Of a DNA stretch of 64,000 nt, positions 1 to 64,000 are shown piece by piece. The notes beneath the pieces were generated by a model. That model was not told the DNA's origin, searched no databases, and was given only the letters and a program-made list of their open reading frames with translations. This DNA comes from Prescottella agglutinans (GTDB lineage: Bacteria; Actinomycetota; Actinomycetes; Mycobacteriales; Mycobacteriaceae): the NCBI RefSeq assembly GCF_004011865.1, contig NZ_RKLP01000007.1:248001-312000 (forward strand). Reading direction: 5' to 3'. The translations under genes and the position numbers were made by a program. The number at the start of each line of letters is the position of its first letter. The stretch's first letter is position 1.

Positions 1-2083
1 CTTCTGGCAGGGCGTCCAGCGCGGCCGCCACGTCAAGGCGGACGCCGAGTACATCGGCACCACCGCGCGCGAGCGGCGCCGCGCCCAACGCCTCGAGGAA
101 CTCGACGACGAGATCGCGGCCGCGGAGGAAGCCCTGGGTGCCGCCCGCGACGCCGAGGCCGAGACCGCCGCGGTCCTCGAGCGGCTGGCGGGTGCCGGCA
201 AGGCGCTGCCGCGGACGTCGGGCGTGCTCGCCGCGATCAAGAAGCTCACCGAGTCGGCCGGCGCCCTGCGCACCCGGTCCGAGTCCACGGCCACCGTCGG
301 CGAGGAACTCGATCAGGCGATCGCCGACCACACCGCCAAGGAGAAGCAGCTGCGCGCGGTCGCCGTGACGCACCGCACGTCCCATCAGGCCCGGGACGTC
401 GACGCGCTCGCGGCCGCGATCCGGCACTTCGAGAACCAGGGCGAACAGCTGCTCCGCTGCCGCCGTGAGCACGAGAAGGAACTCGAACTGCACCGGGAGG
501 CCGACGACCGCCTCGAGGAGGCGCGCGGGAACGCCGAGGAGTTCGTCGAGGAGGCCGCGGTCGCCGAGGAGAACTACGCGCAGCAGGTCTCCCGCCTCGA
601 GACCCTCCGCGAGGCGCTCGGCGCCAGCGCCGAACAGATCGACGCCGAGCTCGAGCAGGCCAGGGCCCGCATCGAGGTGTGCAAGACCGAGCAGCGCGCG
701 GCCCGCAAGACGTACGACGCCGCGGTCGAGCAGATCGGCAAGGCCGAGGGCGCACACGCCGCCGCCATCGAGACCCTGCGCAGCGCGCTGACCGAAACCC
801 GTTCGGACGCAGACCGACTCGCACCCTACGCGCGGCGCGACCTGCTGGATCTGCTCGGCGCCCCGACCCAGCACGCGTGGCCGCAGAGTTCCGCGGCGTG
901 GCTGAGCCCGGACCAGCTGGTGTACCGGATCGCCACGGAGGGTGATCCCGACGCGCCGATCCTGCCGCCCGAGGTGGAGGCCCTCTACCGGGCGCTGGAC
1001 GCGGCCACCGCGTCGGTAAAGACCAGCGAGAACGCGAAGAAGTCGACCCGCTCGGCGCTCACGGCGGCGCTCCAGGACTTCGACGCCCAGCTGGCCGCGG
1101 CCGGTCAGGACTACCGGCTGCAGTGGGACGCACCGGACGGGCTCACCGTCGTCCGCGTGCAGGACGACCAGGGCTACTCGTCGATCGGCGAGTTCGCGAC
1201 CCGGATCAGCGCGGCGCGCCGAGATCAGGAAGTGCTGCTGACGGATTCGGAGCGGCGCATCCTCGAGGACGCGCTGCTGACCGGTCTCGCGCAGCAGATC
1301 CACGAGCGCACCGCGGACGCGCGCGACCTCATCGCGCAGATGGGTGCCGAGATGCGCGAGCGGCGCATGTCGTCCGGCAGCACGATCGGCGTGCACTGGG
1401 TGCTCGCCGACAACCTCGACGACAGTTCACGAGCCGTGTCGAAGCTGCTCGACCGGGCGACGTCGGCGTTGAGCGCCGACGAATTGGCCACCATCCGAGC
1501 ACATTTCGCGGCGCAGGTACGCATCGCCCGGGCCGCCCACCCCGAGCGGTCGTACCCGGAGATCCTGGCGGCGGCGCTCGACTACCGGCGTTGGCGGGTG
1601 TTCTCGTTCACCCTCATCGGCGGCGACGGCAGCGAGGACCGGCTCACCGTGGCCCGGCACAGCGCACTGTCCGGCGGCGAGCAGTCGGTGTCGCTGCACC
1701 TGCCGCTGTTCGCGGCGGCGCACGTCATGCTGTCGTCCGCCGATCCGCACTCGCCGCGCCTGCTCGGACTCGACGAGGCATTCGCCGGCGTGGACGACAA
1801 CGGCCGTAGCGAACTCCTCGGTCTGAGCGTGCAGTTCGATCTCGATCTGTTCATGACCGGCTACGACCTGTGGATCACGTACGCGGGCGTGCCGGGGTGT
1901 GCCCACTACGACCTCGCGCATTCGACCGCGGAGCAGAGTGTGAGCGCGGCGCTGCTCGTGTGGTCGGGCGGCGGACTGCTCGCGGAGCACGACGGGAGCA
2001 ATCTGGCGCGCGCTCTCGGCTCGCCGATGCGCCGCCGGGTGCCCGCGACCGCCGAGGGCGGACTCGAGTTCGCCGAGGTCTAG
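1..2083 (+). CDS. SMC/SbcC-like ATPase, C-terminal part (JetC-like, type II Wadjet; TIGR02680 family)
   Basis: The reading frame is open from base 2 to the stop at 2081-2083, so the gene begins before the window. The visible 690 or so residues are a long Glu/Ala/Arg-rich coiled coil (about 40-250 and 380-480 of the visible part) followed by the ATPase C-lobe: an ABC signature LSGGEQ at about 1666-1683 and a Walker B LLGLDEAF near 1756. The N-terminal Walker A lies upstream, out of view. The wording around GVHWVLADN and the C-terminal lobe fits TIGR02680, the SMC subunit (JetC) of type II Wadjet, which extrudes and cleaves plasmid DNA. The next gene downstream is an unrelated secreted hydrolase, so any JetD nuclease must lie upstream or be absent. 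The SMC-like nature is sure; the JetC assignment is from family memory. Confidence 0.72.
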   Translation, partial: FWQGVQRGRHVKADAEYIGTTARERRRAQRLEELDDEIAAAEEALGAARDAEAETAAVLERLAGAGKALPRTSGVLAAIKKLTESAGALRTRSESTATVGEELDQAIADHTAKEKQLRAVAVTHRTSHQARDVDALAAAIRHFENQGEQLLRCRREHEKELELHREADDRLEEARGNAEEFVEEAAVAEENYAQQVSRLETLREALGASAEQIDAELEQARARIEVCKTEQRAARKTYDAAVEQIGKAEGAHAAAIETLRSALTETRSDADRLAPYARRDLLDLLGAPTQHAWPQSSAAWLSPDQLVYRIATEGDPDAPILPPEVEALYRALDAATASVKTSENAKKSTRSALTAALQDFDAQLAAAGQDYRLQWDAPDGLTVVRVQDDQGYSSIGEFATRISAARRDQEVLLTDSERRILEDALLTGLAQQIHERTADARDLIAQMGAEMRERRMSSGSTIGVHWVLADNLDDSSRAVSKLLDRATSALSADELATIRAHFAAQVRIARAAHPERSYPEILAAALDYRRWRVFSFTLIGGDGSEDRLTVARHSALSGGEQSVSLHLPLFAAAHVMLSSADPHSPRLLGLDEAFAGVDDNGRSELLGLSVQFDLDLFMTGYDLWITYAGVPGCAHYDLAHSTAEQSVSAALLVWSGGGLLAEHDGSNLARALGSPMRRRVPATAEGGLEFAEV

Positions 2084-2415
2084 CCACCGACAATCGCTCC
2101 GAGACCGGCACCGCCCGAACCGGCGCGCTGCACCCCGCCGACGGCGTGTGGGCAGCGCGCCGGTCTCTGTGTGGACCGTCACTTCGGCCGATCGGGCCTC
2201 TCACACATTCCGGACACAGTGTGACCTGGATCACAATGTAACTCAATTGTGATCTGGGTCGCCGCAGCTTGCGATCTTCAGGACTCCGCCTGTTATCTGG
2301 TTGTGACCTTGTCGTGACCACCGGGTGATGCAGCGGTCAGAACAACTAACTCGACCCTACCGGTGCTCACGTTCGGCGGCTGCCCCGTCTGCAGCCCAAA
2401 GCTGGAGCACGAACC
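2084..2415. other. 332-bp regulatory gap upstream of the GH19 gene
   Basis: No coding frame stands out here. The gap holds a CRP-type palindrome (2220-2235), a weaker half site TGTGATCTGG starting at 2248, and a possible -35 TTGCGA (2269-2274) with a -10-like TTATCT (2293-2298). These would leave a leader of about 110 nt before the TTG start at 2416. I see no recognised riboswitch core in that leader. Confidence 0.45.
2220..2235. promoter_or_regulatory. CRP/GlxR-type binding site
   Basis: The 16-mer TGTGACCTGGATCACA has perfect TGTGA/TCACA arms, the consensus for actinobacterial CRP/GlxR regulators. It lies 181 bp before the start of the secreted GH19 enzyme. In mycobacteria CRP controls rpfA, another wall-lytic gene, so a link between cAMP and wall remodelling is plausible but inferred. 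Confidence 0.6.
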
Positions 2416-3288
2416 TTGAACGATTCGCGTAAGAGCACTTCCAACCAGACGTCGACCACTGCCCGATGCGGGTTCACGTCACGAGCCCGTATCGCCGGCA
2501 TCGCCACCATGGCCGCCGCCGGACTGATCGGAAACGCCGTCTTCGGCCCGATCGCGTCCGGTAACGCCGAGCCCCTGCCGGCCGCCCCGGCGGCCCTGAC
2601 CGCACCCGCCGCCCAGGTGACACCTGCACAGTTCCTCGACTCCACCGGCCTGCAGAAGGCACTCAACTTCCCGGAGTCGACTCCCGTGCCCGCCCCGGCC
2701 CCGAACCCGCAGGCGAGCATCATCCCAGCCATCGCGCCCCCGCCCCCGCCGCCGCCCGCACCGGCGTCCGTCACGCTCGACGAGCTCGTGCGCATCGTCC
2801 CGCAGGTGTCGCCCGACCAGCTGGCCGGCTACGTCGCGCCGCTGAACGAGGCCCTGGCGAAGGCCGGCATCGATACCGCGGTGCGCAAGGCCGCATTCAT
2901 CGCACAGCTGGTCGTCGAGTCGGACTCCTTCCGCACGTTCGAGGAGTACGCGTCCGGCAGCGCCTACGAAGGCCGCTCGGACCTGGGCAACGTCGCGCCC
3001 GGCGACGGCGAGCGCTACAAGGGCCGCGGCGCGATCCAGGTGACGGGTCGTCACAACTACCAGAGCGTCAGCGACTACCTCGGCATCGACTTCGTCGCGC
3101 ACCCCGAGCTCATGGCGACGCCGGAGAACGCCTTCGAGACCGCCGCGTGGTACTGGCAGTCGCGCAACCTCAACGCCGTGTCGGACACCGGCAGCATCGA
3201 GAGCGTGTCGCGGATCGTCAACGGCGGCACGCACGGCCTGCCGCAGCGCATCGACAGCTTCCAGCGCGCCCTCTCCGTTCTCCACTAG
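2416..3288 (+). CDS. Secreted GH19 chitinase/endolysin-like muralytic enzyme
   Basis: This 290-residue protein probably cleaves beta-1,4-linked amino-sugar polymers (peptidoglycan or chitin) outside the cell. A TTG start at 2416 has GGAG eight bases upstream. A hydrophobic segment at about 26-48 ending near SGNAEP looks like a signal peptide, and a Pro/Ala-rich linker covers about 54-117. The GH19 domain fills 120-290: the putative acid Glu167 in VVESDSF, a second acidic pair in FEEYASG (175-176), then the core RYKGRGAIQVTGRHNY and the IVNGG motif. It is alone in its unit, behind a CRP-type site. Substrate is not determined by sequence; an autolysin role is likely. Confidence 0.78.
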   Translation: MNDSRKSTSNQTSTTARCGFTSRARIAGIATMAAAGLIGNAVFGPIASGNAEPLPAAPAALTAPAAQVTPAQFLDSTGLQKALNFPESTPVPAPAPNPQASIIPAIAPPPPPPPAPASVTLDELVRIVPQVSPDQLAGYVAPLNEALAKAGIDTAVRKAAFIAQLVVESDSFRTFEEYASGSAYEGRSDLGNVAPGDGERYKGRGAIQVTGRHNYQSVSDYLGIDFVAHPELMATPENAFETAAWYWQSRNLNAVSDTGSIESVSRIVNGGTHGLPQRIDSFQRALSVLH

Positions 3289-3314
3289 AAACCGGCCGAA
3301 CAGAGTCACCCTGG

Positions 3315-3344
3315 TTGAGTTTTCGGGTCGCCGAACTCTATAGT
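3315..3344 (+). promoter_or_regulatory. Putative mntH promoter with internal imperfect inverted repeat
   Basis: A -35 TTGAGT (3315-3320) and -10 TATAGT (3339-3344) are 18 bp apart, 56 bp before the mntH start. The spacer is bracketed by GAGTT (3317-3321) and AACTC (3334-3338) with CGG/CCG inside, an imperfect palindrome where a metal-dependent repressor could sit. The promoter match is good; the operator is a guess. Confidence 0.5.
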
Positions 3345-3399
3345 GCGAAGTGACGAATAACCGACGGCCGGTTGTTCGAGAAGCGCCCTGTGGAGATCA

Positions 3400-4653
3400 G
3401 TGAGCACCGATACCGACGCACCCGCCCCGCACCGCCAGCGGGGCGGTTTGCGTTCCGTCGCCCTGCTGGGACCGGCGTTCGTCGCCGCCATCGCCTACGT
3501 AGACCCCGGTAACGTCGCCGCGAACCTCACCGCGGGCGCGAAGTACGGTTACCTGCTGATCTGGGTGCTGGTCCTCGCGAACGCGATGGCCGTGCTGATC
3601 CAGTACCTGTCCGCGAAGCTCGGCCTCGTGACCGGGCGCTCGCTGCCCGAGATGCTCGGGACCAGGCTCCGCCCGGGCAGTCGCCGCGCGTTCTGGCTGC
3701 AGGCCGAGGCGATGGCCGCGGCGACCGACATCGCCGAGGTGATCGGCGGGGCGATCGCACTGCACCTGCTGTTCGGGCTGCCGCTGTTCGTCGGAGGTCT
3801 GATCACCGGCGTGGTGTCGATGCTGATCCTGTCGATCCAGTCCCGCCGGGGACAGCGGACGTTCGAGTTCGTGGTGATGGGCCTCCTGGCGATCATCACG
3901 GTCGGGTTCCTCACCGGGCTCGCCTTCACCGACGTCTCGGGCCGCGACGCCATCGAGGGTCTCGTCCCCCGCTTCGACGGCCCCGAGACCGTCCTGCTGG
4001 CCGCCAGCATGCTCGGCGCCACCGTGATGCCCCATGCGATCTACCTACACTCCGCGCTCGCCCGCGACCGGCACGGCGCCGCGGGTCACGGCCCCCGCCT
4101 GCACCGTCTGCTGCGCGTGACCCGATGGGACGTCGCGAGCGCGCTGGTCGTCGCCGGCGGCGTGAACATCGGCATGCTGCTGCTGGCCGCGTCCGCGCTC
4201 CGCGGGGTCCCCGACACCGACAGCATCGAGGGCGCGCACGCCGCGATCCAGGCGTCGCTGGGACCGGGCGTCGCGATCGTCTTCGGCGTCGGCCTGCTCG
4301 CCTCGGGCCTGGCGTCCACCTCGGTCGGTTGCGCCGCCGGGTCCGAGATCATGCACGGGCTGCTGCACATCCGGATCCCGGTCCTGACTCGTCGGGTCGT
4401 CACACTGATCCCCGCGCTGATCGTGCTCGGTATCGGGGTCGACCCCACCTACGCGCTCGTCATCAGCCAGGTCGTGCTGAGCCTGTGCATTCCGTTCGCG
4501 CTGATTCCCCTGGTCCGCATGACCTCCGACCGGGAACTCATGGGCCCCGAACGCAACGCGCCCGCCACCGCGGCCGCCGCGTGGTTCTGCGCCGGGCTCA
4601 TCATCGCGCTCAACGTCACCCTCCTCTGGTTGACCGTGACCGGATCGAACTGA
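3400..4653 (+). CDS. mntH: NRAMP-family divalent metal (manganese) transporter
   Basis: A 417-residue proton-coupled importer of Mn2+ (and possibly Fe2+) in the cytoplasmic membrane. The NRAMP signature DPGN is at residues 35-38 in the first helix and MPHAIYLHS is near 210 in the sixth; both helices form the metal site in the family. About eleven hydrophobic segments are visible, and length is normal. The GTG start at 3400 is preceded by GGAG. It faces the MgtE magnesium transporter tail to tail, 11 bp apart, so two divalent-cation transporters lie together, though in separate transcripts. Confidence 0.92.
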   Translation: MSTDTDAPAPHRQRGGLRSVALLGPAFVAAIAYVDPGNVAANLTAGAKYGYLLIWVLVLANAMAVLIQYLSAKLGLVTGRSLPEMLGTRLRPGSRRAFWLQAEAMAAATDIAEVIGGAIALHLLFGLPLFVGGLITGVVSMLILSIQSRRGQRTFEFVVMGLLAIITVGFLTGLAFTDVSGRDAIEGLVPRFDGPETVLLAASMLGATVMPHAIYLHSALARDRHGAAGHGPRLHRLLRVTRWDVASALVVAGGVNIGMLLLAASALRGVPDTDSIEGAHAAIQASLGPGVAIVFGVGLLASGLASTSVGCAAGSEIMHGLLHIRIPVLTRRVVTLIPALIVLGIGVDPTYALVISQVVLSLCIPFALIPLVRMTSDRELMGPERNAPATAAAAWFCAGLIIALNVTLLWLTVTGSN

Positions 4654-4664
4654 GCGAACGAAAG

Positions 4665-6035
4665 TCACAGTCCGAGCACGGCTTTGGCGATGAGGAAGTA
4701 CAGGATCAGTCCGGTGGCGTCGACGAACGTCGTGATGAACGGGTTCGAGAACACCGCCGGATCGGCCCGCACCGCGCGGGCGACGAGCGGCATCATGCCG
4801 CCGACGGTCGCCGCCATGGTGCACACCGCCAGCAGCGTCAGCCCGATGACCAGGCCGATGTCGTAACCGTAGATCGTGCCGGCCAGGACGTACGCGATCG
4901 CGCCGAGGAGCGCACCGAGGAACATGCCCACCCGCAGTTCCCGGAGCATGACCCGCACGACGTCCCGAGATCCGATCTCGCCCAACGCGAGCGCCCGGGT
5001 GACGGTCGTGGCCGCCTGGTTGCCCGTGTTGCCGCCCGTGCCGACCAGCAACGGCACGAACAACGCGAGCGTCACGACCCCGTCGAGCGTGGATTCGAAC
5101 ACCTCGAGGACCTGCACCGTCAGGGTGGCCCCGAGGGCGAGCACCAGCAGCCACACCACCCGGGAGCGCACGATGCGGCGCACCGGCGTGGTCAGGTACG
5201 GCTGCCGGAGCGGTTCGGTGCCGCTGATGCGGGCCTGGTCCTCGGTGTCGGCCTCCTCGAGCACCCGTAGCGCATCGTCGACGGTGACGATTCCGACGAG
5301 TCGGGTCTCCGCGTCGACCACCGGCACCGCCAGATGCTTCACCTGGGCGCAGTAGCGGGCGGCCTCCTCTGCCGCCTGGGTGGCGAGCACCCACTCCGCG
5401 GGACGGACGATCTCGGCGATCGTCGATTCCGGCGAGGCCCGCAGCAGGTCTCGGAGGCTGACGACCCCCACCAGGACACGGTGGCTGTCGGTGACCGGCA
5501 GCGTGTACACCGTCTCGGCGTCGTCGAGGTGCCGCGTCAGCCGTTCCAACGTCGCGGCCACCGTCAGGTCCGGATGGGTGGTGACCAGTTCGGTGCTCAT
5601 CCGACGTCCGATCGAACCGGTCGGATAGCCGAGGATCTCGGCGGTGAGTTCCCGCTCACGGTCGGGCAACCCGCGCAGCAACTCGGTCGCGACCGCCGCG
5701 GGCAGTTCGTCGAGCAGTTCGACGCGGTCGTCCGGGTCCAGACCCGCGAACAGGGCCGCGACGTCGTCCTCCCGCAGCCCGTCGAGCAGGTCCCGCTGCA
5801 GCGTCGGTGGCAGCGCCTCGAACACCACCATCGCGCGGTCCTTCGGCAGGACGCGGTAGAGCACGGCGCGGTGCGTGCGGTCGAGACGTTCGAGAACGTC
5901 CACCACCTGCACGGCACTCAGGGGCGCGACGGCCTCGGTGAGCGTGGGCAGATCCGAGGCAGCGACCGCCCGCTCGACAACTCGGATGGGAAAATCGGTG
6001 TCGGACGCGTCGATTCGGCTCATCGACTGCACCAT
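4665..6035 (-). CDS. mgtE: MgtE-type magnesium channel/transporter
   Basis: This 456-residue protein has the full MgtE layout: an N-terminal superhelical Mg2+-sensing domain (about 20-135, with DRAMVVFEALPP), two CBS domains (about 140-265) and a membrane part from about 285 with the conserved PLLVGTGGNTGNQAATTVTRAL stretch before the pore helices. In the family, cytosolic Mg2+ binding to the N and CBS domains closes the pore. The ATG at 6035 is used; another in-frame ATG at 6023 is equally possible and neither has a strong ribosome site. Confidence 0.92.
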   Translation of the reverse strand: MVQSMSRIDASDTDFPIRVVERAVAASDLPTLTEAVAPLSAVQVVDVLERLDRTHRAVLYRVLPKDRAMVVFEALPPTLQRDLLDGLREDDVAALFAGLDPDDRVELLDELPAAVATELLRGLPDRERELTAEILGYPTGSIGRRMSTELVTTHPDLTVAATLERLTRHLDDAETVYTLPVTDSHRVLVGVVSLRDLLRASPESTIAEIVRPAEWVLATQAAEEAARYCAQVKHLAVPVVDAETRLVGIVTVDDALRVLEEADTEDQARISGTEPLRQPYLTTPVRRIVRSRVVWLLVLALGATLTVQVLEVFESTLDGVVTLALFVPLLVGTGGNTGNQAATTVTRALALGEIGSRDVVRVMLRELRVGMFLGALLGAIAYVLAGTIYGYDIGLVIGLTLLAVCTMAATVGGMMPLVARAVRADPAVFSNPFITTFVDATGLILYFLIAKAVLGL

Positions 6036-6063
6036 AGCCCGCCGCGCGACGTCCCGCCGAGTG

Positions 6064-7032
6064 TCAGGGCAACGACCACACCACCGTCGTGACGAGCCAG
6101 AACACGACCGCCGCGGCGGCGAGGAAGCCGACCGACACCGCCGACCCGATCGCGTCGACGCGACTGCTCGCGGGACCGGCGGGTTCGAGCCAGAACCGCA
6201 GTGCGCGGGTGACGACCGGCATCACCACCCAGGTGAGCAGGCTCACCGACGCGATGTTGCCGATCAGCAGGCTCGCCCACAGCGGCGCGCCGGGCCACAC
6301 GGCGTCGATGACCAGGGTGAGCACGACCACCAGCGGGTAGAGCCCGACGAGCACCGACAGCGCCGTCTTCCACGACGGCACCGGGGTACCCGCTTCCCCA
6401 CCCGTCGGGAACCAGGACCCGTACGGGTTCGGGATGGGGCGGACGCTGAAGTCCTTGAACGCCTGGCCTTCCGCGAGCAGCGCCGCGCGCTCCGGCGACT
6501 CGAGCCAGCGGTCCAGGTGCTCCTGCGAGTCGAACGTGAACAGGATCGTCCACTCGTCCTGGACGCCCGGTATCGGCGCGTGCAGTTCCGTGCCGCGGAA
6601 CCCGGGAAACCGGGTCTCCGCGTCGTCGATGCGCTGCTGCCACGCGAGGAACTCGGACTCGCGCCCCGGCACCGGCGGGTGAGTCACGACGACTGTGACC
6701 GCCTCCGCGCCGCGTTCCTCGAGCAGGATGTGCTGCGTCGGCGGCGCCTCGAACATCGTGCGCGCCCGCTGCACCAGGTCCCGCCGCCGCGCGCTGTCCA
6801 GCCAACGACGGAGGTTGTCGAGCGAATCGAACCGGTAGACGACCGACCACGCGCGCGAACCGCGCGCGGGCGGAGTCACGTCCGTTCCCAGGAAGCCGTC
6901 GAACGACGCTGCAGCCGAGTCCATCTCGTCCTGCCAGCGTCGGAAGGCGACGTCCATGCCCGGCCGCAGCAGATGCGTGACGATCACGGTCGCCGGCGGT
7001 CGCTGTCGGTCCGAGACATCCCGGTCCGCCAT
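6064..7032 (-). CDS. Membrane-anchored protein with two antibiotic-biosynthesis-monooxygenase (ABM) domains
   Basis: 322 residues starting at the ATG at 7032, 1 bp after the stop of the upstream deaminase gene, so the two are co-translated. Two ABM (dimeric alpha+beta barrel) repeats are seen at about 15-105 and 112-200, each with a VIVTH or VVVTH strand and a late FTFDS/YRFDS strand. Three hydrophobic segments follow (about 230-255, 262-295, 305-322). Soluble ABM proteins oxidise or bind small aromatics or heme as dimers; here the dimer seems built into one chain and tethered to the membrane. The actual substrate is unknown. Confidence 0.75.
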   Translation of the reverse strand: MADRDVSDRQRPPATVIVTHLLRPGMDVAFRRWQDEMDSAAASFDGFLGTDVTPPARGSRAWSVVYRFDSLDNLRRWLDSARRRDLVQRARTMFEAPPTQHILLEERGAEAVTVVVTHPPVPGRESEFLAWQQRIDDAETRFPGFRGTELHAPIPGVQDEWTILFTFDSQEHLDRWLESPERAALLAEGQAFKDFSVRPIPNPYGSWFPTGGEAGTPVPSWKTALSVLVGLYPLVVVLTLVIDAVWPGAPLWASLLIGNIASVSLLTWVVMPVVTRALRFWLEPAGPASSRVDAIGSAVSVGFLAAAAVVFWLVTTVVWSLP

Positions 7033-7033
7033 G

Positions 7034-7600
7034 TCAGTACGGGTGTCTGTCCGGCTTCTCGGACCAGGTGGCGTATGCCGCGGCGCCGAGGTCGGGGCGC
7101 AGTTGTTCGGTCCTGATGTGCCGGTCGGCCGGCGGCCGCGCGAAATCCGCGTACTGGAAGGCGTCGTCGAAACCGATCCTGCTGGTGGCCGCGAGGTCGC
7201 TCGCGAAGTAGACGGCATCGAGTCGGGCCCAGTAGATCGCGCTCATGCACATCGGACACGGCGCGCCGCTGCTGTAGATCTCCAGTCCCGTCAGCATTCG
7301 GGCGCGTTCCGGTAGCGCGTCGGGCGAGCCCGCCGGTCGCGGGATCAAGGTGAGCGTCGACTCGTTGCGGTGCTCGTCGGAGATGCTGGGCGCCTCCGCA
7401 TTCAGCACCTGGACGGCCTTGCGGATCGCTTCGATCTCGCCGTGCGCGGTGATGTCTCCGGTGAGGAGCACGCGGTTCTGGCCCCGTGCGACGATCTCGC
7501 CGTCGCGGGCGATGACGGCCCCGAACGGCCCACCCCAATTGTTGGTGACCGACTCGATCGCGAGTCGGCAGGCCTCGTTCATGAGTTCGTCGGGCGTCAT
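7034..7600 (-). CDS. Guanine-deaminase-like cytidine-deaminase-fold enzyme
   Basis: 188 residues from ATG 7600, with GGAGG at 7611-7615. The zinc site of the CDA superfamily is intact: His53 and Glu55 in AHGEIEAI, and Cys115/Cys118 in PCPMC. The surrounding sequence (WGGPFGAVI, SAIYWARLDAVYFAS) fits bacterial guanine deaminases, which convert guanine to xanthine. There is an insertion of roughly 30 residues between the HxE and PCxxC motifs compared with the short Bacillus enzyme. It leads the two-gene operon with the ABM membrane protein. Related nucleoside or pterin substrates cannot be excluded. Confidence 0.82.
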   Translation of the reverse strand: MTPDELMNEACRLAIESVTNNWGGPFGAVIARDGEIVARGQNRVLLTGDITAHGEIEAIRKAVQVLNAEAPSISDEHRNESTLTLIPRPAGSPDALPERARMLTGLEIYSSGAPCPMCMSAIYWARLDAVYFASDLAATSRIGFDDAFQYADFARPPADRHIRTEQLRPDLGAAAYATWSEKPDRHPY

Positions 7601-7805
7601 GTCCGATTCGCCTCCGGAGCGTCGCGGTACACCTGGCCACAATGTACCCATTCGGTGAGGCTCCCCACACGGACTTGGGCGCAAACGCCGCCGTGAACAG
7701 GCCTTTTCCCGCGCCTCGGAGCCGAATCGATACCGCGCTCGCCCTGACACCACCCCGAGCGACGTGTCTACTTGGAGGACGCCGATTGGATCGAGGTGAG
7801 CGCAG

Positions 7806-9083
7806 ATGCCGGTGTGGCGATTGCGAGACTTCCAGAACGACGACCTGGATCAGGCCATTCAGATCTGGGACCAGAGCAGGTCGCCCGGGTCCCCCGAACC
7901 CGTCTTCACACTCGCCGAGGTGATGGCGGCCGCGCGGGCGGGCCACCCCGCCGTCGTCGCGGTCGTCGGGGACGAACTCGTGGGCATGGCGGTGGCACAG
8001 GTCCACGGCGAACGCGCGTGGATCCTGCTCGTCGCGCTCGGCTCGCGGTGGCGCAACCGCGGTATCGGCAGCGACCTGCTCGCCCACCTCGAGCGGCGAC
8101 TGCGCGCGGCGGGCGCGCACCGGATCTCGGCGGTGCTGCCCGAGGCCGCCACCGGTTCGGCCGCGTTCGAGCACTCCGGCTACCTGCGCCGCGACGGGCT
8201 GGTCTACTACGAACTGCTCGAGCCCCTGGGCCCGGACAAGACGCTCCTCGGCGAACTCGGCGGGCGCGTCATGCCGAGCGGCCTGTGGCAGAAGATGTCC
8301 GGGATGGAGGCCGTCAAGGACGTCATCGAACTGCGGATCGTCTCGCCCCTGGAACACCCGGACGTCGCGGATCGGTACGGCGTCAAGCCACCGAAGTCCG
8401 TCATCCTGTTCGGGCCACCGGGCACCGGCAAGACCAGCTTCGCGAAGGCCATCGCCTCACGGCTCGACTGGCCGTTCGTGGAACTGTTCCCCTCGCGCCT
8501 GGCGGCCGCGGCCACCGGCGGGCTCGCGGCCTCCCTCCGCGAGGTGTTCGCCGACCTCGCCGAACTCGACGAGGTGGTGCTGTTCATCGACGAGGTCGAG
8601 GAGATCGCCAGTGCCCGAACCGGACTCCCGACCAATCCCGCGCACGGCGTCACGAACGAACTGCTCAAGCTGATCCCCGCGTTCCGGGAATCGGAACGAC
8701 GCCTGATGGTGTGCGCGACGAACTCGGTGCACTCGCTGGACTCGGCGTTCCTACGCCCCGGCCGGTTCGACTACGTGATCCCCGTCGGCCCGCCCGACGC
8801 ACCCGCGCGGCGCGCGGTGTGGCGCCGGTATCTCGGCGAGTCGGCCGAGCACGTCGACCTCGACCGACTCGTCGACGCCAGCGAACTGTTCACGCCCGCG
8901 GACATCGAATTCGCGTCCCGCAAGGGGTCCCAGGCCGCGTTCGAACGGGAGGTGTCGGAGCGAACGGGACGGCCGGCGACCACGGACGACTACCTGACCG
9001 CGATCGCCGACACACGTCCGACGCTCACCTCCGAGATCCTCGCCGAGTTCGAGCAGGACCGGAAACAGTTCACCCGGCTGTGA
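7806..9083 (+). CDS. GNAT acetyltransferase fused to an AAA+ ATPase
   Basis: 425 residues. The N-terminal half (1-135) is a GNAT domain with an acetyl-CoA loop at RWRNRGIG (81-88) and the late GYLRRDGLVYY strand. A linker leads to an AAA+ module: Walker A GPPGTGKT (203-210), Walker B VVLFIDEVE (257-265), sensor region CATNS and an FLRPGRFD arginine-finger stretch, close to the FtsH/spastin-type clade. The ATG at 7806 follows GAGGTGAG. The gene stands alone between the divergent deaminase operon and convergent mshC. The fusion suggests an ATP-driven remodeller that acetylates or senses its client; the function is not known to me. Confidence 0.8.
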   Translation: MPVWRLRDFQNDDLDQAIQIWDQSRSPGSPEPVFTLAEVMAAARAGHPAVVAVVGDELVGMAVAQVHGERAWILLVALGSRWRNRGIGSDLLAHLERRLRAAGAHRISAVLPEAATGSAAFEHSGYLRRDGLVYYELLEPLGPDKTLLGELGGRVMPSGLWQKMSGMEAVKDVIELRIVSPLEHPDVADRYGVKPPKSVILFGPPGTGKTSFAKAIASRLDWPFVELFPSRLAAAATGGLAASLREVFADLAELDEVVLFIDEVEEIASARTGLPTNPAHGVTNELLKLIPAFRESERRLMVCATNSVHSLDSAFLRPGRFDYVIPVGPPDAPARRAVWRRYLGESAEHVDLDRLVDASELFTPADIEFASRKGSQAAFEREVSERTGRPATTDDYLTAIADTRPTLTSEILAEFEQDRKQFTRL

Positions 9084-9093
9084 ACCGCGCCCG

Positions 9094-10335
9094 TCAGCGC
9101 AGGTCGATGCCGAGCAGCGCGTCGACCGCGGTCGCGAGAGCGGCCGGCGCCGAGGCGTCCGGTCCGCGGTGGTCGACGGCCCGGCGCGCCCAGCCGTCGA
9201 TCGCGTCGAGCGCCTTGGGGGTGTCCAGGTCGTCGGCGAGGTGCTGACGCAGGCGGGCGATCGTGTCGTCCGCGGACGGTGCCGACTCGAGCGCGGCGGC
9301 CTTGCGCCACAACGCCAGACGCGCCTGCGCGTCGGCGAGCACCTCGTCGGTCCAGGCCCGGTCGGTGCGGTAGTGGCCGGAGAGCAGCCCGAGCCGGATC
9401 GCGGCCGGGTCCACGCCCTCGCCACGCAGCTTCGAGACGAACACCAGGTTGCCCCGGCTCTTCGACATCTTCTCGCCGTCCAGCCCGATCATGCCGGTGT
9501 GGACGTAGTGGCGCGCGAAACGATCCGTCCCGGTGGCGGATTCGGCGTGCGCGGCCGAGAACTCGTGGTGCGGGAAGATCAGGTCGCTACCGCCGCCCTG
9601 GACGTCGAAGCCCGAACCGATGCGGTTGAGCGCGATCGCCGCACACTCGATGTGCCAGCCCGGGCGGCCCGGACCGAACGGCGACGGCCACGACGGCTCA
9701 CCCGGACGCTGCGCGCGCCACACGAGCGCATCGAGCGGATCCTTCTTGCCCGGGCGGTTCGGGTCGCCGCCGCGCTCGGCGAAGAAGTGGTCCATCGTGG
9801 CGCGGTCGTAGCCGGACTCGTAACCGAACTGGCCGGTCGCATCGGCACGGAAGTAGACGTCGGGGTACTCCGGGTCGTCGACGATGTAGGCCGCGCCGGA
9901 GGCCACGAACTTCTCCACCAGTTCGACGACCTCGTTCACCGACTCGACCGCACCGATGTAGTCGCGCGGCGGCAGGACCCGCAGCGCCTCCATGTCCTCG
10001 CGGAACAGCGCCGTCTCGCGCATGCCGAGGACCACCCAGTCCTCGCCGTCACGCTCGGCCCGCTCGAACAGCGGATCGTCGACGTCGGTCACGTTCTGGA
10101 CGTAGTGAACGTCGTGGCCGGCGTCCCGCCAGATCCGATTCACCAGGTCGAACGTCAGATAGGTCGCGGCGTGACCGAGGTGCGTCGCGTCGTACGGCGT
10201 GATGCCGCACACGTACATCTTCGCCGTCCGGCCGGGAGTGACCGGCCGGACCTGCCGGTCCGCGGTGTCGTAGAGCCGGAGGGCAGGGCCCTGACCAGGC
10301 ACGGAGGGGACAGCGGTTTCGGACCAAGACTGCAT
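9094..10335 (-). CDS. mshC: Cysteine:GlcN-Ins ligase (mycothiol synthesis)
   Basis: 413 residues, the same length as mycobacterial MshC. It joins cysteine to glucosaminyl-inositol using ATP, the third step towards mycothiol, the actinobacterial low-molecular-weight thiol. It is a class I cysteinyl-tRNA-synthetase relative: a HIGH-type motif in THLGHA follows YVCGITPYD (a Zn/Cys region), and KMSKS is present at its usual place before RGNLVFV. It lacks the tRNA-binding extension of CysS. The ATG at 10335 gives MQSWSE, the usual start of the family. Confidence 0.93.
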
Positions 10336-10481
10336 GGCAACGAGCCTAGTGGAGAGCCGATTCCGGGCTGGCGGGCGGCGTCGCACGGCGCGATCCCGCG
10401 ACCCCTCCGCACGGCACCGTCGAGTCCCGTTGAGCGGGAACCCGCACCAAGGTCGTGTCGCGGGTCACTAGCTTTCGGGGC

Positions 10482-12608
10482 GTGACGATCCGAGACCACG
10501 CCTTCCCGAACCTCCTGGCCCCCGGCAAGATCGGGCCCATCACGCTCGACAACCGGGTCGTGCTCCCCGCAATGGACATGAACCTCTGCGAGGACGGCGA
10601 GATTCACCAAGGCGACATCGACCACTTCGCGGCCCGCGCCGAGGGCGGCACCGGAATGATCATCACCGGCTGCTGCGCCGTCGCGTACCCGGCGGGCTGC
10701 ACCAGCCGCAAGGAGCCGGGTCTGTCCGAGGACCGGTTCATCCCCGGCCTCAAGGCGCTCGCCGACGCGGTCCACGAGGCCGGCAGCAAGCTGTGCGTGC
10801 AGATGACGCACCACGGCAAGGTCGCCCGGATCGACACCCTCGACGGCCGCCCGCAGCTGGTGGCGTCCATCCCGAAGCCCCCCGGCGACATGAGCGCGAT
10901 GGCCGACTGCACCCCCGAGGAACTCGGGAAGATGGCCGCCATCCAGGAGGGCAAGAAGGCCACCTACCGCGAGGCCACCCACGAGGACCTCGAGTGGCTG
11001 GTGCGGATGTTCGCCGAGGCGGCGGGCCGGGTGAAGGCCGCCGGTGGCGACGCGGTCGAGATCCACGCCGCCCACAACTACGTGCTCGGCGGCTTCCTGA
11101 GCCGCTACTCCAACCAGCGCACCGACGAGTACGGCGGCTCGCTGGAGAACCGGGCGCGGCTGTCGTGCGAGGTGATCCGCGCGGTCAAGGCCGAGGTCGG
11201 CGACAGCCTCGCCGTCATCGTGCGTCTGGCCGGTCAGGAGTACGGCGAGTCCGACGGCCTGACCCCCGCCGAGGCCGCCCGCGCCGCCGCCATGTTCGAG
11301 GAGGCCGGCGCCGACGCCATCCACGTCACCGGCACCGCACTGAACGCGTTCGCGAACTTCACCGACGGCCCGCTGCCGAACAAGGTCGGCTTCTACACCG
11401 ACAACGCCGCGGTCGTGAAGCGCGCGGTGTCGATTCCGGTGATCACCGTGGGCCGCATGCTGCCCGAGGTGGGCGAGCAGATGATCGTCGAGGGCCGGAC
11501 CGACTTCGTCGCGATGGGCCGCCAGTTGCTCGCCGATCCCGGCCTGGTCAACAAGCTGAAGGCCGGCCGCAGCGAGCAGGTTCGCCCCTGCATCAACTGC
11601 TACGTGTGCGTCCAGGAGAACTTCTGGGACGACACCCCGCTGTGCGCGGTCAACCCGGCGCTCGGCAACGAGTCGCTGCTGCCGTTCCCCCGCACCACCG
11701 CGCGCAAGCACGTCGTCGTGGTCGGTGCCGGACCCGGCGGCATGGAGACCGCCCGAGTCGCGGCCGAGCGCGGCCACCGGGTCACCCTCCTGGACAAGAC
11801 CGACCGCCTCGGCGGAACGCTGTGGTTCTCCACCCTGACCACCCCCGACAACGAGCGCCTGCTGAACTGGCTCGGCAACGAGGTCCGGCGCCTCGGCGTC
11901 GACGTCCGGCTGAAGACCGACGCCACGGCCGCGACGATCAAGGCCCTCGCGCCCGACGCCGTCGTCGTCGCCACCGGCGCGGTGCGTGCGCGTCCTAGCG
12001 TGCCTGGCGGCAACCTGCCGCACGTCCACACCGGCGACACGCTGCGCGCGCTGATGACCGGCGCCGGAGACGTCTCGGACCAGTCGCTGTTCCTGTGCGT
12101 CGCGGGCAAGCTGGGTGGTCTCGTCGGGATCACCAAGAGCCCCGAGAAGATCCGCACCCTGAGCCGCAAGTTCCTCAAGTTCCTGCCGATGAGCAAGAAC
12201 GTCGTCGTCATCGGCGGTTCGCTCGTCGGCCTGGAACTCGCGGAGTTCCTGGCCGAGCGGGGCAGCCGGGTGACGCTGATCGAGGAGGGCCAGCAGCTGG
12301 GTGTGCCGATGGCGATGCCGCGCCGTTGGACCGCCGTCAAGCACGCCAACGAGCTGGGCGTGAGCATCCACCGCAACGCGACCGTCGAGCGCATCACCGG
12401 GAAGACCGTCGAGTTCACCGCCGGAGGCAAGTCGCTGTCCGCGCCGGCGAGCATGGTCGTGGTCGCGTCCGGCGTCTCGGCCGCGGCCCCGCTCGCCGAC
12501 GAACTCGCCCGCGCCGGCGTCGACGTCCGCGTCGTCGGTGACGCCGGCGAGGTCGACTACATCGAGGGCGCCATGCACTCCGCGTGGAAGGTCGCGACCG
12601 CGCTGTAG
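10482..12608 (+). CDS. 2,4-dienoyl-CoA reductase-like FMN/Fe-S/FAD oxidoreductase
   Basis: About 708 residues in the Old Yellow Enzyme/2,4-dienoyl-CoA reductase layout: an FMN TIM barrel (1-345, starting LLAPGKIGPITLDNRVV), a cysteine cluster around 370-390 for a [4Fe-4S] centre, then FAD- and NAD(P)-binding domains with VVVVGAGPGGMETA and VVVIGGSLVGLELA. The cluster reads C-x2-C-x2-C-x11-C, one residue shorter in the middle than the classical C-x2-C-x3-C-x11-C. I prefer the GTG at 10482, since family members begin a few residues before LLAPGKIG; a GTG at 10455 would add nine residues. It probably reduces unsaturated acyl-CoA or steroid-type substrates; the true substrate is unknown. Confidence 0.85.
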   Translation: MTIRDHAFPNLLAPGKIGPITLDNRVVLPAMDMNLCEDGEIHQGDIDHFAARAEGGTGMIITGCCAVAYPAGCTSRKEPGLSEDRFIPGLKALADAVHEAGSKLCVQMTHHGKVARIDTLDGRPQLVASIPKPPGDMSAMADCTPEELGKMAAIQEGKKATYREATHEDLEWLVRMFAEAAGRVKAAGGDAVEIHAAHNYVLGGFLSRYSNQRTDEYGGSLENRARLSCEVIRAVKAEVGDSLAVIVRLAGQEYGESDGLTPAEAARAAAMFEEAGADAIHVTGTALNAFANFTDGPLPNKVGFYTDNAAVVKRAVSIPVITVGRMLPEVGEQMIVEGRTDFVAMGRQLLADPGLVNKLKAGRSEQVRPCINCYVCVQENFWDDTPLCAVNPALGNESLLPFPRTTARKHVVVVGAGPGGMETARVAAERGHRVTLLDKTDRLGGTLWFSTLTTPDNERLLNWLGNEVRRLGVDVRLKTDATAATIKALAPDAVVVATGAVRARPSVPGGNLPHVHTGDTLRALMTGAGDVSDQSLFLCVAGKLGGLVGITKSPEKIRTLSRKFLKFLPMSKNVVVIGGSLVGLELAEFLAERGSRVTLIEEGQQLGVPMAMPRRWTAVKHANELGVSIHRNATVERITGKTVEFTAGGKSLSAPASMVVVASGVSAAAPLADELARAGVDVRVVGDAGEVDYIEGAMHSAWKVATAL

Positions 12609-12713
12609 GACTCGCCGCCGCAAGGCTGATTCGACCCGTGGGTGCGGCCCGGGCCCGGCTGATCCGGGTCCGGGCCGCACCCGTCGTCGCCTCCGGGATC
12701 GACTGGAACGCGG

Positions 12714-12742
12714 TTGTGATCAATACCACATCGTTCTAGAAT
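12714..12742 (+). promoter_or_regulatory. Promoter of the leaderless tetR gene, with CRP-like element
   Basis: A -35 TTGTGA (12714-12719) and -10 TAGAAT (12737-12742) are separated by 17 bp, putting the transcript start at about 12749-12750, on the GTG start codon. The message is therefore probably leaderless. The sequence 12715-12730, TGTGATCAATACCACA, overlaps the -35 and differs by one base from a CRP-type TGTGA-N6-TCACA palindrome. Confidence 0.6.
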
Positions 12743-12749
12743 CGAGCCT

Positions 12750-13382
12750 GTGACCAGGGCACATCCTCGGCGCTACGACTCCCCGCTGCGTCAGGAGATG
12801 GCCGGGCGAACCCGCACCGCCGTGATCGCGGCGGCAACACGGCTGTTCGTCCAGCGCGGATGGTCGGGCACGTCGATGCGGGACGTGGCCGCCGAGGCCG
12901 GCTGCGCGATCGAGACGGTGTACAGCAGTGTCGGAAACAAGCGCGCACTGTTGAAGGTCGCTCTCGACGTCGCCGTGGTCGGTGACGACGATCCCGTGCC
13001 GCTGCTCGATCGCCCCCAGTTCCGGGCGATCGCGGAGGGTGACCTCGGCGAGCGGGCCGCGGCCACCGGCCGATTCGCCGCCTGGATCTTCCGCCGGACC
13101 GCGCACCTGGATCGTGTTCTGGCACAGGCGGCGTCAGGCGACGCCGAACTCGCCGAACTCCTCGTGAAGAACCGCACCGACCACCGCGTTTCCGTGGACG
13201 CCCTGGCCGCCGCGTTGGCCCGTCGACCGGTGACACGAGCCCAGGTCGACGGTTTGACCGCCGTGCTGAGCAACGAGGTCTACCTCCTGCTCACCGAGGG
13301 GTCCGGCTGGACCGACCGTCAGTACGGAAGCTGGGTGGCCGACACCGTCGTGCGGCTGCTCGACCTCGACTACGAGGAGTGA
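12750..13382 (+). CDS. TetR-family transcriptional regulator
   Basis: 210 residues. The N-terminal DNA-binding helix-turn-helix is clear at about 20-65 (TRTAVIAAATRLFVQRGW, then TSMRDVAAEAGCAIETVYSSV). The C-terminal ligand domain is not recognisable. The GTG start appears to be the first base of the transcript. Its stop overlaps the ribosome-binding region of the next gene, a hemerythrin/SRPBCC fusion, so the pair is translationally coupled, and the repressor probably controls its own operon and perhaps the flavoenzyme upstream. Confidence 0.85.
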   Translation: MTRAHPRRYDSPLRQEMAGRTRTAVIAAATRLFVQRGWSGTSMRDVAAEAGCAIETVYSSVGNKRALLKVALDVAVVGDDDPVPLLDRPQFRAIAEGDLGERAAATGRFAAWIFRRTAHLDRVLAQAASGDAELAELLVKNRTDHRVSVDALAAALARRPVTRAQVDGLTAVLSNEVYLLLTEGSGWTDRQYGSWVADTVVRLLDLDYEE

Positions 13383-13387
13383 CCACC

Positions 13388-14566
13388 ATGAAGGCGCGAA
13401 CAGACCCCGAGGGACCGGCCGACACCCGCGTGATGGGCATCGTCCATACCGCGCTCCGGCGTGATCTGGCCCGGGCGAGGGACACGCTCACGCGCTGGCC
13501 CGCGCCCTTCGACACACAACGGATCGCGATCTCGGACCACCTCGAGTGGATGATGCGGTTCCTCGACCACCACCACCAATCGGAGGACAACCACCTGTAT
13601 CCGATCGTCCGCCTGCGCACCCGGCGCGACCGGCAGGCATCCGCACTGCTCGACGCGATGAACGCCGACCATCAGTCGATCGTGCCGGCGATGCGGCACC
13701 TGGAGGCGGTCGCCGGCGCATACCGCCGCTCGGCCGATGTCCGGGACGATGTCGTGGCCGCCATCGACACGCTGCACGGGCGACTGCTGCCACACCTCGA
13801 ACGTGAGGAACGCCAGATGATGCCGATCGTGTCGGCGACGGTCACCGAGGCGGAGTGGCAGCACTGGAGCCACGAGTTCAACATCAAGCCGCTGGGTCCG
13901 GTCGAGTTGTTCGACGAGGGGCTGTTCATCGTCGACGACGCCGCACCCGACGACCGTCGGGCCGTCACCGAAATGGTGCCGGCGGTCCCCCGGTGGCTGA
14001 TGCTGCACGTCATGATCAAGCGCTACCGGCGGGCGGCCTTCCGGAGGTGGCGCTCGGCAGAGTTCTCCCCGCTCCGGTCGCCACTCGGTGGCCGCCACGA
14101 GACGACGACCACGGCGTCGCCCCAGGCGGTGTGGAATGTGCTCGCGGACGTGACCCGGGTCCGGGACTGGAGCCACGAGTGCCGCACTGCCCGCTGGCTC
14201 GACGGCGCGTCGGCAGCGGCGGTCGGCGTACGGTTCCGGGGCAGCAGCAAGTCCGGGTTCATGCGTTGGAGCCGAGCCTGCACCTTCACCGAGTTCGACC
14301 CGCCTCACGAGATGGCGTGGGTGACGCACGGCGGAATCTACGGCGACAACACGGAGTGGCGGTTCGTGCTCGAGCCGACGGACACGGGAACCCGGATCGT
14401 CCAGTCCTACCGCATCCTGAGTCTGCCGGTGTGGTTCGACCGGGTGATCTCGCTGGCCCTCCCGGCGCACCACGATCGTGGCACCGCACTGCAGGGTGAC
14501 CTGGTTCGACTGGCACGCCTGGCCGAACGCGAGGACACGTCGCGGCGGGGGTCGACCCGCGCCTAG
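13388..14566 (+). CDS. Hemerythrin (HHE) domain fused to an SRPBCC/START-like domain
   Basis: 392 residues from the ATG at 13388, which has GAGGAG at 13373-13378 inside the end of the tetR gene. Residues about 15-160 are an HHE hemerythrin bundle with metal-type histidines in FLDHHHQSEDNHLYP, NADHQSI and PHLEREERQMMP. A linker follows, then an SRPBCC (polyketide cyclase/START) domain at about 240-375 (TTTTASPQAVWNVLADVTRVRDW). The first half would bind a di-iron centre, O2 or NO; the second a hydrophobic ligand. The role is unknown, perhaps a lipid-linked redox sensor or detoxifier under TetR control. Its end overlaps the convergent next gene by 4 bp. Confidence 0.78.
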   Translation: MKARTDPEGPADTRVMGIVHTALRRDLARARDTLTRWPAPFDTQRIAISDHLEWMMRFLDHHHQSEDNHLYPIVRLRTRRDRQASALLDAMNADHQSIVPAMRHLEAVAGAYRRSADVRDDVVAAIDTLHGRLLPHLEREERQMMPIVSATVTEAEWQHWSHEFNIKPLGPVELFDEGLFIVDDAAPDDRRAVTEMVPAVPRWLMLHVMIKRYRRAAFRRWRSAEFSPLRSPLGGRHETTTTASPQAVWNVLADVTRVRDWSHECRTARWLDGASAAAVGVRFRGSSKSGFMRWSRACTFTEFDPPHEMAWVTHGGIYGDNTEWRFVLEPTDTGTRIVQSYRILSLPVWFDRVISLALPAHHDRGTALQGDLVRLARLAEREDTSRRGSTRA

Positions 14567-15384
14567 AAGGCGGGCCAGGGAATCGGTCGGGTCCCGACGG
14601 GGTGCGGCATCACCGGTGACGCGAGAAGCGCCTTCGCGCGGGTCCGCAGCGCATCGATCTCACGATCGGTGACGTGCTCGGCGAGCACGGCCGGAAGGTC
14701 GTCGCCACCCAACCGGTCGGCCAGCGACTCGATGTCCGCCAGCAGGTCGTCACCGATCGGCTTTCCCGCCCACCCCCACAGGACCGTGCGCAGCTTGGGT
14801 TCCTCGTGCAGGCAGATGCCGTGGTCGACGCCGTACACCGACCCGTCGATCCCCTCGAGCGCGTGACCGCCCTTGCGGTCGGCGTTGTTGAGCAGGATGT
14901 CGAGCACCGCCATCCGCCGCAAACGCGGATCGTCGGCGTGGATCAGCGCCACCTCGTCGCCCTGGACGTCGAAGGCGCGCAACACTTCGAGCCATCCCGG
15001 CGGCACTTCCTCGGGTGGGCAGATGTCCACCAGATCGAGCTGGCCGCCGGACTCCGGGTGCCGGTCCGGCGTCTCGATCCACAGCTGGACCATGCCCGGG
15101 CCGAACGGGCCGTCGCGGAGGATCGTGTGGGGAATGACGCCCCACCCGAGCGCCTCGGAGATCAGGTACGACGCCACCTCGCGACCGGCCAGCGTGCCGT
15201 CGGGAAAGTCCCACAGCGGCTGCTCGCCCCGAATCGGCTTGTAGACGCATCGCACCGAGCGACCGTCCGACGACGCGTCGCACACCAACGTCGCGTTGCT
15301 CGCGTGCACGATCCGGCCGACCAGCGACAACTCGCCCGCGGCCAGCAGTTCACGCGCCGCGGGATCCAGTGGGTCGACCGGCAC
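14563..15384 (-). CDS. SCO1664-family protein (PI3/4-kinase-like fold)
   Basis: 273 residues from the GTG at 15384, five bases after the stop of the DUF3090 gene and preceded by GGAGAAGAG. It belongs to the actinobacterial SCO1664 family (Rv2133c-like), whose core resembles a phosphatidylinositol-kinase/HipA-like fold: CVYKPIRGEQPLWDFP (Lys for ATP), the segment LDILLNNADRKGGHAL (catalytic-loop-like Asn/Asp) and VYGVDHGICLH (metal Asp). Substrate is unknown. It is always beside DUF3090 and the histidine phosphatase, in the same order as here. Confidence 0.8.
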   Translation of the reverse strand: MPVDPLDPAARELLAAGELSLVGRIVHASNATLVCDASSDGRSVRCVYKPIRGEQPLWDFPDGTLAGREVASYLISEALGWGVIPHTILRDGPFGPGMVQLWIETPDRHPESGGQLDLVDICPPEEVPPGWLEVLRAFDVQGDEVALIHADDPRLRRMAVLDILLNNADRKGGHALEGIDGSVYGVDHGICLHEEPKLRTVLWGWAGKPIGDDLLADIESLADRLGGDDLPAVLAEHVTDREIDALRTRAKALLASPVMPHPVGTRPIPWPAF

Positions 15385-15389
15385 CGTCG

Positions 15390-15983
15390 TCAGAGCTCTT
15401 CTCCGAACTCGACCGACGAATCGAATCCAGCGATACGCCGATAACCGTTGGTGCGAATGCACACGTGCCCGTCCGCCCCGAGCGGCTCACCGCACAGAGG
15501 ACACGGCGCCCGTCCCGCGGCGATCACCCGCTCCGAGCGCAGCGCGAACTCCCGGGCCTGGACCGGGGTGAGGAACACCCGCACCGCGTCCGGCCCCTCC
15601 TCGGCATCGTCCAGGACGACCGACTCGTCGAACTCCGTCTCGCTCACCGCGAGCAACTCGACGACGACCGACTCGGCCTCGGCGTCCCATCCGAGCCCCA
15701 TCGTGCCGACCCGGAACTCCACGTCCAGCGGCGTCACCAGCGGGCTCAGGTCGCCGAGTTCGCCGCCCTCCGGCGGCACCGCGGTGCCGAACCGGCGGTG
15801 CACCTCGTCGAGCAGCAGCCCCATGCGGTCGGCGAGCACCTGCACCTGCTGCTTCTCGAGCAGCACGCTCACCACCCGCGCGTCGTGTACAGCCTGGAGA
15901 TAGAACGACCGGTCACCTGGCTCGCCGACCGTCCCCGCAACGAATCGATCAGGGGTGCGAAAAACGTGTATCGCGCGTGGCAT
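15390..15983 (-). CDS. DUF3090-family protein with C-terminal zinc knuckle
   Basis: 197 residues of the conserved actinobacterial family DUF3090 (Rv2134c-like). A mostly beta N-terminal domain ends in a rubredoxin-like cysteine cluster near the C-terminus: CPLCGEPL followed by GHVC, which would bind zinc. The function is unknown. The gene is the second member of the phosphatase-DUF3090-SCO1664 run and is translated just before the SCO1664 gene with a 5-bp gap, so the two products probably act together. Confidence 0.85.
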   Translation of the reverse strand: MPRAIHVFRTPDRFVAGTVGEPGDRSFYLQAVHDARVVSVLLEKQQVQVLADRMGLLLDEVHRRFGTAVPPEGGELGDLSPLVTPLDVEFRVGTMGLGWDAEAESVVVELLAVSETEFDESVVLDDAEEGPDAVRVFLTPVQAREFALRSERVIAAGRAPCPLCGEPLGADGHVCIRTNGYRRIAGFDSSVEFGEEL

Positions 15984-16022
15984 TGCACCTCCTCGAACTA
16001 TGCGTACCGCTTCATTATCCGC

Positions 16023-16712
16023 CTACCGATCACGCCCGACCTCACCTCCGGGGACGGGCTGCTGCGTGTCGGCAGACCGGCCCCCGCCGTCCAAGCCGGC
16101 GAGATCGGCCCCGGTGTCGTTCATCCGCAGGACGAACGGTCTGGTCGCGGTGTATCGGACCACGCTGATCGACGCGGGCTCCGTCACGATCCGCTGGAAC
16201 CCGTCGAGGTGACTGCCCACCGCGTCGGCGAGAACGGACTTGATCACGTCGCCGTGACTGCACGCGATCCACACCACGTCCCGGCCGTGCGCGTCGGCGA
16301 GCCGACGGTCGTGTTCGCGCACCGCGGCGACCGCGCGAGCCTGCACTTGGGCCAGCCCCTCACCGCCCGGGAAGACGGCCGCGGACGCGTGCTGCTGGAC
16401 CACCTTCCACAGCGGTTCCTCGACCAGTTCCTTCAGGGCGCGACCGGTCCACTGCCCGTAGTCGACCTCGACCAAACGTTCGTCGACGCGGGGCTCGAGA
16501 CCGCGGTCGACGGCGAGTGGGGCGACCGTCTGCTCGCAGCGCAGCAACGGCGAGTGCACGATCTCCTCCACCGCCAGCCCGGCCAGGCGGTCCACCAGAC
16601 CCTTGGCCTGTTCCACACCGACCTCGTCGAGCGCGACGCCCGGCGACCGGCCGGCGAGCGTGCCGGAAGTGTTCGCCGTCGAGCGCCCGTGACGCAACAG
16701 GATGACCGTCAT
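16023..16712 (-). CDS. Histidine phosphatase (phosphoglycerate-mutase-like; Rv2135c type)
   Basis: 229 residues from ATG 16712. The catalytic RHG motif is at the N-terminus (MTVILLRHGRST), the second catalytic His is in CSHGDVI near 150, and HSPLLRC supplies the phosphate-binding arginine. This is the MSMEG_4193-type histidine phosphatase, thought to act on small phosphate esters; the substrate is not settled. It heads the minus-strand run into DUF3090 and SCO1664 genes, 39 bp upstream of the former. Confidence 0.85.
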   Translation of the reverse strand: MTVILLRHGRSTANTSGTLAGRSPGVALDEVGVEQAKGLVDRLAGLAVEEIVHSPLLRCEQTVAPLAVDRGLEPRVDERLVEVDYGQWTGRALKELVEEPLWKVVQQHASAAVFPGGEGLAQVQARAVAAVREHDRRLADAHGRDVVWIACSHGDVIKSVLADAVGSHLDGFQRIVTEPASISVVRYTATRPFVLRMNDTGADLAGLDGGGRSADTQQPVPGGEVGRDR

Positions 16713-16749
16713 GCGCACCAGCCTAGTTCCGACATCGACCGGAAACCGG

Positions 16750-17583
16750 TCACGTCGCCGAGACCACGCCCGTGGCGAGCAGTGTGAGCACGACGGTGCC
16801 GAGGATGATCCGGTATCCGACGAACCAGTACATCGAGTGGTCGACGACGAATCGCAGCAGCCACGCGATCGAGGCGTAGCCGATCGCGAACGCGACGAGC
16901 GTCGCGACGAGCAACTGCGCACCCGACGCGTTCAGCCCCTCACCGGCCGGTTCGAACGCATCCGGGAGGCTGAACAGCCCGGACGCGACGACCGCGGGAA
17001 TGGCCAGCAGGAACGAGTACCGGGCCGCCGCCTCACGGGTCAAGCCGAGGAACAGACCCGCGCTGATCGTGCCGCCCGACCGCGAGACACCCGGGATGAG
17101 CGCCAGCGCCTGGGCCGAACCCATCACGATGCCGTCCTTGGCCCGCAACTCCTCGAGGGGGCGCTTCTTGGTGCCGTAGTACTCGGCCGCGGCGATCACC
17201 AGTGCGAAGACGATGAGCATCGTCGCGATCAACCAGAGATTCCTTGCGCCGGTGCGGATCTGGTCCTTGAACACGAATCCGAGGACACCGACGGGAATGG
17301 TGCCGATGATGACGTACCAGCCCATCCGGTAGTCGAGATCACCGCGATGCTCGGCATGGAACAGCCCGCGGAACCACGCCGCGACGATGCGGCCGATGTC
17401 GCGCGCGAAGTACAGCAGAACCGCTGCCTCCGTACCGAGTTGGGTGACGGCGGTGAACGACGCACCGGCGTCGGTACCGAAGAAGACCTCCGAGACGATC
17501 CGCAGGTGTCCCGACGAGGAGATGGGGAGGAACTCGGTCAAACCCTGCACCGCACCCAGCACGATCGCCTGGAGCCAGGTCAT
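16750..17583 (-). CDS. uppP: Undecaprenyl-diphosphatase (BacA/UppP)
   Basis: 277 residues, typical for UppP, which recycles the undecaprenyl-PP lipid carrier for peptidoglycan synthesis at the membrane. The two signature motifs are present: [14 protein letters not shown] near the N-terminus and a PGVSRSGGT stretch near residue 165. Several hydrophobic helices fill the rest. The ATG at 17583 ([10 protein letters not shown]) matches the family start. The gene order with the phosphatase, DUF3090 and SCO1664 genes equals that of M. tuberculosis Rv2136c-Rv2133c. Confidence 0.94.
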
Positions 17584-17801
17584 GGCCTCCCCGATCACGC
17601 GCGGAACTCCGGGCCACTCGGTGCGGGGGTGGAACGGCGGATGAGGTTGGGGGCATCCGGAATACACACGTGTGGTCCAAGTTTCACCGGACAGACGGTA
17701 CCCGGCGTGGCTGTTCTCGGCGCGCCGTGCGCACCACTAGTGTTCTTCGCGGTGGACGCAGTTCACCAACGAAAACATCCGGTGTCGAGACGTGGGCGGT
17801 T

Positions 17802-18737
17802 ATGGAATACAGAGCGGTGGGAACGAGCGGGCTGCGGGTGTCGAGGCTCGGTCTGGGCACCCTGCACTGGGGGCGGGACACCGACGGGGACGAGGCCGCC
17901 GCACAGCTGTCGGCGTTCGTCGACGCGGGCGGCACGCTCGTCGACACCTCCCCCGCCTACGGCGACGGGAAGGCCCAGCGCATCCTCGCGGAACTGCTCG
18001 ACGACGTCGTGCCGCGCGACTACCTCATCCTCGGCGGCAGCGCCGGGATCAACTCGGCCGCCCCGTCGGGGCAGCGGGTCGACTGCTCCCGCCGCGGGCT
18101 GCTGGCCCAACTCGATTCGACACTGCGCGAACTCGGCACCGACCACCTCGACATGTGGCAGGTCGCGACCTGGGATCCGCTGACCCCCGTCGACGAGATC
18201 GCCGCGACCCTCGACTACGCCGTGAGCAGCGGCCGCGTCCGCTACACCGGCGCCCGCGGATACCTGGGGTGGCAGTTGGCGACCGCGGCTGCCAACCAGG
18301 GCCCGGGTCGGCTGGTGGCGACGCAGGCCGAGTACTCGCTGCTGGCGCGGGGCGTCGAGGAGGAACTGCTGCCCGCCGCCGCCCATCACGGCATCGGCGT
18401 GTTCGCCGCCGTCCCCCTCGCCGGCGGTGTGCTGACCGGCAAGTACCGCGACGGCATCCCGGCCGACTCCCGGGGCGCCGACGACACGCACGCGACCGAG
18501 GTCCGCAGCTACCTCACCGAGACGTCGGTGCGCGTGGTCGACGCCGTCCTCACCGCGGCCGACGGACTGGGCACGTCGCCGCTCGCCGTCGCGCTGGCGT
18601 GGGCCCGCGATCGGCCCGGTGTCGCGAGTGCCGTGGTCGGCGCGCGCGATCTGGCCCAGCTGACGGGCGTGCTGTCGGCCGAGGACCTGGAACTTCCGCC
18701 GGCGATCGCGGCCGCGCTCGACGACGTCAGCGCCTGA
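17802..18737 (+). CDS. Aldo/keto reductase-like protein lacking catalytic Lys and His
   Basis: 311 residues, TIM-barrel aldo/keto reductase family, starting at ATG 17802. The family Asp and Tyr are seen in LVDTSPAYGDG. The strand that normally ends in a catalytic Lys (ATK) reads LILGGSAGIN, and the usual QVHRWD catalytic His reads QVATWD. Two of four catalytic residues thus appear replaced. The C-terminal cofactor region (AVALAWARDRPGVASAVVGAR) is kept. It may bind NADP without classical reductase activity. It is divergent from uppP and precedes the heme operon on the same strand. Confidence 0.8.
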   Translation: MEYRAVGTSGLRVSRLGLGTLHWGRDTDGDEAAAQLSAFVDAGGTLVDTSPAYGDGKAQRILAELLDDVVPRDYLILGGSAGINSAAPSGQRVDCSRRGLLAQLDSTLRELGTDHLDMWQVATWDPLTPVDEIAATLDYAVSSGRVRYTGARGYLGWQLATAAANQGPGRLVATQAEYSLLARGVEEELLPAAAHHGIGVFAAVPLAGGVLTGKYRDGIPADSRGADDTHATEVRSYLTETSVRVVDAVLTAADGLGTSPLAVALAWARDRPGVASAVVGARDLAQLTGVLSAEDLELPPAIAAALDDVSA

Positions 18738-18794
18738 GTCGATCGCGCGTCCAACTTTCGGTTGATTTGCGGTGATTAGCAACGACAACGGTGG

Positions 18795-18813
18795 AGAGGA
18801 TAGGCTAACCTCG
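18795..18813 (+). promoter_or_regulatory. DtxR/IdeR iron box upstream of the heme operon
   Basis: The 19-mer AGAGGATAGGCTAACCTCG matches the DtxR/IdeR consensus TTAGGTTAGCCTAACCTAA at 13 of 19 positions, including the core TAACCT. It overlaps a possible -10 TAGGCT (18801-18806) and lies 41 bp before hmuO. Iron-loaded DtxR/IdeR bound here would repress heme-iron acquisition when iron is plentiful. Confidence 0.65.
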
Positions 18814-18854
18814 CAGCCATCGTGTTCGACGAAAATCATCGTGGAGGAGATCAC

Positions 18855-19526
18855 ATGGACGTGCTCGATCAGGGAACCGACGCCGGGTTCGCCGAGCGCA
18901 TCAAGGCCGAGACCGACGCCGCGCACCGCGCGACCGAGCAGTCCCGCTTCGTCGGCGATCTCCTCGCCGGCAAGCTCACCAAGGAAGGCTACGCCGCCCT
19001 CCTGGCGCAGACGTACCTCGTCTACGAGGCGCTCGAGCGCGCCGGTGAAGCCCACGCCGAGAACGCCCTGGCCGCACCGTTCATCGCCGCGGAACTGATT
19101 CGGCTGCCCTCGCTGGCCGCCGACCTCGAGTTCCTCCTCGGCCCGCAGTGGCGCGACGAAGTGGTCGCCACGCCGGCCACCGCCCGGTACGTCGCGCGCC
19201 TCGAGGAGGTCGCGTTCGACTCGCCGGCCGACTTCGTCGCGCACCACTACCTGCGCTACATGGGCGACCTCTCGGGTGGCCAGATCATCCGTCGCATGCT
19301 CGAGCGCGCGTACGGCTACGAGGTGGACGGACTGCGGTTCTACATCTTCGACGAGATCGCCAAGCCGAAGGTTTTCAAGGACGAGTACCGGGCCAAGCTG
19401 GACCAGGCCCCGCTCGACGCCGAGGAGCAGGCGCGGTTCATCGCCGAGGTGAACCTGGCCTACGGACTCAACGGTGGACTGTTCGCCGACCTCGAAGCCG
19501 ACATCGATCGTTACCTTGTGAAATGA
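18855..19526 (+). CDS. hmuO: Heme oxygenase (biliverdin-producing, HmuO type)
   Basis: 223 residues. It opens the heme ring with O2 and electrons, releasing iron, CO and a bilin in the cytosol. The proximal heme ligand His is in AAHRATEQS (about 20), and the distal helix carries the signature MGDLSGGQ. The ATG at 18855 has GGAGGAG eight bases upstream. It is the first gene of a four-gene unit with ATGA overlaps into hmuT and hmuU, behind an iron box, so heme capture, import and iron release are made together under low iron. Confidence 0.94.
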   Translation: MDVLDQGTDAGFAERIKAETDAAHRATEQSRFVGDLLAGKLTKEGYAALLAQTYLVYEALERAGEAHAENALAAPFIAAELIRLPSLAADLEFLLGPQWRDEVVATPATARYVARLEEVAFDSPADFVAHHYLRYMGDLSGGQIIRRMLERAYGYEVDGLRFYIFDEIAKPKVFKDEYRAKLDQAPLDAEEQARFIAEVNLAYGLNGGLFADLEADIDRYLVK

Positions 19527-20539
19527 AATCCTTCTCTCGACTCGTCGCCGCCGGGACTGCGGTCCTGGCGGCGCTGTCGCTCGCGGCGTGCACTTCGGTG
19601 ACGACGGGCGACACCGAACAGCGCGGTCAGACCACCGCCGTCGTCGCGGACCCCGATCCGCGTCCGGTCACGAACAATCCGACGCCCCAGTTGCCGATCA
19701 CGGTGCGCAGCTTCGACGGCGCCGACGTGACGGTCACGGACGTCAGCCGCATCGTGACCGCGGACCGCTACGGGACGCTCACCCAGACGGTGTTCGCGCT
19801 CGGTCTCGGCGACAACATCGTCGGCCGGGACACCGCGTCGTCGTTCCCCGCCGCGAAGGACATCCCGAACATCACGCCGGGCGGCCAGGCGCTGAGCGCC
19901 GAGGCGATCCTCAACCTCGCCCCCACCGTGGTGCTCACCGACACCAGCATCGGCCCCAAGTCGGTGCAGGACCAGTTGCGCGCCGCCGGGATCCCTGTCG
20001 TGTACTTCGATCCCGAACGCACCCTCGAGGGTCTGCCCGGCCAGCTCACCGCGGTAGCGCAGGCGCTCGGTGTGCCCGCCGAGGGCGAGCAACTCGTTGC
20101 GCGCACCGAGAAGGAGATCGCCGACGCGAAGGCGTCCGTCCCGCAGGACGGCGACAAGCTGAAGATCGCGTTCCTCTACATGCGCGGGCCGTCGATCACG
20201 ATGCTCGCCGGACCCGGATCGGGGGCGGATTCGCTGATCGAGGCCCTCGGGGCGACCGACGCCGGCACCGCGTCCGGCCTCACCAGCGAGTTCGTGCCGA
20301 TCACCAGCGAGGCCATGATCGCCGCGGCGCCGGACGTCCTACTGATGATGACCAACGGTCTGCAGTCCATCGGCGGCGTCGACGGCCTCCGGAAGGTGCC
20401 GGGCATCGCGCAGACTCCGGCCGGACAGAACAGGCGCGTCGTCGACATGTCCGACAGCACGCTGCTGAGCTTCGGCCCGAACACCGGTGAGGTCCTCGCT
20501 GCCCTGGCCGACGCGATCTACCACCCCGGCGCGGAATGA
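19523..20539 (+). CDS. hmuT: Hemin ABC transporter substrate-binding lipoprotein
   Basis: 338 residues from the ATG at 19523, overlapping the hmuO stop (ATGA). A signal peptide ends in the lipobox LSLAACTS, so the mature protein is lipid-anchored outside the membrane. The rest is a two-lobe periplasmic-binding-protein fold of the heme/siderophore class (TQTVFALGLGDNIVGRD, NLAPTVVLTD). In the family HmuT receives heme and passes it to HmuUV. The start of the next gene again overlaps the stop. Confidence 0.93.
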   Translation: MKSFSRLVAAGTAVLAALSLAACTSVTTGDTEQRGQTTAVVADPDPRPVTNNPTPQLPITVRSFDGADVTVTDVSRIVTADRYGTLTQTVFALGLGDNIVGRDTASSFPAAKDIPNITPGGQALSAEAILNLAPTVVLTDTSIGPKSVQDQLRAAGIPVVYFDPERTLEGLPGQLTAVAQALGVPAEGEQLVARTEKEIADAKASVPQDGDKLKIAFLYMRGPSITMLAGPGSGADSLIEALGATDAGTASGLTSEFVPITSEAMIAAAPDVLLMMTNGLQSIGGVDGLRKVPGIAQTPAGQNRRVVDMSDSTLLSFGPNTGEVLAALADAIYHPGAE

Positions 20540-21594
20540 GCACAGTCGTCACGTCCCGCCCGCGGGTGCGCGCCGGGACCGTCATCATCGGCCTGGCCGT
20601 CCTGCTGGCCGTCCTCGCCCTGGCCTCCGCGTGCATCGGGCAGGTTCCGACCAGTCCGGCGGAGGTGCTCGGCAGCGTCCTGCACCGCATCGGACTCGAC
20701 ATCGGACCGATGCCGTCGCACCCGAGCGGCGAGGTGACGCTGTGGCAGGTGCGCTTCCCCCGGGTCGTCCTCGCGATCCTGGTGGGTGCGGCGCTCGGCT
20801 GCGCGGGCGCGCTGCTCCAGGGCGTGTTCTCCAACCCGCTCGCCGAGCCCGGCGTGATCGGCGTGTCCGCCGGCGCCGCGGTGGGTGCCAGTGCGGCCAT
20901 CGTCGTCGGTGGCGCGTTCACCGCCGGGCCGGCGGTGGCGGGCGCAGCGTTCGTCGCCGGGCTGATCACGACCACCATGGTCTACCTCCTCGCGCGCTCG
21001 GAAGGGCGCACCGAGGTGGTCACGTTGGTGCTGACCGGCGTCGCGATCAACGCGTTCGCGGGCGGTCTGATCGCGTTCTTCACGTTCGTCGCGAGCCCCG
21101 CGGCCCGCGACCAGATCGTGTTCTGGCAGTTGGGCAGCCTCAACGGCGCCACCTGGAACGCCGTGGCGATCGTCGCGCCGATGGCGATCGCGGGCATCGC
21201 CGCGTCGATGCTGATCGCACCGAAGCTGGACCTGCTGGCGCTCGGCGAGAGCGCCGCCCGGCATCTCGGTGTGGACGTCGAGAAGCTGCGCCTGATCGCG
21301 ATCGTCATCGTCGCCGTCCTGGTGTCGTCGAGCGTCGCGTTCACCGGCATCATCCTGTTCGTGGGTCTCGTCGTCCCGCATGTGATGCGGATGCTCGTCG
21401 GCCCCGGCCACCGCCTGCTGCTGCCGGCCAGTGTCCTCGGTGGCGCGGTCGTGCTGCTGGCGGCCGACCTCGGTGCCCGCACCCTGGTGCCCAACGCCGA
21501 TCTTCCCCTGGGCATGCTCACCTCGCTCGTCGGCGGGCCGTTCTTCTTCTGGCTGCTGCGCCGCACACGCTCGAGTCAGGGAGGGTGGGCGTGA
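20536..21594 (+). CDS. hmuU: Hemin ABC transporter permease (FecCD family)
   Basis: 352 residues with about ten hydrophobic helices, typical of the FecCD/BtuC permeases that form the membrane channel for heme. Family landmarks include RFPRVVLAILVGAALG, the NPLAEPGVIGVSAGA loop and a GLVVPHVMRMLVGPGHR segment that contacts the ATPase. The ATG at 20536 overlaps the hmuT stop; its own stop shares a base with the hmuV start, so subunits should be made in balance. Confidence 0.94.
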   Translation: MSTVVTSRPRVRAGTVIIGLAVLLAVLALASACIGQVPTSPAEVLGSVLHRIGLDIGPMPSHPSGEVTLWQVRFPRVVLAILVGAALGCAGALLQGVFSNPLAEPGVIGVSAGAAVGASAAIVVGGAFTAGPAVAGAAFVAGLITTTMVYLLARSEGRTEVVTLVLTGVAINAFAGGLIAFFTFVASPAARDQIVFWQLGSLNGATWNAVAIVAPMAIAGIAASMLIAPKLDLLALGESAARHLGVDVEKLRLIAIVIVAVLVSSSVAFTGIILFVGLVVPHVMRMLVGPGHRLLLPASVLGGAVVLLAADLGARTLVPNADLPLGMLTSLVGGPFFFWLLRRTRSSQGGWA

Positions 21595-22460
21595 TGGCGT
21601 CACTGCTCGACCGCTCGCGGAGCCTGTTCGGCCGCGCCGACGACGTGCCCGCCCGCACCGACAGCGGTGTGGTGACCATGCGCGCCAACGACATCAGCGT
21701 CGAACGCGGCGGCCGGACGGTGCTCGATCACGTCAGCCTCATGGTCCACTCGGGCGAGGTGCTCGCGCTCGTGGGCCCCAACGGTGCCGGCAAGTCGACG
21801 CTGCTGGCGGCCCTGTCGGGTGATCAGCCGGTCGCCTCGGGCGTCGTCGAACTCGACGGGAAGCCGCTGTCGGACTGGTCCCACAGCGAGATGTCGCGCC
21901 GGCGCGCGGTGCTGCCCCAGCAGCACACCGTCGGGTTCTCGTTCACCGCCCGGCAGGTCGTCCGGATGGGCCGGGCGCCGTGGCAGCGGACCCCGCGGTC
22001 CGCCGACGACGACAAGCTGATCGACCACTGCCTGGACGTCTGTGACGTCCGGCATCTCGCCGACCGCCCGTTCAGTGTCCTCTCGGGCGGCGAGCGTGCA
22101 CGTGTGGCGCTCGCCCGCGTGCTCGCCCAGTCCACCGAGACGGTGCTGCTGGACGAGCCGACCGCGGCTCTCGACCTGGGCCACCAGGAAGCCGTGATGC
22201 GGATCGCCCGCAACCGGGCGGCTGACGGTGCCGCGGTGGTCGTCGTGCTGCACGATCTGGGGCTGGCCGCCGCGTACGCGGACCGGATCTGCATCCTCGA
22301 GAACGGCCGCGCCGCCGCCGACGGGCCGCCCGCCGAGGTACTCACGGAGGAGTTGCTGAGCCGCGTGTACGGGCATCCGGTCGAGGTGTTCGCGCACCCG
22401 CGGTCGGGCGCCACCCTCGTCCAGCCGCGGCGGGACGACCCGGCCGACACCGGACGATGA
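21594..22460 (+). CDS. hmuV: Hemin ABC transporter ATP-binding protein
   Basis: 288 residues, starting at ATG 21594 (sharing one base with the hmuU stop; GGGAGG upstream). All ABC motifs are present: Walker A GPNGAGKST, Q-loop in VLPQQHT, signature LSGGERARVA, Walker B ETVLLDEPTAALD and a switch His in VVVLHDLGL. It energises heme import through HmuU. About 25 residues precede the usual family start and look non-essential. Confidence 0.94.
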   Translation: MASLLDRSRSLFGRADDVPARTDSGVVTMRANDISVERGGRTVLDHVSLMVHSGEVLALVGPNGAGKSTLLAALSGDQPVASGVVELDGKPLSDWSHSEMSRRRAVLPQQHTVGFSFTARQVVRMGRAPWQRTPRSADDDKLIDHCLDVCDVRHLADRPFSVLSGGERARVALARVLAQSTETVLLDEPTAALDLGHQEAVMRIARNRAADGAAVVVVLHDLGLAAAYADRICILENGRAAADGPPAEVLTEELLSRVYGHPVEVFAHPRSGATLVQPRRDDPADTGR

Positions 22461-22565
22461 GTGTCGCGCGCCTCACGTGCGGGGTGACTCGGATTCCGGC
22501 CGGTCCGGTCGATCATGGATGCTAGAGGGCGAGCAGCACACCGGCACCACCCGAGGAGCACATCC

Positions 22566-23567
22566 ATGCGAGTACCCGCACCGCGCATCACCGCCACCGC
22601 GATCGGGGCCGCGCTGCTGTTACTCGCCGGGTGCTCGTCGGAGAAGAACGGCGACAACCTCCAGACCATCGAGCCCGCCACGGCGGCGGTGTCCCCCGCC
22701 GGCGCCACGCCGGCGGGCACGGTCCAGAGCCTCGGCCGCTCGATCGACGCACTCGCGTTCGACCCGGTCTCGAAGACCACCGCGATCCTCACCGACGGCG
22801 GCACCCACCTGCTGCTGCAGGCGGAGGGCGGCACGGAACCGCGCGACGTCACGCTCGACGGCCGCGCCGCGCAGATCGGCGTGGCCTCCGAGGGGCGCGT
22901 CCTGCTCCCGATGGACGGCCGCGTGCAGATCGTCGACGCGGCCTCGGGCGAGAAGTCGTCGGTCACCGTCGACGGCGACGCCCGCTCCGCCCTGTTCCTG
23001 CCCGACGGCAGGCTCGCGGTGGGGCTGGCGAGCGGCAAGATCCTGGTCGTCGGCGCCGACGGCGCGGTGTCCGAGACGATCTCCGGTCTGGCGTCGGTGG
23101 ACGCGCTGGCCCTGACGAAGGGCGACCTGAGCGCACTCGATCGCCGGCAGACCTCGCTCACGCAGATCGACCTCGACGACTCGTCGCTGGCGATGGCGCT
23201 GCGGGCGGGTGAGGGCGCGACGCAACTCATCACCGACGAGTACGGCCGGATCCTCGTCACCGACACGACCGGCGACGAACTGCTGGTCTTCACCACCGAT
23301 CCGCTGATCATGCGGCAGCGCTACCCGATCGCGGGCGCCCCGTACGGCGTCGCCTACGACGATCGCACCGACCTGGTGTGGGTGACGGCCACCGAGAAGA
23401 ACACCGTGATCGGCTACGACATCTCCACCGGCATCCCCGTCGAGACGGCCCGCTACGACACCGTCCGCCAGCCCAACTCCGTCACCGTCGACACCGCCGG
23501 CGGCGCCCTCCTGGTCGGGTCCGCGACCGGGGACGGCCTGCAGCGGATCCCGCTGGCCGCGGGGTGA
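22566..23567 (+). CDS. LppL-like lipoprotein with beta-propeller repeats
   Basis: 333 residues from ATG 22566, with GAGGAG upstream. A signal peptide with lipobox LLLAGCSS anchors it outside the membrane. The mature part is a string of about 40-residue beta-rich repeats with D-G turns (SIDALAFDP, PYGVAYDDRTDLVWVTAT, QPNSVTVDTAGG), as in YncE/NHL-type propellers. The position before DUF5703 and pyrD matches lppL (Rv2138). The function is not known; it probably binds a partner or ligand in the envelope. Confidence 0.8.
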   Translation: MRVPAPRITATAIGAALLLLAGCSSEKNGDNLQTIEPATAAVSPAGATPAGTVQSLGRSIDALAFDPVSKTTAILTDGGTHLLLQAEGGTEPRDVTLDGRAAQIGVASEGRVLLPMDGRVQIVDAASGEKSSVTVDGDARSALFLPDGRLAVGLASGKILVVGADGAVSETISGLASVDALALTKGDLSALDRRQTSLTQIDLDDSSLAMALRAGEGATQLITDEYGRILVTDTTGDELLVFTTDPLIMRQRYPIAGAPYGVAYDDRTDLVWVTATEKNTVIGYDISTGIPVETARYDTVRQPNSVTVDTAGGALLVGSATGDGLQRIPLAAG

Positions 23568-23573
23568 GCCGCC

Positions 23574-23813
23574 GTGTCACGTCGTCGTCGTGGACTACCC
23601 CGCGGGTGGGAGACGGACTCCGAGGAGTTCGAGTACCTGCCGCTGAGTCTGCCCCGTGACGTGACCCGCGTCAGCGCGTCGATGCGACTGGCCCTGCAAG
23701 CCGAGTTCGGTGGCTGGGAGCTTTCGCGCGTGCGTCTCTACACCGACGGCAGCCGTCGGATCCTGCTCCGCCGCCGCAAGACCACCCATCACGTTCCCGC
23801 ACCTGGAATCTAG
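23574..23813 (+). CDS. DUF5703-family small protein
   Basis: 79 residues, GTG start at 23574, seven bases after the lppL-like gene. It matches the short actinobacterial DUF5703 family (Rv2137c-like): an acidic N-terminal part with [21 protein letters not shown], then a strand pair [16 protein letters not shown] and a basic end. No catalytic motif is visible. It links lppL and pyrD in one transcript; in M. tuberculosis the homologue lies on the other strand. Confidence 0.75.
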
Positions 23814-23821
23814 GGAGATTC

Positions 23822-24895
23822 GTGTACTACCTGCTACTGCGTCTGATGTTCCGGGTGCCCCCGGAGCGCATCCACCACCTGGCGTTCGCCGCGATGCGAC
23901 TGGTCACCCGGTTCGCGCCGATCCGCGCGCTCGTCGCGAAGACGCTCGTGGTCGACGACCCGGTGCTGCGTACCCGCGCGTTCGGGGTGGACTTCCCGGC
24001 GCCGGTCGGCCTGGCCGCCGGATTCGACAAGGACGCCACCGGCGTGGACACGTGGGGTCCGCTGGGCTTCGGATTCGCCGAGGTCGGCACCGTGACCGCG
24101 CAGGCGCAACCCGGCAACCCCGCGCCGCGCCTGTTCCGGCTCCCCGACGACCGCGCGCTGATCAACCGGATGGGCTTCAACAACCACGGCGCCGGGAACG
24201 CGGCGAACTACCTGCGGCACCGGCGCGGTGACGTGCCGATCGGCGCCAACATCGGCAAGACCAAGATCGTCCCCGCGGAGGAGGCGCCCGCGGACTACAC
24301 CGCGAGCGCACGCCTGCTCGGGCCGCTGGCCGACTTCCTCGTCGTCAACGTCAGCTCCCCGAACACCCCCGGTCTGCGCGACCTGCAGGCCGTCGAGTCG
24401 CTGCGGCCACTGCTGCAGGCCGTGCTGGAGACCGTCACGGACACCCCGGTCCTGGTGAAGATCGCGCCGGACCTGTCGGACGAGGACGTCGACGCCGTCG
24501 CCGATCTCGCGCTCGAACTGGGCCTGGCCGGCATCGTCGCCACCAACACGACGATCGGCCGCACCGGCCTGCACACCCCGCAGTCCCGCATCGACGAGAT
24601 CGGCGCCGGCGGCCTGTCCGGCGCGCCGGTCGCTGCCCGCTCGCTCGAGGTGCTGCGGCGCCTGCACGCGCGCGTCGGCGACAAGCTGGTGCTGATCTCG
24701 GTGGGCGGCATCGAGACCGTCGACCAGGCCTGGGAGCGCATCCTCGCGGGCGCGACCCTGGTGCAGGGCTACACCGGGTTCATCTACGGCGGCCCGTTCT
24801 ACGCCAAGAAGCTGCACAAGGGCCTGGCCCGCAAGGTCCGCGAGGCCGGTTTCCGGTCGATCGCCGACGCCGTCGGCGCGGGCGCGCGGACGTAG
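23822..24895 (+). CDS. pyrD: Dihydroorotate dehydrogenase (quinone), class 2
   Basis: 357 residues. It oxidises dihydroorotate to orotate with FMN and passes electrons to menaquinone at the membrane. The N-terminal helix pair ([20 protein letters not shown]) is the membrane-docking part of class 2 enzymes. The barrel has [20 protein letters not shown], the [11 protein letters not shown] loop with the catalytic Ser, and ISVGGI and [10 protein letters not shown] near the FMN phosphate. The GTG at 23822 follows TAGGGAG. A strong terminator ends the transcript 12 bp after the stop. Confidence 0.95.
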
Positions 24896-24906
24896 AGCAG
24901 CACCGA

Positions 24907-24945
24907 CGACGAGGGCCCGCCACGATTCGTGGCGGGCCCTCGTCG
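24907..24945 (+). terminator. Rho-independent-type terminator after pyrD
   Basis: A near-perfect 18-19 bp GC-rich stem around the loop ATTCG region (arms 24907-24925 and 24927-24945), followed by only a short T run, as is common in actinobacteria. Confidence 0.8.
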
Positions 24946-25025
24946 TGTCTGCGCCCTGCCTCTCCTCGAACGGAGATTTCCGGATCATCCGGACACCGCA
25001 CCCTCACATCGATAGCGTGCGAGCA

Positions 25026-25592
25026 ATGAGGATCCGGGTGGCAACCACGTCCATCGCCGTCGCTATCGCATTGGCCGGCTGCGCGAGCGACGACACTGGC
25101 GCCGACCGGACTGCCCCGACCTTGGACGCGACGGCGCCGAGTGAACAGTCACAAATCTATTCGGCGGCGCTCCAGCAACTCCTTCGCGTCGACAACCCGC
25201 ATGCCGGGGCGCCGGCGCCGCCCCCGTCGGTCCACATCGTCGACAGTCCCGCGTCACGCAGTTCGGAACTGTTCATCGCCGCCGACGGACCGCAGCTGGA
25301 CTCCGAGGTCAAGAAGGAGATCGCCGCGCAGTCCGAGCCGATCACCACGGTCGAATTCATCACGGCCCCGGAGCAGCAACGCATCATCGAACGAGGCGGG
25401 GCGGTCGAGGGCGACCCCGGCGGTGTCATCGTCGGACTCGCCGCACCTGCGTATCAGGACGACGGAACGGTCCAGGTCGGTGCCGGACTGTGGTGTGGCT
25501 TCGACTGCGGTATCGGGCTCACCTACGTTCTCGACGACGTCGACGGGCAGTGGACGGTGACGGGGACGACCGGGCCTGTCACCATTGCATGA
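25026..25592 (+). CDS. Putative lipoprotein of unknown function
   Basis: 188 residues from ATG 25026. A short signal peptide ends in the lipobox IALAGCAS. The mature protein has no family that I recognise: it starts with a Thr/Ala/Pro-rich stretch, continues with a VHIVDS to LFIAADG region resembling a small alpha/beta fold, and has two cysteines in GLWCGFDCGIGL that could form a disulfide. It ends VTGTTGPVTIA, suggesting an edge beta sheet. It is a single gene between the pyrD terminator and the convergent PEBP gene. Confidence 0.6.
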   Translation: MRIRVATTSIAVAIALAGCASDDTGADRTAPTLDATAPSEQSQIYSAALQQLLRVDNPHAGAPAPPPSVHIVDSPASRSSELFIAADGPQLDSEVKKEIAAQSEPITTVEFITAPEQQRIIERGGAVEGDPGGVIVGLAAPAYQDDGTVQVGAGLWCGFDCGIGLTYVLDDVDGQWTVTGTTGPVTIA

Positions 25593-25611
25593 CAGTTGTC
25601 GACCCGCCGCC

Positions 25612-25662
25612 GCGGGCTGTTGCTGCGACCGCCACTCGGGCGATGGCGCAGCAACAGCCCGC
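25612..25662. terminator. Bidirectional terminator hairpin
   Basis: Sixteen-base arms (25612-25627 and 25647-25662) are exact reverse complements around a 19-base loop. The hairpin lies between the convergent lipoprotein and PEBP genes and can serve both. Confidence 0.65.
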
Positions 25663-25689
25663 AGCGTCGGATCCCGACCTTCCGGCGGC

Positions 25690-26220
25690 CTACTTCTGCT
25701 CGTAGGTGCCGGTGATCACGGCACGCGCGATGGCGTGCGAGAACAGGTTGAAGCCGAGGAACGCGGGCTTCGAGTCCGGCGTGATGTCGAGGTGGTCGAC
25801 GTCGACCGCGTGTACCGCGAACATGTAGCGGTGCGGACCGTGCCCCTTCGGCGGGCAGGCGCCCAGGTACCGGGCGAGGTCGCCGTCGTTCTCGAGGGTG
25901 ACGGCACCGGCGGGCAGACCGGAACCGTTCTCGTCGCCCGCGTCCGCCGCCAGCGAGGTGGTGCTGACGGGGATGTTGGCGACCGCCCAGTGCCAGAAGC
26001 CCGACGCCGTCGGCGCGTCCGGGTCGAACATCGTGACGGCGAAGCTCTTCGTCTCGGGCGGGAAGCCGGACCACGACAGCTGCGGCGAGACGTCGCGTCC
26101 CCCGGCGCCGAAGATCCCGCTGACCTGATCGTTCTTCAGCGGCGCACCGTCGGTGACGTCGTCGGACGTCAGTGTGAAGGACGGCAGGTCGGGCAGTCCG
26201 TCGTACGGGTTGTGAGCCAT
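25690..26220 (-). CDS. PEBP family (YbhB/YbcL, Raf-kinase-inhibitor-like) protein
   Basis: 176 residues, cytosolic. PEBP hallmarks are visible: [26 protein letters not shown] with the DPDAP ligand-pocket loop, [10 protein letters not shown], and the [11 protein letters not shown] strand. The family binds phosphorylated or lipid headgroup anions; the M. tuberculosis homologue (Rv2140c) has the same neighbours. It is followed by the M20 peptidase gene upstream on the same strand with about 20 bp between, so they form an operon. Confidence 0.9.
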
Positions 26221-26240
26221 GAGATCTCCCTCTTTCGCGA

Positions 26241-27617
26241 TCAGCTGTGTAGCAGGAAGTGTTCCATCACGCGGGTCCCGAAGCGCAACGCGTCGACGGG
26301 TACCCGTTCGTCGACGCCGTGGAACAGCGCCGCGAAGTCGAGATCCGGCGGCAGCCGCAGCGGGGCGAACCCGAAGCAGCGAATCCCCAACCGCGCGAAT
26401 GCCTTTGCGTCGGTTCCCGCCGAGAGCATGTAGGGCACGGTGCGCCCGTTCGGGTCGTGCGCGAGGATCGCGTCGTTCATCGCATCCACGAGGTCACCGT
26501 CGAACGTCGTCTCGTACGAGTCGAGCTTGGTGATCCACTCGCGGGTCACGTGCGGCCCGATGAGTTCGTCCACCTCCCGCTCGAACGCGGCCTGCCGCCC
26601 GGGCAGCACCCGGCAGTCGAAGACGGCCTCGGCGGTCTGCGGGATGACGTTGGCCTTGTAGCCGGCCTTGAGCATCGTCGGGTTCGCGGTGTCGCGGAGG
26701 GTGGCGCCGATGATGCGGGCGATGCTGCCCAGCTTCGCGAGCGTGCCGTCGATGTCCGGGGAGTTCGGGTCGAACTCGACCCCGGTCTCCTCCGCCAGGA
26801 CGGTGAGGAACTCGGCGACCGAGTCCGACATCACGAGCGGGAACGTGTGGTTGCCGAGCCGGGACACCGCGTCGGCGAGGATCGTCACCGCGTTGTCCTC
26901 GTGCAGGAACGACCCGTGCCCCGCGGTGGCCTTCGCGGTCAGCCGCATCCACCCGAGGCCCTTCTCGGCCGTCTCGACGAGATACAGGCGCTTCTCCGTG
27001 CCGTCCGCGCGCGGGACGGTCAGCGAGAAGCCGCCGACCTCGCCGACCGCCTCGGTGACACCCTCGAACAGGTCGGGCCGGTGGTCGACGAGCCACTGGC
27101 AGCCCCACTTGCCGCCGGCCTCCTCGTCCGCGACGAACGCGAACAGGATGTCGCGCGGGGGCACCGTGCCCTCGGCCTTGAACTGGCGGGCGAGCGCCAG
27201 CATCATCCCGCACATGTCCTTCATGTCGACCGCGCCGCGCCCCCACACGTAGCCGTCCTCGACGGCTCCCGAGAACGGGTGCACGCTCCAGTCGGCCGGT
27301 TCGGCCGGGACGACGTCGAGGTGGCCGTGCATCATCAGCGTCCCCCGCGCGGGGTCCGCACCCCGCAGGCGCGCGAACACGTTGCCGCGGCCCGGTGCGC
27401 CGGATTCGACGTACTCGGTCTCGTAGCCGACCTCCTCGAGCCTCGCCTGCACCCAGAGGGCGCACTCCCGCTCCCCCTTGGTCGTCTCGAGTTCACCGGT
27501 GTTCGACGTGTCGAACCGGATCAGCGAACTGACGAGGTCGACGACCTCGGATTCGGCGCGACTCGGGGACCGTTCCGACGACCGATCCGACGTCACTGCT
27601 TCTTCATTTGCTCCCAC
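26241..27617 (-). CDS. M20-family metallopeptidase/deacylase (Rv2141c-like, DapE/carboxypeptidase type)
   Basis: 458 residues. A di-zinc M20 hydrolase: the metal and catalytic residues are seen in [10 protein letters not shown] (His, Asp), GRGAVDMKD (bridging Asp), FVADEEAGG (catalytic Glu-Glu) and a C-terminal His in LFHGVDE. A dimerisation lid lies between. Such enzymes remove N-acyl groups or cleave dipeptides; DapE activity itself is not shown by sequence. The start is uncertain: GTG at 27617 or GTG at 27596; an ATG at 27607 is out of frame. Leads the PEBP gene. Confidence 0.85.
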
Positions 27618-27804
27618 TCCCCTTTCCTACCACCGCCAGACTCACCGCACGCGATGCGACAAGCACGCAGATATGCCGCAAAAACACCCTCTGACCAGCC
27701 GATTTTGGACCTGGCGCAATATCGGATAATCTTTCCAGGCACCCGGAGAACGGGGGCAAACGAAAAACAACTGAAGGCCCCGCGAACAGGCGGGAAAACA
27801 ACGA

Positions 27805-27890
27805 GTCCGAGTGGCGGAATGGCAGACGCGCTAGCTTGAGGTGCTAGTGTCCTATTAACGGACGTGGGGGTTCAAGTCCCCCCTCGGACA
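27805..27890 (+). tRNA. tRNA-Leu (anticodon GAG)
   Basis: 86 nt class II tRNA. The acceptor stem GTCCGAG pairs with CTCGGAC, the anticodon stem CTAGC with GCTAG, and the loop TTGAGGT places GAG at 27838-27840, reading CUC and CUU. A long variable arm follows, then the T arm GGGGG-TTCAAGT-CCCCC. CCA is not encoded. Confidence 0.96.
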
Positions 27891-27907
27891 CTCTGAGTTG
27901 AGACAGA

Positions 27908-27946
27908 CGAGAAGACCCCGGTTCCTCAGGAGCCGGGGTCTTCTCG
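27908..27946. terminator. Terminator shared by tRNA-Leu and the convergent S8 protease gene
   Basis: A 14-bp perfect stem (CGAGAAGACCCCGG with its complement at 27933-27946) lies 17 bp after the tRNA and 16 bp after the end of the minus-strand protease gene. It can act in both directions. Confidence 0.75.
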
Positions 27947-27962
27947 TTCCGCGTGTTCGACA

Positions 27963-29186
27963 TCAGTGGTGCATCGCCTCCGTCCTGAGTCCGGCGCGGT
28001 CGGCCTTCGTCAGTTCCCGCACCGCGAGATCCTTCGCGCACACCAACAGCGACCCCAGCGCGCTCACACGCGGGAAGGTCAGTTCGGTGTGCCTGACGTT
28101 GTCGTGGTCGTCGGCGCCGTCGTAGACGACCGTGGAACCTCGCATCAGCCACCGCTTGACGTCGACCACCCCGGGCAGGTGACCGGTCGTCCGCAGGTAG
28201 AACGACTGCAGCAGCGCCACCACACCCAGCACCACCGGTGTCGCCTGGCTGGCGCCGTACTGGATCGACTCGCCGGTGTCGTTGAGGATGCCGGCCGACG
28301 TGATCGGCGCGCCCGGCGCGAAGGCGTCGGTCGCGCACGGTCCGCCCACGGTGCGGTGCAACCGCTGCGTGAACGGTGTCAGCCGATCGGAATCCGACGC
28401 GAACGCCTTCGCGCCGTCGCGATACCGGAAGCTGCCCTCGTCCGCGTCGTACACGGCCCCGACGCTGATCGTCTGACGGAAGATCGCCGGATAGCACATT
28501 CCCTGCGTGCCGCCGTGCGCGTAGTAGTCGTTGCCGGCGGCCACGCAGCAGCACACGCCGTCGTCGGTCAACTCCTGCAGCAGCGCACCGATCGCGTCGC
28601 CGGGCATGTCGGTGTCCGTCGTCCGGTTGTCGGCGGCTCCCGTCGCCAGACACAGGGCCGAAATCCCCAGCGACGCCCTGTGATCGAGCACCCAGTCCAG
28701 CGCGTCCCGGACATCGGCGAAGCGCCCGGTGCCGTCGTTCGCGAGCACCTTGAGCGGCACGATCCGCGTGCTCGGTGCGACGCCGGTGTGGATGCGGCCC
28801 GCGGCCGCGATCCCGGTCACGCTCGTGCCGTGGCCGTGCCCGTCCGAGACCTCCGCGGGATCGCCGCCGTAGTCGGCGGTGAAGTTCCGGCCCGGAAGGA
28901 CCCGCCCCGCGAAGTCGACGTGTGTGGTCCGCAGCCCGGTGTCGAGCACCGCCACCGTCACGCCGGATCCCGAGACGTTGAAGTCGCGGCGGGCCTGCGG
29001 CGCCCGCACCAGCAGGTCCACCTCGGTCAGTTCCGGAAGGAACGGCCCTTCCTTCTGCAGCGGAGGTTCGACCGGCACCACCGACTCCGCGTGCAACATT
29101 TCGAAAGTGCCGACGGCGCTGCCCCTGAGCGCGCTGCCGGTGGCGTCCAAGCCGGGTTGGCCGGAGGACCCTTTCGACTCGTTCAT
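27963..29186 (-). CDS. Subtilisin-like (S8) serine protease without signal peptide
   Basis: 407 residues from ATG 29186 (GAGGAGG upstream; a GTG at 29195 would add three). The triad is complete: Asp82 in AVLDTGL, His119 in GHGTSVTG, Ser313 in YGASQATP, with oxyanion Asn219 in AAGND. There is no signal peptide or membrane segment and only about 70 residues precede the domain, so it seems to be intracellular. The Ser motif GASQA departs from the usual GTSMA. Cysteines are frequent (VCCCV). Substrates unknown; it is divergent from the zinc-finger SDR gene. Confidence 0.88.
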   Translation of the reverse strand: MNESKGSSGQPGLDATGSALRGSAVGTFEMLHAESVVPVEPPLQKEGPFLPELTEVDLLVRAPQARRDFNVSGSGVTVAVLDTGLRTTHVDFAGRVLPGRNFTADYGGDPAEVSDGHGHGTSVTGIAAAGRIHTGVAPSTRIVPLKVLANDGTGRFADVRDALDWVLDHRASLGISALCLATGAADNRTTDTDMPGDAIGALLQELTDDGVCCCVAAGNDYYAHGGTQGMCYPAIFRQTISVGAVYDADEGSFRYRDGAKAFASDSDRLTPFTQRLHRTVGGPCATDAFAPGAPITSAGILNDTGESIQYGASQATPVVLGVVALLQSFYLRTTGHLPGVVDVKRWLMRGSTVVYDGADDHDNVRHTELTFPRVSALGSLLVCAKDLAVRELTKADRAGLRTEAMHH

Positions 29187-29394
29187 TGTCCTCACCCTCC
29201 TCGAGTGTCATTTCTCGAGCGGGGAACTGCCCCCGGGGGCACTCCCCCTGGTACTACAAATGCTCCTCTCGCCTGCACGCCGTGTCACCCGTACGGCGCC
29301 CGAAAGTCCTGGTTCGGGCACTCGGTAGAATCGGGCGTCGACCCGATCCTCCGGGTCGGGTACCCGCACGAGATCAGGACTGAGTTACCCACCG

Positions 29395-30849
29395 ATGGCA
29401 CAACCGATGACGGGTATCGACCCCGCCGACCTCGACGTCTGCCTGCGGGTGCTGTCGGAGGCATCCGCGCTCGACTCCGACCACCCGGATTCCGTCGCGT
29501 TGCAGCGGGCCGTCGGCAACCTGTTCAAGAAGCTCAAGCGCCGGCGGCGCAACGAGACGCGTGACGCGATCTCCGAGGCCGATCGCGCGGTCGTCGCGGC
29601 CACCGCGACGGGATCGCCCGACCGGATCGACGACGAGACCGCGGGGATTGCCCTGACGTCCAACGCCGTCGGCGCCACCGCGGGCACCCTCATCCGCCCG
29701 CGGCCGTGCTACATCTGCAAGCAGCGCTACACGCACGTGGACGCGTTCTATCACCAGTTGTGCCCGGAGTGCGCGGCCCGCAGCCACGCCAAGCGGGATC
29801 AGCGCACCGACCTCACCGGCCGACGCGCCCTGCTGACCGGTGGCCGCGCCAAGATCGGCATGTACATCGCGCTGCGACTGCTCCGCGACGGCGCGCACCT
29901 GACCATCACCACCCGCTTCCCGAACGACGCCATCCGCCGGTTCAAGGCCATGGAGGACAGCGCCGACTGGATCCACCGCCTCCGCGTGGTCGGCATCGAC
30001 CTGCGCGATCCCGCGCAGGTCGTGGCGCTCGCCGATTCCGTTGCGGCGCAAGGCCCGCTCGACATCCTCATCAACAACGCCGCGCAGACCGTCCGGCGCT
30101 CCCCCGGCGCGTACAGCGCACTGGCGGACGCCGAGTCGGGCCCGCTGCCGGCCGGCGAACTGCCCGACGTCGTGACGTTCGGCAAGACCAGCGAGGCGCA
30201 CCCGGCGGCGCTCGCGGGGTCGCTGTCCACGGCGGCGTTGACGGCGTCGACGAACCTGTCGGCCGACGAGGTCAGCTCGCTCGCGCTGATCGCGGGGTCG
30301 GCGACGCCGGCCCGCATCGAGCAGGGTGTGGCGATCGACGCGGGCGGCCTGCTGCCCGACCTGGCGCACACCAACAGCTGGGTGCAGACCGTCGAGGAGG
30401 TCGACCCGATCGAACTGCTCGAGGTGCAGCTGTGCAACTCGGTGGCACCGTTCATCCTCGTCTCGCGCCTGCGTCCCGCGATGGCCGCCGCGGCGGCCCG
30501 GCGCAAGTACGTGGTGAACGTCTCGGCGATGGAGGGGCAGTTCAGCCGCGCCTACAAGGGGCCCGGCCACCCGCACACCAACATGGCGAAGGCCGCGCTG
30601 AACATGCTAACCCGCACCAGCGCCAAGGAGATGCTCGAGGACGGCATCCTCATGACCGCCGTCGACACCGGGTGGATCACCGACGAACGGCCGCACTACA
30701 CCAAGCTGCGGTTGGCCGACGAGGGCTTCCACGCCCCGCTCGACCTCGTCGACGGTGCGGCCCGCGTGTACGACCCGATCGTGCAGGGCGAGGCGGGCGT
30801 CGACCTGCACGGCTGCTTCCTCAAGGACTACGAACCGTCCCCCTGGTAG
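29395..30849 (+). CDS. Short-chain dehydrogenase with N-terminal zinc finger
   Basis: 484 residues. The first 100 are helical and basic, then a zinc finger with Cys105, Cys108, Cys123 and Cys126 (RPCYICK, QLCPECA). An SDR Rossmann domain starts at ALLTGGRAKIG (145-155), has ILINNAAQT and NVSAMEG, but the YxxxK motif reads TNMAK before AALNM: the Lys is kept and the Tyr position is Thr. An 80-residue insertion follows NNAAQT. The architecture suggests a nucleic-acid- or protein-binding oxidoreductase, or a non-catalytic NAD-binding protein. Function unknown. An extended -10 (TAGAAT, 29326-29331) lies upstream. Confidence 0.8.
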   Translation: MAQPMTGIDPADLDVCLRVLSEASALDSDHPDSVALQRAVGNLFKKLKRRRRNETRDAISEADRAVVAATATGSPDRIDDETAGIALTSNAVGATAGTLIRPRPCYICKQRYTHVDAFYHQLCPECAARSHAKRDQRTDLTGRRALLTGGRAKIGMYIALRLLRDGAHLTITTRFPNDAIRRFKAMEDSADWIHRLRVVGIDLRDPAQVVALADSVAAQGPLDILINNAAQTVRRSPGAYSALADAESGPLPAGELPDVVTFGKTSEAHPAALAGSLSTAALTASTNLSADEVSSLALIAGSATPARIEQGVAIDAGGLLPDLAHTNSWVQTVEEVDPIELLEVQLCNSVAPFILVSRLRPAMAAAAARRKYVVNVSAMEGQFSRAYKGPGHPHTNMAKAALNMLTRTSAKEMLEDGILMTAVDTGWITDERPHYTKLRLADEGFHAPLDLVDGAARVYDPIVQGEAGVDLHGCFLKDYEPSPW

Positions 30850-30951
30850 ACCCAGGTCACAGCCGGGAAGGGACGTGTGCCACACCCGGATTCCGTGCCG
30901 GACCGGGGATACTGGACGAGCGCACCTGTCGTCGACCGTCCAGGAGGCCCC

Positions 30952-31347
30952 ATGGCCATCGCCGTTGCATACAGCGACAGTCCCGAGGGCCGCAATGCGG
31001 TGGTGCACGCCGCCCGTGAGGCGATGCAGCGCCGGGAGCAACTCCTCGTGCTGCAGATCGTCGACGACGCGGCGGCGGTGGCCGAGTCGGAGTCGACGCG
31101 TGCCGCCGTCACGGCGGTGCTGGACGAGGACGGTGTCGTCGGATCGTCGTGGGAGTTGCGCACCGCCGAGCACAGCGGTGACCGTGTCGGTGCGCTCGTC
31201 GACCTCGTCGGCGGCTGCGGGGCCGGACTGTTGGTCGTCGGCAGCCGCCGGATGACTCCGGTCGGCAAGTTCCTGCTCGAACGATCGCTGCAGCGTCTGC
31301 TGCTCGAGGTCGACGTGCCCGTTCTGGTGGTCAAGGAACCGCGTTAA
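30952..31347 (+). CDS. Universal stress protein (UspA) domain protein
   Basis: 131 residues from ATG 30952, with GGAGG upstream. A single Usp domain: the N-terminal strand IAVAYSDSPEGRNAV, a central helix-rich part, and the C-terminal GLLVVGSRRMTPVGKFLLERSLQRLLLEVDVPVLVV, where G-x2-G-x9-S/T marks ATP-binding members; here the motif reads SRRMTPVGKFLLERS and is degenerate, so nucleotide binding is uncertain. It is followed by a DUF2784 gene. Confidence 0.82.
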   Translation: MAIAVAYSDSPEGRNAVVHAAREAMQRREQLLVLQIVDDAAAVAESESTRAAVTAVLDEDGVVGSSWELRTAEHSGDRVGALVDLVGGCGAGLLVVGSRRMTPVGKFLLERSLQRLLLEVDVPVLVVKEPR

Positions 31348-31392
31348 CCTGAAATCGGTTGAGGCCACGTCCCGACGGCGGGAGGTGTCGGC

Positions 31393-31767
31393 GTGCTGTA
31401 CCGGATGTTGGCGGACGCCACCGTGGTCGTCCACCTGGCGTTCCTCGGCTACGTCGTGGCCGGGGGGTTCCTGGCCTGGCGCTGGAGGCGCACCATCTGG
31501 TTGCACGTCGTCGCGGTCACCTGGGGCTTCAGCACCGTTCTGCTCGGCTTCGACTGCCCGCTGACGTACGTGGAGAACTGGGCCCGGGAACGCGGGGGCG
31601 AGCCACGGCTGCCGTCGACCGGCTTCATCGCCCACTACCTCACCGGTGTCGTGTATCCGGAGCACGCCCTCAACCTCGTGCGTGCGCTCGTCGCGGCGTG
31701 CGTCGTCGTGTCCTGGGCCGGGTACGCGTACCTGCGGACCCGCTCGCGGCGCGGTGCCGCGGTGTGA
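31393..31767 (+). CDS. DUF2784 small membrane protein
   Basis: 124 residues, GTG start at 31393 behind GGGAGG. Three hydrophobic helices (about 8-28, 37-52, 95-113) and the family motifs VVHLAFLGYVVAGG and FDCPLTYVENWAR (conserved Cys-Pro) identify DUF2784. Between helices two and three is a polar loop with a GFIAHYL stretch. Function unknown; likely an inner-membrane protein. Confidence 0.82.
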   Translation: MLYRMLADATVVVHLAFLGYVVAGGFLAWRWRRTIWLHVVAVTWGFSTVLLGFDCPLTYVENWARERGGEPRLPSTGFIAHYLTGVVYPEHALNLVRALVAACVVVSWAGYAYLRTRSRRGAAV

Positions 31768-31809
31768 CTTCCGTCGCCGAAATCCTTACCCGCTAGTAGG
31801 GTCGGCATC

Positions 31810-33054
31810 ATGACCGCACGATCACGCGATCTCGACGTCGTCGTCCACGGCGCCACCGGCTTCGTCGGCAAGCTGGTGGCCCGGTACCTGGCCGAGCACG
31901 CGCCCGCGGGCACCCGCATCGGGCTCTCGGGGCGCTCCCTCGAACGCCTCGAGAAGGTGCGCGCCGGACTCGGCCCCACCGCCGCCGACTGGCCGCTGCT
32001 GCGCGCGGACGCCACCGACGACGCCTCGCTGCGCGCACTCGCGGCCGCCGCCCACGTCGTCGCCACGACCGTCGGGCCGTACGCGAAGTACGGCCTGCCA
32101 CTCGTCCGCGCGTGCGCCGAGGCCGGCACCGACTACGTCGACCTCACCGGTGAGGTGCCGTTCGCGCGGGAGAGCATCGACCTGTTCCACGAGACCGCCG
32201 CGGCGAGCGGCGCCCGCATCGTGCACTCGTGCGGGTTCGATTCGATCCCCTCCGATCTCGGTGTCCACGTCCTGCACCGCCAGGTCCGGGCGGACGGTGC
32301 GGGCGATCTGACGGACACGACGCTGGTGGTGACGTCGCTGCGCGGCGGCGTCAGCGGCGGCACCATCGACTCGCTGCGCACCCAGATCGACGAGACCAAG
32401 CACGACGCCGCGCTGCGAAGGCTCACCGCCTCGCCGTACTCCCTGAGTCCGGACCGCGCCGCCGAACCGGACCTGGGTCCACAGTCCGACGTCGCACTCG
32501 TCCGCGGGTCGGACATCGCGCCGGGCCTGTCCGGCTGGAAGGCACCGTTCTTCATGGGGCCGTACAACACCCGTGTGGTGCGCCGCAGCAACGCCCTCAC
32601 CGGGCACACCTACGGCAAGCAGTTCCGGTACCGCGAGGTGATGAACGTCGGATCGTCGTTCGCGTCACCGGTGATCGCCGCCGGTGTGGCCGCGGGCATG
32701 GGCGGCCTCGTCGCCGGACTGGCGTTCCCACCGACGAGATGGGTGCTGGACCGGGTGCTGCCGAAGCCGGGACAGGGACCGAGCGAGAAGTCCCAACGAC
32801 ACGGCCACTTCACGATCGACGTGTTCGGCCGGACGACGACCGGCGCCCGGTACACCGCGCGCGTCGCCGCCCAGGGCGACCCGGGATACGCGGCGACGGC
32901 CGTCATGTTCGGCGAGTCCGCGCTGGCGCTCGCGCTGCAGCGTGACGACCTGCCCGGCCGCGCCGGCGTCCTCACTCCCGCGATCGCGATGGGCGACGTC
33001 CTGGCGGATCGGCTGCGTGCCGCGGGCTTCGAGATCCGGGCCGGGCGCGCCTGA
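31810..33054 (+). CDS. Saccharopine-dehydrogenase-like / trans-acting enoyl reductase family protein
   Basis: 414 residues. The N-terminal Rossmann fold (VVVHGATGFVGKLVARYL) is followed by a GLPLVRACAEAGTDYVDLTGE stretch and HSCGFDSIPSDLGV, which define the family that includes the trans-acting enoyl reductase Rv2953 of phenolic-glycolipid synthesis and its paralogue Rv2449c. A hydrophobic segment near 290-320 could attach it to the membrane. No polyketide synthase lies nearby, so the enoyl-reductase role is only a possibility. Confidence 0.83.
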   Translation: MTARSRDLDVVVHGATGFVGKLVARYLAEHAPAGTRIGLSGRSLERLEKVRAGLGPTAADWPLLRADATDDASLRALAAAAHVVATTVGPYAKYGLPLVRACAEAGTDYVDLTGEVPFARESIDLFHETAAASGARIVHSCGFDSIPSDLGVHVLHRQVRADGAGDLTDTTLVVTSLRGGVSGGTIDSLRTQIDETKHDAALRRLTASPYSLSPDRAAEPDLGPQSDVALVRGSDIAPGLSGWKAPFFMGPYNTRVVRRSNALTGHTYGKQFRYREVMNVGSSFASPVIAAGVAAGMGGLVAGLAFPPTRWVLDRVLPKPGQGPSEKSQRHGHFTIDVFGRTTTGARYTARVAAQGDPGYAATAVMFGESALALALQRDDLPGRAGVLTPAIAMGDVLADRLRAAGFEIRAGRA

Positions 33055-33057
33055 GCG

Positions 33058-33933
33058 TCAGTCTCCGTTCGGGGCCTGCGACGACGCGGCTCGACCGGAC
33101 AGGTCCGCGAGCGTCAGCCGATGTTTCGGCGGACGCTCGCGAATCATCGTCCGGGTCACTTCCTGATTCGGGCCCACGTGGAGGAGCTCGCCCGGACACA
33201 GCGACTCCCAGTCGGGGTCCTCGTCCATCGGTTCGGTCGCGACCACGACCGCCGGCAATGTCGCCAACGCGCCCGACCTGGCTCGGACGGTGCCGGCGCT
33301 GCTCGCGTGATCGAGGTGCCGCCGCCCGCTGGGTCCGCCCGGTCGGCGTCGCAGCACCATGAGGTCGTCGGTGTCCGGGTAGCGGAACGCCCACAGCTGG
33401 TCCGCCTCGATCAGGACGAAGTTGATCGAGAGCATCCGCAGGTTGTCGGCGATCCAGCCGACTGCGCCCGCGATCCCGGCGGCCACGTCACCGTCGTTCT
33501 CGTCGATGTGCCGGGTGATCAGCGCGAAGTAGCGCTCGGAGTCGGTGTCGCCCTGCACCAGGTCCCGGTACTCCCCGAGTTCCGCCTCGAGCGCCGGCAG
33601 GTCCTCGATCACCCCGTTGTGCGCGAACAGCCGGCCCTTCTGCTCGAACGGGTGGGTGTCGGCGAGATTGTTCGCACCGGTGGTGGCGTAGCGCACGTGC
33701 GCGACGAACGTGGTGGACTCGCGTTCCTTGGCCTCCCACGCGAACCGGCTGTCCTCGTACGCGGCGACGGGTTGTTTCTCCAGCCGTGGAGTCCCGTCCC
33801 CGGCGAAAGTGCCCAACCCGGTGCCGTCCGGCATCCGCCGGCTCTGCTGCGCGAGGCTGTCCTGCGCGTCGAGCAACCAGAAGGTGGCGTGCACACGGTG
33901 CGGGGCCGCGGACATTCCGAACAGTCGACACAT
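33058..33933 (-). CDS. Class II glutamine amidotransferase (GATase_4/6-type, EgtC-like)
   Basis: 291 residues. The catalytic Cys is residue 2 (MCRLFGMS), exposed after Met removal, and the Ntn-hydrolase glutaminase fold is seen in HVRYATTG, HPFEQKGRLFAHNG and the GDTDSERYF substrate loop. No synthetase domain is attached, so it is either a stand-alone amidohydrolase or partners another enzyme. EgtC, the ergothioneine hydrolase, is related, but no other egt gene lies nearby. It converges on the enoyl-reductase-like gene with 3 bp between. Confidence 0.85.
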   Translation of the reverse strand: MCRLFGMSAAPHRVHATFWLLDAQDSLAQQSRRMPDGTGLGTFAGDGTPRLEKQPVAAYEDSRFAWEAKERESTTFVAHVRYATTGANNLADTHPFEQKGRLFAHNGVIEDLPALEAELGEYRDLVQGDTDSERYFALITRHIDENDGDVAAGIAGAVGWIADNLRMLSINFVLIEADQLWAFRYPDTDDLMVLRRRPGGPSGRRHLDHASSAGTVRARSGALATLPAVVVATEPMDEDPDWESLCPGELLHVGPNQEVTRTMIRERPPKHRLTLADLSGRAASSQAPNGD

Positions 33934-34011
33934 GGTCGTCGTCCTCCTCGCCTCGAGGCCGGTCCCGACCAGTATGACCGCGACCCCGCGCCGGCGCGGG
34001 CGTTCGCCGCG

Positions 34012-34548
34012 TCAGAACTCCATACCGGCGTCGGCGCCCATCTGCATCGTGGTGTTCGCGCCGTCGAGAGATTCGCGAATGATGTCCGCGTGACCCGAAT
34101 GCTGCGAGGTCTCCCGCAGGATGTGCAGCAGCACGCGGCGCGCCGTCCACCACTGCCGTTCGGGTGCCCACGGGGCGGTCGCGAGGGGTACGAGCAGATC
34201 GAGGTCGTCGAGCGATGCGACCAGGGCCTCCGTCGCCTGCGCCGCCGCATCGTAGTCGGCAAGCAGTTGCGCGACGGTCTCCTCGTCGGTCATCCGATAC
34301 TGCTCCATCGCCGTCTCCATGTCGAAGGTGGCGGTCTCGTCACGTTCGAGGATCGTCGTCACCCACTCCTGCTCGGTGTGCACGAGGTGCTTGAGCAGAC
34401 CGCCCAGCGTCAGTTCGCTGACCGTCGTGCGAGTACGCGCCTGCACGTCGTCGATGCCGCGCATCGTGATCAGGAAGTTGTGTCGCTGGTCGGCGAGCAG
34501 GGCCAGGATGTCGGCGCGCTCGCCGCTGGTGGTGGTGTTCTCGGTCAT
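34012..34548 (-). CDS. DinB-family (DUF664) protein, possible mycothiol-dependent transferase
   Basis: 178 residues, a four-helix DinB bundle. The metal-site histidines are visible in LLKHLVHTEQEW and HILRETSQHSGHADIIRE. In actinobacteria many DinB proteins use mycothiol or bacillithiol for conjugation or isomerisation; the presence of mshC in the window fits such use but does not prove it. It is a single gene, divergent from the CoA transferase. Confidence 0.85.
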   Translation of the reverse strand: MTENTTTSGERADILALLADQRHNFLITMRGIDDVQARTRTTVSELTLGGLLKHLVHTEQEWVTTILERDETATFDMETAMEQYRMTDEETVAQLLADYDAAAQATEALVASLDDLDLLVPLATAPWAPERQWWTARRVLLHILRETSQHSGHADIIRESLDGANTTMQMGADAGMEF

Positions 34549-34693
34549 CGGATCGTCCTTCGTTCGGATTCGGAGTGCCTCGATGGGAACGACGCTACGG
34601 ATGATTGCGGACAGCTTCGGTCCTCATTGGTCGGGCGGCGAAGATTCGTGTCTCGAGGCGTGTCGGCAGACCGACCGATCTAGCCTCGACGTC

Positions 34694-35959
34694 GTGAGCA
34701 CCGTCCCCCACGACTTCCTGGCGGCACACCTGCCGGCGTACGACCTCGCCGCCCACGCCGTCGCGGCTCTGGAGACCGCGGCGAACAACGCGCGCGCAGC
34801 GCTGGGCCTACCGCCGCACGAGGCGGCACCGAATCCGGAGCGGATCGCCGCATCCTTCGCGGGCGACAAGATGTTTCGCCTCGCCGGCAGGCCGGTGGCG
34901 GGGTTCGCGGAACTGTCGGGGTTCTTCGCGACGTCCGACGGGTGGGTCCGCACGCACGCGAACTATCCGCACCACCGCGCCCGACTGCTCGACGCACTCG
35001 GTCTCGACGGGTCCTGCGATCGCGAACGATTCCGGCGACAGGTCGCGGCGCTGACGGCCGCCGACGTCGAGGAGCGGGCCGCCGCCGCGGGCGCGATCGC
35101 CGTCCGGGTGCGCAGCGAAAGCGAGTGGGCCGCATCCGAACCGGGCCGCGCCGCGGCGTCCGGTGATCTCGTCACCGTCCGGGTGCGCGCCGACCGAGGT
35201 CGGCGGCGGGCGTCCGGCACGGGCCCGGCGCCCCTGGCGAGTGTGCGCGTCCTCGACCTGACCCGGGTGATCGCGGGGCCCGTCGCCTCCCGCGCGCTCG
35301 CGCTTCTCGGCGCCGACGTGCTGCGCATCGATCCTCCGCACCTGCCGGAGATCGAGTTGCAGCACCTCGAGACCGGGCAGGGCAAGCGGTCGGCGCGGCT
35401 CGACCTGCGGAAGCCGGACGGGCTCGCCACCTTCCGGGCTCTGCTCGCCGACGCCGACATCCTCCTGACCGGCTACCGGCCCGGCTCGCTCGAGGCGTTG
35501 ATCGGCGAGCCCGGATCGGGTCGGCCCGGTCTGGTGCACGGCCGGGTCTGCGCGTGGGGGCGCACCGGGCCGTGGGCCGGGCGACGCGGGTTCGACAGCA
35601 TCGTGCAGGCCGCGTCGGGCATCGCGCTGATCGAAGGTGACGCGGGACGGCCCGGTGCGCTCCCGGCGCAGGCCCTCGATCACGCCTCCGGCTACCTGCT
35701 GGCCGCAGGCGCGATCGACGCGCTCGTCGACGGGCGGCGCGACGGCGCCGGACGCGACGTCGACGTCTCCCTGGCGCGGACCGCGGCGTGGCTGCTCGAC
35801 CGACCGAACCGTCGGCAGTCGCCCCCGCCGGCGCGACTGCCCGGTCCCGACACCGTCGTCACCCATGGCGAGATCACCACGGCCCGACCGGTGCTCGCGG
35901 AGTTCGACGACTACCCGTTCCCGGCGCGCACCTGGGGAGCCGACGCGCCGCGCTGGTGA
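34694..35959 (+). CDS. CoA transferase family III (CaiB/BaiF)
   Basis: 421 residues from the GTG at 34694. The first 170 residues form a divergent partial CoA-transferase lobe; from about 180 the typical features appear: VRVLDLTRVIAGPVASRALALLGADVLRID, then QGKRSARLDLRKPDG and a GFDSIVQAASGIA stretch. The catalytic Asp is probably that in QALDHASGY. The enzyme would swap CoA between carboxylic acids. The C-terminus converges with the thiolase gene 12 bp away. Substrate unknown. Confidence 0.82.
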   Translation: MSTVPHDFLAAHLPAYDLAAHAVAALETAANNARAALGLPPHEAAPNPERIAASFAGDKMFRLAGRPVAGFAELSGFFATSDGWVRTHANYPHHRARLLDALGLDGSCDRERFRRQVAALTAADVEERAAAAGAIAVRVRSESEWAASEPGRAAASGDLVTVRVRADRGRRRASGTGPAPLASVRVLDLTRVIAGPVASRALALLGADVLRIDPPHLPEIELQHLETGQGKRSARLDLRKPDGLATFRALLADADILLTGYRPGSLEALIGEPGSGRPGLVHGRVCAWGRTGPWAGRRGFDSIVQAASGIALIEGDAGRPGALPAQALDHASGYLLAAGAIDALVDGRRDGAGRDVDVSLARTAAWLLDRPNRRQSPPPARLPGPDTVVTHGEITTARPVLAEFDDYPFPARTWGADAPRW

Positions 35960-35971
35960 TGGGCCTCGATC

Positions 35972-37138
35972 TCACAGCCGCTCGATGACGGTGGCGTTCG
36001 CCAGCCCGCCGGCCTCGCACATCACCTGCAACCCGTACCGGCCGCCGCGTTGTTCGAGCACGTCGACCAGGCTGGTGGCCAGGCGCGCCCCGGAGGCCCC
36101 GAGCGGGTGACCGATGGAGATCGCGCCGCCGTTGACGTTGACCTTGCTCATGTCGGCGCCCGTCTCGGCCTGCCAGGCGAGCACCACCGACGCGAACGCC
36201 TCGTTCACCTCGAAGGCGTCGATGTCGGCGAGGGTGAGGCCCGCGCGGTCGAGAACCTTGCGCGTCGCCGGGATGATGCCGGTCAGCATCAGGATCGGGT
36301 CGTCGCCGACCACGGCGAACGAGTGCAGACGGGCCCGCGGCCGCAGCCCGAGCCGCGCGGCCGCCTCCTCGCTGGTGACCAGGACGGCCGCGGACCCGTC
36401 GTTGACCGGAGAACTGTTGCCCGCCGTCACCTTCCAGTCCACATCCGGGTAGCGCGCGGCCCAGTCCTCGCTGTAGAAGGCCGGCCGGAGCCCGGCGAGG
36501 ACGTCGGTCGTGGTGCCGGGCCGGATCGTCTCGTCGATGCGCAGGTCGTTCACGTAGGTGACCTGGCCGTCGAGCAGGCCGTCCTTCCAGGCCCGCACCG
36601 CGCGTTCGTGCGAGATGGCGGAGAACTCGTCGAGCTGGGCGCGGGACAGGTTCCACTTCTGCGCGATCAGCTCGGCGCTGATCCCCTGCGGCACCAGACC
36701 GTTGCCGTACCGGGCCGCGACCCGCGGCCCGAAGAAGTCCCTGCCGGCGGACTGGCTGCCGATGGGGATCCGGCTCATCGACTCGACACCCGACGCCACC
36801 ACCACGTCGTACGCCCCGGCGATCACGCCCTGGGCGGCGAAGTGCAAGGCCTGCTGGCTGCTGCCGCACTGCCGGTCGACGGTCACACCCGGGACCGTCT
36901 CCGGGTATCCGGCGGCCAGCAGCGCCCATCGAGCGGTGTTGCCCGACTGTTCGCCGATCTGCCCGACCGCGCCGCTGATGACGTCGTCGATACGGCCGGG
37001 GTCGATCCCCGTGCGTTCGACGAGCGCGCGGAGCGTCGCCGCGTGGAGATCCACCGGATGGACCTCGGAGTACGCACCACCGGGTTTCCCCTTGGCGAGC
37101 GGGGTGCGGACGGCGTCCACGATGACTGCTGTGTTCAT
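35972..37138 (-). CDS. Thiolase (acetyl-CoA acetyltransferase/3-ketoacyl-CoA thiolase)
   Basis: 388 residues. The nucleophile Cys is in VDRQCGSSQQAL (about 88), the catalytic His in NGGAISIGHPLGASGAR and the second Cys in VMCEAGGLANA. All thiolase hallmarks are present, including NEAFASV. It either condenses acetyl-CoA units or cleaves 3-ketoacyl-CoA. It follows the interrupted SDR gene by 15 bp, suggesting an operon for a fatty- or aromatic-acid pathway. Confidence 0.9.
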   Translation of the reverse strand: MNTAVIVDAVRTPLAKGKPGGAYSEVHPVDLHAATLRALVERTGIDPGRIDDVISGAVGQIGEQSGNTARWALLAAGYPETVPGVTVDRQCGSSQQALHFAAQGVIAGAYDVVVASGVESMSRIPIGSQSAGRDFFGPRVAARYGNGLVPQGISAELIAQKWNLSRAQLDEFSAISHERAVRAWKDGLLDGQVTYVNDLRIDETIRPGTTTDVLAGLRPAFYSEDWAARYPDVDWKVTAGNSSPVNDGSAAVLVTSEEAAARLGLRPRARLHSFAVVGDDPILMLTGIIPATRKVLDRAGLTLADIDAFEVNEAFASVVLAWQAETGADMSKVNVNGGAISIGHPLGASGARLATSLVDVLEQRGGRYGLQVMCEAGGLANATVIERL

Positions 37139-37153
37139 GACGGTTATCCCTTC

Positions 37154-37846
37154 TCAGTCGGTCCTGATCGCACCGGTGGTGAGGGCGGACAGGTTCGAAC
37201 GCACCTGCTGGGTGAGTTCGTCGGCAAGAGCCTCGTCGGAGCCCGTGGTCAGGGCGTCGAGAATGCGCGTGACGATGACGACCGGGTCCGACTTCGGCAC
37301 GTCGAGCCCGGCGGTCATCGGTGTGTCGGTGTAGCCCAGGTGGGCGCCGAGCACCTGGGTGCCCTGGTCGGCGAGTTCGAGCCGCAACGTGTTGGTCAGC
37401 CCCCACAGCGCCGCCTTCGACGGGCTGTATGCCCCCGGGGTCGCCAGCCAACTCAGCACCGAGTGCACGTCGACGATCGCTCCACCGCCCGCGGCGGCCA
37501 ATGCCGGCGCGAACGCCCGGGTCATCTATAGCGGGCCGAACACGTTGGTCTCGAACGTGTCCCGAATCTCCTCGATCGGCGAGGTCACCAACGAGCGGGG
37601 GCCGACGACGCCGGCGTTGTTCACGAGCACGGTCACATCCGGGGCCGCCTCGGCGGCCGCGGAGATCGAGCCCGCGTCGGTGACGTCCAGCTGTAGCGGG
37701 CGGACACGATCGTCGGGCCAGTCCAGTTCCCTTCGGGCCGCGGCGTACACCTTGGTCGCTCCGCGTTCGAGGAACTGCCGGACGAACTCTCGTCCCAAAC
37801 CCCCGCCGGCACCGGTGACCAGCACCACGCTTCCTTCGATCTGCAT
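37154..37846 (-). pseudogene. SDR-family oxidoreductase broken by an in-frame amber codon
   Basis: One continuous frame codes for a 230-residue SDR: ATG 37846, nucleotide-binding VTGAGGGLGREF, LVNNAGVVG, then ETNVFGPL followed by TAG (37526-37528) and at once ATG ACC CGG, continuing MTRAFAPALAA, with the catalytic DVHSVLSW and YSPSK motifs in the second part. No frameshift is present, only the stop, where relatives would have a sense codon (FGPL-x-MTRA). The stop directly abuts an ATG, so restart of translation or readthrough could still yield product; otherwise the gene is dead. It is upstream of the thiolase gene in the same direction. Confidence 0.75.
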
Positions 37847-37897
37847 CGGATACCACCTCTGGATCGGTTCTTTGAAGCCAGTTCCGACGCTACACTC

Positions 37898-37920
37898 TGA
37901 CTACGGGTCAATGAAGTCAG
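37898..37920. promoter_or_regulatory. Possible operator between the SDR and HxlR genes
   Basis: TGAC-5-GTCA (37898-37910) is a short inverted repeat. TGAAGTCAG (37912-37920) repeats TGAAGCCAG at 37873-37881. These lie in the divergent 94-bp gap and could be bound by the HxlR product; no promoter box is convincing. Confidence 0.3.
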
Positions 37921-37940
37921 CATCTTGTGAGGTGGACCAC

Positions 37941-38417
37941 ATGCAACTCCGTGCACCGTTGGACGACAGGTCGTCCTGGTCGGCGATCGGACACTGCCCG
38001 ATCGAGAAGGCGATGGGAGTGGTCGGCTCCCGGCCGGCGATGCTGATCATGCGCGAGGCGCACTACGGCACCCGACGCTTCGACGACTTCGTCACCCGCG
38101 TCGGCCTGGCACCCGCGACCGCTGCCACACACCTGCGCGCCCTCACCGACGCGGGCCTGGTCGCGCGGCAGCCCTACCGGGAGGAAGGGGTCCGCACCCG
38201 GGACGAGTACGTCCTGACCCGGGCCGGAATCGACCTGATGCCCGTGGTCATCGGCCTCTTCGAGTGGGGCGCCAAGTACGCGGGCGGCGCCGACCGACTC
38301 GAGTTCGCCCACTCCGGCTGCGGCGAGCCCGTCGCGCTCCGGGTGGAGTGCGCGGCCGATCACCAGGTCGACGCCGACGACGTCGAGGTGCGACTCGCGG
38401 AGCGGGCGCGCGCCTGA
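37941..38417 (+). CDS. HxlR-family transcriptional regulator
   Basis: 158 residues from ATG 37941 behind GAGGTGG. The winged helix of the HxlR family fills about 15-110: CPIEKAMGVVGSRPAMLIMREA (with the conserved Cys and Pro of redox- or quinone-sensing members), FDDFVTRVGLAPATAATHLRALTDAGLV and a PYREEGVRTRDEYVLT wing. The C-terminal 45 residues hold two further cysteines (HSGCGEPV, VECAAD) that could sense metals or electrophiles. Divergent from the SDR-thiolase unit, its likely target. Confidence 0.87.
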   Translation: MQLRAPLDDRSSWSAIGHCPIEKAMGVVGSRPAMLIMREAHYGTRRFDDFVTRVGLAPATAATHLRALTDAGLVARQPYREEGVRTRDEYVLTRAGIDLMPVVIGLFEWGAKYAGGADRLEFAHSGCGEPVALRVECAADHQVDADDVEVRLAERARA

Positions 38418-38505
38418 CCGTCGTCGTCCGCCGAACAACTGCGCGAGGCCGCCGACCAGCGCATACTCGAACCGGTGGCCGAACGGCCGCCGCGATGGGA
38501 GAGGG

Positions 38506-40164
38506 ATGGCACAGCCCGCGATCCTCAGCGTCGACGACGACCCGAGTGTCTCCCGTGCCATCGCCAGGGACCTGCGCCGACGCTACGGGGACAGGTACCG
38601 GATCGTCCGGGCCCAGTCCGGCGACGAGGCACTGGCGGCGCTCAAGGAGATGAAGCTGCGCGGCGACGCCGTCGCGGTCCTGCTCGCCGACCAGCGGATG
38701 CCGGGAATGAGCGGCATCGAGCTCCTGGAGCAGGGCATGGACCTGTACCCGGCCGCCAGGCGGGTACTGCTCACCGCCTACGCCGACACCGACGCCGCGA
38801 TCGACGCGATCAACATCGTCGACCTCGACCACTACCTGCTCAAGCCGTGGGACCCGCCTGAGGAGAAGCTCTATCCGGCGCTCGACGCCCTGCTCGAAGC
38901 CTGGATCACCGCCGACCGCAGACCCGTCACCGAGATCCGGATCGTCGGGCACCGGTGGTCGGCGCGCTCCTCGGACGTGCGCGAGTTCCTGGCCCGCAAT
39001 CAACTCCCCTATCGGTGGTACATGTCCGACGAGCCGGAGGGCGAGCGGCTACTCGAGGCCGCGGGCGCCGACGGCATCCGGCTACCCGTGGTGATCATGG
39101 GTGACGGCGACGCGCTGGTCGAGCCGACGGACTCGGAGCTGGCAGCCCATGTGGGACTGGCCACCACCCCGACGTCGGACTTCTACGACCTCGTCGTCAT
39201 CGGCGGCGGCCCGGCGGGACTCGGCGCGGCGGTGTACGGGGCGTCGGAGGGCCTGCGCACCGTGGTCGTCGAGCGGACCGCCACCGGCGGGCAGGCGGGC
39301 CAGAGTTCCCGGATCGAGAACTATCTCGGCTTCCCGGACGGATTGTCCGGCGCCCAGCTCACCGACCGCGCGCGCAGGCAGGCCGCCAAGTTCGGCGCCG
39401 AGGTGATCACCACCCGCGACGTCGTCGCCCTCGAGGTGAACGGGTCCGCGCGCACCGTCCGGTGCGCCGACGGGGCCATGCTGCACGCGCACACGGTCAT
39501 CCTCGCGATGGGGGTGTCGTATCGGCAGCTGTCGGCACCTGGATTGAGCGAGTTCACCGGGCGGGGTGTGTATTACGGCTCGGCGGTGACGGAGGCCGCG
39601 CGATGCACCGACGACGACGTGTACGTGATCGGCGGCGCGAACTCGGCCGGACAGGCGGCGGTCTATCTCGCGAGGGGCGCCCGGTCGGTGACCATCGTGG
39701 TGCGTGCAGGCTCGCTCGACGACTCCATGTCGCACTACCTGATTCAGCAGATCCGGCAGAACCCGAGAATCACGGTCCGGGCGTGCTCGGAAGTGGTCGG
39801 CGTGGACGGCGACGACCACCTGGAGCGGATCACGCTGCGCGACAACACCACCGGACGCACCGAGACCGTCGACGCGCACTGGCTCTTCCTGTTCATCGGT
39901 GCCGCGCCGCGAACCGACTGGCTCGACGGCGTGGTGATGCGTGACGACGACGGATACGTAGTCTCCGGGCCGGATCTGATCGTCGGCGGCAAGCGGCCGC
40001 CCGGCTGGGAACTCGAGCGGCCGCCGCACCAACTGGAGACCAGCGTGCCCGGGGTCTTCGTGGCCGGGGACGTGCGCGCCGACTCCGCGAAACGGGTGGC
40101 CTCCGCAGTCGGCGAGGGCGCTATGGCGGTGATGCTCGTGCACCGATACCTGGCCCAGCCATGA
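38506..40164 (+). CDS. Response regulator fused to thioredoxin-reductase-like FAD oxidoreductase
   Basis: 552 residues in three parts. Residues 1-130 are a receiver domain with acidic Asp10-12, phospho-acceptor Asp62 in LLADQRMPG, LLTAY and the LLKPW lysine. Residues about 140-215 resemble a thioredoxin/glutaredoxin-like domain. From about 225 comes a thioredoxin-reductase-type flavoprotein: VVIGGGPAGLGAAVYG, TGGQAGQSSRIENYLG and VFVAGDVRADSAKRVASAVGEGA. The redox CxxC of TrxR is absent: the region reads EAARCTDDDVYVIGG with a single Cys367. It overlaps the kinase gene by 4 bp. Phosphorylation may gate flavin redox chemistry; no DNA-binding domain exists. Confidence 0.88.
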   Translation: MAQPAILSVDDDPSVSRAIARDLRRRYGDRYRIVRAQSGDEALAALKEMKLRGDAVAVLLADQRMPGMSGIELLEQGMDLYPAARRVLLTAYADTDAAIDAINIVDLDHYLLKPWDPPEEKLYPALDALLEAWITADRRPVTEIRIVGHRWSARSSDVREFLARNQLPYRWYMSDEPEGERLLEAAGADGIRLPVVIMGDGDALVEPTDSELAAHVGLATTPTSDFYDLVVIGGGPAGLGAAVYGASEGLRTVVVERTATGGQAGQSSRIENYLGFPDGLSGAQLTDRARRQAAKFGAEVITTRDVVALEVNGSARTVRCADGAMLHAHTVILAMGVSYRQLSAPGLSEFTGRGVYYGSAVTEAARCTDDDVYVIGGANSAGQAAVYLARGARSVTIVVRAGSLDDSMSHYLIQQIRQNPRITVRACSEVVGVDGDDHLERITLRDNTTGRTETVDAHWLFLFIGAAPRTDWLDGVVMRDDDGYVVSGPDLIVGGKRPPGWELERPPHQLETSVPGVFVAGDVRADSAKRVASAVGEGAMAVMLVHRYLAQP

Positions 40165-41594
40165 GCGCCGCGCCGCCGTGCACGCCGGAGGAACTGCGGA
40201 CACTGTTCCTCTTCGAGAAGCTGGACGACGACCAGCTCGGACAGCTGTGCCGGGCCGGGCGGATCGAGGTCGTCGAGCCGGGCCCGGTGTTCCGCGAGGG
40301 CGATACCGCGACGTGCTTCTACGTGCTCGTCGAGGGATCGGTCGTGCTCACCAAGCTCTCGGGCAGCCACGACGTGGAGATGGTGCGTACCTCGCACCGT
40401 GGCGCCTACGCGGGCGCCTGGACCGCCTACATGGGCGACCGCGTGCCGCAGGTCTACAGCAGCTCGATGACGGTGCCCGAGCGGTCCATCTTCTTCGTCC
40501 TGGACGCCGCCGACTTCGCCCGCTTCGTGGCGGAGTGGTTCCCGATGGCGATCCACCTGCTCGAGGGGCTGTTCTTCGGGAACCAGAACGCCCGCGAGAT
40601 CCTCGACCAACGGGAGCGACTGCTCGCCCTCGGTTCCCTGTCGGCCGGGCTGACCCACGAGCTGAACAACCCGGCAGCGGCTGCGGTCAGGGCGACGTCC
40701 TCGCTGCGGGATCGGGTCGCCGGAATGCGCCACAAGCTGGGGATGATCGCCTCGGGCGCCTACGAACCCGCGACCCTCCGGGGACTGATCGGCATCCAGG
40801 AGGAGGCCGTCGAACTCGTCGCGAAGGCGCCGACGCTCAGCCCACTGGAGACGTCGGACCGGGAGGACGCCCTCGGCGAGTGGCTCGAGGACCACGACAT
40901 CACGGGAAGCTGGAACATCGCACCGACCTTCGTGCAGGCCGGGCTCGACGTAGCCTGGCTCGAGCGGGTCGCGGCCGCGGTCGAGCCGCCCGTCCTCGCC
41001 GGTGCCGTCGCGTGGCTCAACTACACCATCGAGACCGAACTGCTGATGAACGAGATCTCGGACTCCACTACCCGGATCAGCTCGTTGGTCGGCGCCGCCA
41101 AGCAGTACTCGCAGATGGACCGTGCGCCGTTCCAGGTCTCGGACGTGCACGACCTGCTCGACAGCACGCTGGTGATGCTGAGCGGCAAGATCGGCGACGG
41201 CATCGACGTCGTCAAGGACTACGACCACGGCCTGCCACGCGTGCCGTCCAACGCCGCCGAACTCAATCAGGTGTGGACCAACCTCATCGACAACGCGGTG
41301 GCCGCCATGGACGGCCGCGGCACGCTCACCGTCCGCACCTACCGCGACGGGGACTGCCTCGCCGTGGCGATCGCGGACACGGGGAGCGGGATCCCCGAGG
41401 CGATCCGCGGCCGGATCTTCGAACCGTTCTTCACCACCAAGCCGGTCGGCGAAGGGACCGGACTCGGCCTCGACATCTCGTGGAGGATCGTGAACAGGCA
41501 CGGGGGCGACATCCGCGTGACGTCTCAGCCGGGACGGACCGAGTTCGTGGTGCGCGTCCCGCTCGTCTCACCGGAAGGAGACACCGATGAGTGA
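40161..41594 (+). CDS. Sensor histidine kinase with cyclic-nucleotide-binding-type (Crp-like) input domain
   Basis: 477 residues without membrane segments. Residues about 10-130 are a cNMP-binding beta barrel (FLFEKLDDDQLGQL, VFREGDTATCFYVLVEGSVVL). The kinase core follows: phospho-His166 in LTHELNNPAAA, N-box LIDNAV, G1 DTGSGIP, F-box FEPFFTTK and G2 GEGTGLGLD. A 200-residue helical region separates the H-box from the ATPase. Its ATG overlaps the stop of the receiver-oxidoreductase gene, its presumed partner, and its own 3' end overlaps the zinc-finger gene by 8 bp. A cytosolic ligand (nucleotide or redox state) probably switches it. Confidence 0.9.
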   Translation: MSAAPPCTPEELRTLFLFEKLDDDQLGQLCRAGRIEVVEPGPVFREGDTATCFYVLVEGSVVLTKLSGSHDVEMVRTSHRGAYAGAWTAYMGDRVPQVYSSSMTVPERSIFFVLDAADFARFVAEWFPMAIHLLEGLFFGNQNAREILDQRERLLALGSLSAGLTHELNNPAAAAVRATSSLRDRVAGMRHKLGMIASGAYEPATLRGLIGIQEEAVELVAKAPTLSPLETSDREDALGEWLEDHDITGSWNIAPTFVQAGLDVAWLERVAAAVEPPVLAGAVAWLNYTIETELLMNEISDSTTRISSLVGAAKQYSQMDRAPFQVSDVHDLLDSTLVMLSGKIGDGIDVVKDYDHGLPRVPSNAAELNQVWTNLIDNAVAAMDGRGTLTVRTYRDGDCLAVAIADTGSGIPEAIRGRIFEPFFTTKPVGEGTGLGLDISWRIVNRHGGDIRVTSQPGRTEFVVRVPLVSPEGDTDE

Positions 41595-41937
41595 TATCGA
41601 GGGGATCGATCTGCAGGTGCCACCCAGCGGGGTGGGCTGCGCGGACTGCGAGGCGGTCGGAGGCTGGTGGGTGCACCTGCGCCGCTGCGCGCAATGCGGT
41701 CACATCGGTTGCTGCGACACGTCGCCGGCGCAGCACGCGAGTGCGCACGCCGCGGCGAGCGGCCACCCGCTCATCCAGAGCTTCGAGCCGGGCGAGACCT
41801 GGTACTTCGACTACCGGACCCAGCAGATGTACGACGACGGCCCGGGGTTGGCCCCGCCGCGGCACCATCCGGCCGACCAACCGGTGCCCGGTCCGGCCGG
41901 GCGTGTACCCGCGGACTGGGAGGCGCACGTCCACTGA
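41587..41937 (+). CDS. UBP-type zinc finger protein
   Basis: 116 residues, one ZnF-UBP domain as in eukaryotic deubiquitinases: Cys18/Cys21 (CADC), Cys34/Cys37 (CAQC), Cys42-43, His50, His54 and His60 in the HASAHAAASGHPL stretch, then WYFDYRTQQM. In eukaryotes the fold grips the free C-terminal Gly-Gly of ubiquitin. Bacterial copies next to the receiver-oxidoreductase and kinase are recurrent. Its ATG lies inside the kinase gene, behind GGAAGGAGA, showing tight coupling. Its ligand here is unknown. Confidence 0.9.
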   Translation: MSDIEGIDLQVPPSGVGCADCEAVGGWWVHLRRCAQCGHIGCCDTSPAQHASAHAAASGHPLIQSFEPGETWYFDYRTQQMYDDGPGLAPPRHHPADQPVPGPAGRVPADWEAHVH

Positions 41938-41970
41938 CCGCCGGCCGAACCGCCGCCGGAAGTTCGACGA

Positions 41971-42684
41971 CTAGTCGGTCGCGGTTCGCGCCCGTGGGGC
42001 CGACAGATGCCCGCGAGCGCCGTCGGCCTCGAGCACGCCGAGCACGATGAGCGCCTGGGCCGCGATGTAGGTCGCCATCACCCAGAAGCCCTCGACCGGC
42101 GGGGTGAACCAGTCGGCGAACGCGCCCATCGCGATCATCCCGTCGGAGACCAGGAACAGGCCGCCGCCGATCGCGGCGGTGCGATCGACACCCGCCGCCA
42201 GGACAGCCATGGTGCCGAGCGCCGCGCCGTACACGAGCGCCGGGACCAGCAGCGCGCCCGCCCCGGGTGCGCACGCCGCGATCAGCAGCGCCACCGCGAA
42301 CGCGTACGCCACCACCCCGCCGCGATTGCGCCGCAGCACTGCGCCGGTGGTGAACGGCGCGAACGCGGCGATGTAGGTGATCTGAGCGAGCAGGAAGAAT
42401 CCCACCATCAGCAGGAAAGCAATGTCGCCGTCCGCCAGATCCGGCGCGGAGTCACCGAGCCATGAGAACCCCAGCGCGACGAGTGTCAGGACGACCAGTC
42501 GACTGCGGGGGGCGGCGGTGGACAGCCACAGCACCACCGCGAGCACCGGCATCAGGAACCACTGCGTGACGTCCGCTGCGGTGTCCGCACCGACGAGTTG
42601 CGCCGCCAGGTGCACGACGGCCAGCACCGCGAATGCTGCCCACGCGGCCCGAATCGGTGTGTTCCACTCCCTTTGCACGGTCAC
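41971..42684 (-). CDS. TMEM86/YhhN-family membrane protein (lysoplasmalogenase-like)
   Basis: 237 residues with about eight hydrophobic helices. The YhhN/TMEM86 family motifs are visible, e.g. LGFSWLGDSAPD with conserved Asp, and FLVSDGMIA near 190. The animal homologue hydrolyses the vinyl-ether bond of lysoplasmalogen; bacterial substrates are not established. GTG start at 42684. It faces the redox signalling operon tail to tail. Confidence 0.83.
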   Translation of the reverse strand: MTVQREWNTPIRAAWAAFAVLAVVHLAAQLVGADTAADVTQWFLMPVLAVVLWLSTAAPRSRLVVLTLVALGFSWLGDSAPDLADGDIAFLLMVGFFLLAQITYIAAFAPFTTGAVLRRNRGGVVAYAFAVALLIAACAPGAGALLVPALVYGAALGTMAVLAAGVDRTAAIGGGLFLVSDGMIAMGAFADWFTPPVEGFWVMATYIAAQALIVLGVLEADGARGHLSAPRARTATD

Positions 42685-42724
42685 ATGCTAGGGCGCGCCC
42701 GGCCGCCGCAGACGGGATCCGACC

Positions 42725-43228
42725 ATGTCCGCAATGATGAATGCCATGGCAGCAGAACACAGCTACGCCCTCGACGTCGCCTGGACCGGTAACCGCGGCA
42801 CCGGAACCAGCGGCTACCGGGACTACGACCGCGAGCACACAGTGACGGCGCCGGGGAAGCCGCCGCTGCGCGGCAGCGCCGACCCCGCATTCCGCGGAGA
42901 CAGGGACGCATGGAACCCGGAGGAGTTGCTGGTGGCCGCCCTGTCCCAGTGCCACATGCTGTCGTACCTCGCGCTCGCCGCGGCGGAGGGCGTCGTCGTC
43001 AGCGGGTACACCGATCATCCGACCGGACGGATGCAGACGCACCCCGACGGGTCGGGCGAGTTCACCGAGGTGGTCCTGGCGCCGCGGGTGCTGGTGGCGG
43101 ACCCGTCCATGGTGGCGGCTGCCGAGCGACTCCACGCCGACGCGCACGGCAAGTGCTTCATCGCACGCTCGGTGAACTTTCCCGTCGAACACCGGGCGGA
43201 CATCGCCGTCGAGGGGGCGGCGCGATGA
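42725..43228 (+). CDS. OsmC-family protein
   Basis: 167 residues. The OsmC fold is evident: AWTGNRGTGTSGYRDYDREH, then NPEELLVAALSQCHMLSYL with a Cys at the peroxidatic-partner site and late VNFPVEHRADI. The first conserved Cys of the classical Ohr/OsmC pair is not seen, so this is the single-Cys type and peroxidase activity is unsure. The start could be any of the in-frame ATGs at 42725, 42734, 42737 or 42746. It overlaps the nucleoside hydrolase gene by 4 bp (ATGA). Confidence 0.85.
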   Translation: MSAMMNAMAAEHSYALDVAWTGNRGTGTSGYRDYDREHTVTAPGKPPLRGSADPAFRGDRDAWNPEELLVAALSQCHMLSYLALAAAEGVVVSGYTDHPTGRMQTHPDGSGEFTEVVLAPRVLVADPSMVAAAERLHADAHGKCFIARSVNFPVEHRADIAVEGAAR

Positions 43229-44283
43229 GCGAGCGCACCCGGCTGATCGTCGACGTCGACACCGGCATCGACGATTCGGTCGCCCTGCTGTACCTGCTCG
43301 CCCGCGACGACGCCGACATCCTCGCGGTCCTGTCGACCGCCGGCAACGTGCCGACCGCGCAGGTGGCGATCAACAACCTGGCCTGGCTCGAGCTGTGTGG
43401 GCGCCCCGACATCGAGGTGGCCGTCGGCGCCGACGGCCCGGTGAGCGCCCCGCTGCGCACCACCGAGGACACGCACGGACCGCAGGGCATCGGGTACGCC
43501 GTCCTCCCCCACCCGACGCGGCGCCCGTCGGAGCGCAGCGCGGCGCAGGCGTGGATCGACCTCACCCGTGAGCATCCCGGCGAACTGGTCGGGCTCGTCA
43601 CCGGTCCGCTCACCAACCTGGCGCTCGCGATCCGCGCGGATCCCGAACTCCCGGGACGCCTGAAGCGTCTCGTGGTGATGGGTGGCGCGTTCCAGCATCC
43701 GGGCAACACCACACCGGTCGCGGAGTGGAACATCTCGGTCGATCCGGAGGCCGCCGCCGAGGTGTTCGCCGCTTTCTCCGCGGTCCCCGAGGATCGCTCG
43801 CCGATCGTCTGCGGCCTCGACGTGACCGAACGAATCATCATGCGGCCCGAGCATCTTCGCCGACTCGCCGAACTCGCCGACAGCACACCGGCCGAGACCA
43901 TCCGCACCGAGGACGACGCGTCGACCAGGTCGGTCACCTCGAATCCGGTTGTGCGACATCTGTCCGACGCGGTGCGCTTCTACTTCGAGTTCCACCGCGA
44001 CCACGGGCAGGGATTCATCGCGCACATGCACGACCCGTTCGCGGCCGCGGTGGCACTCGACCCCGGGATCGCCCGGTACCGAAGTGCGACTGTCGATGTC
44101 GAGACGGAGGGGCGGATCACCCGCGGCCAGACCGTCGCGGACTGGTACGGGCTGTGGCAGAGATCACCGAACGCGTACGTCACCTGGGAAACCGATGCAG
44201 ACGCGTTTCTCGAGGACCTGATTCGCCGGATCGCGGGCCTCGCGAAGACCGTTGCGGTGCCGCCGAAGCGAACCGAACGGTAG
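43225..44283 (+). CDS. Inosine-uridine-preferring nucleoside hydrolase family protein
   Basis: 352 residues from ATG 43225, overlapping the OsmC stop. The calcium/ribose site DVDTGIDDSVALLYL is at the N-terminus, MGGAF and the WNISVDPEAAAEVF loop in the middle, and a catalytic-type His/Asp in HDPFAAAVAL at about 272. The enzyme would split nucleosides into base and ribose for salvage. A 7-bp-stem hairpin ending in Ts overlaps its stop codon. Confidence 0.92.
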   Translation: MSERTRLIVDVDTGIDDSVALLYLLARDDADILAVLSTAGNVPTAQVAINNLAWLELCGRPDIEVAVGADGPVSAPLRTTEDTHGPQGIGYAVLPHPTRRPSERSAAQAWIDLTREHPGELVGLVTGPLTNLALAIRADPELPGRLKRLVVMGGAFQHPGNTTPVAEWNISVDPEAAAEVFAAFSAVPEDRSPIVCGLDVTERIIMRPEHLRRLAELADSTPAETIRTEDDASTRSVTSNPVVRHLSDAVRFYFEFHRDHGQGFIAHMHDPFAAAVALDPGIARYRSATVDVETEGRITRGQTVADWYGLWQRSPNAYVTWETDADAFLEDLIRRIAGLAKTVAVPPKRTER

Positions 44284-44301
44284 CTCCACACTGGTACCGT
44301 T
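44276..44301. terminator. Hairpin at the nucleoside hydrolase stop (terminator or operator)
   Basis: AACGGTA (44276-44282) and TACCGTT (44295-44301) form a 7-bp stem with a 12-base loop, then TT. It could end the OsmC-hydrolase transcript or serve as operator for the TetR-type gene 85 bp downstream. Only the inverted repeat is certain. Confidence 0.4.
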
Positions 44302-44385
44302 TTCGTCGATCTGGATGAACGTCCAGTCGGGCGTCCGGCTGTGTCAACCAGGTCGTTCAGTCGGGAAAACAAGGCGGTACAACAC

Positions 44386-45063
44386 GTGGCACGACAGGCG
44401 CGCGCCGTGGCAACACGGCAGCAGATCATCAGCGGAGCGGCTCGAATGTTCGAGCGGTCAGGGTTCGAAGGGGCGAGCCTCGGCGACATAGTCGACGGGG
44501 CCGGCACCACGAAGGGCGCGCTCTACTTCCATTTCCGCTCGAAGGACGAGCTCGCGAGAGTCGTCATCGACGAGCACCACCGGATGTCGGTCGACACCGT
44601 CCGGGCGATCTCGCGCACCGGCGCGAGCCCGCTTCGGCAGCTCGTGATGCTGTGCCACGAAATGGGACGACAGATCGTCCACGACCCGATCGCGCGCGCC
44701 GGCTCACGGCTCACGCTCGAGCTCAGCGGCGCCGACGGTCCGGACCGGCCGTACGTCGAGTGGATCGAGAGCAGTCGGCTGATCGTCGAATCCGGCGTCA
44801 GCACCGGCGAAATCGCCCCCACGGTAGAACCGGACGCCCTCGCACGCTTCCTGAGCGGTTCGTTCACCGGCGTCCAACTGGTGTCGCAGGTCCTCGCCCG
44901 GCGCGAGGACCTCGAACAGCGCATCGACGAGATGTGGTCACTGCTGCTGCCCAGCATCGCCACCACCGGGGATGCCGCCGAACTCGCCGAGATTCGCGCG
45001 TCCCGCTGGACGCCGCCGGCCGAACTCCAGGCGCCGATGGTGGATTCGTCCGTCGAGGCCTGA
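44386..45063 (+). CDS. TetR-family regulator resembling gamma-butyrolactone receptors (ScbR/ArpA type)
   Basis: 225 residues from GTG 44386 (AAGGCGG upstream); a GTG at 44341 is possible but adds a non-family 15-residue tail. The N-terminal HTH (ARQARAVATRQQIISGAARMFERSGFEGASLGDIVDGAGTT in outline, then KGALYFHFRSKDELA) is the pattern of Streptomyces butyrolactone receptors. The C-terminal domain shares LSGSFTGVQLVSQVL. No AfsA-type synthase lies nearby. It may sense a diffusible signal or another small ligand; the assignment to signalling is inference. Confidence 0.8.
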   Translation: MARQARAVATRQQIISGAARMFERSGFEGASLGDIVDGAGTTKGALYFHFRSKDELARVVIDEHHRMSVDTVRAISRTGASPLRQLVMLCHEMGRQIVHDPIARAGSRLTLELSGADGPDRPYVEWIESSRLIVESGVSTGEIAPTVEPDALARFLSGSFTGVQLVSQVLARREDLEQRIDEMWSLLLPSIATTGDAAELAEIRASRWTPPAELQAPMVDSSVEA

Positions 45064-45138
45064 ACGAACGCATCGTGTCGGCGGGCTCCGCGCCCGTTCC
45101 GGCTGCGGGGCCCGCGGGCGTCGGGCACACTGCCGGAC

Positions 45139-45576
45139 ATGGACCAACGCATCCACTTCGTGACGCTCGCGACGCCGGATCTCGATGCGGCGAGAGCGTT
45201 CTACTGCGGCGGGCTCGGGTGGGAGCCGTTGCTGGACGTGCCCGGGGAGATCATCTTCTTCCAGACCGCGCCGGGCACGGTGCTCGGCCTGTTCGACGCC
45301 GAGAAGTTCGGTGAGGACATCGGTCGACCCGGCACCCACCTGGCCACCTCGGGAATCACGTTCTCCCACAACGTCGGCAGCGCGGAGGCCGTCGACGTGC
45401 TCGTCGCCCAGGCGGTTCGCGCGGGCGCGGCGGTGGTCAAGCACCCGCAGCGCGCCGCGTTCGGCGGCTATCACGGACACTTCGCGGACCCGAACGGGGT
45501 GATCTGGGAGGTCTGCCACAACCCCGGGTGGAGCGTCGATCCGTCCGGGCGGGTGCGCCTGACCACCGACATCTGA
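45139..45576 (+). CDS. VOC-superfamily (glyoxalase-like) protein
   Basis: 145 residues with the paired beta-alpha-beta-beta-beta units of the vicinal-oxygen-chelate fold: HFVTLATPDLDAARAFYCGGLGWEP at the start, and GYHGHFADPNGVIWEV at the end, where the Glu is a typical metal ligand; the first-half His is in IHFVTLA. Substrate unknown: metal-dependent isomerase, dioxygenase or antibiotic-binding roles are all possible. A strong bidirectional terminator follows. Confidence 0.87.
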   Translation: MDQRIHFVTLATPDLDAARAFYCGGLGWEPLLDVPGEIIFFQTAPGTVLGLFDAEKFGEDIGRPGTHLATSGITFSHNVGSAEAVDVLVAQAVRAGAAVVKHPQRAAFGGYHGHFADPNGVIWEVCHNPGWSVDPSGRVRLTTDI

Positions 45577-45590
45577 CCCTGCGTGGAGAC

Positions 45591-45633
45591 GACGCGGGCC
45601 CCGCACCACCGGGAGTGGTGCGGGGCCCGCGTC
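45591..45633. terminator. Strong bidirectional terminator
   Basis: A perfect 19-bp GC-rich stem (arms 45591-45609 and 45615-45633) with a 5-base loop lies between the convergent VOC and meaB genes. Confidence 0.85.
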
Positions 45634-45654
45634 CGAGAAGTGTTGCGGTGAACG

Positions 45655-46656
45655 CTATTCGAGGCCGTCGAACGCGTCGAGGATCCGGTGTGCGGCGAGG
45701 GCCGCGGTCAGCGAGCCCTCACGGACCTGCTCCTCGACCTCGCCGCGGATCTTCTTCACCCGCTCGTTCGAGTCGAGCCGGCGCAGCAACTGGTCGTGGA
45801 CCATCGACCACGTCCAGTCCACCTGCTGCTGATGCCGCTTGCGTTCGAGTTCACCGGCGTCGCCCAGGACCTGGCGGTGCCGGAGCACCTCGTTCCAGAA
45901 CGTGTCGATGCCGGTGTTCTCGAGCGCGCTCATCGTCAGCACCGGCGGCTTCCACAGCGCGTCGTGCGGGTAGATCAGCCGCAGCGCACCCGCCAGTTCG
46001 CGGGCCGCGACCCGCGCCTCGGTCGCGTGCTTGCCGTCGGCCTTGTTGACGCTGACGATGTCGGCGAGTTCGAGGACACCCTTCTTGATGCCCTGCAACT
46101 GGTCACCGGTGCGGGCCAGGGTGAGGAAGGTGAACGTGTCGACCATGTTGGCGACCGTCACCTCCGACTGCCCGACACCGACCGTCTCGACGAGGATCAC
46201 GTCGTAGCCGGCGGCCTCGAGCAGCACCATCGTCTCGCGGGTGGCCTTCGCGACACCGCCGAGCGTGCCCGAGGTCGGCGACGGCCGGATGAACGCGTCG
46301 GGTTCCACCGACAGGTTCTGCATCCGGGTCTTGTCGCCGAGGATCGACCCGCCGGTGCGGGTCGAGGACGGGTCGACCGCGAGGACCGCGACCTTGTGCC
46401 CCAACGAGATCAGGTGCATCCCGAGGGCTTCGATGGTCGTGGACTTGCCGACACCCGGAACACCCGTGATCCCCACCCGGATCGCGTTCCCGGCGTGCGG
46501 GAGCAGGCGCAGCAGCAACTGCTGCGCCTGCTCCCGGTGATCGGCCCGGGTGGACTCGACGAGGGTGATGGCCTTGGACACATCACTTCGCCGGCCCTCG
46601 AGGACCGCGTCACCGAGCGCAGCCAGATCGAGCGGCGGACGGCTAGTCGGCGGCAA
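45655..46656 (-). CDS. meaB: Methylmalonyl-CoA mutase-associated GTPase MeaB
   Basis: 333 residues if it begins at the TTG at 46656, inside the end of the mutase gene (14-bp overlap); this gives the length of the mycobacterial homologue. The G1 P-loop GVPGVGKST, switch region [20 protein letters not shown]3 [10 protein letters not shown] and G4 NKAD are all present. The protein guards B12 loading and repair of methylmalonyl-CoA mutase by GTP hydrolysis. It is the third gene of mutA-mutB-meaB. Confidence 0.92.
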
Positions 46657-48922
46657 TCGGATCGTGTCCCAACTGCTCCGACAGCTTCTGCAGCAGACCG
46701 ATCGCGGCGTCCGCGAGGACCGTGCCGGGCGGGAAGATCGCCGCGGCGCCGGCCTGGTACAGCTCGTCGAAGTCGCCCGGAGGAATGACACCACCGACCA
46801 CGACCATGATGTCGGGGCGACCCACCGCGGCGAGGGCCTCCCGCAGCGCCGGCACCAGGGTGAGGTGACCGGCGGCGAGGGAGGACACACCGACGATGTG
46901 CACGTCGGCGTCGGCCGCCTGCTGGGCGACCTCCTCGGGGGTCTGGAACAGCGGTCCCACGTCGACGTCGAAGCCGAGGTCCGCGAAGCCGGTGGAGATC
47001 ACCTTCTGGCCTCGGTCGTGACCGTCCTGGCCCATCTTCGCGACGAGGATGCGGGGACGACGTCCCTCCTCCTCGGCGAACTTCTCGACGAGTGCGATTG
47101 CGTTCGAGATGTTGCTCACCTTTCCGGCCTCGTCCCGGTACACACCGCTGATGGTCCGGATCTCGGCCTGGTGGCGCCCGTACACCTTCTCGAGCGCGTC
47201 GGAGATCTCGCCGCCGGTCGCCTTGGCGCGGGCGGCGTCGATGGCGAGTGCCAGCAGGTTGTTCTCCATGCCGCCCGCGGTCGATGCCGCCGCGCGGGTG
47301 AGCTCGGCCAGGGCCGCCTGGGTGGCGGCCTCGTCGCGCTCGGCGCGCAGCTGCTGCAGCTTGGCGATCTGCTCGGCACGCACCTTGGTGTTGTCGACCT
47401 TGAGGACCTCGATGCTGTCCGGCTCGTCCGGCACGTACTTGTTGACGCCGATCAGCGGCTGCCGGCCGGAGTCGATGCGGGCCTGGGTGCGGGCCGCGGC
47501 CTCCTCGATGCGCAGCTTCGGGATGCCCTCACCGATGGCCTGCGCCATGCCGCCGGCCTCCTCGACCTCGGCGATGTGGGCGCGGGCCCGGTTCGCGAGC
47601 TCGTTGGTGAGCCACTCGACGTAGTGCGAGCCACCCCACGGGTCGATCGGACGGACGGTGTTCGACTCCTGCTGGATCAGCAGCTGCGTGTTGCGCGCGA
47701 TGCGGGCCGAGAAGTCGGTCGGCAGCGCGATCGCCTCGTCGAGCGCGTTCGTGTGCAGCGACTGGGTGTGGCCCTGCGTCGCCGCCATCGCCTCGACGCA
47801 GGTGCGGCCGACGTTGTTGAACACGTCCTGCGCGGTGAGCGACCAGCCGGAGGTCTGCGAGTGAGTACGCAGCGAGAGCGACTTGGCGTTCTTCGGGGCG
47901 AACTTCTCGACCAGCTCGGCCCACAGCAGACGCCCGGCGCGGAGCTTGGCGACCTCCATGAAGAAGTTCATGCCGATCGCCCAGAAGAACGACAGGCGCG
48001 GCGCGAACTTGTCGATGTCCATGCCCGCGTCGAGACCGGCGCGGATGTACTCGATGCCGTCGGCGAGCGTGTAGGCCAGCTCCAGGTCGGCGGTCGCACC
48101 GGCCTCCTGGATGTGGTAGCCCGAGATGGAGATCGAGTTGAACTTCGGCATCTTCGCCGACGTGTACGCGAAGATGTCGGAGATGATCCGCATCGACGGC
48201 TTCGGCGGGTAGATGTAGGTGTTGCGGACCATGAACTCCTTCAGAATGTCGTTCTGAATGGTTCCGGCCAGCTGCTCGGGGGCGACACCCTGCTCCTCGG
48301 CCGCCACGACGTACAGCGCCAGGATCGGCAGCACCGCGCCGTTCATGGTCATCGACACCGACACCTGCGACAGGTCGATGCCGTCGAACAGCTGACGCAT
48401 GTCGAGGATCGAGTCGATCGCGACACCGGCCATGCCGACGTCACCCTGCACGCGCGGGTGGTCGGAGTCGTAGCCGCGGTGCGTCGCGAGGTCGAACGCC
48501 ACCGACAGGCCCTTCTGACCGGACGCGAGGTTGCGGCGGTAGAACGCGTTGGACTCGGCGGCGGTGGAGAAGCCCGCGTACTGGCGGATGGTCCACGGCT
48601 GGTTGACGTACATCGTCGGGTACGGCCCGCGCAGGAACGGCGCGGCACCCGGGAAGCTGTCGAGCGGGAAGCCCGACGCCTCGGCGGCGTCCCGGTCGGC
48701 CTTGGTGTAGACCGGCTTGACGTCGATGCCCTCGGGCGTCGACCACACCACCTGCTCGGCGGTGTAGTTGTTCGCGGTCGCGAGGTTCTCGACCAGCGCT
48801 TCGGTCTCCTCCGCGGTGGGAGCAGCAGGCTGCGGGAACTCCGGGTCCGTCAATGCGACGTCGGCAAAGCTGCCGATGAGGTGCTTGACCTCGTTCGTTG
48901 TCACTTCGATGCTCCCAGTCAC
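46643..48922 (-). CDS. mutB: Methylmalonyl-CoA mutase, large (alpha) subunit
   Basis: 759 residues. It interconverts methylmalonyl-CoA and succinyl-CoA using adenosylcobalamin, feeding propionate carbon to the TCA cycle. The TIM barrel has [20 protein letters not shown] and [11 protein letters not shown]; the C-terminal B12 domain has the DGHDRGQKV His, then SSLAAGHL and GGVIPPGD loops. Start: GTG 48922 overlaps the mutA stop (GTGA); a second GTG at 48904 has GGGAG nine bases upstream and is as good. Confidence 0.95.
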
Positions 48923-50814
48923 TTGTTGTCACCGTCGATTGCGTCGAGCAGTGCGGTCAGGGCCGCGACTGCGTCGATGCGGGCGGTAAGGAATCCGTCG
49001 GGACGCTCGGCACCCTCGACCTCGGCGAAGATCTTCTCCGGTCCGGCCAGCAGCACCTGCTCGATGCCTGCCTCGCGGAGCGCGGCGACGGCCGCCGCGC
49101 CCTGCTCGCCGTAACGCTTGTCGGTGCCGCACAGCACCGCGATCTTCGCGCCCGACTCCTTGACGGCCGGGGCGATGCTGCCGTCCGTCGGATCCAGCGG
49201 ACCCGGGTTGACGGCCTCGATGCCACCGGAGGCGAGGAGGTTGGTCGCGAACGTCGAACGCACGTTGTGCTCGGCGACGGGGCCGAGCGGGGCCAGGAAC
49301 ACCTGGGGCCGAGCACCGTTCGCGGCGAGGAACGCATCCGAGCGGTCCCGCAGCGCCTCGAACGCGGCCGCGTAGCGGGCGACGGTCGCGCCGGCCTCGG
49401 CGGCACCCGCGGGCAGCGGATCCTCACCGAGGTTCGGGAACTCGTTGACGCCCGTGACCGCGGTCCGGCGGTGCGCGATGTCGGAGTCGCGGGCGGCCTT
49501 CGTCGCGGCGACACGGTCGGCGATGATCCCGGCCGCGAGCGCGGCCCGGTAACCACCGGCGGCCTCGATCTGCTGGAAGAACTCCCACGCCTTCTCCGCG
49601 ACCTGCTGCGTCAGCTGCTCGACGTACCACGAGCCGGCGCCCGGATCGAGGACGCGGCCGAGGTGCGACTCCTCGAGCAGCAGCAGCTGGGTGTTGCGGG
49701 CGATGCGCTCGGAGAACGACTTCGAGACACCGGCGGCGCCCGCGGGCAGCGCGACGTCGAACGGCAGGACCGTCACCGAATCGGCGCCGCCGACACCGGC
49801 ACCGAACGCGGCGAGCGTGGTGCGGAGCATGTTCACCCAGGGGTCGCGCTGCGCCATCATCGCGGCCGACGTGACCGCGTGCTGGACCGCGCCACCGAAC
49901 TCGGAGGCACCGCACACCTGCGCGACCCGTGCCCACACCTGGCGGCCGGCACGGAACTTCGCGATGGTCTGGAACTGGTCGTCGGTCGCGGCGAGGCGGA
50001 ACTCGAGCTGGCCCAGGGCCGCCGAGATCGTCAGGCCCTGCTCGGCGAGCGCGCGCAGGTACTCGACGCCGGCCGCGACGGCCGCACCGAGCTCCTCGGC
50101 GTCGCCGGCGCCCGCGTTGTGGAAGGCGGTGCCGTCCACCGTGATCGCCCGCACCGTCTCGGCGCGAGCGGCGGCGGCGTCGGCGAGCGCGACCGCGTCG
50201 GCCAGCTCGACACCGGCGGCACCGGAGAACGCGTCGGTCAGCGGCGAGGCGCCCAGCCCGATCCGGACCTGGGCACGGTCGGCGACGCCGTCACCTGCAG
50301 CGGCACGCTGGTCGACGAGCGCGTAGAGCTGCTGCGTCGCGGCGACGGTGTCCGCACCCGCGTCCAGGGTCAGCGGCGCCAGGTCGAGAAGCACACCCGT
50401 GAGCGCAAGGTCCAGAGCGGCGACGGGCAGGTTCGTGCCGCCGACGGACAGCGACACCGCGCTCACGCCGTTCTCGAGCCCATCGAGGATCGTGCGGTTG
50501 ACGTCGGCACCGTTCTGCGCGCCCTGACCGAACCGCGCGGCGACCAGCCAGCCGGAGTTGACGTCACGGCTGCCGTCGGCGCCGCGGACGAACGGGAACT
50601 GTCCGGGCAGCGGGGCCTCGGGGAGCTCGTCGCGTCCGCTGTACAACGGCGAGACGGTCACACCGTCGTAGGTGGTGGTCTCGAGAAGCTTCTGCGGTTC
50701 CGGGCCCAGCTCGGCGGCGTCCACTCGACGCGACTTGGCGAGCACGCCGGCGACGGCCTGCTGCCATTCCGAGTAGGCGCGCGCGGCGTCCTCGGCTTCT
50801 GAAGCTGGTGACAC
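48919..50814 (-). CDS. mutA: Methylmalonyl-CoA mutase, small (beta) subunit
   Basis: 631 residues from GTG 50814, with GAGGGAG eight bases upstream. It is homologous to the large subunit ([30 protein letters not shown]) but the B12-binding His motif is not kept in the C-terminal domain ([15 protein letters not shown]), so it is the structural partner of MutB. Upstream is a 13-bp-spaced direct repeat set that may be its operator. Confidence 0.93.
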
Positions 50815-50866
50815 GGGGCGACTCCCTCTCACTCTCGTGTGCGATCGCTCATGGCGAACGGTCTTC

Positions 50867-50902
50867 CAATCGGACAGAACAATCGGACAAACAAATGGGA
50901 CG
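50867..50902. repeat. Three direct repeats spaced 13 bp upstream of mutA
   Basis: CAATCGGACA occurs at 50867-50876 and 50880-50889, exactly 13 bp apart, and a 7/10 copy AAATGGGACG follows at 50893-50902, again at 13 bp. The set lies 53-88 bp upstream of the mutA start and in the divergent gap with the thioesterase gene (start 50986). It looks like an operator for a regulator of propionate metabolism; I cannot name the regulator. Confidence 0.55.
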
Positions 50903-50985
50903 ATTACCGTCCCCTGACTTGTGATGCTAACCGCACCGGTCCGGTCGCCGACGTGAGGCCACCCACGGTTCGTTAGCCTCGAATC

Positions 50986-51822
50986 ATGACCGTTGCGAAC
51001 GTCCTGGAAGAAGGTGTCTCGATCACCCCGCAACGACTGTTCCGAATGCGTCCACCGCAGCGTCTCGACGGTTTCAACCGCATCGCCATGGAGATCGACG
51101 GACTCGACTCCCGGGACGTCTCCCCCACCGCCACGCTGGGCATTCTCGTCGACGACATCCTCGGATTCACGCTCTGGGACCACCGCGGCGAGCGCACCGG
51201 CCTCGTCACCGCGGACCTGTCAGTGGACTTTCTCACACCGACCGGTTGGGTCGGCCCGGAACTCCACGCCGACGGCCGTGTGGTCACCGTCACAGAGGAC
51301 GGCGGCGTCAGCGCCACCGAGATCCGCGACGCGGACGGCACCCTGATCGCGACCGGGACCGCGTGGGGCAACTTCGTCGACGGCGGCGCCGACAGCAGCA
51401 CCGGCGTCGTGCGCCCGATCGCGACTGCGGGGTCGATCCCCGCCGCGTCGGCCTCACCCCTCGTCCGGATCGGCGGGCGCTTCGACGACACCGACGGCGC
51501 CCGCCTCGTCGTGCCCCCGAACCCGGCCCTGGCCAACAAACTCGGCGTGATGCACGGCGGCATCCAGGCCAGCGCGATCGACCTGGTCGGCAACGCGGCC
51601 GTCAGCACACCCGACGCACCGATGCACACCGCGTCGATGCGCATCAACTTCTTCCGACCCGCACCCGTCGACGCCGACGTCGTGTTCACCGCCGAGGTGA
51701 TCAGGTCGGGTCGCTCGGTCGCCGTCGCCCGCGTGACGAGCACCGGCGGCGACGGCCGGGTGTGCGCGGTCGCCACCGTCACGTGCCGCCGGCCGAGCAG
51801 GCCCGCCGCGCCGACCCACTGA
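50986..51822 (+). CDS. Two-hotdog acyl-CoA thioesterase (PaaI/TesB-like)
   Basis: 278 residues with two hotdog repeats. The first covers about 20-130 (DSRDVSPTATLGILVDDILGFTLWDHR); the second, from about 170, has the PaaI-type LGVMHGGIQASAIDLVGNAA motif, with a Gly-Gly for CoA binding and an Asp on the long helix, and ends in MRINFFRPAP. It probably hydrolyses acyl-CoA. Divergent from mutA with a shared 170-bp control region, so a role in propionyl/methylmalonyl-CoA metabolism is conceivable. Confidence 0.8.
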   Translation: MTVANVLEEGVSITPQRLFRMRPPQRLDGFNRIAMEIDGLDSRDVSPTATLGILVDDILGFTLWDHRGERTGLVTADLSVDFLTPTGWVGPELHADGRVVTVTEDGGVSATEIRDADGTLIATGTAWGNFVDGGADSSTGVVRPIATAGSIPAASASPLVRIGGRFDDTDGARLVVPPNPALANKLGVMHGGIQASAIDLVGNAAVSTPDAPMHTASMRINFFRPAPVDADVVFTAEVIRSGRSVAVARVTSTGGDGRVCAVATVTCRRPSRPAAPTH

Positions 51823-51892
51823 GGCACCCCGGCACTGACGCACCGCGTTCGTTCGCCGATCGCGCCGGGCCGCGGGGGTACCCTGATCGATC

Positions 51893-52558
51893 GTGATTGC
51901 GCGACTGAGGGATCCCCGGGTTCTCGGCGCCCTCGTCGGGTTGGCGGTGCTGTTCGTCGTGGCCGCGTTGGTGCCGCTCCCGTCGATCGACCAGATCCGG
52001 GCGTGGGCCGACGCCGTCGGCCCGATGTTCGTGGTCGTGTTCTTCCTCGTGCACGTCGTGGTGACGATGGCACCGGTTCCCCGCACCATCTTCACCGTCA
52101 GCGCGGGCGTGCTGTTCGGGGCCGTCACGGGCATCACGGTGGCGATCGCGGCCACGACCGTCAGCGCGGTGCTCGCACTGCTGGCGGTGCGCGCGATCGG
52201 CCGTGACGCGGTGGCCGCCCACCTGACGCACCCGGCGGTGAAGGCCGTGGACGAGCGCCTGGCGCGGCGCGGGTGGCTCGCGGTCGGATCCCTCCGGTTG
52301 ATCGCCGCGGTCCCGTTCTCGGTGGTCAACTACTGCTGCGGCGTGTCCTCGATCCGGGTGCTCCCGTTCACCGTCGCGACCGTCGTCGGAGCCCTGCCGG
52401 GCACGGTCGGCGTGGTGCTGCTCGCGGACGCTCTCACCGGCGAGACCGATCCGGCACTGCTGGCCGTGTCCGGGGTCTGCATCGCCGTCGGCGTCCTCGG
52501 CCTGTTCGTCGATGCCCGGACACCGGTCCAGAAGGCCGCAGTCAAGGATCAGGCCTGA
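51893..52558 (+). CDS. TVP38/TMEM64 (DedA-like) membrane protein
   Basis: 221 residues, GTG start at 51893. About six hydrophobic stretches and the SNARE-associated/TVP38 motifs are seen: VVFFLVHVVVTMAPVPRTIFTVSAGVLFG, and a RLIAAVPFSVVNYCCG stretch with the conserved Arg and Pro. Family members are membrane proteins with re-entrant loops linked to lipid or polyprenyl transport. The position next to mutA is shared with Rv1491c, though strand differs. Confidence 0.87.
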   Translation: MIARLRDPRVLGALVGLAVLFVVAALVPLPSIDQIRAWADAVGPMFVVVFFLVHVVVTMAPVPRTIFTVSAGVLFGAVTGITVAIAATTVSAVLALLAVRAIGRDAVAAHLTHPAVKAVDERLARRGWLAVGSLRLIAAVPFSVVNYCCGVSSIRVLPFTVATVVGALPGTVGVVLLADALTGETDPALLAVSGVCIAVGVLGLFVDARTPVQKAAVKDQA

Positions 52559-52580
52559 ACTCCAAAAAGTAAAGCTTTGA

Positions 52581-52612
52581 GGCTTGATATACACGAATCA
52601 AGCCATTAGCCT
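52581..52612 (+). promoter_or_regulatory. Leaderless promoter with inverted-repeat operator
   Basis: -35 TTGATA (52584-52589) and -10 TAGCCT (52607-52612) are 17 bp apart, placing the transcript start on the ATG at 52619. An 8-bp perfect inverted repeat, GGCTTGAT (52581-52588) and ATCAAGCC (52597-52604), with an 8-bp spacer overlaps the -35 and spacer, a typical repressor site. The downstream gene carries an HTH, so self-control is likely. Confidence 0.68.
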
Positions 52613-52618
52613 TGCCCC

Positions 52619-53200
52619 ATGTACGTCCTGACCGTGGATCAACGCGGCAGCCGACGCGACATCGACCGCGTCGCACCGCTCCTGACCGACCTCGCCGAGC
52701 GCCCGCTGCTGCGCCCGTTCGAACGCACCGCTGGCGACGAGGTCCAGGCGGTGGCCGACGACCCGGCGACGGTCGTCGATCTCGTCCTCGACCTCGTCCG
52801 CCGCGGGCACTGGAGCATCGGGGTCGGCGTCGGCGTCGTCGAGGAACCGCTGCCCGCCCAGACCCGCGCGGGCCGGGGTCCTGCCTTCGAGGCCGCCCGG
52901 GTGGCCGTCGAACGGGCCAAGAAGGCGCCGGCCGCGGTGACCGTCGAAGCCGAGGACCCCGATGCCGCGCAGGACGCCGACACGGCCCTGTCGCTGGTCG
53001 CACTGCTGGTGGCGCGGCGATCGCCGCAGGGACAGGCCGCGGTGGACCTGATGCAACGCGGACTCACCCAGGCCGAGGCCGCCGCCGAACTCGGCATCAG
53101 TAAGCAGGCCGTGTCCCAACGACTTTCCGCGGCGGGATGGCAGGCCGAAGTGGCCGGCCGGCGCCTGGCCACACGACTACTCGGGAGGGCCGATCGTTGA
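52619..53200 (+). CDS. SatD-like protein with C-terminal helix-turn-helix
   Basis: 193 residues. The N-terminal 100 match the SatD pattern: a VLTVDQRGSR strand, RTAGDEVQAV (a GDE turn like that of GGDEF/cyclase folds), HWSIGVGVG, and RGPAFEAAR. A helical linker leads to a clear HTH at about 149-170 (LTQAEAAAELGISKQAVSQRL). The message appears leaderless, behind a promoter overlapped by an inverted repeat. It overlaps the next gene, a membrane protein, by 4 bp (TTGA). A nucleotide- or ligand-sensing repressor of its own two-gene operon is my reading; function unproven. Confidence 0.72.
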   Translation: MYVLTVDQRGSRRDIDRVAPLLTDLAERPLLRPFERTAGDEVQAVADDPATVVDLVLDLVRRGHWSIGVGVGVVEEPLPAQTRAGRGPAFEAARVAVERAKKAPAAVTVEAEDPDAAQDADTALSLVALLVARRSPQGQAAVDLMQRGLTQAEAAAELGISKQAVSQRLSAAGWQAEVAGRRLATRLLGRADR

Positions 53201-53727
53201 CCGCACTCAGCCTCACGCTTGTCGGGATCGCGGCGCTGATCGGCGTCGTCGCCGGCCGATTGGGGGCGGCCTCCCGGCCCGCTGGTGTCGTCGCTCAGCT
53301 AGCACCGCTTGCCGCCGTCCTCGCCTTGGCCGGCGCGGCACTCGCGGCGACCGCCGCGCCGCCGGTCCACGGGTTCGCCCTCGCCGCCACGTACGTCCTG
53401 ACGGTGGCCGCGGCGGCGACCGGCGGCGCCCCGATGGTGCTGGCCGCCTTCCGGTTCGCGCGACGGCAACCCGACGCCGGGCCGGAACCGGACGACGGCC
53501 CGCTGCGCGGTGGCCGCGTGATCGGACTGCTCGAGCGCACGGCCGTCGCGGTCTCGATCCTCGCGGGCTGGCCGGAGGGCATCGCCATCGTCCTCGCCGT
53601 CAAGGGCCTCGCGCGCTATCCCGAACTGCGTGAGCCGCACGCGTCGGAGCAGTTCATCATCGGCACCTTCACCAGCGTGCTGTGGGCGATCGCGGTCGCC
53701 GGTGTCGGCCGGGCGCTGGTCACCTGA
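53197..53727 (+). CDS. Small multi-helix membrane protein coupled to the SatD-like regulator
   Basis: 176 residues from the TTG at 53197, whose TGA overlap ends the regulator gene and which has GGGAGGG upstream. Five hydrophobic segments are seen (about 3-20, 32-55, 60-85, 110-130, 150-172). A short charged loop (ARRQPDAGPEPDDGPLRGG) lies between the third and fourth. The GLLERTAVAVSILAGWPEGIAIVLAVKGLARYPEL region resembles SatD-partner membrane proteins. No transport motif is known to me. Confidence 0.7.
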   Translation: MTALSLTLVGIAALIGVVAGRLGAASRPAGVVAQLAPLAAVLALAGAALAATAAPPVHGFALAATYVLTVAAAATGGAPMVLAAFRFARRQPDAGPEPDDGPLRGGRVIGLLERTAVAVSILAGWPEGIAIVLAVKGLARYPELREPHASEQFIIGTFTSVLWAIAVAGVGRALVT

Positions 53728-53742
53728 TCGCCGCCCCGCCGG

Positions 53743-54120
53743 CTACCGGTACGGGGGCTGCGACTCGACGAGGTCCTTCGCGTCGCGCAGCCCCAGACCG
53801 GGATGCATCTCGCGCAGCGCCTTGATTGCCGAGATCCGCTCGAACGTCGACGCGATCGCAGTCCGCACATCCTCGATCGGAACGTCCTCCGGCGCAACCC
53901 GAACCGTCTCACGCTGCAATTCGTTCCGGTTCCGCCACGCCGACACCGTCGTCACGACAGAACCGGCCAGGGCGACCACGAAGATGGCGAGCCACATCCA
54001 GTCCCACACCGACGGCTGCGAGGTCATCCGGTCGACGGCGGACGGTCCGACCAGGACGACGAGCCATGCCAGGACCAGCGTCCTGCCCCAGACCCGTTCG
54101 TTCTCCAACCAGCGCAGCAC
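53743..54120 (-). CDS. Membrane protein with ribosomal L7/L12-like C-terminal segment
   Basis: 125 residues. Two hydrophobic helices (about 14-32 and 40-62) precede a cytosolic tail. Residues 92-120 (RISAIKALREMHPGLGLRDAKDLVES) closely resemble the helix-turn of the bL12 C-terminal domain, where KxVREITGLGLKEAKDLVE contacts translation factors. The protein might mimic bL12 at the membrane, or the segment may merely be a shared helical motif. The gene ends beside the SPFH gene, 3 bp downstream of it on the same strand. Confidence 0.7.
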   Translation of the reverse strand: MLRWLENERVWGRTLVLAWLVVLVGPSAVDRMTSQPSVWDWMWLAIFVVALAGSVVTTVSAWRNRNELQRETVRVAPEDVPIEDVRTAIASTFERISAIKALREMHPGLGLRDAKDLVESQPPYR

Positions 54121-54123
54121 GAG

Positions 54124-55293
54124 CTACACCTGGCCCGGTGGCAACTCCTCCTGCTGCTCACCGCCGCCGAGCAGATGCTCCTGGGTCAGCGGGCTCTCGA
54201 CGGGCGTGCGGGCGACCGCCTCGGCGGCGCGGACCGCCCGCTCGACCGCGGGATCGGTCTTGGTCTCGAACCAGCCGGCGATCTCGTCGGAGTCGTCCTC
54301 GGGCCGCGGCAGGTTCTCGTCCTCGGTGCGGCTCGGCTCGTACCGGAACACACCGTCCTCGCCCGGCGCGCCGAGCGTCTTCGCGAATCCCTTGAGCGCG
54401 TCACCGAAATCGCTGGGCACGAGCCACACCTTGTTCGCGTCGCCCTGCGCCATCTGCGGCAGCGTCTGGAGGTACTGGTACGCAAGGAGTTCCGGCGTGG
54501 GCTTGCCCGACTTGATGGCCGCGAACACCTTCTCGATCGCCTTGGCCTGACCCTGCGCCTGCAGGTACTTGGCGGCGCGCTCGCCCTGTGCGCGCAGGAT
54601 CCGCGACTGGCGCTCACCCTCGGCCGACAGGATCGCGGCCTGCTTCGCACCCTCCGCCGCGAGGATCTGGCTCTGCTTGGCACCCTCGGCGGTCTTGATG
54701 GACGACTCGCGAAGGCCCTCCGCTGTGAGGATTGTCGCCCGCTTCTCGCGGTCAGCTTTCATCTGCTTCTCCATCGACTCCTGGATCGACGGCGGCGGAT
54801 CGATGCTCTTGAGCTCGACGCGGGCGACGCGCAGGCCCCACCGGCCGGTGGCCTCGTCGAGGACGCCGCGCAGTTGACCGTTGATCGAGTCACGCGAGGT
54901 GAGCGTCTCCTCGAGGGTCATGCCACCGACGACGTTGCGCAGCGTGGTGATGGTGAGCTGCTCGACGGCGGCGATGTAGTTGCTGATCTCGTAGACCGCG
55001 GCCTGCGGGTTGGTCACCTGGAAATACACGACCGTGTCGATCGACAGCGTCAGGTTGTCCTGCGTGATGACCGGCTGCGGAGCGAACGACACGACCCGTT
55101 CGCGCAGATCGACCTTCGCGCGGATCCGGTCCACGAACGGGACCAGGAACGTCAACTGCCCGGACACGGTCTTGATGTAGCGGCCCAGGCGCTCGATCAC
55201 GGCGGCCTCGGCCTGCGGCACCAGCGCCACCGACTTCGCGACCACGACGACGACGAGTACGACCAGTACCGCCAGAACAATCAGTGCAGCCAT
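54124..55293 (-). CDS. SPFH/Band 7 (stomatin/QmcA-like) membrane protein
   Basis: 389 residues from ATG 55293. An N-terminal membrane helix (2-22) is followed by the SPFH domain (LVPQAEAAVIERLGRYIKT, ITQDNLTLSIDTVVYFQV) and a long Ala/Glu/Gln coiled coil with repeated AEGAKQ/AEGERQ units (about 180-270). The acidic C-terminus has PxxDE stretches. Such proteins form membrane rings with NfeD partners and organise microdomains. It begins 5 bp after the NfeD gene (Rv1488-like). Confidence 0.92.
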   Translation of the reverse strand: MAALIVLAVLVVLVVVVVAKSVALVPQAEAAVIERLGRYIKTVSGQLTFLVPFVDRIRAKVDLRERVVSFAPQPVITQDNLTLSIDTVVYFQVTNPQAAVYEISNYIAAVEQLTITTLRNVVGGMTLEETLTSRDSINGQLRGVLDEATGRWGLRVARVELKSIDPPPSIQESMEKQMKADREKRATILTAEGLRESSIKTAEGAKQSQILAAEGAKQAAILSAEGERQSRILRAQGERAAKYLQAQGQAKAIEKVFAAIKSGKPTPELLAYQYLQTLPQMAQGDANKVWLVPSDFGDALKGFAKTLGAPGEDGVFRYEPSRTEDENLPRPEDDSDEIAGWFETKTDPAVERAVRAAEAVARTPVESPLTQEHLLGGGEQQEELPPGQV

Positions 55294-55298
55294 CTCTC

Positions 55299-55730
55299 CT
55301 ACGGTCCCCTCCATACGACGGCGGTAGCGCCGTCGATCTCCATCACCGTGACTGTCGTCCCCGGTGGGTACACCTCGGTGACGTCGAGCGGACGCGCGGT
55401 CCACACGTCACCGTCGAGCTTGACCCGGCCGGTGTGCTCGCCGACCTCCTCGAGCACGAGCGCCTTCTTGCCGGGCAGGGCCTCCGTGTTCATCAGCTTG
55501 AGCGGCGGCTTCTCGAAGCGCCGCAACAGCGCCGGCCGCACGCCCAGGACGAGGGCGAGCGACACGACGCCGAACACGATCGCATCGACCCAGACCGGGA
55601 AGTCGGTCACCGCGCTGAAACCGGCCGTCACCACCGCGCCGCCGGCCAGCATCAGCAGGAAGAACTCCCCCACCAATGCCTCCGCGGCCGCCAGCAACAA
55701 CCCCGCCACCAGCCAAATCAGAGCTGCCAC
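55299..55730 (-). CDS. NfeD-like membrane protein
   Basis: 143 residues. Three hydrophobic helices (about 4-22, 26-46, 52-66) are followed by an OB-fold-type domain (ALPGKKALVLEEVGEHTGRVKLDGDVWTARP in outline). This is the short NfeD type that partners SPFH proteins; the SPFH gene follows directly. Homologue of Rv1487. Confidence 0.9.
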   Translation of the reverse strand: MAALIWLVAGLLLAAAEALVGEFFLLMLAGGAVVTAGFSAVTDFPVWVDAIVFGVVSLALVLGVRPALLRRFEKPPLKLMNTEALPGKKALVLEEVGEHTGRVKLDGDVWTARPLDVTEVYPPGTTVTVMEIDGATAVVWRGP

Positions 55731-55782
55731 AGCACCATCTAACCAGAAGTTCCGCCGAGCGAGACGGGCGCGAATCCGCCCG

Positions 55783-56604
55783 TCAGTCCACGGTCACGAA
55801 GTCGACGAGCCGCTCCACGGCCCCGATCAACGGCGCCTCGAGGTCCCGGAAGCTGTCGACCGCGCCGTAGACCCGACGCCAGCCGTCCTGCGGCGTGCCC
55901 CAGCCGAGGGCATCGCACACGCCGGTCTTCCAGTCCCGCCCGTGCGGGATCCGCGGCCACGCCTCGATGCCGACCGACTTCGGCCGCACCGCCTCCCACA
56001 CGTCGATGTACGGATGCCCGGTGACCATCACGTACGGGCCGAGGCCCTGCGTCAGGCGTTCCTCCTTCGATCCGGTGACGAGGTGGTCGACCAGGACACC
56101 GACCTTCCGACCGGGGCCCGGCTGGAACTCGGCCAGGCGGTCGGCGAGGTTGTCGAGGCCCTCGAGGTGCTCGACGACGACGCCCTCCACCCGCAGGTCG
56201 TGGCCCCACACCCGCTCGACGAGCGCGGCGTCGTGGACGCCCTCGACCCAGATCCGGCTGGGCAGCGCCGTGCGGGCGCGCAGGCCCTCGACCTTCGTCG
56301 ACCCCGACGCCGACCGCTGCGGCGCCTTCTGCGCCTGCGGGGCGGGGCGGACGAGGGTGACGGGTCGGCCGTCGATGAGGAACGCGGCCTCCCGCATCGC
56401 GAACAACCGGGTGCGGCGGGCGCCGTCCTCGAGGCGCACGAAGTCGCCGTCGTAGGTGCGCTCGATCCCGACCACGGCCCCGCAGAATCCTGTCGCCGCG
56501 TCCTCGACCACCAGGTCCCGCTCGGCGGCGACCTGCGGCGTCGTGGGCTTACGGGTACGGGGGTGACCGGCGAAGATGTCGCCGTACTTGTTGCTCGCGT
56601 TCAC
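55783..56604 (-). CDS. DUF3097-family protein
   Basis: 273 residues from the GTG at 56604 (VNASNKYGDIFAGHPRTRK), the expected length of this actinobacterial family. Conserved segments include GAVVGIERTYDGDFVRLEDGARRTRLF, WVEGVHDAALVERVWGHDLRVEGVVVE and the VGVLVDHLVTGSKEERL stretch, which resembles a TOPRIM-type acidic core (E...DxD-like), as in RNase M5/primase folds. Nuclease or DNA-binding activity is not proven. It is divergent from the Rv1486c-like gene. Confidence 0.85.
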   Translation of the reverse strand: MNASNKYGDIFAGHPRTRKPTTPQVAAERDLVVEDAATGFCGAVVGIERTYDGDFVRLEDGARRTRLFAMREAAFLIDGRPVTLVRPAPQAQKAPQRSASGSTKVEGLRARTALPSRIWVEGVHDAALVERVWGHDLRVEGVVVEHLEGLDNLADRLAEFQPGPGRKVGVLVDHLVTGSKEERLTQGLGPYVMVTGHPYIDVWEAVRPKSVGIEAWPRIPHGRDWKTGVCDALGWGTPQDGWRRVYGAVDSFRDLEAPLIGAVERLVDFVTVD

Positions 56605-56671
56605 GGCATCCGACGCTATGTCAGGCGGCGGCAGGCGCGGATCCCGCCACGCCGTCCTATGCTCGTTTACC

Positions 56672-57484
56672 GTGAGTTCTCCCAGCGCGACGCTGACCGT
56701 GTGGGCCGGTTCCTGGCTCGCCGGCGACAGTGCACCCGACGACGTGATCGACGCCCTGCACCAGTGGGCGCCGATGCACATCGTCGGCGCGTCCGACGCC
56801 GGGACGGCGCTGTCCGCCGGCCTCGAATGGCCGGGGGTGCAGGACGGCGCGGGACCGATCCTGCTCCGCCTGGTGCGCCAGGCCGCGGACTCAGACGCGG
56901 CCGAGGTCCGCCTGGTGCTGCCGGCACCCGGCGACGTCCGCGGGCTACCCGCCGGCACCGGCTTCGCCCGCGCCGCGCTCGACGCCGGCGAGGGCGTCAT
57001 CGTCGGCGCGACCGGACAGCCGGGTATCGGCCTCGTCCCCGTAGTCGAGGGGCCCGACGTGCTGCGCTGGAGCGTCTTTCCGATCGCGACGGTGCCGGCG
57101 CCCGGCGAGCACACCGGGCTCGGCGCGGCCGAGTACGCGATGCGCGAGGCGATCCGGGACGCCGCCGACGCCCTCCTGCAACTGTCGTCGGTGAGCACCG
57201 GGCGGCCCGGCACGGATCCCCGCCGGCGCATCGCCGAGGCGCTCGACGACCGGGCACACCACCGATACCCCGACGCGATCCCGACCCGGGCACTGCGCAT
57301 CCTCGACTCGGCCGACCAGGTGGCCACCATTCTCGCTGTGGCCGAGGACGATTCACCGACCGAAGCGCCGTCGGCATCGAGCGCCGCCGCCCGCGAGGAC
57401 CTGCTGCGCCCGCTGTGGACCGCGGTGCGAACGGCCCGGGTGGCCGCCGTGTCGGCCTGCGCGCGCTCCGCGCACCGCGCCTGA
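56672..57484 (+). CDS. Rv1486c-like conserved actinobacterial protein
   Basis: 271 residues from GTG 56672, which probably starts the message itself (a -10-like TATGCT at 56659-56664). The sequence is rich in Ala and Asp, with a strand pattern (SATLTVWAGSWLAGDSAPDDV, WSVFPIATVP) and a helix-rich second half. No catalytic motif stands out. In M. tuberculosis the homologue sits next to the ferrochelatase gene; here the IS607-type element and an HTH gene lie between them. Confidence 0.72.
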   Translation: MSSPSATLTVWAGSWLAGDSAPDDVIDALHQWAPMHIVGASDAGTALSAGLEWPGVQDGAGPILLRLVRQAADSDAAEVRLVLPAPGDVRGLPAGTGFARAALDAGEGVIVGATGQPGIGLVPVVEGPDVLRWSVFPIATVPAPGEHTGLGAAEYAMREAIRDAADALLQLSSVSTGRPGTDPRRRIAEALDDRAHHRYPDAIPTRALRILDSADQVATILAVAEDDSPTEAPSASSAAAREDLLRPLWTAVRTARVAAVSACARSAHRA

Positions 57485-57490
57485 CGCGAC

Positions 57491-58009
57491 TCAGCTGTCG
57501 CGGTGGTTCATCACGATGTGCCGGTCGATCCGCACGTGCTCGTCCAACGTCGGATACCGCAAGCCTGTGTCGCGGCCGTAATCGTGGTGTCGTAGCCAGG
57601 CGTACACGTCGCCCCACAGCCAGATGCCCCCTGAGACGGTGTTGAACGGGACGGGGAACGGCGTCCCGCGTTGACGCACCCCGCGCACCCACTGCCCCAC
57701 CGCCTGCCGGGTCACCCCGGCACGATCGGCAATGTCCTGGCGCGTCACCAGATCCGGGTGGGTGCGCAGTGGCCGGACGCCCTCGGTCACCAACTGGTCG
57801 ACCAGGCTCATGCCCGCCGTCGCGCACCGCATTCCCTCGGTCGTCACCGTCAGCAACTGCAGTCCGCCGTGGTCGTCGACGCGGCCGTCGAACCCCGCCT
57901 CGACCGCAGCCTCCCGCGAGACCGTCATCAGCGGAACGATGAACGTGAACTCGAAGCGGTGGTAGATCTCGTGCACCCGCTCAACATAGCGTCTACGTGG
58001 ATCTCGCAC
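57491..58009 (-). CDS. HTH DNA-binding protein
   Basis: 172 residues from GTG 58009; a GTG at 57976 with a -10-like TATGTT placed for a leaderless start is an alternative, giving 161 residues. A helix-turn-helix is clear at about 88-110 (VTRQDIADRAGVTRQAVGQWV), followed by an aromatic wing with IWLWGDVYAWLR as in AlpA/excisionase-type proteins. The N-terminal 80 residues contain a VHEIYHRFEFTF stretch. The start overlaps the last codons of tnpB by 17 bp; the gene may be what the element landed beside. Confidence 0.7.
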   Translation of the reverse strand: MRDPRRRYVERVHEIYHRFEFTFIVPLMTVSREAAVEAGFDGRVDDHGGLQLLTVTTEGMRCATAGMSLVDQLVTEGVRPLRTHPDLVTRQDIADRAGVTRQAVGQWVRGVRQRGTPFPVPFNTVSGGIWLWGDVYAWLRHHDYGRDTGLRYPTLDEHVRIDRHIVMNHRDS

Positions 58010-59804
58010 TCTCTACCACTGGTGTGGCGGGCGGTGGAGTTCCGTGTGTGTCACGGCTACCCGTGTCGCAACGTGGCGCTGCGGGTTTGACCGTGTCCCA
58101 CACCGACGCTTGGGGTGCAGGAACAGGGTTGTTGGGTTTCACCCCCGCCCGGTGCGTGTTGAGGTGAAGGCTACGGCGGACGCGGCGGTGTCGCGGCCGG
58201 GCCGGTGTGGGCTGGTTCTTGTCCCGGCTCTTGCGGACCGGGGCGTGTTCGGCCACCCGGATCGCAGGCAGATGGCCGGGGCGCCGGACGATCCTGCCTC
58301 GGCCGAGGAGGACACGTTTGGCGAGGTTCACCCCGGCGACGTGATCACGGTTGCCGTGCAGGCCGCAGGGCCCGCACCGGGCGGTGTGGTAGCCGCCGGG
58401 TCGGGTGAGTTCCTCGTTGCAGCCCGGACACAGGGCGGACGAGCCGCGGGCGGGCACCGTGACCACCTCGATCCCCGCACCGGCGGCGGTGTGCGCGAGC
58501 GCGGCGACGGCCTTGCGGCGAGCCGATTGGGCTGCCCGATTGTTGTTGCCCCGCCCACGATTCTTCGGTTCGAGGGTGGCGAGATCCTCGACGGCGATCA
58601 CGCGCGCGCCGACGGTGGTGGCGTGGTCGGTGACCTGGCGGGCAAAGTGAAACGCCAACTCCCGGTTGATCTTCGCCCGTTTGACGCCAACCGCGGTCCG
58701 ATTGCCGTCGAGGACCGCAATCTTCGCTTCCAACCGGGCCCGCACCTCCGGCGGCGCGGTGGCGGCGAGCCTTGCCAGGCATGCGGCCTTGCGGTGCAGC
58801 AACTGGCCTTCGGCCTGCAGCCGCGCGAGCTTCACGCCCAGGCCGCGGTCGTCGTAGGTCCATCCTCGATAGGTCGACGACAACCCGCCAGGGCCGTCGG
58901 CCGCGATCGCGGTGGCACCGAGGGTGGACGGGGACCAGTCGACCCCGACCGCGACCAACCCGGCAGCAGCGTCGGCGGCGGGCACGGATTCGGTCGCCGC
59001 GCACCGCAGCAGCAGGCCCCGGTGATCGAGCGTGAGAGTCGGCAGGTGCCAGTCGGTAACCGCCCGCACGCACAGATGAGCGGGGACAGCGGCGGTCAGG
59101 CGGACCCACCGCCACCCGGACCGCCCCTGCGGCGCCGGAGACGTCGGGAGTTTGACCGTCAACACCAGCTCGCCGCCCGTCACGGCGAGCTGCGCGAACT
59201 GCTTGTCCGTCGCGGACAGGCGAGCCATCGCCGCCACCTGCGGCGGACCCTGGACATCGGTGATCCTCAGCCGTCCTACCCCCTCGCCGACGGCGCCGTC
59301 GCGTGCGCGGGTGGCGAGCTGGCGGCGAACACCGCGCGCGAAGCCCGACGGCACGTGATCGCTCACATTGTCTGGTGGGGCGATGCGGCCGGTGACCGGA
59401 TCGAAGCGGGCGGACAGTGACACGATCGCGGCGTCCCGGAACGCCAGGGTTCGCAACGTCGACACGACCTGGGCGGTCACCATCCGGGTCACCCGCGACG
59501 GCGCATACACCCCGTCCGGATACCGTGGGGTCCAGCCGAGACGCGCCGCGGCGACATGCCCCTGCGCGGGCAGCCTCCGGTCCTGTCGGTCCAGCCCCGC
59601 GGCGAGCACATCGAACGTGACCGGATGCCACAACCGTTCAAGCAGCTCCGCACCGGCCGCGGCCACCAGGTCCAGCAGCCACCCAACCCGGACATCGACA
59701 TCGTCGAGGCCCACCGGCTCACCGGTCACGCCATCCACCGCAGCATGCGGGCGGGTGCTGAACGAAAACTGTCGGGACACAGCCAGATCCGCAGAAATGT
59801 TCAA
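57993..59804 (-). CDS. tnpB: TnpB, RNA-guided RuvC-type nuclease (IS607-type)
   Basis: 603 residues, longer than the usual 400 or so. The RuvC triad is complete: Asp289 in VAVGVDWS, Glu406 in VIAVEDLA and Asp487 in GNRDHVAGVN. The zinc ribbon has Cys459/Cys462 (CPGC) and Cys477/Cys480 (CGPC). Residues 1-280 form the RNA/DNA-binding wedge and REC-type part. The last 100 (from about 500) are Arg/Pro-rich, with no conserved pattern, and probably only overlap the guide-RNA region. TnpB cuts DNA at sites matching a guide copied from the element's edge. The recombinase gene upstream is ruined, so this is an orphan. Confidence 0.9.
   Translation of the reverse strand: MNISADLAVSRQFSFSTRPHAAVDGVTGEPVGLDDVDVRVGWLLDLVAAAGAELLERLWHPVTFDVLAAGLDRQDRRLPAQGHVAAARLGWTPRYPDGVYAPSRVTRMVTAQVVSTLRTLAFRDAAIVSLSARFDPVTGRIAPPDNVSDHVPSGFARGVRRQLATRARDGAVGEGVGRLRITDVQGPPQVAAMARLSATDKQFAQLAVTGGELVLTVKLPTSPAPQGRSGWRWVRLTAAVPAHLCVRAVTDWHLPTLTLDHRGLLLRCAATESVPAADAAAGLVAVGVDWSPSTLGATAIAADGPGGLSSTYRGWTYDDRGLGVKLARLQAEGQLLHRKAACLARLAATAPPEVRARLEAKIAVLDGNRTAVGVKRAKINRELAFHFARQVTDHATTVGARVIAVEDLATLEPKNRGRGNNNRAAQSARRKAVAALAHTAAGAGIEVVTVPARGSSALCPGCNEELTRPGGYHTARCGPCGLHGNRDHVAGVNLAKRVLLGRGRIVRRPGHLPAIRVAEHAPVRKSRDKNQPTPARPRHRRVRRSLHLNTHRAGVKPNNPVPAPQASVWDTVKPAAPRCDTGSRDTHGTPPPATPVVESARST
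58005..58110 (-). ncRNA. Candidate omega RNA (reRNA) scaffold at the 3' end of tnpB
   Basis: Within the 3' end of tnpB, short arms nest neatly: GGTGTGG (58021-58027) pairs with CCACACC (58098-58104); inside it CCGTG/CACGG (58042-58046 with 58052-58056) and ACCCG/CGGGT (58059-58063 with 58082-58086) form two further stems, the latter enclosing CGC/GCG (58067-58069 with 58076-58078). A closed multiloop just at the element edge is what TnpB guide RNAs look like. If the scaffold ends near 58020, the guide would be the minus-strand bases just below it, at the start of the HTH gene. This is a sequence-level proposal only. Confidence 0.35.
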
Positions 59805-60470
59805 TCGGCACCCCTACCCCAACCGGGCCGCAGCGTTATCGAGGAGCCTGCGCTGGTTCTTCGATCGCAGTTGGCAAAAGCGGCCGGAGACCGCCGCCAG
59901 CAACGCCATGAAGTCATCCACCCTCCTCCACCAGCGATGTGTCACCCGAGGTCCCGCAAGACCTCGACAGTAACGCCGACCTGTGACAAGTGGCGCGCGA
60001 TCCACGCCACGCCGAGCCGCGCCAATCGATCCCTCCGCACGACCCGCACCACCGTGAATCGGCCATCAGCCGCGTCGTCGAGCATCCGGTCCGGCCCCGC
60101 ACGCTGCTCCCGCAATCTGGAGCCGCGGTCCTTGTGCACGCGGTATACGGCGCCACTTGCGCTCTCCCGCAGCATCTTCTCCCGAATGGCTAGCGAGGAC
60201 TCTGACCCGTGGACCCCGACGCACCGCAATACAGTGCCTCCACGCGCTCCCGCCTGGCCGACGACGTCAGACTCGCCGCAGGCCTGCCCAGGTAGGCATC
60301 CAGATCCGCGCGATCGAACAACCGATGCCCCGACCCGGCGCGCCGCGACGGTATCAGCCCCCGGTGGCAGCCTTTCGTACCCCCGCGACCGACATCCCCA
60401 GACACTCCGCGGCCTCACCGATTCGCATCCCAGAGTTAGTAGTAGATATTTGGAGGGAGTCTCGGATAAT
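58010..60470 (-). mobile_element. Decayed IS607-type element (tnpA pseudogene + intact tnpB)
   Basis: The element holds a broken serine-recombinase gene (59814-60428) directly upstream of an intact tnpB (57993-59804), the order of IS607-family elements. It separates the Rv1486c-like gene and hemH, which adjoin in M. tuberculosis. The outer limits are approximate: the right end near 58010-58020 next to the HTH gene, the left end somewhere before hemH. IS607 elements make no target duplication and lack terminal inverted repeats, so the ends cannot be read directly. Confidence 0.8.
59814..60428 (-). pseudogene. Frameshifted IS607-type serine recombinase (TnpA)
   Basis: Reading from ATG 60428 and changing frame, a whole IS607 TnpA can be followed: a MerR-like HTH (MRIGEAAECLGMSVAGVRKAATG), a frameshift at about 60360, LIPSRRAGSGHRLFDRADLDAYL, the catalytic-Ser region ALYCGASGSTGQ (usual RVS is GAS), a second shift, then the resolvase core (ESSLAIREKMLRE, VVRRDRLARLGV) and, after a further shift near 59950, the C-terminal ALLAAVSGRFCQLRSK. 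At least three frameshifts and an altered active site leave it dead. It ends 9 bp before the tnpB start. Confidence 0.85.
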
Positions 60471-60527
60471 CTGCTGACAGTGGAAACCCCGCCGCACTGT
60501 TTCCCTCCGGAAGCACACGCGGGCCGG

Positions 60528-61595
60528 TCAGCGTGCGCCCGGCCGCCGGACCGGGGCGCAGCAGTCGACGGCACACAGGCGTCCGTCGACGGCGGCACCG
60601 AGCAACGGTTCGCGACCGAGGCGCGCCGGCGCCGCGCCGGAGCGGCGTTCCTCGACCAGTTCCCGCACCATGCGGGCGAATCGCGGATCGGTCCCCGGCG
60701 TCGCGACACGGGTGAACTCGATTCCCAGTTCCGCGGCCTTGTCGCGGGCCTCCGTGTCGAGGTCCCACACCACCTCGAGGTGGTCGGACACGAACCCGAC
60801 CGGGCAGACGATCACCGCCGGCGCGCCGGACGCGGCGACCGCCTCGAGGTGGTCGCAGATGTCCGGATCGAGCCACGGGACCTGCGGCGGGCCCGACCGG
60901 GACTGCCACACCAGGTCGAACTCGTCGACGCCGGCCGCCGCCGCGCACAGACGCGCCGCCTCCGCGACCTGGCGGCTGTAGAGGTGCCCGCCCTCGGCGG
61001 GCGGTCCGGCATTCGCATCCGCCGCGAGCGGCACCGAGTGCGCCGTGAACACCAGCCGCGCCCGGTCCCGGACGTCCTCCGAAAGCTCTTGCCCGGCATC
61101 ACGAATCGCATCGGCGAAGGCGGCGACCATCAGCGGGTGGTCGTAGTACTGCCGCAGCTTCGACAGGGTCGGCGCGTCGTCGACCGCGGCGCGGGCCCGG
61201 ACGATGTCCTCGTGGTACTGCCGGCACCCCGAGTACCCGCCCCACGCCGACGTCGGGAACACGAGCGCGTTGCGCACCCCGTCGTCCCGCATGCGGCCGA
61301 CGGTCTCCTCGACCATCGGGTGCCAGTTGCGGTTGCCGAAGTACACCGGCAGATCGATTCCGGCACCGCGCAACTCGTTCTCGACCCGCGCGATGATGTC
61401 GCGGTTGAGCGCGTTGATCGGGGACACACCGCCGAAGTGCATGTAGTGCTCGACGACGGCGTCGAGGCGCTCCGGCGGCACGCCTCGACCCCGTGTGACG
61501 TTCTCGAGGAACGGCCGCACATCCTCCGGCTTCTCGGGCCCCCCGAAGGAGAGCACGAGTAGTGCGTCGAATTCCGTGTCCTGCTGACCGCTCAT
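60528..61595 (-). CDS. hemH: Ferrochelatase (coproporphyrin-type)
   Basis: 355 residues. It inserts Fe2+ into (copro)porphyrin, the late step of actinobacterial heme synthesis. The catalytic His is in VFTAHSVPL, with conserved acidic residues in the WLDPDI region. Candidate [2Fe-2S] ligands match those of the M. tuberculosis enzyme: the Cys in SGCRQY and the C-terminal LCAVDCC. It is third in fabG1-inhA-hemH, 42 bp after inhA. The IS607-type element lies just downstream. Confidence 0.94.
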
Positions 61596-61637
61596 GCCCT
61601 CATTCTCGCCCGTCCCCGACCGACCGTTGCGGACGGG

Positions 61638-62435
61638 TCAGCCGACGACCGCGTGGAAGCCACCGTCCACGTAGATGATCGACGCGGTGGTGCCGGGCAG
61701 CCAGTCCGAGAGGACCGTGCACACGCTCTTGGCGACGGCCGTCGGGTCGTCGACGTCCCACCCGATGGGGGCGGCGGCGTCCCACGCGGTGTTCAGCTTG
61801 TTCAGTTCCGCGCCGGGACCGGTCGCGTCGCCGGCGATGGCCTTGGCGGCGAGGGTCTTGACCGGGCCGGCCGCCACGAGGTTGGAGCGGATCCCGCGCG
61901 TGCCCACTTCCTTGGCGACGTAGCGGTTGACCGCCTCGAGGGTGGCCTTGGACACACCCATCCAGTTGTAGAACGGCATCGCCCGCGACGGATCGAAGTC
62001 CATGCCGACGATCGACGCGTTGTCGTTGAGGACCGGCAGCAGCGCCTTGGCCAACGAGGCGTACGAGTACGCGGAGATCTCCATCGCGTTCGAGATGTCC
62101 GACCAGGGTGCGTCGAGGAACGGCGCACCGAGGCCCGAGCGCGGCGAGAACGCGATCGAGTGCACGACGCCGTCGATGCCCTCCGGGGCGAGCTCGCGGA
62201 CGCGGTCGGCGAGGGTGGCCAGGTGCTCGTCGTTCTGCACGTTCAGCTCGACGGCCGGCGGCACCGGCTGGGGCAGGCGCTGGGCGATCCGGTCGATCAG
62301 CCGGAGCCGGTCGAACCCGGTGATGATCACCTTCGCGCCCTGCTCCTGCGCCACCTTCGCGACGTGGAACGCGATCGACGCGTCGGTGATGATGCCGGTG
62401 ACGAGAATGGTCTTGCCCTCGAGCAGTCCGCCCAT
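61638..62435 (-). CDS. inhA: Enoyl-ACP reductase of FAS-II (InhA)
   Basis: 265 residues. It reduces 2-trans-enoyl-ACP with NADH in mycolic-acid elongation and is the target of isoniazid-NAD and triclosan. The Rossmann core has [17 protein letters not shown] (the fingerprint of the InhA/FabI group). The catalytic pair is in [14 protein letters not shown] (Tyr-x2-Met-x3-Lys), and VVHSIAF holds the substrate loop. It follows fabG1 by 66 bp in one operon. Confidence 0.95.
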
Positions 62436-62501
62436 GGGTGATGGTCCTCCTGTAGCTGAAAGTCAGTGTGCGCTGGCTGGATTCGTGGTTGCCCGAACGG
62501 G

Positions 62502-63233
<732 letters not shown>

Positions 63234-63304
63234 CTATCTGCTCGGCCACCGGTTGCGGGCGCAGGTGGACGAAATTGACCAACTGGACGCTCGTGCAGTC
63301 CACC

Positions 63305-64000
63305 TCACGGGAGGCGCTGCCGCAGCACCAGCGCGGTGCCGAGGCCGGCGGCGCAGAACAGGACGCCGAGCACCAGCCACGGGCGACTCGCGTCGCCGCG
63401 GGCGTTCTCGAAGCCGATCTGCTCCTCGAGCGTGTCGTAGACGGCGCGCAGTTCCTCGAGGCTCGAGGCGGTGAAGAAGCTGCCGCCCGACAGGTCCGCG
63501 ATCTCGCGCAGCGACGGGTCGTCGACCGGGACCGGGATCCGGTCGCCCTCGATCTCGACGGTGCCGTAACTGGTGCCGAACGAGATCGTCGAGATCGGGA
63601 CACCCTTGTCCTTGGCCTGCCGTGCCGCGGTGAAGCCGCCACGAGGATCGGTCGGGCTCTCCGGCACGGTCTGCTTGCCGTCGGACAGCAGCACGATCCG
63701 CGCCGGCGGAGCCTGCTCGCTGCCGCCGAGGACGGCCGCGAGCGTGTCGATCGACTGCAGCGAGGTGAAGATCGCCTCGCCGGTCGCGGTGCGCTCGCTC
63801 AGCGAGAGGTTGTCGATCGCGGCCTTGGTCTCGTCCCGGTTCGGGGTCGGCGACACCAGCACCGAGGCGGTGCCGGCGAACGCGACCAGACCGAGGTTGA
63901 TCCCGGGGGTCAGGCCGTCGGCGAACGCCTTCGCGGCCTCCTGTGCGGCGGCCAGGCGACTCGGTTCGACGTCGGTCGCCTTCATCGACAGCGAGACGTC
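63305..64000 (-). CDS. VWA-domain membrane protein (Rv1481-like), C-terminal part
   Basis: The frame runs through the window end, so the N-terminus is missing; an internal ATG at 63985 is not the start. The part shown begins inside the VWA MIDAS site, [15 protein letters not shown] (Asp-x-Ser-x-Ser), with the [10 protein letters not shown] and [10 protein letters not shown] strands (Thr/Asp metal ligands) and ends in a membrane helix ([17 protein letters not shown], about 205-222 of the visible part). Together with MoxR ATPase and DUF58 proteins normally encoded upstream, such proteins act in metal-dependent chaperone or envelope assembly. Confidence 0.85.

Follow-up and report, generated by a model that had tools for sequence, protein, structure and literature searches.

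The window, a stretch of 64,000 nucleotides of contig NZ_RKLP01000007.1 of Prescottella agglutinans, an actinobacterium with an affinity to Rhodococcus, contains an IS607-type element of about 2.5 kb (57988..60488, reverse strand), with a ferrochelatase gene on one side and a helix-turn-helix gene on the other. Its ends, placed by means of unoccupied sites in the same genus and the right and left ends of relatives, extend the originally predicted span of 57993..60470, which was too short: the true right end is at 57988 and the left end is near 60488, where by our own placement the junction (60486..60490, reverse strand) reads GGGT, most relatives having GGCT. The small gene adjoining the element (57491..57976, reverse strand; start codon by our own reading) has weak matches to helix-turn-helix profiles and counterparts in 12 of the 13 further congeneric genomes, though weak ones in two of these (E 1e-4 or worse); its first codons are the target of the predicted guide described below. 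Comparison with unoccupied alleles indicates precise insertion at a GGCT-like site, without target duplication and in a G-rich context, as is characteristic of IS607 elements; sites mostly read (A/G)GGCT directly before the guide, with only GCT shared. The nearest unoccupied sister sites among the matches listed have NGGCT at this place in 31 of 38 cases (AGGCT 23, GGGCT 5, CGGCT 3), a tally biased by a junction search that preferred positions after CT. Presence of tnpB is patchy (1 of 14 genomes of the genus); a second TnpB-type gene of the P. agglutinans genome, on contig C1, is only distantly similar to it, and the phages searched gave no match.

The tnpB gene (57993..59804, reverse strand) is open for 603 codons with no stop and encodes, as originally described, RuvC residues D289, E406 and D487 and zinc-ribbon cysteines C459, C462, C477 and C480, the combination expected of a TnpB nuclease; none of the seven residues varies among the 33 open copies compared, P. 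agglutinans included. The product matches Pfam PF07282 (38.7 bits; cut-off 26.3) and scores far below the cut-off of the NCBIfam guided_TnpB model NF040570 (35.5 bits, cut-off 100; best over residues 384-497); judged by such scores, this TnpB belongs to a divergent branch. Overlapping the 3' end of tnpB is the predicted core of a right-end RNA scaffold (57988..58110, reverse strand), whose start, AGCGTC, is complementary to its end, GACGCT, and whose length is conserved (123 nt in 50 of 64 copies); the predicted fold shows little covariation, and two of its pairs are broken in the P. agglutinans copy. RAGATH-18 of Rfam has no gathering-score match, and the 3 matches obtained at 57900-58400 when E was allowed up to 5 are all to other families. 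The predicted guide, placed from the right ends of relatives, is the 20 nt that immediately follow the right end (57968..57987, reverse strand). Its first 16 nt have no exact match in the genome beyond their own flank, and allowing up to 3 mismatches gives no excess of matches (78 versus 97 in a control).

The tnpA remnant (59820..60428, reverse strand) is identical at 151 of 198 residues to the TnpA of relative L082, an intact protein of 202 aa recognized by the IS607 transposase model NF033518 (119.1 bits; cut-off 110); the serine recombinase of an IS607 element is present in both, intact in L082 but frame-broken in P. agglutinans. At least three frameshifts had been predicted, and alignment with L082 identifies four, at residues 22, 73, 158 and 167, with no internal stops. 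The reported change of the Ser-site motif from RVS to GAS is real, but the serine itself is kept, only the arginine and valine being altered. A search for related full elements elsewhere in the genome returned one match for tnpB, which is single-copy, TnpA matches at this locus only, and no intact TnpA; the element is a non-autonomous one of IS607 type with a dead recombinase. Codon by codon, dN/dS of tnpA is 0.11 against L082, 0.20 against L061 and at most 0.21 against others (rough values, dS exceeding 1); because the old constraint is still visible, these values suggest that the tnpA of this copy died recently, and dN/dS of its tnpB would therefore say little about the time since. In a 27-sequence alignment, none of the P. 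agglutinans tnpA lesions is clearly common to the relatives listed; each lies within 2 residues of a lesion that alters the frame in the same way in another copy, so that lesions may be shared or recurrent. Elsewhere in the family, 32 of 74 copies have a +1-type frame lesion at TnpA residues 135-139, and at this place the plasmid copies of TY66 and TY81 are set apart by a single G in a G run, so that it may also be a hot spot; a shared lesion position here is no proof of shared descent. Programmed frameshifting at residue 138 was considered and is disfavoured by the further lesions in most of the copies with this change and a pooled pN/pS near 1. Mobilization in trans, one of the fates originally proposed, is plausible for relatives with the 135-139 lesion, but no helper was found in the P. 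agglutinans genome.

A dead tnpA beside a clean tnpB is the rule in this family: intact tnpA occurs in 0 of 37 complete copies with clean tnpB, in a census biased towards open tnpB by the finding of copies through that gene. The tnpB described originally as an orphan is one in that its tnpA is dead and it is single-copy, but it is not unusual, since 30% of TnpAs at two-gene IS607 loci are pseudo according to the available portion of one account (PMC11061315). Selection on tnpB after tnpA decay was examined in 9 disjoint pairs of relatives sharing the TnpA lesion at 135-139, in which pooled pN/pS is 0.91 for tnpA (bootstrap 0.82-0.99) and 0.32 for tnpB (bootstrap 0.30-0.33). With tnpA near neutral and tnpB at 0.32, tnpB is thus still constrained in the family once tnpA is dead, and the proposal of selective maintenance stands at the family level but not from this copy alone. 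Within this copy, the split of 4 lesions in 0.6 kb of tnpA against 0 in 1.8 kb of tnpB (about 0.004 if evenly spread, by our own arithmetic) is modest evidence for maintenance of tnpB. As separate observations, three G229 copies are 97% alike from tnpB to the right end and not upstream, a likeness for which gene conversion of tnpB among copies was considered, and the divergences of tnpA and tnpB have a correlation of only 0.26 (338 pairs).

Comparison of insertions with unoccupied sister sites, which is new here, reveals scars at about guide nt 12-22. The P. agglutinans flank has a candidate cut scar (57967..57969, reverse strand) at guide nt 19-23, in which by our own reading about 5 nt are replaced by 2; the net loss of 3 nt, with its edge at nt 19 or 21, appears against all 7 unoccupied alleles measured (of 10 fetched). 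Beyond the right end, the flank carries a deletion, or else a complex indel, beginning near guide nt 12-22 in 16 of 39 resolved copies (P. agglutinans, L033, L056, L066, L006, L139, L007, L065, L144, L140, L149, L073, L018, L079, L008 and L148), with sizes from 1 nt to 7.6 kb (L056); the other 23 are unscarred, which counts against the interpretation developed below. Indels of at least 3 nt number 15 at nt 12-22 (11 by gapped aligner, 3 by eye, 1 being P. agglutinans) versus 8 at nt 23-200, a clustering whose binomial probability of 4e-14 is post hoc, as the interval was noticed before testing; with L018/L065 counted once, 14 of 22 lie at nt 12-22. The left-flank control, consisting of the 20 copies with alignments ending at most 12 nt from the junction, covers 3876 bases and has 2 such indels. 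Between scarring and the state of tnpB there is no clear link: 13 of 29 copies with a clean gene are scarred, as are 3 of 10 with a broken one.

The survey drew on 54 distinct flanks (sets of 28 and 35, with 9 in common); up to 10 and up to 25 candidates were scored per genome, and 120 stretches, a part of the matches listed, were retrieved. Copies with tnpB alignments stopping before residue 540 were left out, as were 10 copies without the right-end motif, of which L148 was restored by hand. Comparison alleles were obtained for 42 copies and placed junctions for 38; the four without one, L017, L153, L155 and L157, were not counted, whereas L019 (a single allele, with a 1-nt change), L011 (junction doubtful) and L071 (kept although a motif test flagged its allele as occupied) were counted as unscarred, and the same-site pairs L067/L009 and L018/L065 were counted separately. 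Edges from single-gap fits differ (nt 43-59 in L139, L065 and L018; 45-50, another gap, in L033; 30 in L140; 27 in L144; 20-25 in L008; 21 in L056), and for copies with method-dependent edges the gapped alignment or printed bases were relied on.

Paired insertions at the same sites suggest that scars postdate insertion. At one site L149 is scarred and L003 unscarred, element and flanks being 87.5-89.5% alike; L144 is scarred and L252 retains at the same site an element remnant without a scar; and L018 and L065 have a common derived junction, with an 11 nt difference at nt 19.

The explanation that we consider likely is that tnpB is retained by selection and that an active TnpB occasionally cleaves DNA next to the right end of its element, the flank being scarred by end joining; the scars, which lie roughly where a nuclease of this type is expected to cut, suggest that TnpB has been active in nature. 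Guided by the flank, TnpB would cut alleles lacking the element, which would thereby be copied back or retained; a comparable homing-like role has been described for other TnpBs. Because the right end, ACGCT, is one base off the AGGCT motif, the occupied chromosome may also be cut occasionally, 16-22 nt out, and end joining would then leave scars reaching outward from the element. Each repair would rewrite the guide to the new flank, keeping the nuclease matched to its own edge and able to recut. Cutting of the occupied allele requires tolerance of one base in the motif, against which stands the finding, in the available portion of PMC11061315, that any single change in the ISFba1 motif AGGAG abolished cutting in vitro. 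Whether the element is, more specifically, a self-re-arming cutter, its right end mimicking the motif, deletions running outward from nt 12-22 and each repaired edge serving as the next target because the guide is read from the same flank, is a question on which we judge the chances to be evenly balanced. If so, the element keeps a record of what its nuclease has done and wears away its surroundings step by step, as far as 7.6 kb in L056, and L065 and L018 apparently represent two erosion steps.

Alternatively, TnpB may have cut the unoccupied allele, the element being copied in from the left and its right end closed by end joining. This would fit a homing role of TnpB, would likewise place the scar near the cut site, and agrees with left flanks that reach the junction in the 8 of 15 scarred relatives where they could be checked; it is nevertheless unlikely, because copying from a donor should overrun the cut by varying lengths, whereas most edges fall within about ten bases, and because, if L065 arose from an L018-like state as the presumed order has it, further loss occurred while nothing but the occupied, scarred flank matched the guide. 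An ordinary dead IS607 copy, with tnpB open through recent arrival and a small flank indel due to chance, is allowed for P. agglutinans alone, whose tnpA retains old constraint after a seemingly recent death, whose element was found in 1 of 14 congeners and whose single 3-nt indel is weak evidence, but the family-wide constraint on tnpB once tnpA has died and the clustering of scars in 15 further copies render it quite improbable. That TnpA made the deletions during faulty insertion accords with their adjoining insertions and is very improbable, since they begin about 12-22 nt from the end rather than at it and the paired sites suggest that some postdate insertion. The least probable reading is re-use of TnpB by the host, as the original prediction had allowed, in the form of a TldR-like RNA-guided regulator: the guide does span the first codons of the adjoining gene with weak helix-turn-helix matches, but it matches only its own flank, with no excess of near matches, the RuvC triad is intact and presence in the genus is patchy.

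Cutting by TnpB beside its own right end would bear on what the nuclease does for elements without a working transposase. Where they lie at the predicted cut site, scars would amount to a natural, sequence-readable record of TnpB cutting in the wild, of its position and of host repair; they would supply the motif and cut position for an uncharacterised branch of 600-residue TnpBs and would show that an occupied site is not always safe. Homing endonucleases are kept by cutting alleles without their gene; here, in contrast, the target would be read from the flank via a predicted guide RNA and would shift with the flank. TldRs, which are TnpB-derived RNA-guided transcription factors, are nuclease-dead. 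Like the element described here, they are, in the partial account available, TnpB descendants without a transposase; unlike them, P. agglutinans TnpB has intact nuclease residues and a guide without a second exact target, with neither a degraded RuvC nor a guide against a distant promoter. A retention, or gene-drive, model of TnpB was reportedly put forward in Meers 2023. In this model, the nuclease cuts the element-free allele and so promotes copying or fixation of the element, the excision junction being the ideal substrate, whereas here occupied alleles bear candidate cut-site scars; the main text of PMC11870625, a further account of this model, uses none of the terms NHEJ, scar, deletion and end joining. 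ISFba1, as described in the available portion of PMC11061315, differs in having a TnpB of about 390 aa rather than 603 aa, in a RAGATH-18-derived RNA, which has no match here, and in that scars in genomes, reported here, are absent from that portion of the account. It resembles the P. agglutinans element in its TnpB beside an IS607 recombinase, its right-end RNA (predicted in P. agglutinans), its AGG-type motif and its broken partner TnpAs, and its TnpB, directed by that RNA guide, cuts mostly at 16 and 22 nt (PMC11061315, same portion).

The IS607-type element of Prescottella agglutinans (57988-60488, minus strand) encodes the putative RNA-guided nuclease TnpB in 603 open codons (57993-59804, minus strand; PF07282 domain), and the original prediction of an intact gene is borne out: Asp289, Glu406, Asp487 and four zinc-ribbon cysteines are present, and none of them varies among the 33 open copies, which include the window copy. 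The remnant of tnpA, encoding the serine recombinase (59820-60428, minus strand), aligns with the intact TnpA of a relative, L082 (which NCBIfam classes as an IS607 transposase, with 119.1 bits for a cut-off of 110), at 151 of 198 identical residues with four frame changes and no stops, in agreement with the predicted minimum of three frameshifts. The serine-site motif was correctly read as GAS for RVS; the serine is kept and the arginine is lost. The low dN/dS of this tnpA (0.11 against L082 and 0.20 against the plasmid copy L061, with dS above 1) suggests, from sequence comparison, a recent death of the gene. In a midpoint-rooted tnpB tree, the window copy splits off ahead of the other Rhodococcus-type copies.

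A check for related full elements elsewhere in the source genome (5.4 Mb; the window is on contig C20) gave tnpB as a single match and no TnpA match outside the locus of the element, and tnpB has no match in 13 other genomes of the genus (one of them 79% complete). A second TnpB-type gene on contig C1 (415 aa; 185 bits for NF040570, whose cut-off is 100) is only distantly similar. The element is flanked by a ferrochelatase gene on one side and, on the other, by a small gene that gives weak helix-turn-helix hits. Ten loci of this small gene in congeneric genomes are unoccupied, and in about half of these, judged by eye, the sequence upstream can likewise be aligned to the ferrochelatase end.

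At least 25 of 301 family genomes have matches to tnpB, up to four candidates per genome having been scored; the 22 loci in species genomes belong to R. jostii (8), a Rhodococcus MAG (6), R. opacus (4), R. koreensis (2) and others (2). In genome G289, for which every candidate was scored, tnpB occurs at 11 places; all of these align over at least 580 residues, and two have a frame change near the C-terminus. Intact TnpA as query has matches in 14 of 23 genomes searched: the match is uninterrupted and full-length in one of the 14 (G177), and all others of at least 180 residues contain at least one stop each. Lesions found per copy average 3.5 in tnpA and 0.82 in tnpB (62 copies with both sides in hand), and tnpA is intact in none of 37 complete copies with lesion-free tnpB, including the window copy, a census tilted to open tnpB by sampling through that gene. 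Upstream of tnpB, six copies (L065, L018, L007, L042, L012 and L015) have in common a block of approximately 0.4-0.9 kb with 90-95% identity, which is perhaps another insertion nested in tnpA. Three copies in genome G229 (L033, L057 and L064) show 97% identity between roughly the start of tnpB and the exact right end but have different guides and upstream parts, as though gene conversion had homogenised tnpB and the scaffold.

A +1-type lesion at TnpA residues 135-139 is found in 32 of 74 copies and is absent from the window copy. In nine disjoint pairs sharing this lesion, with clean tnpB, pooled pN/pS is 0.91 (bootstrap 0.82-0.99) for tnpA versus 0.32 (0.30-0.33) for tnpB, and therefore tnpB has been under constraint after tnpA death. 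The proposed estimate of tnpB dN/dS after tnpA decay thus reveals constraint in pairs of relatives, but not in the window copy itself, whose tnpB value (0.24-0.28 in the 12 pairs listed) would mostly predate its tnpA death because that death was apparently recent. Two near-identical plasmid copies (L061 and L025, Mycolicibacterium TY81 and TY66) are distinguished by a single G in a run within tnpA, where this common lesion lies.

The right end closes with GACGCT in nearly all aligned copies (exceptions are GACGAT in L018, GACGTT in L024 and L074 without the motif), and 50 of 64 copies, including the window copy, have AGCGTC starting at 123 nt from the end. The fold predicted from 58 sequences has little covariation and two of its pairs are broken in the window copy, for whose right end Rfam gave no relevant match. 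The predicted guide, the 20 nt directly after the right end (57968-57987, minus strand, in the window), has its own flank as the sole exact genome match to its first 16 nt (downwards from 57987), and 78 genome matches with up to three mismatches versus 97 for a control pattern. As the five bases before the guide position in the nearest unoccupied allele (a sister-genome site without the element), 38 relatives with a placeable junction have AGGCT (23), GGGCT (5), CGGCT (3), GGACT (2), AGACT (2) or others (3), a tally somewhat biased by a junction search that favoured CT. The right-end ACGCT is one base apart from AGGCT and occurs in one unoccupied allele (L227).

Comparison of right flanks with unoccupied alleles in 39 copies (the 38 relatives and the window copy) reveals a deletion or complex indel with its element-proximal edge at about guide nt 12-22 in 16 copies and none in 23. 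The window scar is a net loss of 3 nt with its edge at nt 19 or 21 in seven of seven comparisons; the other scars measure 1 nt in L033, 3 in L144, 5 in L149, 6 in L008, 8 in L066, 9 in L079, 11 in L073, 17 in L018, 24 in L139, 26 in L007, 28 in L065, 49 in L140 and 195 in L148, with 2.4 kb in L006 and 7.6 kb in L056. In L056, the 7.6 kb found in unoccupied alleles L303 and L304 is gone from about 17 nt off the right end. Edge sharpness is unequal among copies: a single-gap fit disagrees for L033, L139, L065, L018 and L140 and moves L144, L008 and L056 to nt 20-27, and disputed edges were taken from the gapped alignment or printed bases. Of the 29 copies with clean tnpB, 13 are scarred, versus 3 of the 10 with broken tnpB. 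With split gaps of one scar merged, there are 15 indels of at least 3 nt at nt 12-22 (11 from the aligner, three large ones by eye and that of the window copy) versus 8 at nt 23-200, an excess whose binomial P value of 4e-14 (5e-13 with the L018/L065 site counted once) is post hoc, the range having been picked after data inspection. Left flanks of 20 copies contain two such indels in 3876 bases, and because these include 8 of the 15 scarred relatives, the insertions of those eight were precise on the left.

Paired sites differ in scarring: L003 and L149 occupy one site, with element and flanks 87.5-89.5% alike and a scar in L149 only, and the site of scarred L144 holds an element remnant with an unscarred flank in L252. 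Provided that the two members of each pair descend from one insertion, as we infer, the scars post-date insertion. One site with a derived junction is common to L018 and L065, and 11 further bases are missing from L065, starting at nt 19; if they too descend from one insertion, this loss arose when the guide matched the occupied flank only. This order of events, read from present-day alleles, favours cutting of the occupied allele. Loss may run outward either because the motif-side end is protected or because the survivors are the elements with an intact right end. End joining in these hosts would be by Ku and LigD. No report of such flank scars was recognised in the open-licence literature searched.

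In a study of ISFba1, another IS607 TnpB system, each single motif change abolished cutting in vitro (PMC11061315); by analogy, such strictness argues against ready cleavage at ACGCT, unless the present TnpB branch is more tolerant. Unlike Helicobacter IS607, for which exchange over a GG dinucleotide is described (PMC6188088), the present elements have what looks like a shared GCT core. The scar range of nt 12-22 agrees with the main cuts that the ISFba1 study places at 16 nt on the non-target strand and 22 nt on the target strand (PMC11061315).
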